Assembly (NCBI GenBank): GCA_023489485.1
Contig: JAMDCU010000080.1
Coordinates: forward strand, 935 to 53,016
Direction: 5' to 3'
Origin: Chloroflexota bacterium
GTDB taxonomy: Bacteria; Chloroflexota; Anaerolineae; UBA4142
DNA: 52,082 nt
Each line of letters starts with the position of its first letter. Positions within the stretch are counted from its first letter, which is position 1. The notes under the pieces are model-generated. The model was not told the DNA's origin, searched no databases, and saw nothing but the letters and a program-made list of their open reading frames with translations. Below, piece after piece: positions 1 to 52,082 of this stretch. A program made the position numbers and the translations under genes.

Positions 1-5
1 TCCAC

Positions 6-1778
6 GTGCTGTTGATTCAGCGCGCGACCGAGCTCCGGCACCACAGTGGCCAAATGGCCCTGCCGGGGGGCGGGTACGAGCCTGCGGACCGCACCCTGTG
101 GCAGACGGCGGTGCGGGAGGCGGGGGGCGTGGCGGTGGTGGACATCGGGGGGCAGTCGACGAACGTGGCGTTCTACGACGGGGACTCGATGCTGTGCGCG
201 GTGGGGCTGCCGATATCGGGGGACCACTTCACGCGGGGTTTGGGGGAGTTGAAGGCGCGGTCGTTCGAAGAGGCGGAGAGATTGAAGTTCGCGCACGGGT
301 GCGCGCTGCTGGGGCTGACGGCGGACCACATCGTGATCGAGTCCCTGGACCGCCTCTCCCGCCATGCCGACTGGCACCAGGGCTTTCTTCTCGATGAGAT
401 GAAGGAGTGGGGACTCACAGTTGTCTTCTGGAAAGATTACAACTCCCGAGTCGAACGGGCCGTGATGGGTGCCATCGCGCAAGATGGTATGGAGCAGTCT
501 CTCCAACGCATGAAGGAAGGCAACCTCTACAAGGCGAGAGATGGCCGCGTCACCGCACGCACCCCGGCCTTCGGGTATTCTATCGTGGACGGGAACGGAA
601 AAGCCTCCGCAGACGCCAGGAAGGACACCCATTACGCTCTTTGCTCGGAGGAAGCTAAGGTCGTCGAAATGATCTACCGCAAGATCGCGATCGAGGGGGC
701 GTCATTGCGCCAGCTCGCAGTCTGGCTCGATGACTACGGCCGGCCGCCTAAGCAGTCTCCCCGCTGGAATACTCGCACGCTGCTTCTGATGTTGCGGAAT
801 CCTCTGTACAAGGGCGAGTTCTACGCGCATCGCTACACGTACATGAAGGAGCCGGCAGTTCGACAAAGGCCCGGTCGAGAGACCAAGTTCACGACGCGGA
901 AAGTGGAGCGACCCCGCGACGAGTGGATTGCTGTCCCAGTTCCTCCCATCGTCTCCCCCGAGCTCTGGGAGAAGGCCAACCGCGTCCTTGACCGAAACGC
1001 CATCATGTCGAGGCGCCATGCCAGCGCCCCCTATCTCCTGACCGGCCTTGTCAAATGTGCAGGATGCGGTTACTCCTATGTCGGGAAAATGAAGAAGCGT
1101 CGCAAGGGAGGCAAAGAATATCTGCTCCGCTCTTATCGTTGCAACGGTTCGAATGGGTTACATGGAGTCTTCCGGGATGTGAGTTGTACGGAGAGCCAGA
1201 TCTCCTGCACGCGGCTGGACACTGCCGTCTGGAAGGCGGTCTCGAATGCGCTTCTCCATCCCGAGCTTCTCATTGAGGCACTCGAGCACGGTTACCAGAG
1301 TGGACCCAATGCGGAGATCCTGGCCCAGATTCAGTTGCTGGAAGGACAGCTTGCGGACTTGGACGCGGAGGATGGGGACCTGTATCGAGCCTACAGAGCC
1401 AAGGCTTTCAATGAGCAAGAGTTCGCGACCAAGCGGCAGGAGCTAAAAGAACGTCGAGAGAAGATCAAGCTTGAACTCGGAGCACTGAAGAACCGGGTCA
1501 TGTCCCAAGAGGAGCTGGAACTGAACAAAGAAAAGATCCTCGCCCAATCGCAGTTGCTGAAGGAGCAGGAGCTTACTCCGGAGCCGCTTTTCGAGGTAAA
1601 GCAGACGATCCTGAAGTTGGTCGTGGATCAGATCAAACTGAACGTGGATGAGGGCTGGTTCGAAATCGAGGGGCTTGTGCCGGGTCACTATTTCCTGGAG
1701 GGAACCGAGTCCATTGCGCCAATCCCTGTGGACAGGGATTGGCCGCGGCCACGAGCATCAAATTGGCCGGGAAGGTGA
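6..1778 (+). CDS. Chimeric ORF: Nudix (CoA-diphosphatase-like) fragment + FtsA-like fragment + large serine recombinase lacking its N-terminal catalytic part
   Basis: aa 1-40 [38 protein letters not shown] (Nudix-like); aa ~41-105 [49 protein letters not shown] (FtsA-like); from ~aa 108 [28 protein letters not shown] plus recombinase domain and zinc ribbon [12 protein letters not shown]...YRCNG. ORF is open at the left window edge. Confidence 0.75.
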
Positions 1779-1860
1779 GCGTCCCCTGGGCTCGACTAAT
1801 GGTCACCACGCGATCTTCCAACAACGTGCATTGGTCACAACCTCCATTGTGTAGACAAGG
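1733..1860 (-). pseudogene. comM/yifB Mg-chelatase-like ATPase fragment, copy 1
   Basis: Minus-strand [31 protein letters not shown]; nucleotide match to 25325-25440. Confidence 0.75.
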
Positions 1861-2025
1861 ACATCATAGCAGCACTGGCCGATTTTGTACGAGCCTGGCA
1901 TTCAGAACAGCGAGTCGGATGGTCCTGCTCATCCAGAGTCGGGAAGACCTTGGGCCTCTGGAGGTCCATTTCATTTGAGCCGCTGGAACCAGACTTGAGG
2001 GGCACTGCCGACTGCCAAGCACGAT

Positions 2026-2103
2026 CGCGGAATCTTTCTCACGCTGCTCGACGGTGGGCTTCGCACCTCCGAGCTGTGCGCTCTCACGCTCGACAACCTC
2101 AAT
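2026..2103 (+). pseudogene. Tyrosine recombinase/phage integrase catalytic-Arg motif remnant
   Basis: Frame reads RGIFLTLLDGGLRTSELCALTLDNLN, typical of the Xer/integrase box I region; no full ORF. Confidence 0.6.
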
Positions 2104-2122
2104 TGTCAGTCACACAGCCGGC

Positions 2123-3079
2123 TCAAGCTCCAACGCCTGCATTGTCCCGGGCTATCGCTGTGGTCGGTCCTTTCGCCGGCATTCCTTGGGCCGCTCGCGC
2201 TTCGGGCGTGAGCGCCTCGGCATACGTCTTGGGTTGAGCACGCGAGCCGAATCGCCTCGAGTAGACGCAGGTGAACTCCGCCCCGAATAGCAAGATCAGC
2301 GAGGCCAGGTTGATCCACACCAGGATCACAACCAGGGCTCCCGCCGCGCCGAACGCCAGGCCGGGATTTGTCAGGCGAATGATCACGCTAAGCACCACCT
2401 GGGCCACGATAAAGAGCAGTGCTGTCAAAGTCGCTCCAGGCCACACATCGCTCCAGGGGATCCGGACGTCTGGCAAGAACTTGAAGATGCAGGCAAACAG
2501 CAGGGTGACCAGGCCAAACGACAGGCCGAAGTCGGCCAGCTGCCAGACCGTCTCTCCGCCCGGTACGGCGCTGCCCAGAAGCGAGCCGACCGCGCTCACA
2601 CCAGCCGTGAGCAGCAGCGATGCCAGCAAAAGAACCCCGAGTCCGAGAGCCATGGCGAAGGACAAGGTGTTGTCCCGAATCAGATCCACAAGACGGTAGC
2701 CCGGTTTTGGAGCGACTTCCCACACCGAGTTGAGCGCGTCTCTGAGTTGGAAGAAAAAACCGGCCGCACCCAGAATGATGCCGGCAACGCCCACCACGAC
2801 GGCGATCACCCCTGCGCCCGGGTGACTGACGCTCGCGACCAACTCCTGAGTGAATTGTGCTGTGCTGCTCCCGACCACCCCACTGATCGAGCGGACAATG
2901 TTGCCTTCGGTCGCCGCCCGTCCATAGACCAGCCCGGCGATGGCAATGGCCATAATCAGCACCGGGGCAATGGCAAAGATCCCGAAATAGGCCAGCGCTG
3001 CTCCCAGGCGAATCGCTTTATGCTCATTCCATTTGGAAGAGGTATCGGCCAGCATGCTCCAGGCAAGTTTCAGATTCAT
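2123..3079 (-). CDS. YihY/BrkB family inner membrane protein
   Basis: 318 aa, RLGAALAYFGIFAIAPVLIMAIAIAGLVYG..., multiple TM segments. Confidence 0.85.
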   Translation of the reverse strand: MNLKLAWSMLADTSSKWNEHKAIRLGAALAYFGIFAIAPVLIMAIAIAGLVYGRAATEGNIVRSISGVVGSSTAQFTQELVASVSHPGAGVIAVVVGVAGIILGAAGFFFQLRDALNSVWEVAPKPGYRLVDLIRDNTLSFAMALGLGVLLLASLLLTAGVSAVGSLLGSAVPGGETVWQLADFGLSFGLVTLLFACIFKFLPDVRIPWSDVWPGATLTALLFIVAQVVLSVIIRLTNPGLAFGAAGALVVILVWINLASLILLFGAEFTCVYSRRFGSRAQPKTYAEALTPEARAAQGMPAKGPTTAIARDNAGVGA

Positions 3080-4500
3080 GCCGGTTGTCCTGGCGCCTTT
3101 TCGTTTTCACGCTGTGTCGCCGCTTCGGCTTTGGCCTCCTCGACCATCTCGCCGGCTTGATTGATGGCCTGGTCTACCTTGGCCAGCAGCGCCGTGTGCG
3201 CCTCGGCCGTGTCCGTGCCCGCCGTCTGTGCGGCCTCGGTGAGGGTCTGGTTGGCTTTGCTCAACAAGTGGTCCACCTGAGCGTCCACATCGTCGCGGTC
3301 CCCCTTGGAAAGGCTAATGCGGCCATGTCCGGTTCGCAACCGCTGCGACCCTTCGGCGCGTAATCGTCGAATTCTCGCGCGCATCGTCGACATGATGTTT
3401 GCCGAGCCTTCGTCGGGCTCTTCGGCGCCGCCAACGCCCGCGTGCACGATCAGATGATCCATCAGGACCTGGACGATCGCTGCCAGGGGGATGGCCAGAA
3501 ATGCCCCGGCGATTCCGAGCAGGCTGGTAAATGCGAAGACGGCCAGGATGACCGTGATCGGGCTCACGCCGACCGAGCGCCCCATCAACCGCGGCACCAG
3601 AATATGGTTCTCGCTCATCTGAATCACGACCGTATATACCACGACCAGTAAGGTCGCGTGCGGGGAGATTGACAGAGCAACGAGGACGGCCGGAATCGCG
3701 CCAAGGGTCGGACCGACCATCGGCACAAACTCGACCAGCCCCGCCAACGCTCCGAGCGCCAGGGGATAGGGCAGGCCAATCACCAGGTAACCCAGGCTGG
3801 ACAGCACCCCGATCGACGTCATCAGGAGGAGTTCGCCGCGCACATAGCCGCCCAGGCGGCTCTCGATCTCACGCCAGATGGCCAGCAGTTCCGGACGCCG
3901 GGCGGCGGGGGCCAGCGACAGCCAGAATCGCTCCAACCGCGACTGGTCGAGGGTCAGGTAAACACTTAGGACGACGACGCTGAGTACTTGGGCCAGCAAT
4001 GAGAGCGCGCCCATCCCGATGCCCAGCGCCCCGCTCAGAACCACTCCACTTGCTGCCTGCAACTGAATGGCTAACTGGGCCTCGGTCGGCAGCTGCTGTG
4101 GCAGGGTGCGAATCGCCTCGTTGGGGTTGTTCTCCAGCGAGGCAACGAGGCTGGCGTACATCTGTGGCAGGCCGCGGATGAGTGCCCCGCCCTGGTCGAT
4201 CAGCGCCGGGATCACCAGCACGAACAGCCCGGCGAGCACGCCCAAGATGCCCAAGTAGATAATCAGCAGGGCGGGGGCTTTGGGTATTCCCCGGCGCTGC
4301 AAAGCAAACACGATCGGCCGGAGCGTGGCGACCACCACCAAGGCCACCAGCACCAGAATCAGAACATCTATCAAACGCAGAACGAGCAGCACGGCGCCGA
4401 ACACCCCCAGCAGTGTGAGTCCCGCGAGGGCTATCTGCGACGGCCTGATCTTGAGTTCCACCGTTGGTACAGGCGGAGCAGAGTCAAAGGGGTTGTGCAT
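3076..4500 (-). CDS. AI-2E family transporter (PF01594-like permease)
   Basis: Multi-TM ORF with ..FVPMVGPTLGAIPAVLVAL.. and ..GIAGAFLAIPLAAIVQVL..; likely start MHNPFDSAPP; overlaps yihY by 4 nt. Confidence 0.85.
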   Translation of the reverse strand: MHNPFDSAPPVPTVELKIRPSQIALAGLTLLGVFGAVLLVLRLIDVLILVLVALVVVATLRPIVFALQRRGIPKAPALLIIYLGILGVLAGLFVLVIPALIDQGGALIRGLPQMYASLVASLENNPNEAIRTLPQQLPTEAQLAIQLQAASGVVLSGALGIGMGALSLLAQVLSVVVLSVYLTLDQSRLERFWLSLAPAARRPELLAIWREIESRLGGYVRGELLLMTSIGVLSSLGYLVIGLPYPLALGALAGLVEFVPMVGPTLGAIPAVLVALSISPHATLLVVVYTVVIQMSENHILVPRLMGRSVGVSPITVILAVFAFTSLLGIAGAFLAIPLAAIVQVLMDHLIVHAGVGGAEEPDEGSANIMSTMRARIRRLRAEGSQRLRTGHGRISLSKGDRDDVDAQVDHLLSKANQTLTEAAQTAGTDTAEAHTALLAKVDQAINQAGEMVEEAKAEAATQRENEKAPGQPA

Positions 4501-4603
4501 GCTTCCTCCCTGGCCCCTTACGCGGCCATCTCCCGTCACCACCACAAGGTGTTGGCCGCCCTTCTTTTGGGAGCAGTTGATCTCCCGTTAACTATCTACA
4601 TTC

Positions 4604-4682
4604 AAAATACAGCTCTTTGACCGAAAAAGGAATCATTTGGATTCGTTGGTTTTTGTCGTAAAGCACGCGCACGCGTTGTCGT
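4604..4682 (-). promoter_or_regulatory. Conserved promoter module copy M1 (upstream of AI-2E/yihY)
   Basis: Minus strand: ACGACA-N17-ACGACAAAAA..AATGATTCCTTTTT..TATTTT at the same 23/22/28 offsets as the other copies; upstream TGTCGT half missing. Confidence 0.7.
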
Positions 4683-5008
4683 ATTCTGAAGGTGAGATCG
4701 TTTTCAAGGTCTTTTGTTGCAGCTCTCCCCGCAGCAGGAGTAGATAGGAAAACTAACCCAAGAGCGAGTCTGACAGAGAAGCATCCGCAAGACCCCCTTG
4801 CTGGCGCCTGGCCGAATTGGTCGGTGCCGCATCCGCAGCTCGTCTGTATCGCCCTAATCAAGATCCACGGAAAAAGAATCCTTGCCTTTCGGCAACTGGG
4901 CTTCATAATGTGCATATTGAATTCTAACCGGTTGGGTGCGCGACTACCCACGACCATTAGGTTGCGCTGAGAGGCACCCCCAAGAGCCCAAGATATGCGT
5001 TGCCCGTT

Positions 5009-5055
5009 GTGGGCTTGTAACCCGATCGTGCTAGGTTCGAGCCCTAGCCCCGCTA
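5009..5055 (+). pseudogene. tRNA 3'-half remnant (anticodon TGT, Thr-like)
   Basis: Anticodon loop CTTGTAA, 5-nt variable loop, T-arm CTAGG-TTCGAGC-CCTAG, acceptor 3' strand CCCCGCT; no matching 5' acceptor/D-arm upstream. Confidence 0.5.
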
Positions 5056-5067
5056 CCTTTGAATGAA

Positions 5068-5111
5068 AAAGACCGCGAAATCACTCGGACATGAGTAATC
5101 TGGCGGTCTTT
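5068..5111. terminator. Hairpin, rho-independent terminator-like
   Basis: AAAGACCGC ... GCGGTCTTT followed by TCTTTG. Confidence 0.6.
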
Positions 5112-5407
5112 CTTTGATCTCAACTTTTTATTCTTCTCGAGTTGACGGTCAGTCATGACGTCAATACGACCCGCACCTAGACCCCACTGGTCATTGGCTC
5201 GACTGTCACTCGCATGATCAGTCATCGGGCCCCTCAGGAAGTCAAATCTGATTCAGCGATATTGACCAGAAGCTCTCTCATATTCCCATTTCGGGCACTC
5301 GCTATCGAGAGCAACAGACAGCCTTGCGAAGGTTGCGCCCCACGAACCGCGCGCCTCGAGGACCCAGCGCAAGGTTTTGTCTGGGCCATGAGGACTGACC
5401 AATCTGT

Positions 5408-7389
<1,982 letters not shown>

Positions 7390-7454
7390 GGCACATTCCT
7401 CCTTAATGGAATTGAACGGGCTCCGGTGAGACGATCCTTCCCGAAGGCCAATGC

Positions 7455-7544
7455 AGCATACCACCTTCGATCCGCAAAAAGAATCACTTGGACTCGGTCC
7501 TTTTTGTCGTAAAAGCAATGACTGCTCTGTCGTGGTTGACGACA
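7455..7544 (-). promoter_or_regulatory. Conserved promoter module copy M2 (groESL)
   Basis: Minus strand TGTCGTCAACCACGACA-N17-ACGACAAAAA..AGTGATTCTTTTT..TATGCT. Confidence 0.8.
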
Positions 7545-7715
7545 CGGCGATCAAGCGGGCAGCCTTGGGGCATCCCCAACGAAAAAGCCTCGGGTGGTTG
7601 TGACCGTATGGCGATCCGGAGTTGCGTGCCGCACAGGTGCGGCGCGTTGCCGATTTTCTAGCTGCGGGCGGCTGGATTGTGAATACGGTCCGGGCAGGTC
7701 AACAGCCCCGCGGGG

Positions 7716-7898
7716 CTGGTTCAGGAAATCGCCGGTTGGGGCTTGGGCTGGCTGGTCGGCATTTTCGTGGGTCAGACGGCCGCGTATGCCATGGGCGGAA
7801 AAAGCTTGCCGGCGGCTACCTTTCGGGCGCTGGCCTTCGCACAGTGCACGTCCATCGTGTTGGTCTTGACTGATTCCAACGCTCGGTCCAACCGCTAG
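7716..7898 (+). pseudogene. YIP1-family-like membrane protein C-terminal fragment
   Basis: LVQEIAGWGLGWLVGIFVGQTAAYAMGGKSLPAATFRALAFAQCTSIVLVLTDSN; no intact N-terminus in frame. Confidence 0.4.
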
Positions 7899-8125
7899 GG
7901 CGCTGGCCCTCGTGCTTTGCTTTGTTAGCTCGTGGATAGCTTTTCGAGCATCACTCCACTTGAGCGGCTGGCGTTTGATCTGGGTGCCATTTATCAGCGC
8001 CGTCGTTCTGTTGATCAGCACGCTTATCGTGGTTCTCTGGGTCACTGGAACCGGAGTTACTTTGTCGGGCTTGCTCCTGCGATTAGGTTTGAGCCTGCGG
8101 TGATGCGTGACCCGCGAAAACTGAC

Positions 8126-8157
8126 AACGGGCTGGGAGTTCTTCCCAACCCGTTTTT
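8126..8157 (+). terminator. Rho-independent terminator-like hairpin
   Basis: AACGGGcTGGGAgttctTCCCAaCCCGTTTTT. Confidence 0.6.
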
Positions 8158-8189
8158 CTGTAGCTCTGTGGGATTCTTTGCTTGCGTTT

Positions 8190-8543
8190 CTAACCCAGCA
8201 TCCCGCCCACCCGGTCCGACTCATTGCCAGGGGCGCCGTGCAAAATCCCGAGAAAGACCAACTCTTGACCGAGAGCATGGATCACATGGTTCTCCATCGG
8301 ATTAAAGATGAGCAAAGAGTTCGGGCCCAGAGTTTGCTCCTTGCCGTCGCCGCCGGCGAAGGTTCCGCTCCCCTTCAGCACGATAACATAAAAGGGTGAG
8401 TTGGAAGTGTTGTGTTCCTTGATCGTTTGGCCGGGGTGGAGCGTAAAGCGTAGCACTCTCCCGTCCTTGTCCACGAAGAGTGGCTGTGCGTGCGCCTCTT
8501 TCGCGTCGAACTCGAGCCCCTGAAGCAGTTGCATGGTTCTCAT
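8190..8543 (-). CDS. Cupin domain protein
   Basis: 117 aa; HPGQTIKEHNTSNSPFYVIVLKGSGTFAGGDGKEQTLGPNSLLIFNPMENHVIHAL. Confidence 0.8.
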   Translation of the reverse strand: MRTMQLLQGLEFDAKEAHAQPLFVDKDGRVLRFTLHPGQTIKEHNTSNSPFYVIVLKGSGTFAGGDGKEQTLGPNSLLIFNPMENHVIHALGQELVFLGILHGAPGNESDRVGGMLG

Positions 8544-8596
8544 TCATTCCTCTTTCAAATCAAGGTGGGTGGCGCGCGTGTTTTTTGCGCCGGCCC

Positions 8597-8956
8597 TTAA
8601 TGCCGGCCGGTGTCACGGCGTTTCAGCTCATCGTCAATTCGGTCGACCACGTGTAGCATTCCCAAGCGTATGGTGCGCAGAGAGCGGGTGCCAATGGTCA
8701 CTACCTGGCTGGTCGGATAGATGCGCGCTGCCCACCCCTCAAAAGAGCGACCCACGCCCCTGCCATGGTCATCTTCAGATTCACGTTTTGGCATGCTGAT
8801 TCGGTATGATCTTCCGTCTATCGCTTTTGGCTTGCCTTCAGCTATCCGCAACCGTTGGGCGAACCAATCGGCGACCGCTTGTTTGATAGTCATCCTCCAC
8901 GTCTCTGGCGGCTGGCCCAGGGCTTTGGTCGCGCGATTTCTCGAGACTGGGCACAT
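8597..8956 (-). CDS. Hypothetical protein
   Basis: 119-aa ORF, no family recognised. Confidence 0.35.
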   Translation of the reverse strand: MCPVSRNRATKALGQPPETWRMTIKQAVADWFAQRLRIAEGKPKAIDGRSYRISMPKRESEDDHGRGVGRSFEGWAARIYPTSQVVTIGTRSLRTIRLGMLHVVDRIDDELKRRDTGRH

Positions 8957-9248
8957 CTATCGCTCCAACGGGCAAGACCACGCGCGCCACAAGGGCCGGA
9001 TTTGCTGGAAACGGAGGATAGGTAAGCCGTGAAGGAGCTCCGGGGTGCGAGCGATGGGGTCTGTCTGCAAAATAGTAGAACCGGTTCGCACCGACGATGG
9101 TCCCCAAATAATCGCCCTCCTCAGTGGCCACCTCATGATGACCCCAAGGCAGCCACCCGATCCAGTTGCAACGTTTATCAAAAACATGTTGCCACTGTCG
9201 GAAGGCAATCCACTCGCCGGTTGAGTTGAACAGGTATTGGAAATCCAT
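8838..9248 (-). CDS. Small beta-flower-like hypothetical protein (N-terminal part; C-terminal reading uncertain)
   Basis: MDFQYLFNSTGEWIAFRQWQHVFDKRCNWIGWLPWGHHEVATEEGDYLGTIVGANRFYYF: repeated G-W/L-G-x motifs. Confidence 0.4.
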   Translation of the reverse strand: MDFQYLFNSTGEWIAFRQWQHVFDKRCNWIGWLPWGHHEVATEEGDYLGTIVGANRFYYFADRPHRSHPGAPSRLTYPPFPANPALVARVVLPVGAIDVPSLEKSRDQSPGPAARDVEDDYQTSGRRLVRPTVADS

Positions 9249-9530
9249 TGGTCACATCCATGGGATTCAGGGGCGGAACAGTCCCGTCCGAAGAGCCCGG
9301 ATTCGCCACTCCCCCTTTGCCCTGGTCGCCGTAGCACGGAACACAATTCACAACAACCTGTGCGCCGTTCTTCGAATCGCCTTTCAGCTCCAGTGCTGGG
9401 CCAGGCCCGCCAGGATTAGAGGGCCGTGCGCTCTCGGCCGCCTCATTACCTGCCGCATCCGTAGACACGGCTGGCGCAAAAGCCGGTGCAACAGACCCAT
9501 GACCACGATTGCGATGTATCGGCTTTGCAT
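9180..9530 (-). pseudogene. Frameshifted c-type cytochrome with degenerate heme motif
   Basis: MQSRYIAIVVMG (frame 1) shifts to SVAPAFAPAVSTDAAGNEAA...GAQVVVNCVPCYGDQGKGGVANPGSSDGTVPPLNP; CVPCY in place of CXXCH. Confidence 0.65.
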
Positions 9531-9745
9531 CTTTTTCTCCAAAACGAGGTTGGGAGTATGTCGTGGGTTTCGCTCGGCTCGGAATTTCCGAGTACTGAAC
9601 AAATGTGCCGTATCTGCGACGGGCTCAACCATTCGAGCTGGTTCACGGCGGATTCCGCGAGGTTGCCGGTATCCCGGTAGAGAATCGGTTTGGCCATCGC
9701 AGCCTTTTCCCCGACTCAACTCCTGACCAGGCCCGGCGAAGGGGT

Positions 9746-9772
9746 GGGAGACCGATCTCATGTCGGTCTCCC
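9746..9772. terminator. Perfect 10-bp stem hairpin downstream of glsB copy A
   Basis: GGGAGACCGA-TCTCATG-TCGGTCTCCC. Confidence 0.55.
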
Positions 9773-9790
9773 GGAAGCACACGGCCATCG

Positions 9791-10054
9791 CTAGGCCCGG
9801 CGAGGGTGCAAAAACATCCGGCTCAGCCCAATCAAAATCATCGCCCCGATGAACGCCACAACGATGCTCAGCACGTTGATCCCGTTGACCGCATCTGACA
9901 CTCCGAATAAAGCCCCGGCGAGATAGCCGCCTACCAGTCCCCCGATGATCCCCAGAACGATGTCACCGACGAGACCATAGCCGCCCCCCCGCATCACCTG
10001 ACTGGCGAGCCAGCCGGCAATGAGTCCTACGACAATCCAAGATAAGATTCCCAT
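9791..10054 (-). CDS. GlsB/YeaQ/YmgE family stress response membrane protein, copy A
   Basis: MGILSWIVVGLIAGWLASQVMRGGGYGLVGDIVLGIIGGLVGGYLAGALFG... Confidence 0.9.
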   Translation of the reverse strand: MGILSWIVVGLIAGWLASQVMRGGGYGLVGDIVLGIIGGLVGGYLAGALFGVSDAVNGINVLSIVVAFIGAMILIGLSRMFLHPRRA

Positions 10055-10164
10055 CTGTCTACTCCTTCGGTCGAACGAATTACCAGCCCATGGACTGGCG
10101 CAGATCCCAACATCCGTCAAGTGCACAGTCCCGATCTTCTCAGATCTGCTGCGGATGTGAACAC

Positions 10165-10254
10165 AGCATACGGCGCATTGGGGACGAAAGGAACCACTGG
10201 GACTCGTTTGTTTTTGTCGTAAAGGGATGATACGCGCTGTCGTGAAATACGACA
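10165..10254 (-). promoter_or_regulatory. Conserved promoter module copy M3 (glsB copy A)
   Basis: Minus strand TGTCGTATTTCACGACA-N17-ACGACAAAAA..AGTGGTTCCTTT..TATGCT. Confidence 0.8.
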
Positions 10255-10257
10255 GGA

Positions 10258-10469
10258 TCTTGTGCAATGCCACCGAGCGCACCCGGGCCGAGAAAGCAGC
10301 GCGTGTCCTCGCCGAGGTCGGCGACGTCCTCGCGCCATCGCTCGATGGCGAGACGCTGCTCGCGAGCCCGGTGCAGCCCACGTCCAAGCGATCTCGCAGG
10401 AAAAAGATGAACCTGGAGTCGAAGCTGGCATTGTCGCGCTATGCCGTCGAACATGGGATGATTGAGTAG
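10258..10469 (+). pseudogene. Degenerate paralogue of the 3' end of the PAS/GAF gene at 19479-20336
   Basis: ATERTRAEKAARVLAEVGDVLAPSLDGETLLAS...LSRYAVEHGMIE vs ATERKRAEEAARFLAEVNDVLASSLDYETTLAS...LSRYALEHGLIE. Confidence 0.8.
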
Positions 10470-10538
10470 CCCTTCCCAGCCATCCGGAGCGGAGCGTCGC
10501 GGAGACGAAGGACGCCTTTCTTGCCCCATCACACGCGT

Positions 10539-10628
10539 TGTCGCATTTGACGACAACGTGCGGGTTGCTTCTACGACAAGAACAATCGAGTCCCAGTGAT
10601 TCCTTTTCCGGTCCAAACATTGTATGCT
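10539..10628 (+). promoter_or_regulatory. Conserved promoter module copy M5 (upstream of HEAT/BNR gene)
   Basis: TGTCGCATTTGACGACA-N17-ACGACAAGAA..AGTGATTCCTTTT..TATGCT. Confidence 0.8.
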
Positions 10629-10692
10629 GTTATTGTGTCCAAAACGGATCGACAAATCGACCGCTTTCCACCCCAATTTGAGGAGTGACTCA

Positions 10693-11928
10693 ATGGAGCC
10701 AACAATGTTACACACTCATACGCAGACCGAAGGGCCATTCCCAACAATAAAGAACAATCGCACCGACCTGGCTTTGGTTGCGATCATGTCCGTTCTGATC
10801 GTAGTGGCCGTTGGGGCAATGCGCACGACGAGTCCTCCCGCACTTTGGAATACTCTCATTCGCGTGCCACCGGGAAGCGGCAGCAGCTCGATGGCCGCGG
10901 AACTAACGGAGCCTTTGTCCACTTTCGAGCGGAATACGCAAGCATTGGTTGCCTCCGACTCCGATGGAGCATTTCAGGTGCTACTCTTGTCCCTGAAAGA
11001 AAACGAGCCGCTTGCACAGCGCCGTATCGTTCTGACGGCTTTGCAAGGCGCTTCGCCGGCGGTTGTTCCAGTGCTGATGACAGCCTTGACCGATGCTGAC
11101 CCGGGTGTACGCGCAGGCTCCGCCCAAGTATTAGGTATGCGTCACGAGTACCGAGCAATTGCAACGTTAACCCTGGCGACACACGATACCAAAGCCGACG
11201 TGCGGCTGCAGGCCGTCCGAGCTCTCGGCGCCTTGGACGCATGGCAAGCCCTACCGCGCTTGGAACAACTTGAAGTAAACGAGGGAATTTACGCGGTTCG
11301 CCAAGCGGCGAGCACGGCGAAAGAAGCCTTCCGGGGAAAGATGGCACAGGAGATCGGTGTCTCGGCCTCCCAATTGCGCGACATTTCGGTCACCGCAACC
11401 GAGTCGCCGCAAATCTACGCGGTTACCGCGAGCGATTTGTATGCGCGGCATGGTACCCGGTGGGAATTGGTGAGTCAACTACCGGATGCACCGTTGGCGC
11501 TGGCGACGGGCGCGGACCCGCAACTGATTTATCTTGCCACCATCAGTTCCGGTCTTTACCGCAGTCTTGATAGCGGTCAAACCTGGGAGCATGTTGAGTT
11601 CGGCTTGCGGACGCCCACTCAATTGACCGTCACGGCAGTCGTCGTCGACCCGCAGAACTCGAGCCGGGTATACATCGCCCTGGCCACCCAGAGCGCGAAA
11701 CCCGGTGCCAAAGACGCTCTGGGCATCTTTGCCAGCCGGGATAGCGGTGGCACTTGGGTTCTCCTTCCGAACTCGCCGAGCGCTCTCATTACTAAACGGC
11801 TCGTCATGGATTCGCAATCGGAGGGTTATCTGTATGGAATGATCGATGATACTCCGTGGCGTTACACCTTGCCATCGGACATACCAGGTTCTTCAATAGG
11901 ATGGGTGGGGTCGCCTACTCACAACTAA
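10693..11928 (+). CDS. Membrane-anchored HEAT-repeat + BNR/sialidase-like repeat protein
   Basis: N-terminal TM (LALVAIMSVLIVVAVGAM); HEAT-like VVPVLMTALTDADPGVRAGSAQVLG..ADVRLQAVRALGAL; BNR-like GLYRSLDSGQTWEHV, IFASRDSGGTWVLLP. Confidence 0.65.
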   Translation: MEPTMLHTHTQTEGPFPTIKNNRTDLALVAIMSVLIVVAVGAMRTTSPPALWNTLIRVPPGSGSSSMAAELTEPLSTFERNTQALVASDSDGAFQVLLLSLKENEPLAQRRIVLTALQGASPAVVPVLMTALTDADPGVRAGSAQVLGMRHEYRAIATLTLATHDTKADVRLQAVRALGALDAWQALPRLEQLEVNEGIYAVRQAASTAKEAFRGKMAQEIGVSASQLRDISVTATESPQIYAVTASDLYARHGTRWELVSQLPDAPLALATGADPQLIYLATISSGLYRSLDSGQTWEHVEFGLRTPTQLTVTAVVVDPQNSSRVYIALATQSAKPGAKDALGIFASRDSGGTWVLLPNSPSALITKRLVMDSQSEGYLYGMIDDTPWRYTLPSDIPGSSIGWVGSPTHN

Positions 11929-11956
11929 CTTTCCAGAAAGCTCTTTGGAGGTACAT

Positions 11957-12412
11957 ATGTCTATCAATGCAGGTCCCGTAGATCGTCTTGAACAAGTTCG
12001 AGTCACCCAGCAGCCTGGCGTTGAAACGCGCGAGGTGGTGACGGAGAACGTGAACGCCCGCAAGCGCCATACTCTGCAGCGGGTTTCTGCTCTGTTCGGT
12101 TTCTTTTTCAGCGTGCTCGAAGGGCTCCTCGGGCTGCGGATTCTCCTCAAGCTAATGGAGGCGAATCCGAACAATGCCTTTGCCAGTGCCGTTTACAACC
12201 TTACCGGGCTATTCGTGGCGCCTTTCAATAGCTTGTTGGGCAACCCCGCGTCTGCCGGAGGTCGAGTTCTGGAGATCACATCCATCGTTGCGATCATCGT
12301 ATACGCCCTGATCGCCTGGGCGATCATCCGCCTGGTGTGGTTGGTCTTTTATCAGCCGAGCGCCCGCAGCGTCACCACGTATGAGGCAGACCGGTCGCCG
12401 CGTGTCGGCTAA
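11957..12412 (+). CDS. YggT-like small membrane protein
   Basis: LFGFFFSVLEGLLGLRILLKLMEANPNNAFASAVYNLTGLFVAPFNSLLG. Confidence 0.65.
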   Translation: MSINAGPVDRLEQVRVTQQPGVETREVVTENVNARKRHTLQRVSALFGFFFSVLEGLLGLRILLKLMEANPNNAFASAVYNLTGLFVAPFNSLLGNPASAGGRVLEITSIVAIIVYALIAWAIIRLVWLVFYQPSARSVTTYEADRSPRVG

Positions 12413-12477
12413 CCAACGGCGCGCAGACGGGACCGATCGAACGGGCCGGTTTGCAGATGACAAAGGGAGTATTACCC

Positions 12478-12771
12478 ATGGAACCCACCTTGGTTCAAAT
12501 CATCGTTTACATCCTCATCGCCGGCATCAGTGCGTTTCTAGCGATGAGGATATTTGGCACGGGATACCCATTCGGCTTCTTTGGCGCCTTCCTCGGCGCG
12601 CTCTTGGGGGAGTGGCTGATGGTTAACCTGCTGCACATTGTGCTAGCGCCGGAAGCCTCTTACGGGGGTGTGCCGATCATTACGGCGGTCGTCGGAGCCG
12701 CGTCGCTGTCAGTGCTATGGGCCATCGTTACGAGCGGTAAACACCACCACCGACGATGGCTTCCCCGCTAG
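12478..12771 (+). CDS. GlsB/YeaQ-like small membrane protein
   Basis: MEPTLVQIIVYILIAGISAFLAMRIFGTGYPFGFFGAFLGALLGEWLMVNLL. Confidence 0.6.
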   Translation: MEPTLVQIIVYILIAGISAFLAMRIFGTGYPFGFFGAFLGALLGEWLMVNLLHIVLAPEASYGGVPIITAVVGAASLSVLWAIVTSGKHHHRRWLPR

Positions 12772-12795
12772 CTTGAGCAATGCCGATGACATCAA

Positions 12796-12842
12796 GTGAA
12801 CATGTTCACGGAGGCAGTCGCTTCTGGTAGGGTGACTGCCTC
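12796..12842 (+). promoter_or_regulatory. 14-bp perfect palindrome followed by a 9-bp stem-loop, upstream of the 12859 ORF
   Basis: GTGAACATGTTCAC, then GAGGCAGTC-N14-GACTGCCTC. Confidence 0.45.
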
Positions 12843-12858
12843 TCTCCAGGAGTAAGCC

Positions 12859-13077
12859 ATGCAAGACCGAAATCGATTTCAGCTCGACGCGTTTCTGTTC
12901 ACCATCCTCTGGGTCTTCTTCCTCTGCATTGTTTCAGCCGGATTTCTGATCGCCGTCCTGGCGGGAACCGTCTCCCTGCCCACCGAGATTGTGAACGTCT
13001 TCCCCTTTCTAACGGTCGCCGTCTTGATACTTGCTTTCGGGGTCGCGCGCACCGCCTTTTCGTATTGGTCCATCTAG
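12859..13077 (+). CDS. Small two-TM membrane protein
   Basis: 72 aa hydrophobic ORF with ribosome-binding-like CAGGAGTAAGCC upstream. Confidence 0.5.
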   Translation: MQDRNRFQLDAFLFTILWVFFLCIVSAGFLIAVLAGTVSLPTEIVNVFPFLTVAVLILAFGVARTAFSYWSI

Positions 13078-13239
13078 GTCGTCCCGCCAAAACCCGGTCG
13101 AACTCTACGTCGCATCCTGGTTACGCACTCTATCAAACCGAGCTCGCATATGGGTCGCGTGAGATTAATCTGGGCGTTCACCTCCGGCGTCACGTGGCCA
13201 ATCAGAGGGAATGCATCATCACACAAGAAGGAGAACATC

Positions 13240-13389
13240 ATGAAACTGACACGGAACCTCGGAATGCTCTTGCTCGCAATCTACCTGATCCTAGTGGGAG
13301 TCAGCGCGTTTATTAGTCTGGGGCAGTTGAGCATTGTTGTCGCAATCCTCGCGATCGCGGCCGGTATCTTAATTCTGATCGGTCGCTAG
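13240..13389 (+). CDS. 49-aa small membrane protein
   Basis: AAGGAGAACATCATG then MKLTRNLGMLLLAIYLILVGVSAFISLGQLSIVVAILAIAAGILILIGR; paralogue near 22020. Confidence 0.65.
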   Translation: MKLTRNLGMLLLAIYLILVGVSAFISLGQLSIVVAILAIAAGILILIGR

Positions 13390-13546
13390 GCAGTACGTTC
13401 CCTCGGCCCGACTTTCGGAGCAACGGGAACAAGTCCATTGCATTCTGCGCGCGAACGGCAGATACCCTTTCGTCCCCCGCAAGTGCTGGGTCGCAAGACG
13501 CGTCGCCAACTCTGTTGGCGCACCCAGCGGAGGGCTGCCGCATGGG

Positions 13547-13999
13547 GGTCACTGCGGCGGCATCCACTTTTTCGTAATCGCGTTTATTGGTTGGCTCCTG
13601 CAGAACGCCGCGACCGCCAGTGTGCAGCAGGTGACGCTGCAACGCCTGTTGGCCGGGCACACAGTTGGCGAAATCATGACGCCCGAATGCCAGACGCTCG
13701 CGCCGGAAGCGACGCTGGACCAAGTGGTCCAGGATCATATTCTGACGACGGGGCGGCGGTGTTTTCCCGTGGAACGGGCGGGGCGCGTCGAAGGGCTGCT
13801 GACGTTGCACCATGTCAAGGCAATTCCGCGCGAACGCTGGGCGACGACGACAGCCGAACAGGCGATGACGCCACTGGCGCAGCTGCGTGTCGTTCGTCCG
13901 GGTGATCCCTTGTGGCAAGCGATTCTGCCGGGACACTTGCCGAGCGCGGCCTCATCGACACCATGCTGCCAATCGGCGTACTGTTCGCGCTGTGGATAA
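13547..13999 (+). pseudogene. Site-2-protease/CBS protein remnant
   Basis: GGIHFFVIAFIGWLLQNAATASVQQVTLQRLLAGHTVGEIMTPECQTLAPEATLDQVVQDHILTTGRRCFPV...; lacks protease catalytic part, C-terminus off-frame. Confidence 0.55.
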
Positions 14000-14036
14000 T
14001 GATGCGCCGCCAGTTCGCGTTTGATATCGTGCCGCG

Positions 14037-15578
14037 CTAGCCGGGTTTGCCCGAACGGCCAGGCGCAAGGGGCTGCACCAATCCTTGCGCGGGAGCGAGA
14101 TCCTTTTCCGGGCGGTCTTCTCTCTTGAAATCAATATATCCCCGCTCAACGTCCGTTGATATCAGCTGCACGCGAATCCGGTCGCCAACATCAATGCCCT
14201 CGAACCCATGGACCACTCGCCCTTCGACCGGAATATTCAAAAGGCGGGCCCAGGTACCTTTCGATGAAGCCCCTGTGACAAGTGCGTCGAACCGCTCTCC
14301 GATTTTCGATTCCAGGAGAAGCGCCGCGGCCGATTTGCCGACCTGCCGTTCGACCTTGTCAGCGGCATCCTCTTCTTCGGTGCAATGAGTCGCCAGAACC
14401 TCCAGTTCAGCGATGCCATAGGGGATGGGGCTCCCATCGATGGCGGCCTTTAATAAACGCTGCGTGATAAGGTCCGTAAATCGACGATTAGGGGCTGTGG
14501 AATGAGTATAGTCGCTCACGGCGAGACCAAAATGTCCCGGCGCCGTGTCGCCCGGTAGTTCTGCGATATATTCACCCGCCCCCAACAGTTTGATCACGGC
14601 GAGAGACAAATCGGGGAAACGAAGCGGGTCCGCGGCTCGCTCCTTCGTCAGAAATTCTTCCAGCGCTTTTGAATCTGGATTACCTGGCAGCGCGAACTTG
14701 TGCTCTGCGGCAATCTCGACAATCCGGTCCCATCGTTTTGGAGTGCGGACGACCCGGCGGATCGAAGGGACTTGGCGTGACGAGAGGTACCGGGCGGTCA
14801 CGCCGTTCGCCGCGATCATGAAATCCTCGATAATGTCCTTGGCGCGGTTCGTTTCTTCCATTTGCAGGTCACGGATTTGATCGCCATCAAATACCGGTCT
14901 TGCCTCAATGGTTTCAAGACTCAGCGCCCCATGAACGTGCCGGAGATTCTTCATACTTTGCGCGGCTCTGTCCTGCGTGCGCACATTCTCAGCAAGCCCA
15001 TTTGTGGCCGCAATCCCTGCGGGCATGGTCCCATTCCCTTCCAGCCATGTAGCAACGCTGTTGTAGGCGAGCTTGGCCCGATTCCGAACACGCGCCCGGT
15101 AGATGTCAGAATCACGCAGGGATCCATCCGTGCCAATCACCATGTCGACGACAATGGACAAACGATCCTCATTGACATTCAGCGATGTCAGGTCGGTGGA
15201 GAGCTTTTCGGGAAGCATGGGGAACGTTATCGCCGCCGTATACACCGAGGTTGTGTTATGCCGGGCGTGTTGATCAAGGGCTGAGCCATTCTCGACGAGC
15301 GCGTCCACATCAGCTACGGCAACCAGAATCCTGACTGTGTCTCCGGGCATTGCCTCGGCCACGGTAAGCTGGTCCAGGTCACGGGAATCATCGTTATCAA
15401 TGGAAGCCCATAGTAGCTCCCTGAGGTCACGCACAAGCCTGCCAGTCATAGTTGCAGCTGCCCGAATGTTGCCGAGTTCGGCGATGGCTTGTGCAGAAAA
15501 GTCAGGCAGCAATCCTCGCTCAAGCATCGCTCTCCGGGCGATGCTCTGAAGAATGGCACGGTGCTGTTGCTCATTCAT
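14037..15578 (-). CDS. RNB-domain exoribonuclease (RNase II/R-like)
   Basis: SIDNDDSRDLDQLTVAE...GDTVRILVAVADVDALVENGSALDQHARHNTTSVYTAAITFPMLPEKLSTDLTSLNVNEDRLSIVVDM. Confidence 0.9.
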   Translation of the reverse strand: MNEQQHRAILQSIARRAMLERGLLPDFSAQAIAELGNIRAAATMTGRLVRDLRELLWASIDNDDSRDLDQLTVAEAMPGDTVRILVAVADVDALVENGSALDQHARHNTTSVYTAAITFPMLPEKLSTDLTSLNVNEDRLSIVVDMVIGTDGSLRDSDIYRARVRNRAKLAYNSVATWLEGNGTMPAGIAATNGLAENVRTQDRAAQSMKNLRHVHGALSLETIEARPVFDGDQIRDLQMEETNRAKDIIEDFMIAANGVTARYLSSRQVPSIRRVVRTPKRWDRIVEIAAEHKFALPGNPDSKALEEFLTKERAADPLRFPDLSLAVIKLLGAGEYIAELPGDTAPGHFGLAVSDYTHSTAPNRRFTDLITQRLLKAAIDGSPIPYGIAELEVLATHCTEEEDAADKVERQVGKSAAALLLESKIGERFDALVTGASSKGTWARLLNIPVEGRVVHGFEGIDVGDRIRVQLISTDVERGYIDFKREDRPEKDLAPAQGLVQPLAPGRSGKPG

Positions 15579-15666
15579 GTCCACAGGATTTCCCTCCTTC
15601 AACAGTTCACTTTCCTGTAAAATATCGCCTTTGCGATTTCTGCCGTGATAATGTAAGCTACGATCA

Positions 15667-16040
15667 TTATCCCGATGGGCAGAAGGGCCAAAATGGGCAA
15701 TGGGGTAAACCCCAAAACCCCAGCCAGACCCATCCACTGCCCGAGCGATGGATCCGCCTCGAGTGCGATTCGCGAGTGGTCATCTCATAGTGCGCGCCCA
15801 CGTAAATCCGAGTAAATGCGACGAGTGCGGCGATACTATGCACGCCCACGGCAATTTCCAGGGGCCATTGAAAGTGGCGGAGGCACAGCGTCGCTACGAA
15901 AAATGTCTGCGCGGCATGTCCGCTTGGAAAAGACAAGCCCGGTTCGCGCCAGAAGCGCCCAGCGCGCTAGCGGCGTAAGCCGCATGATAACAATTCCGAG
16001 CCCGCCGAGCAGACCTATCACCACCGCCCCGCGTTAAACG
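15667..16040 (-). pseudogene. PAP2-family phosphatase, frameshifted
   Basis: SFPSGHAAQTFFVATLCLRHF...TRIYVGAHY, with upstream TM part (VIGLLGGLGIVIMRLTPLARWALLAR) in another frame and loss of frame after GAHY. Confidence 0.6.
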
Positions 16041-16114
16041 GTCCGGCGGCGCAGGAGGCGCTCTCCCCACGGTGTGCTTACCAGTGTCTGCTGGACTTGC
16101 TTCAGATCCGGGAT

Positions 16115-17080
16115 TCACGGTGTCCCCTCGGCAGCCGGGGGAGGCGGCGTGGCTGCAACGCCAGCGGGACCTGCCATCACCGCCAAGCTGTGCGGCTGCA
16201 CCGTCAACGTCACCGGACCATCGCCGAGAAAGACTCCGTCCGCCATCACCGGCATCGGCGGATCCGTGGTAATCGCAATTTTCTTCACGTGAAAGCGCTG
16301 AATCCGCTCATCGTTCATGGAGCGCATTGCCTGTCCGATCAGATCGCGTTTACTCAAATCGGAATAGACCAATACGTCGAGCCGGCGGTCATCAAATAAC
16401 ACATCCGGCGCGATCTGAAAATTCGCGCCCATGAACGGCATGTTGGCGACGATGACCAGGTGCGCGTGGGTAATGATTTCACGGCGGTGGTGGTCTAAAC
16501 GTAGACGAATTTCGGAGGGCGCCGCCGAAACCAAGGTCGAAATGAACTCGCCGATTTTGCCCAGGTCGCCATGCTGGATGTCGTCGGCGGATGGGTACAG
16601 CGCCGAAGCCAAACCGACGGCGCCGGCCTCCAGGAAGAAACGGCTCGCGCGTCCTTGGCGCGCCTGTCCGACGTCTATTTTGAGCGGGCGTCCTTTCCGC
16701 AGGAGCGCGACGGCGCCGGCGAGATTGTTGGTCGGAATGCCGAGACTGCGCGCGAGATTATTGCGGGTGCCGGTTGGAATAATGCCCAGGGTCGTCCGGC
16801 TGCCGACGAGTCCGAGCGCGACATTTTCAATCGTGCCATCGCCGCCGGAAACGATGACCATTCTGGCGCCGTCTCGGACCGCGCGGCGCGCGAGGGCGCC
16901 GAGATGCAATTCCGGTTGTACGAGCAACACTTCCGCCTGGATATTCACGAATTGCAGTTGGCGCAGCAAATCGAGCAACTGCACGGCGGAATCCGCCGGG
17001 TTGCCCGCAGCCGGGTTGAAGATCAGTTTGGCTTTCACAGACTGATTCCCTAATCCGACCCTCCTCCCCGTTCTGAGCAT
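16115..17080 (-). CDS. Diacylglycerol kinase family lipid kinase
   Basis: KAKLIFNPAAG...MVIVSGGDGTIENVALGLVGSRTTLGIIPTGTRNNLARSLGIP. Confidence 0.9.
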   Translation of the reverse strand: MLRTGRRVGLGNQSVKAKLIFNPAAGNPADSAVQLLDLLRQLQFVNIQAEVLLVQPELHLGALARRAVRDGARMVIVSGGDGTIENVALGLVGSRTTLGIIPTGTRNNLARSLGIPTNNLAGAVALLRKGRPLKIDVGQARQGRASRFFLEAGAVGLASALYPSADDIQHGDLGKIGEFISTLVSAAPSEIRLRLDHHRREIITHAHLVIVANMPFMGANFQIAPDVLFDDRRLDVLVYSDLSKRDLIGQAMRSMNDERIQRFHVKKIAITTDPPMPVMADGVFLGDGPVTLTVQPHSLAVMAGPAGVAATPPPPAAEGTP

Positions 17081-17110
17081 GCAGAGAGGGAGGAGGGCGG
17101 GAGCAGAGAG

Positions 17111-17332
17111 TTACGGTTTCCGGGCGTGTTTCTGATTGTATTCCTTCATCCGCTTGGCTATCTCCGCGTCGGCTTTCTCGCGCGTGTAGCCATATTTCTC
17201 TTGCAGGGCGCCGCGCAGGTTTTCCATCTTACCCCTGACACGGTCGAGATCGCTATCGGTGAGTTTGCCCCACCACTCTTTCGCACTCCCACGCATTTGT
17301 TTCCACTTGCCCCGCAAAATGTTGTCGTTCAT
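17111..17332 (-). CDS. CsbD family stress response protein
   Basis: MNDNILRGKWKQMRGSAKEWWGKLTDSDLDRVRGKMENLRGALQEKYGYTREKADAEI. Confidence 0.85.
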   Translation of the reverse strand: MNDNILRGKWKQMRGSAKEWWGKLTDSDLDRVRGKMENLRGALQEKYGYTREKADAEIAKRMKEYNQKHARKP

Positions 17333-17670
17333 GGTAGTACCTCCTTGAACCAGTTAACGGACTTGCAGTTTATGCGATGACTTGCATGCGCTGCAAAGCC
17401 CGCGCTGGTCGCGCCCCATGGGCCTTTGGCTTTTCCCAGGTGTTCCACATCAAGAATGACCGCGCACGTCACATCGCGGATTGTCAGATCGCCAACCAGG
17501 CGCCCGTGAGTCGCGTCAACCATTTCACCGCGTTTGTTCTTGAACGTGATCTTTGGATATTTCTCCGCGTCCAGGAAATCTGCCGAGCGGAGGTGCGCAT
17601 CGTGTTTTTCATCCCGCGTGTTAACACTGGCGGCTTTGATTTCAACGTTGACCTTGGACTTGCAACATGC
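17329..17670 (-). pseudogene. YceI family protein remnant
   Basis: VNVEIKAASVNTRDEKHDAHLRSADFLDAEKYPKITFKNKR...GRLVGDLTIRDVTCAVILDVEHLGKAKGPWGATSAGFAA; N-terminus missing and C-terminus aberrant. Confidence 0.6.
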
Positions 17671-17813
17671 TCTTCGTCGCTTTTGCGAGTCATTCCTTCT
17701 TGTGTGCGGCGGATTTGGCGTGGTCGCGCGCCTTGTGCGCCGCTGACAGAACGGCGGAATGTCAGGAATCGGGGCAAGAGCCAAACTCCTGCCTTCATCG
17801 CCCGCGGAAGATT

Positions 17814-18194
17814 CTAGCGATGCTCTGCAGCTTCCGCTTCGGCTTTCGTCTTATGCACGGTCCCATCCGGATGGTTCGGCGGTGAGTAAATCGTGTAGAG
17901 TTTGAGCGGCTTGGTCGCAGAAGCATTGATCACATTGTGATAGGTGCCCGCCGGCACCACCACTGCGTCGCCGTCACGGGCCAGATGCTCTTCTTTGCCG
18001 TCGAAGACGAATTTGGCTTTGCCCTCTTCGAGGCGGAAGAACTGGTCGACGTTGGGATGCACCTCGTTGCCGATTTCCTCCCGCGGCTGCAGACACATCA
18101 CCACAAGCTGACTGTATTTTCCGGTGAAGAGCACCCGGCGAAAATACTTGTTCTTCAGAGTTGTCTTCTCGATTGGTCCAACGTAGCCGGTCAT
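17814..18194 (-). CDS. Cupin domain protein
   Basis: QLVVMCLQPREEIGNEVHPNVDQFFRLEEGKAKFVFDGKEEHLARDGDAVVVPAGTYHNVIN. Confidence 0.85.
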   Translation of the reverse strand: MTGYVGPIEKTTLKNKYFRRVLFTGKYSQLVVMCLQPREEIGNEVHPNVDQFFRLEEGKAKFVFDGKEEHLARDGDAVVVPAGTYHNVINASATKPLKLYTIYSPPNHPDGTVHKTKAEAEAAEHR

Positions 18195-18273
18195 TGTCTT
18201 TGCCTCCTTGGGTCAGGATTGACGATGTAACTAGAGTATAGGTTGCGCCTAAGTGCTTTGCCGATGGATCAAA

Positions 18274-18705
18274 TCATCTCGGTAAGGCATCTCTCGGGCT
18301 ATGTGTGCGTCCGGCTTGGACGAGATCCAATATTCTGTCATCGATTCCGTCTGTTTGGATTTGTTCCCAGAGCTTACCTCCCGGCTTGAGCAAGTTCAGA
18401 GCGACGACGGCTCCGGTGATGAGACCCAGCGCCAGAGTGACACGTAGCAGGCTACGCTCGACCGAATGCAGACGGTGGGTCCCGCTGGACTCGGAAGTTT
18501 CTTTCAGTGAATGCGCGACGTGCGGCGTGTGATCGTGGTGCAGCGCAATGTCGCGGTCGGTCACAATCCCGACCAGTCTTCCATCGTCGGTGACGAGCAC
18601 ATCGCCGATGTTCCGATCCCGCATCAGACGGGCGGCGTGCGCCACAGTATCCAGGGGTGAGCAAGTAGCAAGCGACCCTGTCATAATATCATGGGCTTGG
18701 GGCAC
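18274..18705 (-). CDS. Truncated CBS-domain protein fused to a TM segment
   Basis: MTGSLATCSPLDTVAHAARLMRDRNIGDVLVTDDGRLVGIVTDRDIAL then SLLRVTLALGLITGAVVALNLL. Confidence 0.6.
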   Translation of the reverse strand: MPQAHDIMTGSLATCSPLDTVAHAARLMRDRNIGDVLVTDDGRLVGIVTDRDIALHHDHTPHVAHSLKETSESSGTHRLHSVERSLLRVTLALGLITGAVVALNLLKPGGKLWEQIQTDGIDDRILDLVQAGRTHSPRDALPR

Positions 18706-18736
18706 GATCCTCTCCTTCTTTGAAGGTACCGCGCAA

Positions 18737-18790
18737 CCGGGGCGAGGCTTCTATCCCTATCGTTCAACAGAGACAGGAATCTCGCCCCGG
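18737..18790. other. Long-stem inverted repeat
   Basis: CCGGGGCGAG ... CTCGCCCCGG. Confidence 0.5.
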
Positions 18791-18801
18791 CGGCGACCAT
18801 C

Positions 18802-18826
18802 GGAGACCAACATAAGATTGGTCTCC
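18802..18826. terminator. 9-bp stem hairpin downstream of glsB copy B
   Basis: GGAGACCAA-CATAAGA-TTGGTCTCC. Confidence 0.55.
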
Positions 18827-18845
18827 CGGAAGCACGCCATGATCG

Positions 18846-19109
18846 CTAGGCCCGGCGAGGGTGCAAAAACATCCGGCTCAGCCCAATCAAAACCATCGCC
18901 CCGATGAACGCCACAACGATGCTCAGCACGTTGATCCCGTTGACCGCATCTGACACTCCGAATAAAGCCCCGGCGAGATAGCCGCCTACCAGTCCCCCGA
19001 TGATCCCCAGAACGATGTCACCGACGAGACCATAGCCGCCCCCCCGCATCACCTGACTGGCGAGCCAGCCGGCAATGAGTCCTACGACAATCCAAGATAA
19101 GATTCCCAT
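18846..19109 (-). CDS. GlsB/YeaQ/YmgE family stress response membrane protein, copy B
   Basis: Differs from copy A by one residue (AMVLIG vs AMILIG). Confidence 0.9.
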   Translation of the reverse strand: MGILSWIVVGLIAGWLASQVMRGGGYGLVGDIVLGIIGGLVGGYLAGALFGVSDAVNGINVLSIVVAFIGAMVLIGLSRMFLHPRRA

Positions 19110-19219
19110 CTGTCTACTCCTTCGGTCGAACGAATTACCAGCCCATGGACTGGCGCAGATCCCAACATCCGTCAAGTGCACAGTCCCGATCTTCTCAGAT
19201 CTGCTGCGGATGTGAACAC

Positions 19220-19309
19220 AGCATACGGCGCATTGGGGACGAAAGGAACCACTGGGACTCGTTTGTTTTTGTCGTAAAGGGATGATACGCGCTGTCGTGA
19301 AATACGACA
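19220..19309 (-). promoter_or_regulatory. Conserved promoter module copy M4 (glsB copy B)
   Basis: Identical to M3. Confidence 0.8.
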
Positions 19310-19478
19310 ACGCGTCTTCAATATGGTTCCTCTGGTAAGGTTACGGCGAGCCTTCAATCGGCCGGTTTCCCGTGGCATCACTCGCCAGTTCCAATGGCCA
19401 GCGCCACTTACCTGGTTATATAGTATAATTATTAGAGGTCGACGGTCCGATGTTGTCTCCCGTTCGCTATGGTGACCT

Positions 19479-20336
19479 ATGATTCCAGGCCAGCGGATGC
19501 CGCTTTTGACTTTCAGCACTATACTTTTGCTGATCCTCCTATCAGTGGTGGCGATCATCCTCTTTTTCCTTCCCCTGTTGGATAGTGGCGTGCGGCTTGC
19601 GGTCATGGTGTTGAGCGTGTTACCTGTCATCGCCCTGGTCCTCCGCGACCGCGCCGAGCGGAGGAAATGGGACCTGGATATTCTCCGGCTGAATGCGATC
19701 ATCAACTCGTCGGACGATGCGATTATCGGCAAGACGCTGGACGGCGCGATTCTGACTTGGAATCGGGGTGCGGAGCGGCTGTTCGGTTATTCCGCCGATG
19801 AGGTCGTCGGCAAATCCGTCCAGATCATCTATCCGCCCGATCGCCTCGACGAATTTGGGCAGATCCTCGAGCGCATCCAGCGCGGCGAATCCACGGGCCC
19901 TTTTGACACGATCCGCGTCGCCAAGGACGGTCGGCGGATGGACGTTTCGATCAGCGAAAGCCTGATTCGGGACACCCAGGGCCGTGCGATCGGCGTGTCC
20001 AAGATCGTGCGCGACGCGACCGAGCGAAAGCGGGCCGAGGAGGCCGCCCGCTTTCTCGCCGAGGTGAACGACGTACTCGCCTCCTCGCTCGATTACGAGA
20101 CCACGCTCGCGAGCGTGGCACGTCTCGCGGTCCCCCAACTCGCGGATTGGTGCGCGGTGCACGTCACGGCGGAGGACGGCACGATTCAGCAATTGGCGCT
20201 TTCTCATGTGGACCCGGCGAAGGTGGAACTCGCGCGCGAACTCCAGCGCCGCTACCTCGAAGACCCTAATGTACCCTACAGTGTGTCGAATGTGGAACTC
20301 TCCCGCTATGCACTCGAACATGGGCTGATCGAATAG
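19479..20336 (+). CDS. Membrane PAS + partial GAF sensor protein without a kinase domain
   Basis: Two TMs; IINSSDDAIIGKTLDGAILTWNRGAERLFGYSADEVVGKSVQIIYPPDR (PAS); LASSLDYETTLASVARLAVPQLADWCAVHV (GAF start); stop after HGLIE. Confidence 0.8.
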   Translation: MIPGQRMPLLTFSTILLLILLSVVAIILFFLPLLDSGVRLAVMVLSVLPVIALVLRDRAERRKWDLDILRLNAIINSSDDAIIGKTLDGAILTWNRGAERLFGYSADEVVGKSVQIIYPPDRLDEFGQILERIQRGESTGPFDTIRVAKDGRRMDVSISESLIRDTQGRAIGVSKIVRDATERKRAEEAARFLAEVNDVLASSLDYETTLASVARLAVPQLADWCAVHVTAEDGTIQQLALSHVDPAKVELARELQRRYLEDPNVPYSVSNVELSRYALEHGLIE

Positions 20337-20379
20337 GTCCCCTGAAGTTCTTCGCCGGGTTATTCCCCATCGGACGCGT

Positions 20380-20469
20380 TGTCGTAATTAACGACGACGC
20401 GTTCGGTGTTTTTACGACAAGAACCAACGGGCTCGAGTGATTCCTTTTGCCGCCAAAGAGCGGTAAGGT
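20380..20469 (+). promoter_or_regulatory. Conserved promoter module copy M6 (upstream of response regulator)
   Basis: TGTCGTAATTAACGACG-N17-ACGACAAGAA..AGTGATTCCTTTT..TAAGGT. Confidence 0.8.
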
Positions 20470-20533
20470 ATGTTTGTGCTTCGAGTGGATCAGTCGGTAG
20501 GCGGCTTCCCAACCTGACTCTCAGAGTGACGCA

Positions 20534-20962
20534 ATGAAGGTATTTGTGGTCGATGATTCTACGGTGATACGCGAGCGATTGAAGCGACTGCTCGGCGAGG
20601 CGCCACAGGTCCAGGTGGTCGGCGAAGCGGCGGAGGCTCGAGTCGCGCTGGCCGCGATCCTCGACCAGAGACCGGACGTCGTTCTCCTCGATATCGACAT
20701 ACTCAAGGGGAATAGCATTGATGTGCTTAAAAGATTGAAACAAGAGCAGGCGGCTCCGGCGGTGATCATCCTAACTGACTATCCATTTCCAGAGTACCGC
20801 CAACTGTGCCTGGACGCGGGTGCGGATTTCTTTCTCGTTAAATCCACCGAATTCGAGCAAATCGTCCCCACCTTGCAGCGACTGAGCCAAAACCTATCGA
20901 AGCTGGCAAAAGAACAGCGCCGCCCAGGGACATGCAATAGGGGCGAGGACACTGGGCTTTGA
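20534..20962 (+). CDS. Receiver-only response regulator
   Basis: MKVFVVDDSTVIRERLKRLLGEAPQVQVVGEAAEARVALAAILDQRPDVVLLDIDILKGNSIDVLKRL; no output domain. Confidence 0.9.
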   Translation: MKVFVVDDSTVIRERLKRLLGEAPQVQVVGEAAEARVALAAILDQRPDVVLLDIDILKGNSIDVLKRLKQEQAAPAVIILTDYPFPEYRQLCLDAGADFFLVKSTEFEQIVPTLQRLSQNLSKLAKEQRRPGTCNRGEDTGL

Positions 20963-21080
20963 ACGCATTTGGATTACGGCAGAGGAAATCGAGCAGGTCG
21001 CTGCGGCGATCAAGTCCACGCACTCGCCCATCGCGCTCGGCTGAATTCTGAGAAACATCTGATGAGTAACAGGGGCTCCT

Positions 21081-21305
21081 ATGGATAGCCAAGAGCAAAA
21101 AGAATACCGCGCCCTCGTGCGCGGCGCCGCAACGTATATCTTGTTAGGCGATAAGAACCCTCCGACCAACGCCCTTGAACTGGTCCGGATCTACAACCTC
21201 GATCCGGCGATCATGAATGCGGATACGGGCGTTCTGCGGGAGAGCTGGCGCAGCCAGCAGGGGGTACCCCAATGGCCCCCTGGCTCGCTCAAGGAGCTAA
21301 AATGA
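21081..21305 (+). CDS. Hypothetical protein
   Basis: 74 aa ORF; ATGA overlap with the next ORF. Confidence 0.5.
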   Translation: MDSQEQKEYRALVRGAATYILLGDKNPPTNALELVRIYNLDPAIMNADTGVLRESWRSQQGVPQWPPGSLKELK

Positions 21306-21853
21306 CAAAGACATCCAGGTATGGATTCCAAACTGTGCAGGAAAGAGAAACCGAACAAAAGAACGAAGAGGAGGCAGGAAGACCGCTGCGAGAAAAGCGC
21401 ACGCGGATAGCCGTTGAAACGGCACAGAGAATCGGCCCGCTCATCCGGGACAGCCTCGCCGAATACTTTCGCAGCATGAACGCAAGCACGGTGGACGACA
21501 CCGGCGCAGAACAGGTCGCCCTCTTCAAAGAGGAAGCAGGGATCAGAGGACATACCTGGACAGCGTGGTCAAAGATCAAGACCGGCATCCACAGTGACTA
21601 TCGGGCGGATGGAGTGCATCTGCTGGATGAAGAGACCGCCTACACGATTACGGTCTCCCTGGTGGTCAACCACGACGGCCTCCCGCTCCTGCACATAGGC
21701 GACTATGCGAGGTCTAAACTGGTGGGTGGCTCGCCCGTCGTCGATTCGCATTTCCTCATGGAGATTCCCAGCCAGCTGGCAGGAGTGCTTGAAACCGAGA
21801 CGGGCATCAAGCAGGTGAGCCGAGCTGAGTTTCTAGACGCCCAAGTCCATTGA
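21302..21853 (+). CDS. Hypothetical protein
   Basis: MTKTSRYGFQTVQERE...; ATGA coupling with the upstream ORF. Confidence 0.5.
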   Translation: MTKTSRYGFQTVQERETEQKNEEEAGRPLREKRTRIAVETAQRIGPLIRDSLAEYFRSMNASTVDDTGAEQVALFKEEAGIRGHTWTAWSKIKTGIHSDYRADGVHLLDEETAYTITVSLVVNHDGLPLLHIGDYARSKLVGGSPVVDSHFLMEIPSQLAGVLETETGIKQVSRAEFLDAQVH

Positions 21854-22019
21854 GATGGCACAGGTCAAGAAAGAAAGCATGTCAATGGATGAAATCTCGA
21901 CCTTTCGTAATTGGATTACTGGATGGAATCGGCACCCCTGGGCCCAGGTCTTGGGACCTCTCAGCACACCGTATTCCGTTATGATCCATCGCACCACTTG
22001 CACACCGGAATCGACAAGA

Positions 22020-22210
22020 TAAAACTAACCAAGAACCTCGCGATGCTCTTGCTGGCTGTCTTGCTCGCCTTGACCGGGATACTGCTAGTGGTCCATGCTG
22101 CCATTCCGGACATAGGTGTGATTCTTGCTATTCTCGCAATCGCGGCAGGTATCCCTGTCGTCCTGGACCGTGAGGGAGAAACAAAAAACAAAAGCCAACA
22201 CATTCCCTAA
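22020..22210 (+). pseudogene. Paralogue of the 13240 small membrane protein with ATG->ATA at the start
   Basis: IKLTKNLAMLLLAVLLALTGILLVVHAAIPDIGVILAILAIAAGIPVV; start position reads ATA. Confidence 0.55.
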
Positions 22211-22396
22211 TTTCTATCTCGAACATGGACGGGGCTTGCGGGACACGCTCCCGCGCTGGATACGTCCTCATGTTCCCTTTCAAAACACCGATTCCTTTGT
22301 GGAAAAGCCCTTGCCCGATTCGGACGGAGTGTACACATGGACCCTGGACAATCCATGTGCTGAAAAGGGGGGGAGCGCGGTAGAGGAGAAAACCTG

Positions 22397-23092
22397 GTGC
22401 CACAGACACCCCACATCGAGCGCCATTTCACAGGGTCCGCAAACGTCAGAGACATTGTGATTGGAATGTCTGACGGATTGACCGTCCCGTTCGCCTTGGC
22501 GGCCGGTTTGTCCGGTGCCATTGATACCACCAGTATCATTGTGACTGCAGGCCTGGCCGAAATCGCGGCCGGTTCCATTGCCATGGGACTGGGCGGTTAC
22601 TTGGCGGCCAAGAGTGATGCGGAACACTACTTGAGCGAGAGGGCAAGAGAACAATTGGAGGTTATTGAAAAGCCAGAGGTTGAAGCGAGCGAAGTGGCCC
22701 AAGTATTCCAATCTTATGGCCTAACGATCGGCGAGAGCAAACCCGTTGTGGATGCGCTGAGAAAAACGCCAGTAGCGTGGGTTGACTTTATGATGCGCTT
22801 TGAACTGGGTCTTGAGAAACCCGATCCCAAGCGCGCGCTGATCAGCGCCGTAACGATTGCGGGCGCTTACATAGCTGGAGGCTTTGTCCCACTCGGTCCT
22901 TACCTGGCTCTTTCAAAAGCAAGCGCGGCACTCCCTATATCCGTTATCACGACCCTGATCGCGCTGGCTATTTTTGGCTACGTCAAAGGCCGTTTCACGG
23001 GCGCACCACCCATCCGCAGCGGGATTCAAACGGTGCTGATCGGTGGGTTGGCGGCGACCGCGGCGTTCTTGATCGCGCGAGCCATTTCGTGA
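22397..23092 (+). CDS. VIT1/CCC1 family transporter
   Basis: NVRDIVIGMSDGLTVPFALAAGLSGAIDTTSIIVTAGLAEIAAGSIAMGLGGYLAAKSDAEHY. Confidence 0.85.
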   Translation: MPQTPHIERHFTGSANVRDIVIGMSDGLTVPFALAAGLSGAIDTTSIIVTAGLAEIAAGSIAMGLGGYLAAKSDAEHYLSERAREQLEVIEKPEVEASEVAQVFQSYGLTIGESKPVVDALRKTPVAWVDFMMRFELGLEKPDPKRALISAVTIAGAYIAGGFVPLGPYLALSKASAALPISVITTLIALAIFGYVKGRFTGAPPIRSGIQTVLIGGLAATAAFLIARAIS

Positions 23093-23165
23093 TGGCTCAA
23101 ACCTTCATGGAGCCTTTGCGTGAGTGGAATCAAAAAGACGCTCCATGCGTCTACTGGCGACGGGC

Positions 23166-23420
23166 TAGTTCGAAGCCGCCGAACAGCAAAAGCTGGCGAT
23201 CATCCAGCGCGCGGAAGGGGAACCCGAAGCGGTGATTCAAGTGGCCCAAGGCAAGGCGGAAGCCATCGCCTGGTCAACGAGGCTGCCGAGCAGTACTTTG
23301 TCGGCAACGCGCAGGTTCTTAAGCAAATGGAGATGATCGAAAACTCGCTGCGCCAGAACGCCAAGATCGTCATTGCGGAGCACGGCATCAGTTCTACCTT
23401 GCTGCTGGGGAGTCTGCCCG
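23166..23420 (+). pseudogene. SPFH/band-7 (prohibitin-like) protein C-terminal fragment
   Basis: EAAEQQKLAIIQRAEGEPEAVIQVAQGKAEAI / (frameshift) LVNEAAEQYFVGNAQVLKQMEMIENSLRQNAKIVIAEHGISSTLLLG. Confidence 0.65.
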
Positions 23421-23475
23421 TCAGCGTGTCGAGCGAGAAAGACGCACGACAAGCCCTCCGATTTGAATTGAGCGC

Positions 23476-23722
23476 TTGCCGCACCTCCGGCGGCCCCATG
23501 TCCCCATTGCACTGCAGACCTGTCCCCCCAAACCGTCGCCGCTGCCGCTCGCGCGCCTTTTCCATCCCCTCCGTTTCACTTCGGGGACGCTTCGCAGCCC
23601 CCTCCCGAATCTGGGCTGAACTCTCCCCCAGACGGTCCCCCGCCAGCTTTTCGTAATCCACCCGCGGCACTGTCGTAGATCCCCGAAGCGCAGCGAAGGG
23701 GATGAATGTCAATCCGGTCGAG
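23476..23722 (-). pseudogene. comM/yifB fragment, copy 2, with two palindromic insertions
   Basis: VPRVDYEKLAGDRLGESSAQIREGAAKRPRSETEGMEKARERQRRRFGGTGLQCNGDMGPPEVR; aligns with 25045-25240. Confidence 0.8.
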
Positions 23723-23842
23723 TCGAAGATCCCTGAGGCATAGCACGTTGTGCAATATCCCATATTCGAGAGCTGGTGATCAACAGAGTAGGATCCAATT
23801 GGTTCCAAGCATAACAGAGCATCGGGAAGTAATCGGGAAATG

Positions 23843-23870
23843 AAAAGACCTGTAGAAGCCACAGGTCTTT
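23843..23870. terminator. Terminator-like hairpin
   Basis: AAAGACCTGT-N7-ACAGGTCTTT. Confidence 0.55.
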
Positions 23871-23897
23871 GTGAGGTGGCGAACCGGAATCACTTTT

Positions 23898-24010
23898 ACC
23901 GCTTGTCCTTCGTCGTCTCCAGCGCGTAGGTGATCGCCTGTTCCGGCGTCATCCTGCATCCTTGGTCCCACGCCGCGTCGAAAGCAGCCTCGCGCGGCGG
24001 ACAACGGCAT
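23898..24010 (-). pseudogene. LuxR/cyclase-type regulator C-terminal remnant
   Basis: REAAFDAAWDQGCRMTPEQAITYALETTKDKR. Confidence 0.4.
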
Positions 24011-24215
24011 TCCTTCATCCGATAGGGCAATCCCGCGCGACCTCAAGTCGCTGGGGAATACCTGCTGCTCAAAGAATATTATCGATCCGATTTTCCGAAC
24101 GACCCCACCCACCTGTGCGACGGGTCCAGCCCGTTGCCACGCGCCCGGGCAGACCGGGCGAGTAAGCGGAATAGTTTCCATCCGCTTTTTCAATCACCAT
24201 GAGGAAACGCCGCAT

Positions 24216-24431
24216 TTATGACGCCGCCACAGTCTCGAACGCTACCTGTAAGTGTGCTGACTTGCCCACGATGAAATTCAGTTTCTCAAATCCTATGACC
24301 TGCCCAGCTTTGTCTTTTATCAAGACCACTTCCTCACCCGTCTCCTCCGCAATGTGCTCGTCCTGCGGATTGCCAAACCAGACCGTGAGAGTGTTGCCAA
24401 CCTGATCGTAGTAGACCTTCACTTGGGCCAT
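24216..24431 (-). CDS. DUF2283 family protein
   Basis: MAQVKVYYDQVGNTLTVWFGNPQDEHIAEETGEEVVLIKDKAGQVIGFEKLNFI. Confidence 0.75.
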   Translation of the reverse strand: MAQVKVYYDQVGNTLTVWFGNPQDEHIAEETGEEVVLIKDKAGQVIGFEKLNFIVGKSAHLQVAFETVAAS

Positions 24432-24751
24432 ATCCGTACTCCTTCCTTTATTGCATCGGTGGGATACGTCGTGATCAGAAACCCCTCACCATCCAAACGT
24501 CTTGACACGGCACATACCCAACGCTGCACGCGTTCCGCCTTGTAGAACAAGTATACATGTGGATCGGTCTTGCTCAAGCGCACCTCGTCCGGATTCCGCA
24601 ATGCGTCTTGAACGTCGTTCTCCCGGCCAGTCATGACAGGGTGCTTGACCGTAGTAATCAAGCTCCAATAGGCGCGTGTTACGCGCACGCGGAACCCCAG
24701 CGGAGTCTCGGCTTCGAAGAATAAATCGCCCGCAAGCAACTCGTCCGTCAT
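24419..24751 (-). CDS. DUF4258-like protein, overlapping the DUF2283 gene
   Basis: TTVKHPVMTGRENDVQDALRNPDEVRLSKTDPHVYLFYKAERVQRWVCAVSRRLDGEGFLITTYPTDAIKEG. Confidence 0.55.
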   Translation of the reverse strand: MTDELLAGDLFFEAETPLGFRVRVTRAYWSLITTVKHPVMTGRENDVQDALRNPDEVRLSKTDPHVYLFYKAERVQRWVCAVSRRLDGEGFLITTYPTDAIKEGVRIWPK

Positions 24752-24855
24752 ATCTCTATTCTACCCCAGTTCATTCTGCGTGAAAAGCCCAACATCACTC
24801 TATCACCTGATCACCTGCCCCTTTCGACTACCCGACCATCCAACTATCACGCTGT

Positions 24856-25440
24856 CTACACCATCCTTCGCGGCCGATACTGAATCGCCTCGGCGAGGTG
24901 CGGCGTCTCGATCTGCTCGCACTCTGCCAGGTCCGCAATCGTCCGCGCCAGCTTCAAAATGCGATGAAATGCCCGGGCGCTCAGCTGCATCTGCTGCATG
25001 GCCGCCTTCAACAGACTCCGCCCCGTCGCATCGATCCCACAATGCTGCCGCACCTCCGACGGCCCCATGTCCCCATTGCACTGCAGACCTGTCCCCCCAA
25101 ACCGCCGCCGCTGCCGCTCGCGCGCCTTTTCCACCCGCTCTCGAATCTTGGCTGAACTCTCCCCCAGACGGTCCCCCGCCAGCTTTTCGTAATCTACCCG
25201 CGGTACTTCAATATGAATATCGATCCGGTCGAGGAGCGGCCCACTGATCCGTTTCTGATAGCGCAGAACGGTGCCGAGGCTACAGGTGCACTCTTTGACC
25301 GGGTCGCCATAATAGCCGCACGGACAGGGATTGGCAGCGGCCACGAGCATGAAATTGGCCGGGAAGGTGAGCGTCCCCTGGGCTCGACTAATGGTCACCA
25401 CGCGATCTTCCAACAGCGTACTTTGGTCACTACTTCTATT
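24856..25440 (-). pseudogene. comM/yifB Mg-chelatase-like ATPase, 5'-truncated, copy 3 (longest)
   Basis: [80 protein letters not shown]...LSARAFHRILKLARTIADLAECEQIETPHLAEAIQYRPRR. Confidence 0.85.
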
Positions 25441-25599
25441 GTATCGACAAGAACATAATAACAGCAATCGCTGAATTCGTACAAACATGTAAGCCATATC
25501 AAGCGACTCGAGTTTGTACCCATTAACGTCCGGATCACGCGAAGAGGGATCGCAGATAGTGGGAACCTGTTATCTCTCTTCGCGCCGCCTCCTACAAGC

Positions 25600-25624
25600 G
25601 CGGGTTCGAATCCCGTCGCTCCCG
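25600..25624 (+). pseudogene. tRNA 3'-end remnant (T-arm + acceptor 3' strand)
   Basis: GCGGG-TTCGAAT-CCCGT-CGCTCCCG. Confidence 0.45.
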
Positions 25625-25732
25625 TCCGAACACTTGTTCTAATTTGCGCTATTGGGTAAACGTTCTCTTTTCGAAGGATCCTGGGAAGAAAAATCTCCCC
25701 AGGATTTGTTTTGTCCGTCGAGCCTGGTTCTG

Positions 25733-27253
25733 CTATTGGCTCTCGAGTTTGGGCGACGATAACTTGATGCGAACCTGGGTCTTGAGATTTCGCAGACGAT
25801 ACCCAGGATTGATGCCCCTATCATCCTCCTTAGCCCACCCGAGCCCCAAGATAACCCGGGAAAGGTCGACGGATGTTTGGATCTCGATCAGTTCTCGTTC
25901 TTGAAGTGTGAGTCGAACAATCGCCGTCTGCAGCAGCCTTTTCTGTTCGATCATATTCCTAGCTCCGTGCCAGTTCGCCGCGAAATGGGCTATCTGGCCC
26001 AATTCTCGCAACTTTAATTCTTCTTCTGCCGATAGCCGCTTGCCTCGCTTGACCCTGACCCGGTACTGTTTTCTCCAATCTTCCGGCCAATGGAACTGAG
26101 AGAAAAATGCCACGACTTGGTTCTCGATTTCCTCCGCATTGATGCTCGGTTGGTGACACAAGTCGCCGTCGTGACCGAGCGGCGTGGTGCAGTAGTACCG
26201 CCGCTCCGCATGTCGGAAGAGCCCAACCATCCGTCGGCCACACTGCGAACAATAAAGAAAGCCAGACAGCGGATAGTTCCGCCGAGTTCTCAAGGCACTA
26301 GAGCGTGGCCGGTTGCCCAAGAGTTGACGCACCCACTGACATCGCTCATACGACTCGCGGCTAACCAGCGCAGGATGGACGCCTTGCGCCCAGAAGGTCA
26401 CGGCATTCCGTTTGAGTCTCTTTCCTCGAGCAGTCTTTCCATAATCGGGCAGTTGACCGGTGTAGAAGGGACGGCTCAGTATCTCGCGCACGGTGTCGCG
26501 ATGGAGCGGCTGAGGTCCGCCGCGACTGACCCAGCGTTTGGATCGAAAATGGCAGAGGGATCCATCCGGGAGGTGCAATTCGTAAGCGTTGAGTTTGGCC
26601 GCGAGCGATGCATCACTGAAAATGCCTTGTTCGTACCATTCATAAGCAAGCCGAACGGCGTGGCTTTCGATGGGATGAGCGATGAGGTGATTTCGACTGG
26701 AACAATCGGGATGGCCGAAATTGGGGCAATAGTCCTTGCCATTGACATCGGTGCAGTGGGAGCACAAGCCATTGCAATAGCCGAGGGGGATGCTGCCGTT
26801 CCAGAAACCTTTGCGGGCGCGGGCTTGTTTACCTCGGATGGTTTCTGCGCGCAGTTTATCGATGAAGATTTCAGCGAGTGTGCCGAGGACGGCGAGGACC
26901 AATTTCCCCCACGGGGTAGTAAAATCAAGGTTTTCGGTGATAGAAATAAAGGTGACTTGGTGTTGGTGCAAGTGATGAAGAGCGGCGAGCAAGCCGCTCA
27001 GGTCGCGGTAAAAGCGGTCAATGGCATGCACAATGACGACATCAAAGTCGTGCTGTTCAGAACGCGCCATTAAAGTCTGGAGCGCGGGACGAGCAGAGAG
27101 CGTACCAGAAAGACCGGCATCACAGAAGATCTCGCCCAGCGACCAGCCTTTGGCGCGGACGAAATCGGTGATGAGAGTGCGCTGAGCGTCGAGACTGTGG
27201 CCCGTCTCGATTTGCATTTCGGACGAGACGCGAATGTAACCTACGGCTCTCAT
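25733..27253 (-). CDS. Large serine recombinase (resolvase + recombinase + zinc ribbon)
   Basis: MRAVGYIRVSSEMQIETGHSLDAQRTLITDFVRAKGW...DVVIVHAIDRFYRDL...FLYCSQCGRRMVG. Confidence 0.95.
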   Translation of the reverse strand: MRAVGYIRVSSEMQIETGHSLDAQRTLITDFVRAKGWSLGEIFCDAGLSGTLSARPALQTLMARSEQHDFDVVIVHAIDRFYRDLSGLLAALHHLHQHQVTFISITENLDFTTPWGKLVLAVLGTLAEIFIDKLRAETIRGKQARARKGFWNGSIPLGYCNGLCSHCTDVNGKDYCPNFGHPDCSSRNHLIAHPIESHAVRLAYEWYEQGIFSDASLAAKLNAYELHLPDGSLCHFRSKRWVSRGGPQPLHRDTVREILSRPFYTGQLPDYGKTARGKRLKRNAVTFWAQGVHPALVSRESYERCQWVRQLLGNRPRSSALRTRRNYPLSGFLYCSQCGRRMVGLFRHAERRYYCTTPLGHDGDLCHQPSINAEEIENQVVAFFSQFHWPEDWRKQYRVRVKRGKRLSAEEELKLRELGQIAHFAANWHGARNMIEQKRLLQTAIVRLTLQERELIEIQTSVDLSRVILGLGWAKEDDRGINPGYRLRNLKTQVRIKLSSPKLESQ

Positions 27254-27461
27254 TAGGAATACCTCCACAGACAGAAGATTCGTGCGGACTAGCTGCACGT
27301 AAAGGGATGATAACCATTTGGCGGCAGTAATTGTCTGTGAGCGAATAGCGACCTGAGATGGATGAGAGGCAACAAGCGTTTGAAACACAAGAGCAAAGGT
27401 GCTATATTTCAGTGCCGAGCCTGGATTCGGTCTTGGCTGAGCCCCTCTGGTAAGGAGATAC

Positions 27462-27911
27462 ATGACCACGAAGAAATCCAAGACGGCATCGAGGAGACTG
27501 CGGAAAGGCACAAGTCTAGCCGCTCGAAAGTCAGGCGGGCGAAGCTTACAAACGGTGGTCGGCCCCGAGGTGTATCAGACTTGGGTGAGCATGTTGCGTA
27601 TATTGGCCCCCGACGGGCGGACACACCGACTGGCACCTCTCCTAGCCGCCATGCTGCAATATGCTGCCTCCATCGCTGAAATTACTGCGGACGATGAGAT
27701 CAAAGAGCGCTCCCTGATCCAGTCCCTCCGGGACTCATCCCAGGTCTCCGACCCTTCAGAGGTAAGAGAGTTGCTTCACGATGCCGTGACGCAACTTTTC
27801 CAGGATGCGCGGGTGGAGTTTTGGCGGATGAGCGCTCGAGGGCAATCTTATAGCATCGCAGACGATGCATATTCCGAGTATGTTCACTGGTTTGATTTGC
27901 CATGGGAATGA
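27462..27911 (+). CDS. Hypothetical protein
   Basis: 149 aa ORF overlapping the next ORF. Confidence 0.5.
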   Translation: MTTKKSKTASRRLRKGTSLAARKSGGRSLQTVVGPEVYQTWVSMLRILAPDGRTHRLAPLLAAMLQYAASIAEITADDEIKERSLIQSLRDSSQVSDPSEVRELLHDAVTQLFQDARVEFWRMSARGQSYSIADDAYSEYVHWFDLPWE

Positions 27912-28285
27912 GAACAAGTAAGACGGTTGTAACCAGCGCACGGAATCTTGTCGGTCGCTGGCGGATTACAGAGCTGTCAGAACTCGACGGGGCCTATTTC
28001 AAGGACAGTGGTGAACCCCCGTTCATTTCGTTTCACTCGAACAAGTATGGCGCGGTGCGCGGCGAGTACCACTTTGGGCTTTCGGATGGGAATTTTGATG
28101 GCGAGATTCGCGAGTTCGGGGGGGAAGCGGTGCTGCTGTTTGGCTTCGAGGGGTCGGACGAAATGGACGAGGTGCACGGCGCGGGGTGGGCGCAGCTCAC
28201 AGAACGGGACCGACTCGAAGGTGAGTTCCCCGATATCTATGGTCGGTTTGTGGCCACGCGTGAACGCAAGTCATCCCCTGCATGA
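27902..28285 (+). CDS. Hypothetical protein
   Basis: LVGRWRITELSELDGAYFKDSGEPPFISFHSNKYGAVRGEYHFGLSDG. Confidence 0.55.
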   Translation: MGMRTSKTVVTSARNLVGRWRITELSELDGAYFKDSGEPPFISFHSNKYGAVRGEYHFGLSDGNFDGEIREFGGEAVLLFGFEGSDEMDEVHGAGWAQLTERDRLEGEFPDIYGRFVATRERKSSPA

Positions 28286-28312
28286 CCTTCAAGAAGCACG
28301 AGGAAATGATCA

Positions 28313-29185
28313 ATGCCTCAGCAGGATCAGATTCACTCCGAAGGACGAAGAAACATGAAGCTTCCTATCGAAGAGGCTCGGCTGTTCTTCAAGCTCTACT
28401 TTGCCTTGCTTGCGTTTGCGAACCGTGAGTTGAAGGTCGTCGAAGACGTTTCGAAGGCAGGCGATATTGGGAAGGTCAGTGTCGAGCAGACGCACAAGAT
28501 CCGCGAGGCGCTCTTCAAACATCCCCAATGGCTAGACCGTTTTGCTGAGGAAAACCCCGAAGGCTTTTCACCGGAGGAATTGACGATCATTCGGAGCTGG
28601 AAGCACCGGGTCATGGGTGATTTCTACCTGATGCGCTATCTGAAAAAGTACGGCGTCTTTATGTCCTCAAGAGAGAGCAGCCATCTGTACGGGGTCCTCG
28701 GCTTGTACGATCCCTTCGAGACCGTGATCGGCGGTCAGCCGCTCCCCGTCGCGCTGCGAACGACGCTGCTGCCCTTCAAGGGCCACATCATCTGGGACGG
28801 CATCGTCACCACCTATACGGTCCTGTTCGGACCCGGGTTCCGGGCGGACCTGAATGCCACATACCGGAGGCTGAAGGAGAGAGAAGAGATTATCGAGCAG
28901 TTGGTCAATCCAGAAAGGAAGCCGGAGACGCGCACCAGTCTCAAGTCACACGCCGGCAAGCCTCCGCCTGATTGGAAGCCGACCATTGCAGACATTGTTG
29001 CACAGACGGACAAGATGCGGCGCGCCGACACCCCGGACCAAACTGCGGCCCTCGCCTTGCTGCGCGCAGCCGCACAGGCTGCCTTGGCAGCTTTTGATGA
29101 AACCAGCGAGACGGGAAATGAGCTCCGGCAGGTGCGACGGGCACTGACTCGACTCGAGAACCTGCGCTATGAAGAGGATTTCTAG
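28313..29185 (+). CDS. Hypothetical protein
   Basis: 290 aa; GGQPLPVALRTTLLPFKGHIIWDGIVTTYTV. Confidence 0.6.
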   Translation: MPQQDQIHSEGRRNMKLPIEEARLFFKLYFALLAFANRELKVVEDVSKAGDIGKVSVEQTHKIREALFKHPQWLDRFAEENPEGFSPEELTIIRSWKHRVMGDFYLMRYLKKYGVFMSSRESSHLYGVLGLYDPFETVIGGQPLPVALRTTLLPFKGHIIWDGIVTTYTVLFGPGFRADLNATYRRLKEREEIIEQLVNPERKPETRTSLKSHAGKPPPDWKPTIADIVAQTDKMRRADTPDQTAALALLRAAAQAALAAFDETSETGNELRQVRRALTRLENLRYEEDF

Positions 29186-29187
29186 TG

Positions 29188-29710
29188 AGCGAGTACCAAT
29201 ACCATGAATTCCAAGCCATCGGACAGCTCTCGCGAGAGGAATGCGACGACTATCTAGGGCGCTTGCTGCAAGATGAGCCATAACTGAGGATTGCACTCCG
29301 GGCGCGTTTGGAGCGGCTCGTCGGTCGGACGCAATCTATCCCGGCCGGACAGCGAACCATCGAGCAATTGCTCGCAGAGGCGGAACGAGCGAGTGAAGAG
29401 GAAAAGTGGGAACGATAGCGAAAAGCCGAACGCAAGCGGCTGGCCGATTTGCGGGCCCTGGCACAACGCGAGGACGCGGTGTGGGCAAGAGATCGAGGTA
29501 CTGCTTCAAAAGCACACTGCCCAGAGCTACGATCAAGCAGTCCAACTCATCTCAAAGTTGCCCGAGTTCGCGGCCCTGAAGCATAACAAAGCCGCTTTCC
29601 AGACATGGTTCAACGGCATTTTCGAGTACTATCGGACGCGGCATTCGCTGCTCGAACGCCTGCGCGCGGCAGGGCTATGTCCTGCAAGGGAAACGGTCCA
29701 TCGTGGGTAG
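29188..29710 (+). pseudogene. Degraded coiled-coil/helical protein with in-frame stops and a frameshift
   Basis: SEYQYHEFQAIGQLSREE..LLQDEP*LRIALRARLERLVGRTQSIPAGQRTIEQLLAEAERASEEEKWER*RKAERKRLADLRALAQREDAVWA.. Confidence 0.55.
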
Positions 29711-29749
29711 CAGGCAATCTGAGTCGTCAGAGAGACCGAATCAGTCCGT

Positions 29750-31998
29750 TCACATGTTGTCTAGGGCAAGCTGGTTGGAAGGGGCCTTCTCCGACGTCGT
29801 AATCTCGTAACCGATAGCCTTGTAACCCGTCCGCCGTCTGGCATACATCCTAGCCAGCACCGGAACGTCCAGGTCGGCATAATCATAGATTAGGACTTCC
29901 TTTTTGGCATCACTCAACCGGTGCAGCCGTCCGGCGTATTGAGTCAGCGTCCCCCGCCACGAGATCGGCAGAGCCAGAAAGAGGGTGTCCAACCGCGCAT
30001 CGTCAAACCCCTCCCCCAAATACCGTCCGGTGGCCACAATTACGCGTGGCCGGTCCGCCGGAACACCCGCGATTTGCTCGGCTAGTTTCCTCCGTTGCTT
30101 CTTGCCCATCCCGCCTGCCATGACAAAGAGGTTCGCCACGCGTGGTGCGAGCAGAGCCGCCAGAGCCTCCATGTGTTCCCGTCGCTCGGTCAGCAGCACA
30201 GGGACGCGTTTCGCCTGAACGGTGGCGACCACATCGTCGACAATCAGTTGATTCCGCGCGTGATCTCCGGCAAGCATGGCATAAAGCTCTTGAACAGATT
30301 GGAACATTCCAGTTTGTTGGTCCGTGGACATCTGGAAGTGGGTGGGGCGAACAATGACCCTGTGTCTAAAGGGTCGTTTTTCCGCTTCCGTGCGATCGCT
30401 CACCCGATAGCGCACCGGCCCACATTGCATGAAAATGATCGGATGGTGACCGTCTTTCCGGACTAGAGTCGCGGAGAGTCCCAAGACATACGTTGCCTTG
30501 CTCTGTCTGATGACCTGCTCAATGCTTACAGCAGAGATATGATGGCATTCGTCTACGATTACGTGGCCGTACTCACCCACAACATCATCGACAATGCCCC
30601 TCCGACCGAGACTTTGAACCATAGCCACATCGATGAGGCCAGTCGCTCTGTGCTTGCCACCTCCGATTTGGCCGATATCCTTCGGACAAGGGCCGAGGAA
30701 TTGGCTCAGTGTCTCCACCCACTGGTTAAGCAATTGCCGGCGGTGGACAATGACGAGGGTATTCACCCGGCGATGAGCGATCAAGTACGCAGCCACCACT
30801 GTCTTGCCAAAGGCGGTCGAAGCGGCCAAGATACCAGTGTCGTGCTTCAACAACTCCTCTGCGGCTTTAACTTGTTCTGGGCGCAAAGTCCCATGAAACT
30901 GGAGCTCGATGGGTGTCCCGGCAACTCGCTGATCGGTGAGCTTCACCCTGATGCTCAACGATTGGAACAGACCGAGCAAGTCATCCAGGCAACCGCGCGG
31001 GAGGCCCAGATGTTTGGGAAAATCCTCGCAGCAGCTGATGACGCGTGGCTTGCCGAAAGTGGAGAGGCGCATTGCCTGCGCTTGATAGAACTCGGGGTTC
31101 TGAAAAGCGGCGAGACGGATCAGACGGTTACGAAGCGAGGGAGCAAGCTCCGATTTGGGAACATAGATCTGGTTGCCTAGCACCAAGTCAATCTGCTCAG
31201 GCAGCGGACCGACGATGAGCCGATCTGGGCTTCGCCGTGACGGCGGGGCTACCCACGGCTGATCGGCATCTTCGTCCGAGACCGGGAGTGGGATTCCCTG
31301 CAAGTCATCCTGCATCCCTAGATCACCCGCTGCCTCCTCAACTTCGCGACGGCTCATTCGGCGGACCGACGAGAGAAAAGCCCATTGGTCCGAATAGGGG
31401 ACCAGGTTATCATCCACGAACAAGCTGTTACCGCTGTCGCGCGGCTTCTTTTGGAGCGGCAGGGCGATCAGATTCCCGAAGCCGCCTCTGGGAAGCGTAT
31501 CCTGACTGGGGAAAAAGCGATCATAAGAGTCCAGGCCAATCTCAGGGCGACGCTCCATGGTCTGAGTCAGTAGTAAAGAACCCATCTTGCGTGCCGTCGT
31601 CGCCAAGACTGGCTCTGAAAAAAAGATCCAGATATGTTCCCCATTTCCCGATCGTGACCGCTCCAAAGCAATCGGGACATTGAAATGCCGGCAAGTCTCC
31701 AAGAAGGCGCGTGCGTCTTCTTGCCACGAAGCCTTGTCAAAGTCGGCGGCCAAGAACCAACACGTCTCGTCGGGCAGCATGGGATAAACGCCAATGACAA
31801 AATCGCGGTTTGATCTGTCCTGAGGATCCCGACCCAAAAGATGGTTTCTCAGGACCTTATCGGTTAGGGGCAGAAACTCGCGATGGGAACAATCTTCGCA
31901 CCGAATCCTGGGCTTTTCGCAGGTACCTCTCGCCCACTCATTCCGGCAGGCGGGTTGATAGCCGCTCTTGCCGGTCATGAGACTCTCAAACCTTCTGG
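29750..31998 (-). pseudogene. TOTE-type AEP primase + superfamily II helicase fusion, 3' part (5' part lies beyond the IS)
   Basis: Zn-like CRNEWARGTCEKPRIRCEDC; DFVIGVYPMLPDETCWFLAADFDKASWQEDARAFLETCRHFNVPIALERSRSGNGEHIWIFF; helicase TAFGKTVVAAYLIAHR, VDECHHIS, GLSATL. Confidence 0.75.
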
Positions 31999-32019
31999 GG
32001 TAGACATCCTCGCGGCCCC

Positions 32020-33449
32020 ATACGCATCAAGCTAAGGATTGGCATTGCGGGTCGAGCCACAGTTGAAAGGCACTGAGTTTGTTCTTGCGTTTGTTGACGC
32101 GACATCCCACGGTCAGACCGCGGGCTATGATCTCGAGCACTTGACGGAGGGCCGCCGCCCCTTGCGTGAAAGCGCTCGCCAACTCGAGCGCCTGCGAGCG
32201 AATCACTTGCCCGGCTTTGACCAGGCTGCGGGCGGGATCCCGCCAGCCGCGCGTGAGCAGGATCCAGTGTTGCAGGATCAAGCCGAGCAGCTTGGCATAG
32301 ATCTCACACAACTGCCGCCAGGGTTTCTCGCTGCGCGACTCGTCCAGATGCCCTTGCGATTTCCACAATTTGAACAGGAGTTCAATCTGCCAGCGCAGGT
32401 GCAACAGCACGCTCACCTCTTGAGGACTCGCCTGCTCGACCGAGAGATTGGTCAGCACGATCGTCCAGCCCGCCAGCCTCAGTCGTTCCGGACTGACCGA
32501 CTGCGCTTTGCGGCGCGCCTCCTTACGCAGCGTCGGCCGACGCTGGCGCGCCACGGCGGCAGGCACGCGCCAGGCGACCAGGCGAGCCGCGAGGTGCTCC
32601 TCCCGCCCGACCTGGACGGGACAGTCGACCCATGGCGTGCGCCGCTGGGCCAAGAAACGCACGAGATCCAGGGCACGCCCGCGGCCGTCATAGAGTTGCG
32701 TGCGCGCCATGCGCCGCGTGATCCAGAAGCACCCATCCCGACTCCGTTGGGCCAGGACCGCCAGATCAAAGTAGCCCAGGTCCGCCACGCGCAACGACCC
32801 GGTGGGCAGAGCGAGATCCTGCGTGGGACTGGTGCGGTCACTCGTGCGTCCCGCTTGCAGCACCAGTCCGCACAGCGCCCCGCGCCGGAATTCCCAGCAC
32901 ACTTGGATTTTGAGGGCCGCCAGTCCATCCGTGGGCGCATGTCCTCCGCCGCTGCCCGCCCAGAGCGGGGCCAGCTCGGGCGGGAGCGCGAGCTGCGTGC
33001 TGTCGAGCAGGTACACGCCGGTGAAGCGTGCGAGGAGCGGCAGGACGGCCGGTTCACTCACGAGGACGTGACGGAGCGCCTCCCGCAAGCACCCTTCCAG
33101 CAGGTGGGCTCCCGGCTCGGTGAAGCGTTGGTCCAAACCCTGAGCACTGATCGCCACGCCCACACTGGCGGCAGTCTGGGCCAAGTTCTCCAGCGTGGCG
33201 TCGGGATTCGCCAGCCAGCCGAAGGTGAGCGTTTGCACAAAGGCGGCTCCCGTCAGCTTCGACTGGCGCTTCACAAAGCCTGTGCGACGCGCCCACCGGT
33301 TCGGAACCTTCTCCAAGACCGCTTGCAGGGCGGGCGGCAGATATGGTAAAGTACTCATCGGAAGCTCTTTCTAGGCACGATTGAGTTCGGCAACTCCTAT
33401 CATGCCTGAAGAGCTTCCCTTTGTCACTACCCCTTAGCTTGATGCGCAT
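32020..33449. mobile_element. IS4-like insertion sequence, 1430 bp, ~18-bp TIRs, 22-bp target duplication
   Basis: TIR ATACGCATCAAGCTAAGG / CCTTAGCTTGATGCGCAT; GGGTAGACATCCTCGCGGCCCC at 31998-32019 and 33450-33471. Confidence 0.9.
32027..33358 (-). CDS. IS4-family transposase
   Basis: 443 aa; ..TGVYLLDSTQLALPPEL.., ..VADLGYFDLAVLAQRSRDGCFWITRR.., ..LLHLRWQIELLFKLWKSQGHLDESRS.. Confidence 0.9.
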   Translation of the reverse strand: MSTLPYLPPALQAVLEKVPNRWARRTGFVKRQSKLTGAAFVQTLTFGWLANPDATLENLAQTAASVGVAISAQGLDQRFTEPGAHLLEGCLREALRHVLVSEPAVLPLLARFTGVYLLDSTQLALPPELAPLWAGSGGGHAPTDGLAALKIQVCWEFRRGALCGLVLQAGRTSDRTSPTQDLALPTGSLRVADLGYFDLAVLAQRSRDGCFWITRRMARTQLYDGRGRALDLVRFLAQRRTPWVDCPVQVGREEHLAARLVAWRVPAAVARQRRPTLRKEARRKAQSVSPERLRLAGWTIVLTNLSVEQASPQEVSVLLHLRWQIELLFKLWKSQGHLDESRSEKPWRQLCEIYAKLLGLILQHWILLTRGWRDPARSLVKAGQVIRSQALELASAFTQGAAALRQVLEIIARGLTVGCRVNKRKNKLSAFQLWLDPQCQSLA

Positions 33450-33841
33450 GGGTAGACATCCTCGCGGCCCCTAAACAGGCTGCGGAAGAGGCTGACTTTC
33501 GCTTCTTGCGAAGACTGGTTGGTCACGGATGCCAATGGGATGGATCGCGGTGGCGTTCCCTGGACTTGGGACGACGCTCGTTCGCGCCTTAGTTCAGCAA
33601 TCTGCGCAAGGAGTTCCGCCCGACGCACGGTGAGCTTTGTCAATTCGGCTTCTGCTTCTGCAAGCCGTCGATCAACACTTGCACCGCACTCCGTCTCCGC
33701 TGCGTTTCGGGAATCTTCGACCTCAGGGGTCCTCGAGCTTCGGGGACTAGTGTGAACTTGGTGCAGTGCAGATGCTTCATCCGGGTTCCGCATAGACACC
33801 TCAAGAGACAGCAGCAAGCATGAAAGCTTGGCCTTCGGCAT
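33450..33841 (-). pseudogene. 5' part of the IS-interrupted TOTE-type primase-helicase gene (coiled coil + LFRSLFRGREDVYP)
   Basis: Frame continues into 31998-29750 when IS + one duplication are removed (..LFRGREDVYP|RRFESLMTGKSGYQP..). Confidence 0.75.
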
Positions 33842-34046
33842 TGTATCATGGTCCCCTGATCAGCACAATCAAGTTCCAATCCGGGATGATCTTTGATTTG
33901 ATCGGGCAGCGAGCTGAAGACGGGATCACTGCAACCGCAGAAGGGTGCTTGGCCTTGGAATGCAGCGGATCATTTTCTATTTGACAGGATTCCCGCACGG
34001 GTACGTAATCTCGGCATCGAATCAAGAAGAGTTGAGGCACACTCCA

Positions 34047-35735
34047 ATGTTACCTGTTAATCTGGCGGAGTTGATTGCCAGTGGCGAGACATTCACCGTC
34101 GAATTCAAAGGCGAAGAACGCGCGCCCCTCTCCGATTCTGATTTGATCGAAGCCGCCGTGTGCCTGGCGAATGGACAAGGCGGCTACTTGCTGGTCGGCA
34201 TCGAAGATGATGGGCGGGTGACCGGTGTGCGCCCGCGTCATGGCACGACGACCGATCCCCTGCGCGTCCATGCCTTGATTCAGAACAGAACGGTTCCCGC
34301 ATTGAGTCCCCGGGTTCATCTCCAAGATTATGGAGGCAGGCCCGTCCTGCTAATCGAGGTGCCGCGCTCGGATCGCCCGGTCGGCACCTCGGCGGGCAAA
34401 TTCGTGCGGCGCGCGATGGGCGCGGATGGTAAGCCGACCTGCCTGCCATTCTTTCATCACGAGATGGTCAGCCGCGAGGCAACGTTCGGTCGGCTCGACT
34501 ATACGGCTCTGCCGGTAGCGGGCGCAACGTGGGATGATCTCGACCCGCTTGAGTTCTATCGGTTGAAGCAGGCGATCCGTGATCGGCACGGCGATGAAAC
34601 ACTGCTCGAATTGAGCGACCTGGAAATCGCCTAGGCGCTGGGCTTGGTGGAAGCGAATGGGGAAGCGCGCCATCCCACGGTGGCGGGATTACTCTTGTTG
34701 GGGAGAGAGGAATCCCTTCGCGAGCATTTGCCAACGCATGAGGTCGCCTTTCAGGTGCTCCGGCACGGTCAGGTCGAGGTGAACGATTTCTTCCGGGCGC
34801 CGCTGGTCAAGATCAGCGAGATACTCTACGAACGCTTTCGCGCGCGGGTGCAAGAACAAGAACTGATGCTCGGGATGCTGCGAGTAGGAATCCCGGATTA
34901 TGCGTCCTCGGCGTTTCGGGAGGCGGTCCACAATGCGCTGATCCACCGTGATTATTCCCGACTGGGCGCAGTGCATATTCAATGGCATGATGATCACATC
35001 GAAATCAGTAGCCCGGGGGGCTTTGTCGAAGGCGTGCGTCTCGATAATTTACTGACCGCCCCGCCCACTCCACGCAACCCGCGGCTGGCAGACGCCTTCA
35101 AGCGCGTCGGACTCGTCGAGCGGACCGGGCGGGGGATTGATACCATTTTCGAAGGGCAGCTGCGCAATGGACGTCCCGCTCCCGATTACAGTCGCTCGAC
35201 GGATGCAGCAGTCGTGGTGGTCTTGCCAGGCGGTGCGGCGAGTTTGAAATTCGCTCGGTTCGTCATTGAACAGGAGCAAGCCGGACGGCGTTTGAGCTTG
35301 GACGACCTGTTGATCTTGAACGAGATCTACCGCGAACGACGCATTGACTTGGCGCGAGCCATGGCCTTGACCCAAAAGCCAGCAACTCCCGTCCGCGCTA
35401 GCTTGGAGCGCCTGGTCGAATTGGGATTGATCGAAGCGCGTGGGGAAAAGAGAGGACGCGTTTACCATTTCTCGCCAGCAGTCTATCGTGCCCTGGGGAT
35501 GTCTTCGGCCTACGTCCGGACGCGCGGGTTTGAGCCCATTCAAGTTGAAGCGATGGTGAGTCAATTCGTTCAGGCGCATGGCAAAATTACTCGTGGCGAG
35601 GCCGCTGAATTGTGCCATTTGTCTGAACCGCAGGCGTATCGTCTGCTCAAAGGGTTAGCTGAGCGCGGGTTGCTAAGACGGGTTGGCAGGGGACGCAAAT
35701 CGCACTACGAACGAGCAGAAGGAACGCACGAATGA
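34047..35735 (+). pseudogene. Schlafen/AlbA_2-type ATP-binding protein (RecG-like regulator), interrupted by one in-frame TAG
   Basis: GETFTVEFKGEER..AAVCLANGQGGYLLVGIEDDGRVTG..LEIA*ALGLVEANGEARHPTVAGLLLLG..FREAVHNALIHRDYSRLGAVHIQWHDDHIEISSPGGF; TAG at 34632-34634. Confidence 0.85.
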
Positions 35736-35933
35736 CGCATAAAAACGCACGCGTGTGTTTCCGAATCGCGCGCGTGCGTTTCATGATGGTGTTGTTCTGA
35801 ATTTGCCGTCAGTTCAGGCCGTGCCATCATCTGCGACGCACCCATGGAACGGCACGGTAACCAATGATGTTGGAGCGACGAGCAGCGCGAAGGTGGCTAG
35901 CAGGGATGGATGCACGTCGCTCCCGCTCTGGTA

Positions 35934-35972
35934 AAAAATCGTAGTCGGTTGGAACCACCGACTACGATTTTC
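35934..35972. terminator. Bidirectional terminator-like hairpin
   Basis: AAAATCGTAGTCGGT-TGGAACC-ACCGACTACGATTTT. Confidence 0.7.
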
Positions 35973-36074
35973 GCTTTTTCTCCGCTGTCACGCTCGTATC
36001 TGCGGGCCCCTATTACACCCTCGCTGGCAAAAAAAAGAGCCACGTAGGTCTGAATCTGCAATCATATTCTATGT

Positions 36075-37585
36075 TTGAAGTTTAGACTATGGGGCAACCC
36101 ACCCTTGCGGTAGATTGCCCCATGGGGTAAAGTTCCTGGCAGCCAACCGAGGAACTGAAACCCCATGCAGTTTAACATACTTGATCAATTTCGGCACGAT
36201 GTCTATCTGTGCTTTCGGAAAGCCCAGGACGCCCTGTTTGAGACCTGCGATGCGCTGCTGACGGAACCGACGGCCCGCACCTTTGCGGAACTCTCATTAT
36301 CGCCGCGGTTCACCCGCCAATGGCCCAGCCTCTACGCCGCCTTGAAGGACGGATGCATTGATCAGGCGGCTTTGCAGTGGGTCTTCGCTCAGTATGCACC
36401 GATGCCTTCCACAGGACAACGTCTGCTCTTGGGCGTCGATGGCACCGGCATCGCCCGTCCCGAGTCGCCCACGGCCAAGGACCGCACCTATCTCTACGTC
36501 CATAATTTGCCGAAGAGTGCGGTGCCGGTGACGATCGGCTGGAGCTTTTCCTCGCTGGTCGTGTTACTGGAAACGACCAGCAGTTGGACCTATGTGCTGG
36601 ACAACCAGCGCATTCCCAGTCAGACCACGGCGGCACAGCTGGCCGCCGATCAACTGGGCCAGGTGGTGCCGCATTTGCCAGTGCGAGCCGTGCTGGTGGC
36701 CGATCGCTACTATGGCAGCGCCAAATTCGTGGCGGCGAGTGCCATGGTCTCATGCGACAAATTACTGCGCATCCCAAGTAATCGCGTCTTCTACCGTCCG
36801 GCCCCACGCCGCCGCCCACGACGGCGGGGAGCCCCGAAGAAGGACGGGCACCCGTTCAAATGCAAGGACGCACGCACCTGGGGCAAACCGAGTGCCACCT
36901 GGCAGGGACTCGATGAACACGGGCATGCCGTCGAAGTGGCAGCCTGGTCGGGTCTCCATTACAAACAATGCCGTGCCGTGAGCCTGGCGGTGCTCCGCGT
37001 GATCCGTCAGGGCGCCACGGGCAAGAAACGCGATCCGCGCGTCAGTTGGTTTGTCTGGATCGGTGGGGAGCTGATCGCGCTCGACCAAGTCTGGAAGACG
37101 TATCGGCGGCGCTATGGGCACGATCATGGCTTCCGCTACGATAAACAGGATTTGCTTTGGTTGGAGCCGCACGTCCGCACGCCGGAACAGTTTCAACGCT
37201 GGACCGACGTGGTCGCCGCGGGTCGGAATCAACTGGTCTTAGCCCGACCCGAAGCGGAGGTCCAGCGTCAACCGTGGGAGTCCCAGTCCCGTCCGGTCAC
37301 GCCGCGCCAAGCGCGCCGCAGCATGGGACGAATTCTGGCTGCCCTGGGAACTCCCGCCCAGCGGCCCCAACCCCGCGGGAAATCACCCGGCCGCCGACCG
37401 GGTGCCACCATCCAGCCTGCGCCACGGTACAAGGTCGTGTACAAAGGCAAGCCGTGCAAGACGCGCCCTCGGAAACGCGCGTAAATTCAGCTTCGGCTGC
37501 TGCCTAGTGGCGTTTGGGTTTGCCGCACAGTTCGTTGATCGATGTGCAGGCTTCTTAAGGTCCACGGAAATAGTCTAAACTTCAA
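36075..37585. mobile_element. Complete IS (IS701-like), 1511 bp, 16-bp perfect TIRs, 7-bp TSD
   Basis: TTGAAGTTTAGACTAT / ATAGTCTAAACTTCAA; TCTATGT at 36068-36074 and 37586-37592. Confidence 0.85.
36165..37484 (+). CDS. IS701-like DDE transposase
   Basis: LLLGVDGTGIARPESPTAKDRTYLYV..VPVTIGWSFSSLVVL..AVLVADRYYGSAKF. Confidence 0.85.
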   Translation: MQFNILDQFRHDVYLCFRKAQDALFETCDALLTEPTARTFAELSLSPRFTRQWPSLYAALKDGCIDQAALQWVFAQYAPMPSTGQRLLLGVDGTGIARPESPTAKDRTYLYVHNLPKSAVPVTIGWSFSSLVVLLETTSSWTYVLDNQRIPSQTTAAQLAADQLGQVVPHLPVRAVLVADRYYGSAKFVAASAMVSCDKLLRIPSNRVFYRPAPRRRPRRRGAPKKDGHPFKCKDARTWGKPSATWQGLDEHGHAVEVAAWSGLHYKQCRAVSLAVLRVIRQGATGKKRDPRVSWFVWIGGELIALDQVWKTYRRRYGHDHGFRYDKQDLLWLEPHVRTPEQFQRWTDVVAAGRNQLVLARPEAEVQRQPWESQSRPVTPRQARRSMGRILAALGTPAQRPQPRGKSPGRRPGATIQPAPRYKVVYKGKPCKTRPRKRA

Positions 37586-37681
37586 TCTATGTTTCCCGAC
37601 CGCATAATACCCCTCAACAGACAAAGATGGGGCCATCCACATCCAGTCATTGACTTTCAGCGTAAACCTGTCCCGTTTACG

Positions 37682-38350
37682 TCAGCTTCTGTCCGTCTTC
37701 TCCACTATCCAAACATGCAACGCTTTTGGTCCATGCACACCTATGGTCACCGTCAGTTCGATATCCGACGTTCGGCTGGGACCGGTGATGAAAGTGACAC
37801 AGCTATCGTCCCTGAGCTTGTCCAATACTGTCCCTAGATCGGCATCCAGAAGGGGCGGATACAGGATCGCCAGATGAACCCGCGGCAGCAGCGATACCAG
37901 TCTTGGTTTCTCGGGATTCGAACGGAGGACGAGGGTCCCGGTTTCGGGCAAAGCGGCATCGACACCCGTCACACCCAGATCGCAATCCGCCAACTGGTCC
38001 CTGTCTGCATGCGGCGAGATCATTTCGACGCCCAGTGTGCCAAGGTATTCAGCCACGCCCAATTCCTTCAATTCTGATGTTTGCCACATCGTCGCCTTTT
38101 TCACGCCTTCCTCGTGCACGAGGTTTTCGAGCGCCGCCTCGAGGTCAGCTTTGGACTCCAAGTGCCGTGGATTTCCGCCGAGCTTGGCGATTTCGCCCAG
38201 AAGCATTTCGATCTCGCCGTTCGCGTCGCCCGCTTGGCGCGGACCGACCCGTGCCGATGCCGGCACATTCGCAACTGATGTCTCCGCGCGGCGACCCAAA
38301 GCCGCGCGGACTTGGCCCAATATCTCGTCCCGGGCAGGATGCTTATTCAT
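37682..38350 (-). CDS. lutC: LUD-domain protein, lactate utilization protein C-like
   Basis: DLGVTGVDAALPETGTLVLRSNPEKPRLVSLLPRVHLAIL. Confidence 0.85.
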   Translation of the reverse strand: MNKHPARDEILGQVRAALGRRAETSVANVPASARVGPRQAGDANGEIEMLLGEIAKLGGNPRHLESKADLEAALENLVHEEGVKKATMWQTSELKELGVAEYLGTLGVEMISPHADRDQLADCDLGVTGVDAALPETGTLVLRSNPEKPRLVSLLPRVHLAILYPPLLDADLGTVLDKLRDDSCVTFITGPSRTSDIELTVTIGVHGPKALHVWIVEKTDRS

Positions 38351-39879
38351 TCTCCTCGGTCTTGTCTCTGTATGAGACGCCATCCCACGTATGCCGCCGC
38401 ACTGGCTAGCGCAGCAACCAGCGCGATCCGGATTCGCCGTTGGCGAGTGCGTCCTTCCGGCGTGCGCCGACGCCATGCCGCGCGCCAGTCCGCGCGGAGA
38501 GCCGGCAAGGGACGCGCCATCGTCCAACGGTTGAGTGGCGGCGGCAAGCTTGGGAGCCAGGCGCCGCGCCGGAAGGGCGCCTGGGCAATCCTGAGCAGTT
38601 GTCCTGCCAAGTCATATAGCCAGGGAATGCTCATTGCCCGGGCTACCATCTGCACACCGAGCCGCAACGTCGCCGGCGATACCGCGGGCTCCACGGTGTC
38701 TCCTTCCACGACCCGGCGACGCAAACGGAGCAAGATTTCGACAATCGGGATCTTGACCGGGCAAATGTCCGCACACGCGCCGCACAGCGAGGACGCAAAC
38801 GGCAGGTCGGCCGCCACTTTGGTCCCCACTAACTGTGGTAACAAGATCGCCCCAATGGGACCCGAATACGCAAACCCGTACGCATGCCCACCCACGTGGT
38901 TGTATACCGGGCAGACGTTGAGACATGCACCGCAACGAATGCACAAGAGCGTCTCGCGGGTGATTTCATCTTGGAGGATGATCGTGCGACCGTTGTCGAG
39001 CAGCACGAGGTGAAATTCTTTGGGGCCGTTTTCTTCTTCAGTGCGCCGGGGACCCGTAATGAAAGCGGTATAGGCCGACATCTTTTGACCCGTCGCGCTC
39101 CTCGGCAGCAGCTTGAGCAGGACGTTCAAGCTTTCCAGATCGGGGACGACTTTGTCAATGCCGGCGACCGCAACGTGCAAGGGCGGCAATGTTGTACACA
39201 TGCGCCCGTTGCCTTCGTTCGTCACCAACACAAGTGTCCCGGTCTCGGCGACAAGGAAATTGGCGCCTGTGATCCCCATATCGGCGGCGAGGAACTCTTG
39301 CCTGAGCTGCGCCCGTGCGAGCGCGGCGAGTCGGGCCGCCTCAGGTAGAGCGTCCAGGCCGAGCTTTTCCCGAAAGAGGTCCGCAATTCCTTCTTTGGTA
39401 AGGTGGATCGCCGGGACCATGATATGCGACGGACCCGTGCCGGCGAGTTGCACAATATATTCACCCAGATCCGTTTCGAGTGTTTGAACGCCCGCGTCGA
39501 CTAGAGTGCGGTTTAGCCCAATCTCCTCCGTCACCATGCTTTTAGCTTTGACCACACGTTTCACACGATGCTCTTGCGCGATCTCGAGGACAATGCGGTT
39601 GGCCTCCTGCGCGTCGCGCGCCCAATGCACATGCCCCCCCGCGCGAGTCACCTCCTCTTCCAGCCGCGCGAGATAATAGTCGAGATGATTGATCGTATGA
39701 AGGCGCACGTCGTGACCGGCTTGGCGCAAGGCCTGCCAAGACTCTTGCCCGATCACATCTACAACCGCTGCACGTGTGTCCAAGAAACGCGTCGTCGCCT
39801 TCCGCACCGACGCGGGCACCTGCGGTTCGACGCTTTGCACATTGCGGCGAAAATCAATATGCGTCGGTATGGCGCTCAT
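38347..39879 (-). CDS. lutB: LutB-like iron-sulfur protein
   Basis: KAKSMVTEEIGLN..MGITGANFLVAETGTLVLVTNEGNGRM..CIRCGACLNVCPVYNHVGGHAYG..CGACADICPVKIP. Confidence 0.95.
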   Translation of the reverse strand: MSAIPTHIDFRRNVQSVEPQVPASVRKATTRFLDTRAAVVDVIGQESWQALRQAGHDVRLHTINHLDYYLARLEEEVTRAGGHVHWARDAQEANRIVLEIAQEHRVKRVVKAKSMVTEEIGLNRTLVDAGVQTLETDLGEYIVQLAGTGPSHIMVPAIHLTKEGIADLFREKLGLDALPEAARLAALARAQLRQEFLAADMGITGANFLVAETGTLVLVTNEGNGRMCTTLPPLHVAVAGIDKVVPDLESLNVLLKLLPRSATGQKMSAYTAFITGPRRTEEENGPKEFHLVLLDNGRTIILQDEITRETLLCIRCGACLNVCPVYNHVGGHAYGFAYSGPIGAILLPQLVGTKVAADLPFASSLCGACADICPVKIPIVEILLRLRRRVVEGDTVEPAVSPATLRLGVQMVARAMSIPWLYDLAGQLLRIAQAPFRRGAWLPSLPPPLNRWTMARPLPALRADWRAAWRRRTPEGRTRQRRIRIALVAALASAAAYVGWRLIQRQDRGE

Positions 39880-40628
39880 GGACTTGGCCGCGACGAGTCT
39901 TTACTGGAAGCCAGGATCTGAATGAGGTGCATCGGTTTGATCGGCGAGCCGATCCTCTGCAGCACCCCTGAGATGTTCATCAGGCAGCCAGGTTCGTTCG
40001 TCACGATATATTCCGCGCCGCTCGCCTGTATGTTCTTGACCTTGGCGTCCATCATCGCGCGGGACACTTCGGGGTAGATCACGCTGAATACACCCCCAAA
40101 ACCGCAGCAAGTCTCTTCCTCAGCGAGCGGGACGAGTTCCAGTCCTTCGACGGCTTGCAACAACAGCTTGGGCTCGTCGCGCAAGCCCAAGTTCCGCAAG
40201 CTGTGGCAGGCTGCGTGATAGGTGACCTTGTGGGGAAAGTGGGCGCCCATCTCCGTCACCTTCAGGACGCGAGTGAGGAATTCGGTGAACTCCACGGCGC
40301 GGGATGCGATCTCTTCGACTTGGGGGTGCTCGGGAGCCCCCGGTGGAAAGAGCTCAAGGTAGCGATGACGCACAAAATCCGTGCAGGAACCGGAGGGTGC
40401 TACAATATAGCCGGTCGTGTTGGCAAAAGCGCGCAACCAATTGCGCGCGAGGGCAAGTGTCTGAGATTGAAAGCCGCTGTTGTAAAAGGGCTGCCCGCAG
40501 CAGGTCTGCCCCTCCGGGAATTCGCACTGGACGCCTAGCCGCTCCAGCACCGTCACCATGTCTTTGAGCACATCGGAAAAAAAGTTCTCGCCCAGGCAAG
40601 TGGCAAATACCTGCACTCGCGCTCTCAC
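39876..40628 (-). CDS. lutA: LutA-like (Fe-S)-binding protein, CCG domains
   Basis: RVQVFATCLGENFFSDVLKDMVTVLERLGVQCEFPEGQTCCGQPFYNSGF..EEETCCGFGGVFSV. Confidence 0.95.
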   Translation of the reverse strand: MRARVQVFATCLGENFFSDVLKDMVTVLERLGVQCEFPEGQTCCGQPFYNSGFQSQTLALARNWLRAFANTTGYIVAPSGSCTDFVRHRYLELFPPGAPEHPQVEEIASRAVEFTEFLTRVLKVTEMGAHFPHKVTYHAACHSLRNLGLRDEPKLLLQAVEGLELVPLAEEETCCGFGGVFSVIYPEVSRAMMDAKVKNIQASGAEYIVTNEPGCLMNISGVLQRIGSPIKPMHLIQILASSKDSSRPSP

Positions 40629-40662
40629 CCTTCACCCCCTCCTCTTCCAATTCTCGCCGCTA

Positions 40663-41274
40663 CTACCACTTTTTGTATCCTTCGCTCATACCGCGATACT
40701 CGATGAAGGTTTCGCCAATCAGTTTGGCTTTCAGCGCGATCTCGCACGCCTCTTCCAACGTGGAGGTCCAGTGGAACGCCTCGTCGAGGGTCTGGCCGAT
40801 CGCAAAACTTCCGTGCCCGCGCAGCATCACGATCTTGTATGCGCCCAGCGCGTTCGCCAGCGTTTCCGCCATTTCTTTGGTCCCGGAGGGAACCTCCTCA
40901 GAGACGACGGGAATCTTTTTGAGCAAGTAGGACGCTTCGTTATCAATCGGCACGATCTCATCGCGCGAGAGCGAATAGGCAATCGCGGTGCGCGGGTGGG
41001 CGTGGATGACTGCCAGCGCGGGTGTGCTCAAGTAGATCGTACGATGGATCAACAGCTCGGTAGATGCGAGCGCAACTCCGCTGTCATTCTTCGCCAGTCC
41101 AGTCTCTACCAGGTCGTGCGGCTTGAGACGACCGAGCATCGCGCCGCGCCGCTTGATCACGACACGATCCCCTAACCGCACACTGATGTTCCCGCCGTGC
41201 GAACTCACCAGATCGGCTTCGAATAAATCGCGGCCGACTTCTAGAAATTGCTGAATGATGCGTTCGTCCATCAA
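40663..41274 (-). CDS. Class II aldolase/adducin family (fuculose-/rhamnulose-phosphate aldolase-like)
   Basis: DLVSSHGGNISVRLGDRVVIKRRGAMLG..VIHAHPRTAIAYSLSRDEIVPID..IVMLRGHGSFAIG. Confidence 0.85.
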   Translation of the reverse strand: MMDERIIQQFLEVGRDLFEADLVSSHGGNISVRLGDRVVIKRRGAMLGRLKPHDLVETGLAKNDSGVALASTELLIHRTIYLSTPALAVIHAHPRTAIAYSLSRDEIVPIDNEASYLLKKIPVVSEEVPSGTKEMAETLANALGAYKIVMLRGHGSFAIGQTLDEAFHWTSTLEEACEIALKAKLIGETFIEYRGMSEGYKKW

Positions 41275-41310
41275 ACCCCCATGAGCAGTGAACAGTGGGC
41301 AGTGAACAGA

Positions 41311-43128
41311 CTATTGACTGTTGACTGTTGACTGTTGACTGTTGACTATTTCTTCCAACTCCAGTTCTTTCAACTTATCTTGGGTCGGCACACCCTGTCT
41401 GTCCCAACCCCGGGCACGATAATACTCGGCAAGCATCGGCTCCAGCTCGTTGACCCAACCCTTGCTCGGCCCATCGGCGAGGGGTTCGCGGAGCAGCCGC
41501 GAGGGTAACGTGTCGTCCGATCGCGTGAAACCCTCGCGCAGGTTGTACATTCGCTCCAAGTTCCACACCCGTTCTCCCGCGCGCACCAAATCTCCGGTTG
41601 AAAACTCAACGCCCGAGACGGCGCTCAGGACGCGTGCGAAATATTCTTCCCCAACGGCCATGTGAGTGAACTTGCAGACGACGAGAGAATCAATTGCCGC
41701 GGCGATATTCTGGTGCAAGATCACATAGGAGGATTTGCCTTGCACCTGGAAACGGTCAATCCGCTTGGGCAGCCCCAGGACTTCCAAGCCGAGCATATTC
41801 CCACGCATATGGCACGCCCCGCGGTTCGAGGTCGCATACAGCAGTCCTTGCCCCTGCATCCCACGCGGATCATACGCCGGCATCTCCAATCCTTTGACGC
41901 TCATCGAAAGTTCGGGCGCGCCATACTTGGTCGCCAAGCGCAGGCTACCATCTGCCAAATCATCGCCGAGGTCACGACGGTAGGCCAGCGCTTCGATCGC
42001 CGGCGCAAGCATATCAGCGCGACCAAAGCGTAGATCGGAATCGAGCAAACCGCGCTCGGTCAATTCCATCGCACAGCCAATCGTCGAGCCGGTCGAGATC
42101 GTATCGAGGCCTAGTTCGTTGCAGAGGTGATTCGCTTCGATGATTGCCGCCAGATCGTCAACGCCGCATTGCGCGCCAAACGCCCAGGTCGTTTCGTACT
42201 CGGGCCCCTCGCCTTCCACTTTTTGCGTGCGGCTGATACGCGTGCAACCGATCGGACAAGCCCAACACGAGGCGTTCTTTACCAGGTATTTCTCCGTCAA
42301 CGCCTCACCGGAGATGGCTTCCGCGCCTTCGAACTGGCTCTGCTGAAAATTCCGTGTCGGCAATGCACCGATATGATTAATCAGGTTCATCACGACGGCA
42401 GTGCCGAACTCGGGTAATGCCTGGCTGGTCAGGGGACTGGTGCGTAACATCTTGCGGCTCTCGTAGAGCAGGAACCTGAATCCCTCGTGGTCTTGAATGC
42501 CCGGCCGCTCCTTCCCTTCCACGACAATGGCTTTCAGGTTCTTGCGGCCCATGACGGCGCCCGGACCTCCTCGCGCGAGGCTGCGGCGACCATCATTCAT
42601 GATCGCCGCCATACGGCTCAAGTTCTCGCCGGCGGGCCCGATGCAGAGCACATTGCGGCGGTTATCATTCTGCCCCAATTGCTCTGTCACCGCGCCGACC
42701 CGCGCGCCCCACAAGTGCTTCGCGTCCTCTATGGTCACGCCGTTCGGCGTAATCTCGACATAGACCGGCCGCTCGGCGCGACCGCGCACGACGAGCGCAT
42801 CGTAGCCGGCTTTCTTGAACTGCATGCCCCAAAAGCCGCCACTGTTCGCGTCGAGAATGGTGCCCGTGAGTGGACTCTTCGTAGTGACGGAAAAGCGGTT
42901 GCTGGTCTGGTAACCGGTCGCGGTTAGAGGGCCGGTGGCAAAGATGAGCACGTTGTCCGGCGACAGCGGCTCAATAGCGGGGCCGACCGCATCCCATAAC
43001 AGCCGCGCGCCCAACCCGCGTCCGCCCAGAAACAGGCGCGCCATTTCCATGTCCAATTCATACGTTTTAACTGTCGCATCGCTCAAGTCGATATCCAGTA
43101 TCTTGCCCGTCCAACCGTTCATCGCCAT
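41311..43128 (-). CDS. Aldehyde:ferredoxin oxidoreductase (W/Mo pterin)
   Basis: 605 aa; MNGWTGKILDIDLSDATVKTYELDMEMARLFLGGRGLGARLLWD..GPLTATGYQTSNRFSVTTKSPLTGTILDANSGGFWG..CWACPIGCTR. Confidence 0.95.
   Translation of the reverse strand: MAMNGWTGKILDIDLSDATVKTYELDMEMARLFLGGRGLGARLLWDAVGPAIEPLSPDNVLIFATGPLTATGYQTSNRFSVTTKSPLTGTILDANSGGFWGMQFKKAGYDALVVRGRAERPVYVEITPNGVTIEDAKHLWGARVGAVTEQLGQNDNRRNVLCIGPAGENLSRMAAIMNDGRRSLARGGPGAVMGRKNLKAIVVEGKERPGIQDHEGFRFLLYESRKMLRTSPLTSQALPEFGTAVVMNLINHIGALPTRNFQQSQFEGAEAISGEALTEKYLVKNASCWACPIGCTRISRTQKVEGEGPEYETTWAFGAQCGVDDLAAIIEANHLCNELGLDTISTGSTIGCAMELTERGLLDSDLRFGRADMLAPAIEALAYRRDLGDDLADGSLRLATKYGAPELSMSVKGLEMPAYDPRGMQGQGLLYATSNRGACHMRGNMLGLEVLGLPKRIDRFQVQGKSSYVILHQNIAAAIDSLVVCKFTHMAVGEEYFARVLSAVSGVEFSTGDLVRAGERVWNLERMYNLREGFTRSDDTLPSRLLREPLADGPSKGWVNELEPMLAEYYRARGWDRQGVPTQDKLKELELEEIVNSQQSTVNSQ
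41314..41346. repeat. 7-bp tandem repeat (TTGACTG)n, ~4.7 copies, in the AOR 3' end
   Basis: TTGACTGTTGACTGTTGACTGTTGACTGTTGAC. Confidence 0.9.
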
Positions 43129-43139
43129 CCTTTGCCGTG

Positions 43140-43385
43140 TTATGGGGTGCCGCCCGCGATGGGCGGAAAAATCGCCACTTGATGGTCTTGCTCAAGCGGC
43201 GTATCAAGACCACGCATCCACTCGAGGTTGCGTCCGTTGACCAGGACGCGCACGTGCGGACGCGGACGGTCATTCTCAAAGAGCGCGGCCTGCAACTCCG
43301 CATCGCGCATCGTGACGCTATCCAGTTGCTGCATGGGCGCGCTCACGTGGCGGCGCAGACCACCGTACAAGGTCACGCGAGCCAT
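43140..43385 (-). CDS. MoaD/ThiS-like small protein (AOR-associated)
   Basis: MARVTLYGGLRRHVSA..HVRVLVNGRNLEWMRGLDTPLEQDHQVAIFPPIAGGTP; between AOR and rhaB. Confidence 0.8.
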   Translation of the reverse strand: MARVTLYGGLRRHVSAPMQQLDSVTMRDAELQAALFENDRPRPHVRVLVNGRNLEWMRGLDTPLEQDHQVAIFPPIAGGTP

Positions 43386-44857
43386 TTCAGGAATCGCATG
43401 TACGCGGCGTCCCACACGTCCGAGGGGTGTGGCTCGTACTCTTTCAAGGGAAACGAACGCGCGACCATCGCGCGCCCCTCGGCGAGCGACGCGAGATGCC
43501 CGGTCGTGATGGTTTGCATCAGCACGTTGCCGATCGCCGTTGCTTCGACCGGACCTGCGACCACCGGCTTGCCCGTGGCATCGGCAGTAAATTGGCATAG
43601 CAGCGCATTTTGCGATCCGCCGCCCACCACGCGGACCATTTGAATCGGAACACCGGTCAGCGATTCGAGCGCGGCGATGACCCAGCGGTATTTGAGCGCC
43701 AGGCTCTCGAGACAACACCGCGCGATCGCGCCGACCGTTTCCGGTTGCGGTTGCCCCGTGCGGCGACAGAACGCGCGAATCGCGGCCGGCATATCATCCG
43801 GATTGAGAAATTCGGCGGCATCCGGGTCAATCAAACTTCGCAGGGTGTCGGCTTGCCCAGCGAGCGCCAGCAATTCGCTCCAGGAATAATCGTGCCCCGC
43901 GCGCTGCCATTCCTGCTGGCAAGATTGCAGCAGCCACAAACCTGTCACGTTCTTCAAGAGGCGGATCGTATGGCTGACGCCGCCTTCATTTGTGAAATTC
44001 AATTCCCGCGCGCGGTCGTTGATGATCGGCACGGCGATTTCAACGCCGACGAGACTCCACGTCCCGCTGCTGATGTAGCAGCTGTGCGCGTCCAGCCCCG
44101 GAACGGCGGCCACCGCGCTCGCCGTATCATGGCTACCGACCGCGATGACCTGCGCCGGTTTCAATCCACACCCTGCTATCACCTCGGGTCGCAGCTGCCC
44201 GATAATCGTTCCCGGCGGAATCAATGCAGGCAAAAGCCGAGTGGGGATACCGAGCGGCGACAACATTTCGACCGCCCAACGTCGTTCGCGCGCATCCAAC
44301 ATTTGCGTGGTGCTCGCAATCGTGTATTCGCCGATTTTGCTTCCGGTCAGCCAATAATGGAACAGGTCGGGCATCATCAGGAGCGTGTCGGCAATTCTCA
44401 GGCGCGCATCGCCGGACTCGACCATGCTGAAGAGCTGGTAGAGCGTGTTAATCGACATGAACTGGATACCGGTCTGGGCAAACATCATGCGGCGGGGCAC
44501 ATGTTGGAACACGCGCTCCAACATTCCCTCTGTGCGCGAATCGCGATAGTGATAGGGATTGCCCAAAAGATTGCCGGCGCGATCCAGTAACGCAAAATCC
44601 ACGCCCCACGTATCCACGCCGATACCCGCCAGCGGCGCGGCATAATCGGCGGCGTAACGCGCCAGACCGTTCTTGGTTTCCGACCACAAATGGAGCGTGT
44701 CCCACTGTAGGTGCCCCAGCATATTGACCGCGCCGTTGGCAAAGCGATGCAGCTCGCGCAATTCCAGCCGAGCGCCATCCCAACTGCCCAGCACCGTTCG
44801 CCCCTGGGATGCGCCGAGGTCAACTGCGAGAAAGTTGATGGTTGCTACGATTGCCAA
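43373..44857 (-). CDS. rhaB: Rhamnulokinase
   Basis: FLAVDLGASQGRTVLGSWDGARLELRELHRFANG..GIGVDTWGVDFALLDRAGNLLGNPYHYRDSRTEGM..VVGGGSQNALLCQFTAD. Confidence 0.92.
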   Translation of the reverse strand: MAIVATINFLAVDLGASQGRTVLGSWDGARLELRELHRFANGAVNMLGHLQWDTLHLWSETKNGLARYAADYAAPLAGIGVDTWGVDFALLDRAGNLLGNPYHYRDSRTEGMLERVFQHVPRRMMFAQTGIQFMSINTLYQLFSMVESGDARLRIADTLLMMPDLFHYWLTGSKIGEYTIASTTQMLDARERRWAVEMLSPLGIPTRLLPALIPPGTIIGQLRPEVIAGCGLKPAQVIAVGSHDTASAVAAVPGLDAHSCYISSGTWSLVGVEIAVPIINDRARELNFTNEGGVSHTIRLLKNVTGLWLLQSCQQEWQRAGHDYSWSELLALAGQADTLRSLIDPDAAEFLNPDDMPAAIRAFCRRTGQPQPETVGAIARCCLESLALKYRWVIAALESLTGVPIQMVRVVGGGSQNALLCQFTADATGKPVVAGPVEATAIGNVLMQTITTGHLASLAEGRAMVARSFPLKEYEPHPSDVWDAAYMRFLKWLA

Positions 44858-45846
44858 ACCTCTTGATACAAGCGCAACCAGTTGCCGCCCATGATCTTTT
44901 TCACATCGTCAACACTGTAACCATGCGCGAGCAGAGCCGCGGTTACGTTTCCGCACTCCGAAATGGATTCGAATCCAACGGTGGGCTTGACCGCTGTGAA
45001 CGCCGCCAACGCTTGCGGGGACATGCCGCGCAGCGCCTGTGCGGAAACTTCCGGCGTCATCTCTTCCATGAAATCAGGACCGATGCCCACATGATCAATG
45101 CCGATCAAGTTGACCAGGTAATCAATCGTCCTCACGTAATCGTCCACGGTCGCTTGACCCGAACAGGTCAACAACGGCGGAAACGCGACGACACCTGCCA
45201 CGCCGCCTTTCGCCGCCAACGCCCTGAGCGCGTCGTCTGATTTGTTGCGTGGGTGTTTGCAGAGAGTCAACGGGTTCGCGTGGGTGAACGCTATCGGCCT
45301 GGAAGACGCCTCAATCGCATCCAGAGTCGTGCGCGGTCCGCAGTGGGAGACATCTACCAGGATGCCCAGTCGGTTCATCTCCGCGACCACCTCGCGGCCA
45401 AACGCCGTCAGCCCTTCGTCGTTCGGACTGAGATTGCCGCTGCCGACGCGATTCGTGTGATTGTAGGTCAGTTGAACGACGCGCACTCCCAGAGCGTGAT
45501 AAACCGCCAACAGACGGACGTTGTCTTCTATGGGCGCGATATCCTGGAAGCCGAAAATGATTCCAACGCGGTGGCTGGCCTGGGCTGCTTGGATGTCGGC
45601 AACTTGGCGCACCGGCATTATTCGCTCGGGATGCTGATCAAATGCCTGGAACATATCTGCGATGGCTTTCATCGTCTCGGGCAAGCTGTGCCACGCGGCA
45701 ATCGTCGCATTCACGGCCGTGATGCCGCCCTGGTACAAGCGTTCAAAGATGCGCGGTTCGTAGAAATTGCTGGCGTTCAGGCCGTCAATGATGATGCACT
45801 CCCGATGAAACTTGCCGGCGTCCATCTGGTTCATCATTCGCTCCAA
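44845..45846 (-). CDS. Peptidase M19 (membrane/renal dipeptidase-like)
   Basis: IIDGLNASNFYEP..GIIFGFQDIAPIEDNVRLLAVYHALGVRVVQLTYNHTNRVGSG..LVDVSHCGPRTTLDAIEASSRPIAFTHANP. Confidence 0.85.
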   Translation of the reverse strand: MERMMNQMDAGKFHRECIIIDGLNASNFYEPRIFERLYQGGITAVNATIAAWHSLPETMKAIADMFQAFDQHPERIMPVRQVADIQAAQASHRVGIIFGFQDIAPIEDNVRLLAVYHALGVRVVQLTYNHTNRVGSGNLSPNDEGLTAFGREVVAEMNRLGILVDVSHCGPRTTLDAIEASSRPIAFTHANPLTLCKHPRNKSDDALRALAAKGGVAGVVAFPPLLTCSGQATVDDYVRTIDYLVNLIGIDHVGIGPDFMEEMTPEVSAQALRGMSPQALAAFTAVKPTVGFESISECGNVTAALLAHGYSVDDVKKIMGGNWLRLYQEVWQS

Positions 45847-48305
45847 ATCAGGTTATGGGATCCAGCTTTCTCAACGATCCGATCGCGGGATACTGGGCTG
45901 AGAATTTCCGCTTCCGTTCCCGGCGGCACGTCCACTTTCAGCTCAAACCTCTCGCCCGTTCTTTGCCATTCCACTTGGATATCGCCGTGCGGCGTTGGAA
46001 ACGCGCCGCGCGCCCAATCCAAATCCACCGGCTGCGGCGCGATGCGAAATCGCCGAAAGCCGGGCGCGAGCGGCGTGACGCCCAAGATTTCGCTGGACAA
46101 GTCAAAGGTCGGAGTGCTCGACCAGGCGTGGCAGGTACTCCAGATACTTTCCTTCTTCCACATTTCCCAGAACGTCGAATCGCCATCCGCTAGCATCGCA
46201 CTCCAGTGCTTGCGAATGTTGGCGAGCATTTCGCGATGCATGCCCGCTTTACTCAGGGCGCGGTGTAAAAAGTGCGAATAGAACGGCTGCGCCAGCACGA
46301 CGTTGAATTCTTCGTCAAACGCAATGGGTGAAGGATCGCTGCTGCCCGTGGGCGTCAGCACCAAGCGTCTTTCGTCGAGAATCGTCTCGAACATCCGCGG
46401 CCACCGCGCGCGCGGCGCGACCTCGTACGCGATGACCGCCGCGTTCGACTGCTGACTGATGCGGCGGCTCAGCACCCCGTCTCGCCGCGCATCGGCATAC
46501 ACGCCCCGGGCTTCGTCCCACAGGCGCGTGTTGATCGCGTCTGCGATCCGTTGGGCGAGCGCATCGAATCGCGCGGCGTCACGTTCGTCATCCTGCAGGC
46601 GCGCGAGTTCGGCAGCAGCACGCAAGGCGGCGACGAATTGCGCGTTGAGCGCGGTCACCTGGCCCTTTTTGTCCAACTCCGCCCAGTCAATAAAAACCCA
46701 GTGCGGTACATCGGTGAGTAAATCCTCGTGGTTCAGATGGTGCTCGAACCAGCGAATCGCTTTCAGGACCGAGGGATAGAGTTCGTCCACGACTGCGGTG
46801 TCGTCAGTATAGCGGACATACGCGCCAATCGCCAGAATCCAATAGAGACAGAAATCAGGAATATTCGTGAAACTCGCCACCGAAAAATCGCCGGGCGCGG
46901 CCATCATCGTCAACCCATCCGGTCGCTGTGACTGCGCGATCTGTCGCAGCAACTTGGCGATGAGGTGCGAATCTCCAAACGCTGCATAATTGATCTGCGA
47001 TTCGAGATAGGCGTCCATCCATTGGCGTTGCTCGCGGGTGGGGCAATCTTCATAGCCGTCGTGCATACACAAACTCAGCGTCTTGGCGCCCGCTTGCCAG
47101 AGCCGGTTCAACAACTCGTCCGAACACTCGAATTTGCCGCGGGCCTGGAGCGGATACCCGGTCGCGTTGATCGCGATGGCGCGGACGCGCAGCGGGCGCA
47201 GGCACTGGCGAAAAGTGACTTGGAGATAGCGCAAGCCATTCCATTCAAAACGTTCCCACGATTGGCTGCCTTCGCGCAGGATGTATCGGTGCACAGGAGG
47301 GACGTCGAAACCGGGGATGCCGCCCATCATCAAGACGCGCCCATCGGGTTCCAATCGCTCGCCGTAGGTGAAATCGACGACGGCGCCCGCAGGCCCATCG
47401 AGATCGAAATGGATATAGCCCGCGACCACCTCGCCGAAATCGAGGACGAGGCACACGCTGCATTCGTCGGTCGTCACGATTTCCGCCGTCGCGACGCCGG
47501 GAGTGCTCGATCGACACCGCGACAGTGGTTGGAGGGTTTCCCGAGTCAGTTGCTCGGCGAGATTCGAATCCGGCGCGTTCACGACCTCGGCACATGTCAG
47601 CACCGCTTGCGGAGCATGCATCCTCTCGAAGAGATAGGGAATATCGCGCGGCACGAGTGCGGAAAACGGCACCACGTCCCCTGCATAGTTACGTCCCGGC
47701 ACGCGCAGAATCTCGGCGCGCTCCCATGGCGTATCGTCGAAATCCACATGCGTCCAACCGTCCGGCGCGCGGCGCGCATCGTAATACTCCATAAACCCCA
47801 AGCTGCCTGAAGGCGCGTCGCGCTGCCACGCCTCCGATGTCAAGCAACGCCAGGAATCACCTGTATCGAGACGCACCGTCTCAGACGCCGTCATCAAATC
47901 GCCTTGCAAGAAGAACCCGCCGCAGCCAAACGCGCGGGCGTGGTCCCAACTCGGCAACTCGTACCAGGACGTGTTGCGTCCATAGGAGTGTGCCAGGACA
48001 GCAATCACGTTGCGTCCTGCATGCAGATACGGCGCAAGGTCGTAGGGGTCAACGTACTGCCACGCGGGAGTGCACCGCGCCGGACCGCGACCGAGGCGCT
48101 GACCGTTGACGAACAACTGGTAGCGTCCATCTGCCGAGACGTGGACCTGCGCAGATTGAATCGCGTCGGCAACCTCAACCACCCGGCGAAAGTAGACAAA
48201 GCGATTGGCTTCCTCCGAGAGTCGCGGACTGGACGTCGAAAAGCCGACGCCGGTCAAACCGCGCGGCCGCCAGATCCATTCGGCGCGGCGGTTAAACTGT
48301 CCCAT
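45834..48305 (-). CDS. Alpha-L-rhamnosidase (GH78-like)
   Basis: GARNVIAVL-type N-terminal domain; LCMHDGYEDCPTREQRQWMDAYLESQINYAAFGD; WSSTPTFDLSSEILGVTPLAPGF. Confidence 0.85.
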   Translation of the reverse strand: MGQFNRRAEWIWRPRGLTGVGFSTSSPRLSEEANRFVYFRRVVEVADAIQSAQVHVSADGRYQLFVNGQRLGRGPARCTPAWQYVDPYDLAPYLHAGRNVIAVLAHSYGRNTSWYELPSWDHARAFGCGGFFLQGDLMTASETVRLDTGDSWRCLTSEAWQRDAPSGSLGFMEYYDARRAPDGWTHVDFDDTPWERAEILRVPGRNYAGDVVPFSALVPRDIPYLFERMHAPQAVLTCAEVVNAPDSNLAEQLTRETLQPLSRCRSSTPGVATAEIVTTDECSVCLVLDFGEVVAGYIHFDLDGPAGAVVDFTYGERLEPDGRVLMMGGIPGFDVPPVHRYILREGSQSWERFEWNGLRYLQVTFRQCLRPLRVRAIAINATGYPLQARGKFECSDELLNRLWQAGAKTLSLCMHDGYEDCPTREQRQWMDAYLESQINYAAFGDSHLIAKLLRQIAQSQRPDGLTMMAAPGDFSVASFTNIPDFCLYWILAIGAYVRYTDDTAVVDELYPSVLKAIRWFEHHLNHEDLLTDVPHWVFIDWAELDKKGQVTALNAQFVAALRAAAELARLQDDERDAARFDALAQRIADAINTRLWDEARGVYADARRDGVLSRRISQQSNAAVIAYEVAPRARWPRMFETILDERRLVLTPTGSSDPSPIAFDEEFNVVLAQPFYSHFLHRALSKAGMHREMLANIRKHWSAMLADGDSTFWEMWKKESIWSTCHAWSSTPTFDLSSEILGVTPLAPGFRRFRIAPQPVDLDWARGAFPTPHGDIQVEWQRTGERFELKVDVPPGTEAEILSPVSRDRIVEKAGSHNLIWSE

Positions 48306-49101
48306 GGTCCAGTCCTTCCAAGAATCGCCCGTAAATGCGCCCCACAATGGCGGGATCGGCGAACAAGGCCACCAGCGAGGGAATCGTTTCGAGGCGTGCG
48401 TTGGGGATGGTGGCTGCCACGCGCTGCGCCAAGGCGAAGGGGTGAAGCGGGTCGTTTTGCCAGGTAATGATGTACGTCGGCATTTTCAATTTCGCAATGC
48501 GCGCGAAATCGTCCATCATCCAATCCATGACCGTCTGGCAGCCGAGGGCCAGGCTCGCCGGGTCGTGCGAGCTGTGCATCTCGGCGAGCGTGGCGATCAC
48601 TTGCGGCGTTGCGCCAATTTCACTCATTCGCTTGGCGGAGTTCTTCAAAAAGCCCTGCATTCCGAGTTCCGTAATCTCGCGTCCCATCTCGCGAATGTGC
48701 TGGGCATCGGGGTTGGGCGCGTCGCTAAACGCGGGCGCGGTGAGCAGCAGCGTCTTGACGCGTTCGGGATGCTTGAGCGCAAAGGTGATGGTGGTCGCCG
48801 CGCCCATAGACTCGCCGCCGACGATGGCGCACGGGGTCTGGAAGTAGTCCATCACGGCGGTCATATCGTCCGCCATGCGATTGAGGTCGTACAGCGTGGG
48901 ATCGCGGACCGGCGTCGAATCGCAGTGACCACGTTGATCGTAAATCACGATGCGGTAGCGGTCGGCGAGAGGCGCAAACTGCCGCCGGGTGATGTGGCGA
49001 TTGCCCGTCAAGCCGTGCGCGAACACAAGCGGATCGCCTGCGCCGAAAACTTGAGCTGCAATTTCCAGCCCATCGGATGGAATACGGTGGACTTGATCCA
49101 T
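48292..49101 (-). CDS. Alpha/beta hydrolase
   Basis: PLVFAHGLTGNRHITRRQFAPLADRYRIVIYDQRGHCDS..IVGGESMGAATTI. Confidence 0.9.
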   Translation of the reverse strand: MDQVHRIPSDGLEIAAQVFGAGDPLVFAHGLTGNRHITRRQFAPLADRYRIVIYDQRGHCDSTPVRDPTLYDLNRMADDMTAVMDYFQTPCAIVGGESMGAATTITFALKHPERVKTLLLTAPAFSDAPNPDAQHIREMGREITELGMQGFLKNSAKRMSEIGATPQVIATLAEMHSSHDPASLALGCQTVMDWMMDDFARIAKLKMPTYIITWQNDPLHPFALAQRVAATIPNARLETIPSLVALFADPAIVGRIYGRFLEGLDHGTV

Positions 49102-49185
49102 TGCCTTGCTCCCGACAGAACGCGGATTACCGCGGACGAGCGCAAATATCTTTTCTAGCCGCGTTTTCCGCGTGCCAATCTATTT

Positions 49186-50199
49186 TCACCACGCCGACGC
49201 GCGTTTTCCTGGTTCGAGCACGCCGCCGCCTTGACGATACACCTCATCCGCCAGTTCGAGCGCGCGGCGCGCATCGGCAATTGTCACCTGTGGCGGTATG
49301 CCCTCGCGCACCACGTCGGCAAAATGAATCAGCTCGTATGCATAGCCGGTCAACATCACAGACGCGTTCTGGGCCGAAGGCACGGTAGGATTGGGCTCCC
49401 AAGCTTCGCCCGCGCCGTCGGGTGGGCAGTAGCGATAGCGCACGACATTGTCTACTGAAACGAAATGTCCCTGCCCGGTAATTTCGACAAACTCGTTGGG
49501 CTGTCGCCAGGATTGGGTGTTGGCGAGGTGCAGCGTGCCGACCGCGCCGCTTGCAAACCGCAGCAGCACCGCGTACGACCAGCGCCGCTCGCCCCAATCT
49601 CTTTTCTCGACCGACACGCGCTCCACGTCGCCCATAAAAAAGCGCGTGAGGTCGAGCAGGTGTATTGGATTGTCCACGACGTAAGTGTATTCGTCGGGAT
49701 ACAAGCCGGAGCCGACGACGAACTTGCCGACGAACGCGCTGGGCGCGCCGAATCCTTCTTTCGCCATGGCTTGCTTTGCCATGCGGTACGCGGGCGCAAA
49801 GCGTTTCATATAGCCGACCTGGACGGGCTTGCCCGTGCGCCGTGCCGTTTCCTCGACCGCCGCAATGTCCGAGACGGAACCGCCCGCGGGCTTTTCGCAC
49901 CACACGGGCAAGCCGCGTTCCAGCACCGCGCACAAGATGTCTCGGTACGCGGGCGGCGACACGGCGACGAGGCACGCGTCGAGTCTCTCTTTGGCAAGCA
50001 TTTCTTCATAGCCACCGACGTAATAGCGCTCCGCCCCAAAGTTCCTGGCGGCGCGCTGCGCCTCTTCCTCTTCCAGCGCAGCCACGGCGACTAACTCGAA
50101 CGGTGTGTAGCGCAGCGAGGGATACAAAATACTCGAGGCGTGCCGGCCCGCACCGATGAATCCAATGCGAATCCGTGCAGGACTTGCAGTCTTGTCCAT
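49186..50199 (-). CDS. Gfo/Idh/MocA family oxidoreductase
   Basis: RIGFIGAGRHASSILYPSLRYTPFELVAVAALEEEEAQRAARNFGAERYYVGGYEEMLAKERLDACLVAVSP..CEKPAG. Confidence 0.93.
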   Translation of the reverse strand: MDKTASPARIRIGFIGAGRHASSILYPSLRYTPFELVAVAALEEEEAQRAARNFGAERYYVGGYEEMLAKERLDACLVAVSPPAYRDILCAVLERGLPVWCEKPAGGSVSDIAAVEETARRTGKPVQVGYMKRFAPAYRMAKQAMAKEGFGAPSAFVGKFVVGSGLYPDEYTYVVDNPIHLLDLTRFFMGDVERVSVEKRDWGERRWSYAVLLRFASGAVGTLHLANTQSWRQPNEFVEITGQGHFVSVDNVVRYRYCPPDGAGEAWEPNPTVPSAQNASVMLTGYAYELIHFADVVREGIPPQVTIADARRALELADEVYRQGGGVLEPGKRASAW

Positions 50200-50203
50200 T
50201 CAT

Positions 50204-51193
50204 CTACTCCGCGTTTGGTAAAACTTGAATCTTGATTCCCTCGCCGCGCCGCATCGCCTCAATCGCGGCGGGCGCGTCGCGCAAGGGAAGACAACGCGTC
50301 ACGAGTTTCTCTAGCGGCAGCCTGCCGCTTTCGATAATGTGAATCGCGCGCGGAAAAGAATCCTTGGCGATCCAACTGCCGTACACCGAAATCTCGCCGC
50401 GCGTGATGTTGTACTGCGCTAACGCCGCCCGCGCGTGCTGGTTGACCCCGAACAACAGGATGCGTCCGCCGCGTCGCACGGATTGCAGAGCGATATCGAA
50501 AAGCGAGCCGACCGCGTCGACCGCGAGGTCCACTGCCACGGTTTCAGTCTGCGGATTGATGACCCGATCCGCGCCATTCTCGAGAGCCACCTGGGCGCGG
50601 ACGGATGACACTTCGGACACGAGAATGTCCGCGGCACCGGCGGCGCGAAAAAACTGCGTGAACATCAAGCCGATGGGCCCAGCGCCCAGAATGAGCGCCG
50701 ACTCGCCCGGCTGAAATTTGACTTTCTCCGCGCCGTGGACTACGCAAGCAAGCGGTTCGGCAAGCGCCGCCAGGTGCGCGGGCACATCGGCATGAATTTT
50801 GTGCAACGTCCGCGCGGGTACGACGCTGTATTGCGCCAGGCCGCCATTACGCGTAACGCCGAGCGTCTCAATGTGGCGACAGCTGTTGGGCAAGCCCATT
50901 CGGCAATACGCGCACGCACCACACGTGAGACTTGGATCAACGACCACCGTATCGCCCGGTTGCAAGTCAACGACGCCCGCGCCGACCTGAACGACGGTCG
51001 CGGTGTATTCGTGTCCCAGAATGGAACCTGGCTCGACGGGGATGCCGGGTGGAACGGAGAGGATGTGTAAATCTGTACCGCAAATGCCGCACGCGCGGAC
51101 CTGGAGGAGCACATCGTCGTCTCGCTGCAAAATCGGCATCGGACATTCTTGCACCGCGAACACGCCGGGGGATTGAAAGACGCCCGCTAACAT
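50204..51193 (-). CDS. Zinc-dependent alcohol/sorbitol dehydrogenase (MDR superfamily)
   Basis: RACGICGTDLHILSV..ILGHEYTATVVQVGAGV..GDTVVVDPSLTCGACAYCRMGLPNSC..ILGAGPIGLMFTQF. Confidence 0.93.
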   Translation of the reverse strand: MLAGVFQSPGVFAVQECPMPILQRDDDVLLQVRACGICGTDLHILSVPPGIPVEPGSILGHEYTATVVQVGAGVVDLQPGDTVVVDPSLTCGACAYCRMGLPNSCRHIETLGVTRNGGLAQYSVVPARTLHKIHADVPAHLAALAEPLACVVHGAEKVKFQPGESALILGAGPIGLMFTQFFRAAGAADILVSEVSSVRAQVALENGADRVINPQTETVAVDLAVDAVGSLFDIALQSVRRGGRILLFGVNQHARAALAQYNITRGEISVYGSWIAKDSFPRAIHIIESGRLPLEKLVTRCLPLRDAPAAIEAMRRGEGIKIQVLPNAE

Positions 51194-51199
51194 CGCGCC

Positions 51200-52015
51200 T
51201 CAATCCCGCGGCAGCAAAGGTCGCAAGTGTGCGGCCGCGCGCTCTAGTTCTTTGCGATTGAATTCCGCCGTGGAATCGCGGTACTCGAGTTCGAGGTTGT
51301 AATCGCCCGTGAAACCGCGCGCCTCCATCGCTTGGAAGAAGCCTGCAAAATCACATTCGCCATCGCCTGGCGTTGTCATGATACTCCCGTCTTTGAAATC
51401 GCGCACGTGGACGTGCCGCACGCGGTCGCCATACGCGTCGAGCGCCGCCGCCAGCGTGGAACCGCCGTTGTGAATGTGACTCGTGTCGAGGGTGACACCG
51501 ACGAGGTCGGGATCGACGAGGTCGAGGAAATCGAGCGCCTGCGCGAACGTTTCGGCGAGCGTCCCCTTGTGCGGCGCTTCGGCCGTGAGCGCAGTGCCCA
51601 CGTCGCGCGCGTACGCACCCAACTCGTTGACGAGCCGCGCGACCAAACGCGCCTGCTCGCTCCAGTTCGCGTCCGCGCGACGACCGGGCTGCATCGAAAT
51701 GGCAGAGCAGCCGAGCGCCGCGGCGAGGCGCAACGAGGCGCGCAGCCACGCCATTTCCTCATCCGGACCTTCCGGGCGATTGAGCGCGGTGAGCGACCAC
51801 GCGTTGAGAGTGGAAACGGTCAAGCCGTGCGCGGCGATTTCGTCGGCGAGGCGGCGATGCTCGCCGCGGGTCATTTCGAGCGGATTGGCGTGCGGACAAA
51901 ACTTGGCGATGACGCCGAGGTCAATCGTCTTGAATCCCGCCGCGGCAATCTGATCGAGCGCGGCCGCGCGGTCGAGCATCCGAAAAGTCAGAGTCGAACA
52001 GCCGAGTTGTCTCAT
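51200..52015 (-). CDS. Sugar phosphate isomerase/epimerase (xylose isomerase-like TIM barrel)
   Basis: GCSAISMQPGRRADANWSEQ..LTAEAPHKGTLAETFAQALDFLDLVDPDLVGVTLDTSHIHNGG..VRHVHVRDFKDGS. Confidence 0.9.
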   Translation of the reverse strand: MRQLGCSTLTFRMLDRAAALDQIAAAGFKTIDLGVIAKFCPHANPLEMTRGEHRRLADEIAAHGLTVSTLNAWSLTALNRPEGPDEEMAWLRASLRLAAALGCSAISMQPGRRADANWSEQARLVARLVNELGAYARDVGTALTAEAPHKGTLAETFAQALDFLDLVDPDLVGVTLDTSHIHNGGSTLAAALDAYGDRVRHVHVRDFKDGSIMTTPGDGECDFAGFFQAMEARGFTGDYNLELEYRDSTAEFNRKELERAAAHLRPLLPRD

Positions 52016-52082
52016 ACGCGCGAATCTCCCATCAATAATCCGAGTATCGCAAAGCCGTCGAGTTAGTCGCCGTGGCTGCGCT

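Follow-up and report, generated by a model that had tools for sequence, protein, structure and literature searches.

In the stretch of Chloroflexota DNA analyzed here (52,082 nucleotides, hereafter the window), an insertion sequence lies between two minus-strand reading frames, which raises the question of whether these frames are the separated halves of one gene and what kind of element came between them. Our answer, which we hold with high confidence, is that a gene for an AEP-TOTE primase-helicase was split by a recent IS4-type insertion that duplicated 20 bp of its target. The novelty of this locus lies in the insertion sequence and not in the disrupted gene.

Judged from its sequence, the gene belongs to a known category, an AEP-TOTE primase (PF22548) joined to a superfamily 2 helicase in the CAPP-helicase architecture. 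Its 3' part (29750-31998, minus strand) encodes a four-Cys motif, the AEP primase domain (with DFD and GNGEH motifs) and the SF2 helicase (AFGKT, DECHH and QYAGRLHR), while its 5' part (33471-33841, minus strand) encodes a predicted long N-terminal helix and the first conserved AEP-TOTE segment (LFRSLF..., running into the duplicated codons). In profile searches, the split gene matched AEP-TOTE (Pfam PF22548) with 300 bits against a curated cut-off of 27 (E 1.3e-89); the downstream piece covers profile positions 25-229 (E 1.3e-89) and the upstream piece positions 2-18 (E 0.0034, scoring below the curated cut-off). The C-terminal half contains the fused helicase (ResIII, E 2e-22; DEAD, E 5.8e-11), and the relatives of solved structure identified by sequence are MpCAPP (7nqd, E 1.7e-9) and XPBII (6p4f, E 1.4e-18). 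The PADLOC model for CRISPR-associated PrimPol likewise matched both the window protein (E 4.4e-80) and its homolog L003 (E 5.9e-90). The TOTE-type primase and SFII helicase proposed in the first-pass annotation are thus borne out by the PF22548, ResIII/DEAD and XPBII matches, as are two smaller proposals: the four N-terminal Cys residues of its Zn-like motif do not vary in an eight-sequence alignment, and its coiled coil corresponds to a long N-terminal helix in a structure model of the homolog L153, a model of moderate confidence (pLDDT 71, pTM 0.47).

Before the insertion, the gene product would have combined an AEP-TOTE primase-polymerase with an XPB-like SF2 helicase. This architecture occurs mostly on mobile elements and in some cases beside CRISPR-cas. 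Among plasmids, relatives are present in 272 records, and in 91 of these the match extends over at least 80% of the query. It is probably a mobile-element or defence gene, and its role in the host may have been the replication or defence of a mobile element. The third type of class CAPP_A, the CAPP-helicases, shares the order of an AEP domain followed by a helicase (PMC8211822), whereas an insertion sequence interrupts the copy in the window, and no CRISPR-cas partner is seen among the neighbors checked: none of the six neighboring proteins is a clear Cas protein, and one of them has weak winged-helix matches only.

Several features of the surrounding DNA are recorded here in their own right. 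An AlbA_2 + HATPase_c_4 gene at 33945-35735 is interrupted by a TAG in frame (34632-34634), and its counterpart in genome G005 (L160) is a single 562-aa reading frame, 86-88% identical over the two parts. On the other side, a C-terminal fragment of a ComM-like (Mg_chelatase) sequence (24856-25497), a sequence resembling a tRNA 3' end (25600-25622) and a gene for a large serine recombinase (25733-27511) adjoin one another in an arrangement that resembles the border of an integrated element; contigs C42 and C135 carry more fragments of this ComM-like sequence. The interval 28313-29185 encodes a 290-aa protein with no match in Pfam, PADLOC, NCBIfam or PHROGs, homologs of which (approximately 60% identical) are found near the primase-helicase gene in genomes G002 (L159) and G012 (L161). 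A second transposase gene (DDE_5, 36165-37484) also adjoins the region.

That the two frames belong together is evident from a scripted join of 29750-33841 (minus strand), in which the insertion sequence was removed and one copy of the flanking repeat was kept. The joined sequence has 2640 bases, a number divisible by three, and stays open from its first codon to its stop, giving 879 codons, so the frame is restorable in the way that had been proposed. The N-terminal start of the AEP domain shares a frame with the remainder only once the insertion sequence is left out, and in relatives it is continuous. A single tblastn HSP spans the join in each of four uninterrupted relatives at 67-74% identity (L003 and L004 are full length; L006 ends early and L007 meets a contig end). 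At the insertion point, these relatives read LFRGR(E/D)DVY(P/S)(R/K)RF, and the duplicated codons are present once in their DNA. The first-pass annotation had suggested looking for an intact ortholog in sister strains; uninterrupted relatives were found at this distance, and none within the source genus.

An opposing reading would place the insertion sequence between genes, with the primase-helicase gene naturally beginning at MTGKSGYQP and the upstream reading frame unrelated to it. An ATG at 31978 does open the 3' part, with a frame of 742 codons, as this reading would have it. However, close relatives have R or K in place of the M of MTGKSGYQP, so this ATG is not a conserved start, and the single HSPs that run through the join, the match of the upstream piece to the beginning of the AEP-TOTE profile and the retention of the LFRGR segment in seven more distant homologs on IMG/VR contigs (48-61% identity) all argue against it. 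Homologs beginning at MTGKSGYQP without the upstream segment were sought among the uninterrupted relatives, including the distant IMG/VR ones, and not found. We consequently give almost no credence to a natural start at this position and regard the upstream LFRGREDVYP segment as part of the gene, as had been claimed.

The insertion itself is marked by an exact 22-bp direct repeat, GGGTAGACATCCTCGCGGCCCC, at 31998-32019 and 33450-33471. The repeat copies are separated by 1430 bp, and the terminal inverted repeats match at 17 of 18 positions. Because the group to which this element belongs has CAT...ATG ends, its likeliest boundaries are 32019-33450 (1432 bp, minus strand), which leaves a target-site duplication of 20 bp, with its left copy at 31999-32018, a sequence that is single in uninterrupted relatives, and its right copy at 33451-33470. 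The two additional bases of the 22-bp reading are explained by the element's own terminal C and G, which fit as well. The 22-bp repeat noted previously is therefore exact, but as a duplication it includes one base of the element at each end. With exact direct repeats, an intact element and uninterrupted relatives that can be aligned through the join, disruption of the gene by an insertion sequence is well founded.

The element encodes an intact transposase of 443 aa (32027-33358, minus strand) that matches DDE_Tnp_1 (E 2e-19) and the IS4 family transposase profile NF033592 (E 2.2e-54; 184.8 bits versus a cut-off of 115). Its residues D119, D193 and E326 fit the IS4 spacing D(60-110)D(100-150)E, while its Y(2)R(3)E(6)K signature is incomplete, as L319 occupies the Y position and R322, E326 and K333 are present. 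No solved structure matches the transposase by sequence, and the 3.12-Mb draft assembly (71% complete, 179 contigs) contains one copy of the element.

For an IS4-type element, the length of the duplication is unusual, a point passed over in the first-pass annotation. IS4 elements duplicate 7-13 bp of target, about one helical turn (PMC2266710), whereas the element in the window has duplicated 20 bp. The IS4 subgroups IS231 and ISH8 resemble it in transposase family (NF033592), DDE spacing and CAT ends, but they generate 10-12 bp and 10 bp, respectively (PMC2266710), compared to the 19-22 bp found here, and the window element lacks the Y of YREK. Members of the IS1634 family likewise lack the full YREK motif, and two of them produce long duplications; those of IS1634/IS1549, however, range from 8 to 514 bp (PMC2266710), while elements of the window type cluster at 19-22 bp. 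Furthermore, the window transposase scores far under the cut-off of profile NF033559 (19.5 bits versus 100). Long duplications, approximately 24-29 bp in one subgroup, are also made by the IS1202 family, the transposase of which belongs to a different family. Among the open-licence papers searched, we found no earlier report of 20-bp duplications by IS4 elements.

To place the window element among its kin, relatives were gathered from named genomes, from 400 genomes of the phylum and from further copies in six genomes, and their duplications were measured with the element ends anchored, repeated flanks removed and two 6-bp values set aside as chance-level. The lengths fall into two classes, with none at 14-18 bp: 35 distinct insertions, some of which represent the same element several times within a genome and hence not all phylogenetically independent, have exact duplications of 19-22 bp (20 bp in 23 cases), versus 17 with 10-13 bp. 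A further 20-bp duplication is found on a viral contig (L211). The long class occurs mostly in Chloroflexota and Planctomycetota, and its elements (1413-1464 bp) encode transposases 34-50% identical to that of the window, whereas the short class consists nearly entirely of more distant IS4 relatives, most of them elements of 1497-1638 bp with transposases 25-37% identical to that of the window. The exceptions in the short class are L079 (11 bp, element of 1442 bp) and L131 (13 bp, element of 1426 bp, 41% identical), and the latter sits within the long-duplication part of the transposase tree. On this tree, duplication class requires two changes, compared to 8.9 for shuffled labels (none of 500 shuffles as low), and thus the long class appears to be nearly one group. 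As for the protein feature responsible, loss of the YREK tyrosine was considered as a cause of the long duplications and rejected, since several long-duplication members retain the Y; no difference in DDE spacing is evident between the short and long groups.

The targets of these elements mostly start with GG(G) and end with (C)CC, and those of most surveyed elements resemble in this respect the IS231A target, GGG(N)5CCC. Complementarity between paired target positions reaches 43%, versus 26.5% in shuffles (none of 2000 as high), an excess that is partly the GGG/CCC ends themselves, and many target sites are imperfect palindromes, some of them strong. The window target was also considered as a stable hairpin, a candidate that was rejected because it folds worse than the average shuffle. 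Given that many targets are imperfect palindromes and that in some genomes the site lies in a dispersed repeat (the G430 target belongs to one that is also found empty elsewhere in that genome), the 20-bp repeats might have been tandem or palindromic repeats that preceded the insertion, or sequence belonging to the element ends, and not target duplications. Two uninterrupted sites make this very improbable. The window site has one copy in its relatives, and the site of the Herpetosiphon element L054 (genome G204) is uninterrupted in G173 of the same genus, where a single 19-bp copy aligns without gaps across the insertion point. In addition, among the copies of one element, the repeat sequence differs at each target and its length is nearly constant. 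Due to these two empty sites and the changing repeat sequences at nearly constant length, the 19-22 bp is taken as a property of the transposition reaction.

Three observations on individual sites are recorded separately. On either side of the long-duplication element L070, the target copies are in inverted and not in direct orientation, and at G430:C5:288651-290137 two inverted target copies stand at the spacing of an insertion sequence. Moreover, the flanks of the two Herpetosiphon insertions L054 and L049 match many dispersed repeats of approximately 100-200 bp at other places in the Herpetosiphon-genus genomes searched (G130, G138, G173, G204 and G365).

Based upon these features, a sequence of events can be proposed for the window. 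A cut-and-paste IS4-type element entered the gene close to the beginning of the AEP domain, in a target bounded by GGG...CCC, and 20 bp of this target were duplicated. The insertion appears to be recent, as had been suggested: no difference separates the two repeats, the transposase gene still has an intact frame, and the protein of the window differs at 3 of 205 invariant columns, values that fit a young event. The other nine homologs differ at 3 to 12 of these columns, and the window copy, the insertion sequence aside, shows no decay at the sequence level, its count being among the lowest of the ten. GNGEH in place of GNGGH was rejected as a mark of decay, since the position varies among G, A and E in homologs. 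As the assembly is an incomplete draft, the insertion may be polymorphic and may exist in only part of the population.

In this organism, the full-length function would presumably have been abolished, leaving at best a truncated product. Conceivably, the split gene could still work if transcription were to read through from the transposase and a shortened primase-helicase were made from the ATG at 31978. The remnant holds all of the catalytic motifs and is co-oriented with the transposase gene, 48 bp away, while a promoter-like site precedes the transposase gene. No terminator-like site was found in the gap separating the two, so read-through is possible. Against a working remnant, the promoter matches by consensus only, the ATG is not conserved, and the L153 model indicates, with moderate confidence, that the protein would be without two helices, the N-terminal one and the conserved one that follows it, and without most of a conserved strand. 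We consider continued function unlikely and favor inactivation of the gene.

The gene disruption alone is an ordinary case of an insertion sequence breaking a mobile-element or defence-like gene, and the inactivation of cas genes by insertion sequences has published precedent, as indicated in PMC10359306. The element group matters more, as duplication length reports the spacing of two strand-transfer events. The simplest reading of 19-22 bp is a stagger of two helical turns, in which the transposase would join the element ends to target phosphodiesters about two turns apart and not about one. On balance, we lean toward the view that an IS4-related group, mostly in Chloroflexota and Planctomycetota, transposes with this approximately two-turn stagger into sites that are bounded by GGG...CCC and often palindromic. 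Such a geometry has not been described for IS4 transposases, and the split primase-helicase gene would be a clear example of it. The step from approximately 10 to approximately 20 bp inside a single transposase family, which the tree separates almost cleanly, makes the protein feature that sets the spacing testable, and it gives annotators a reason to seek 20-bp duplications in these phyla.
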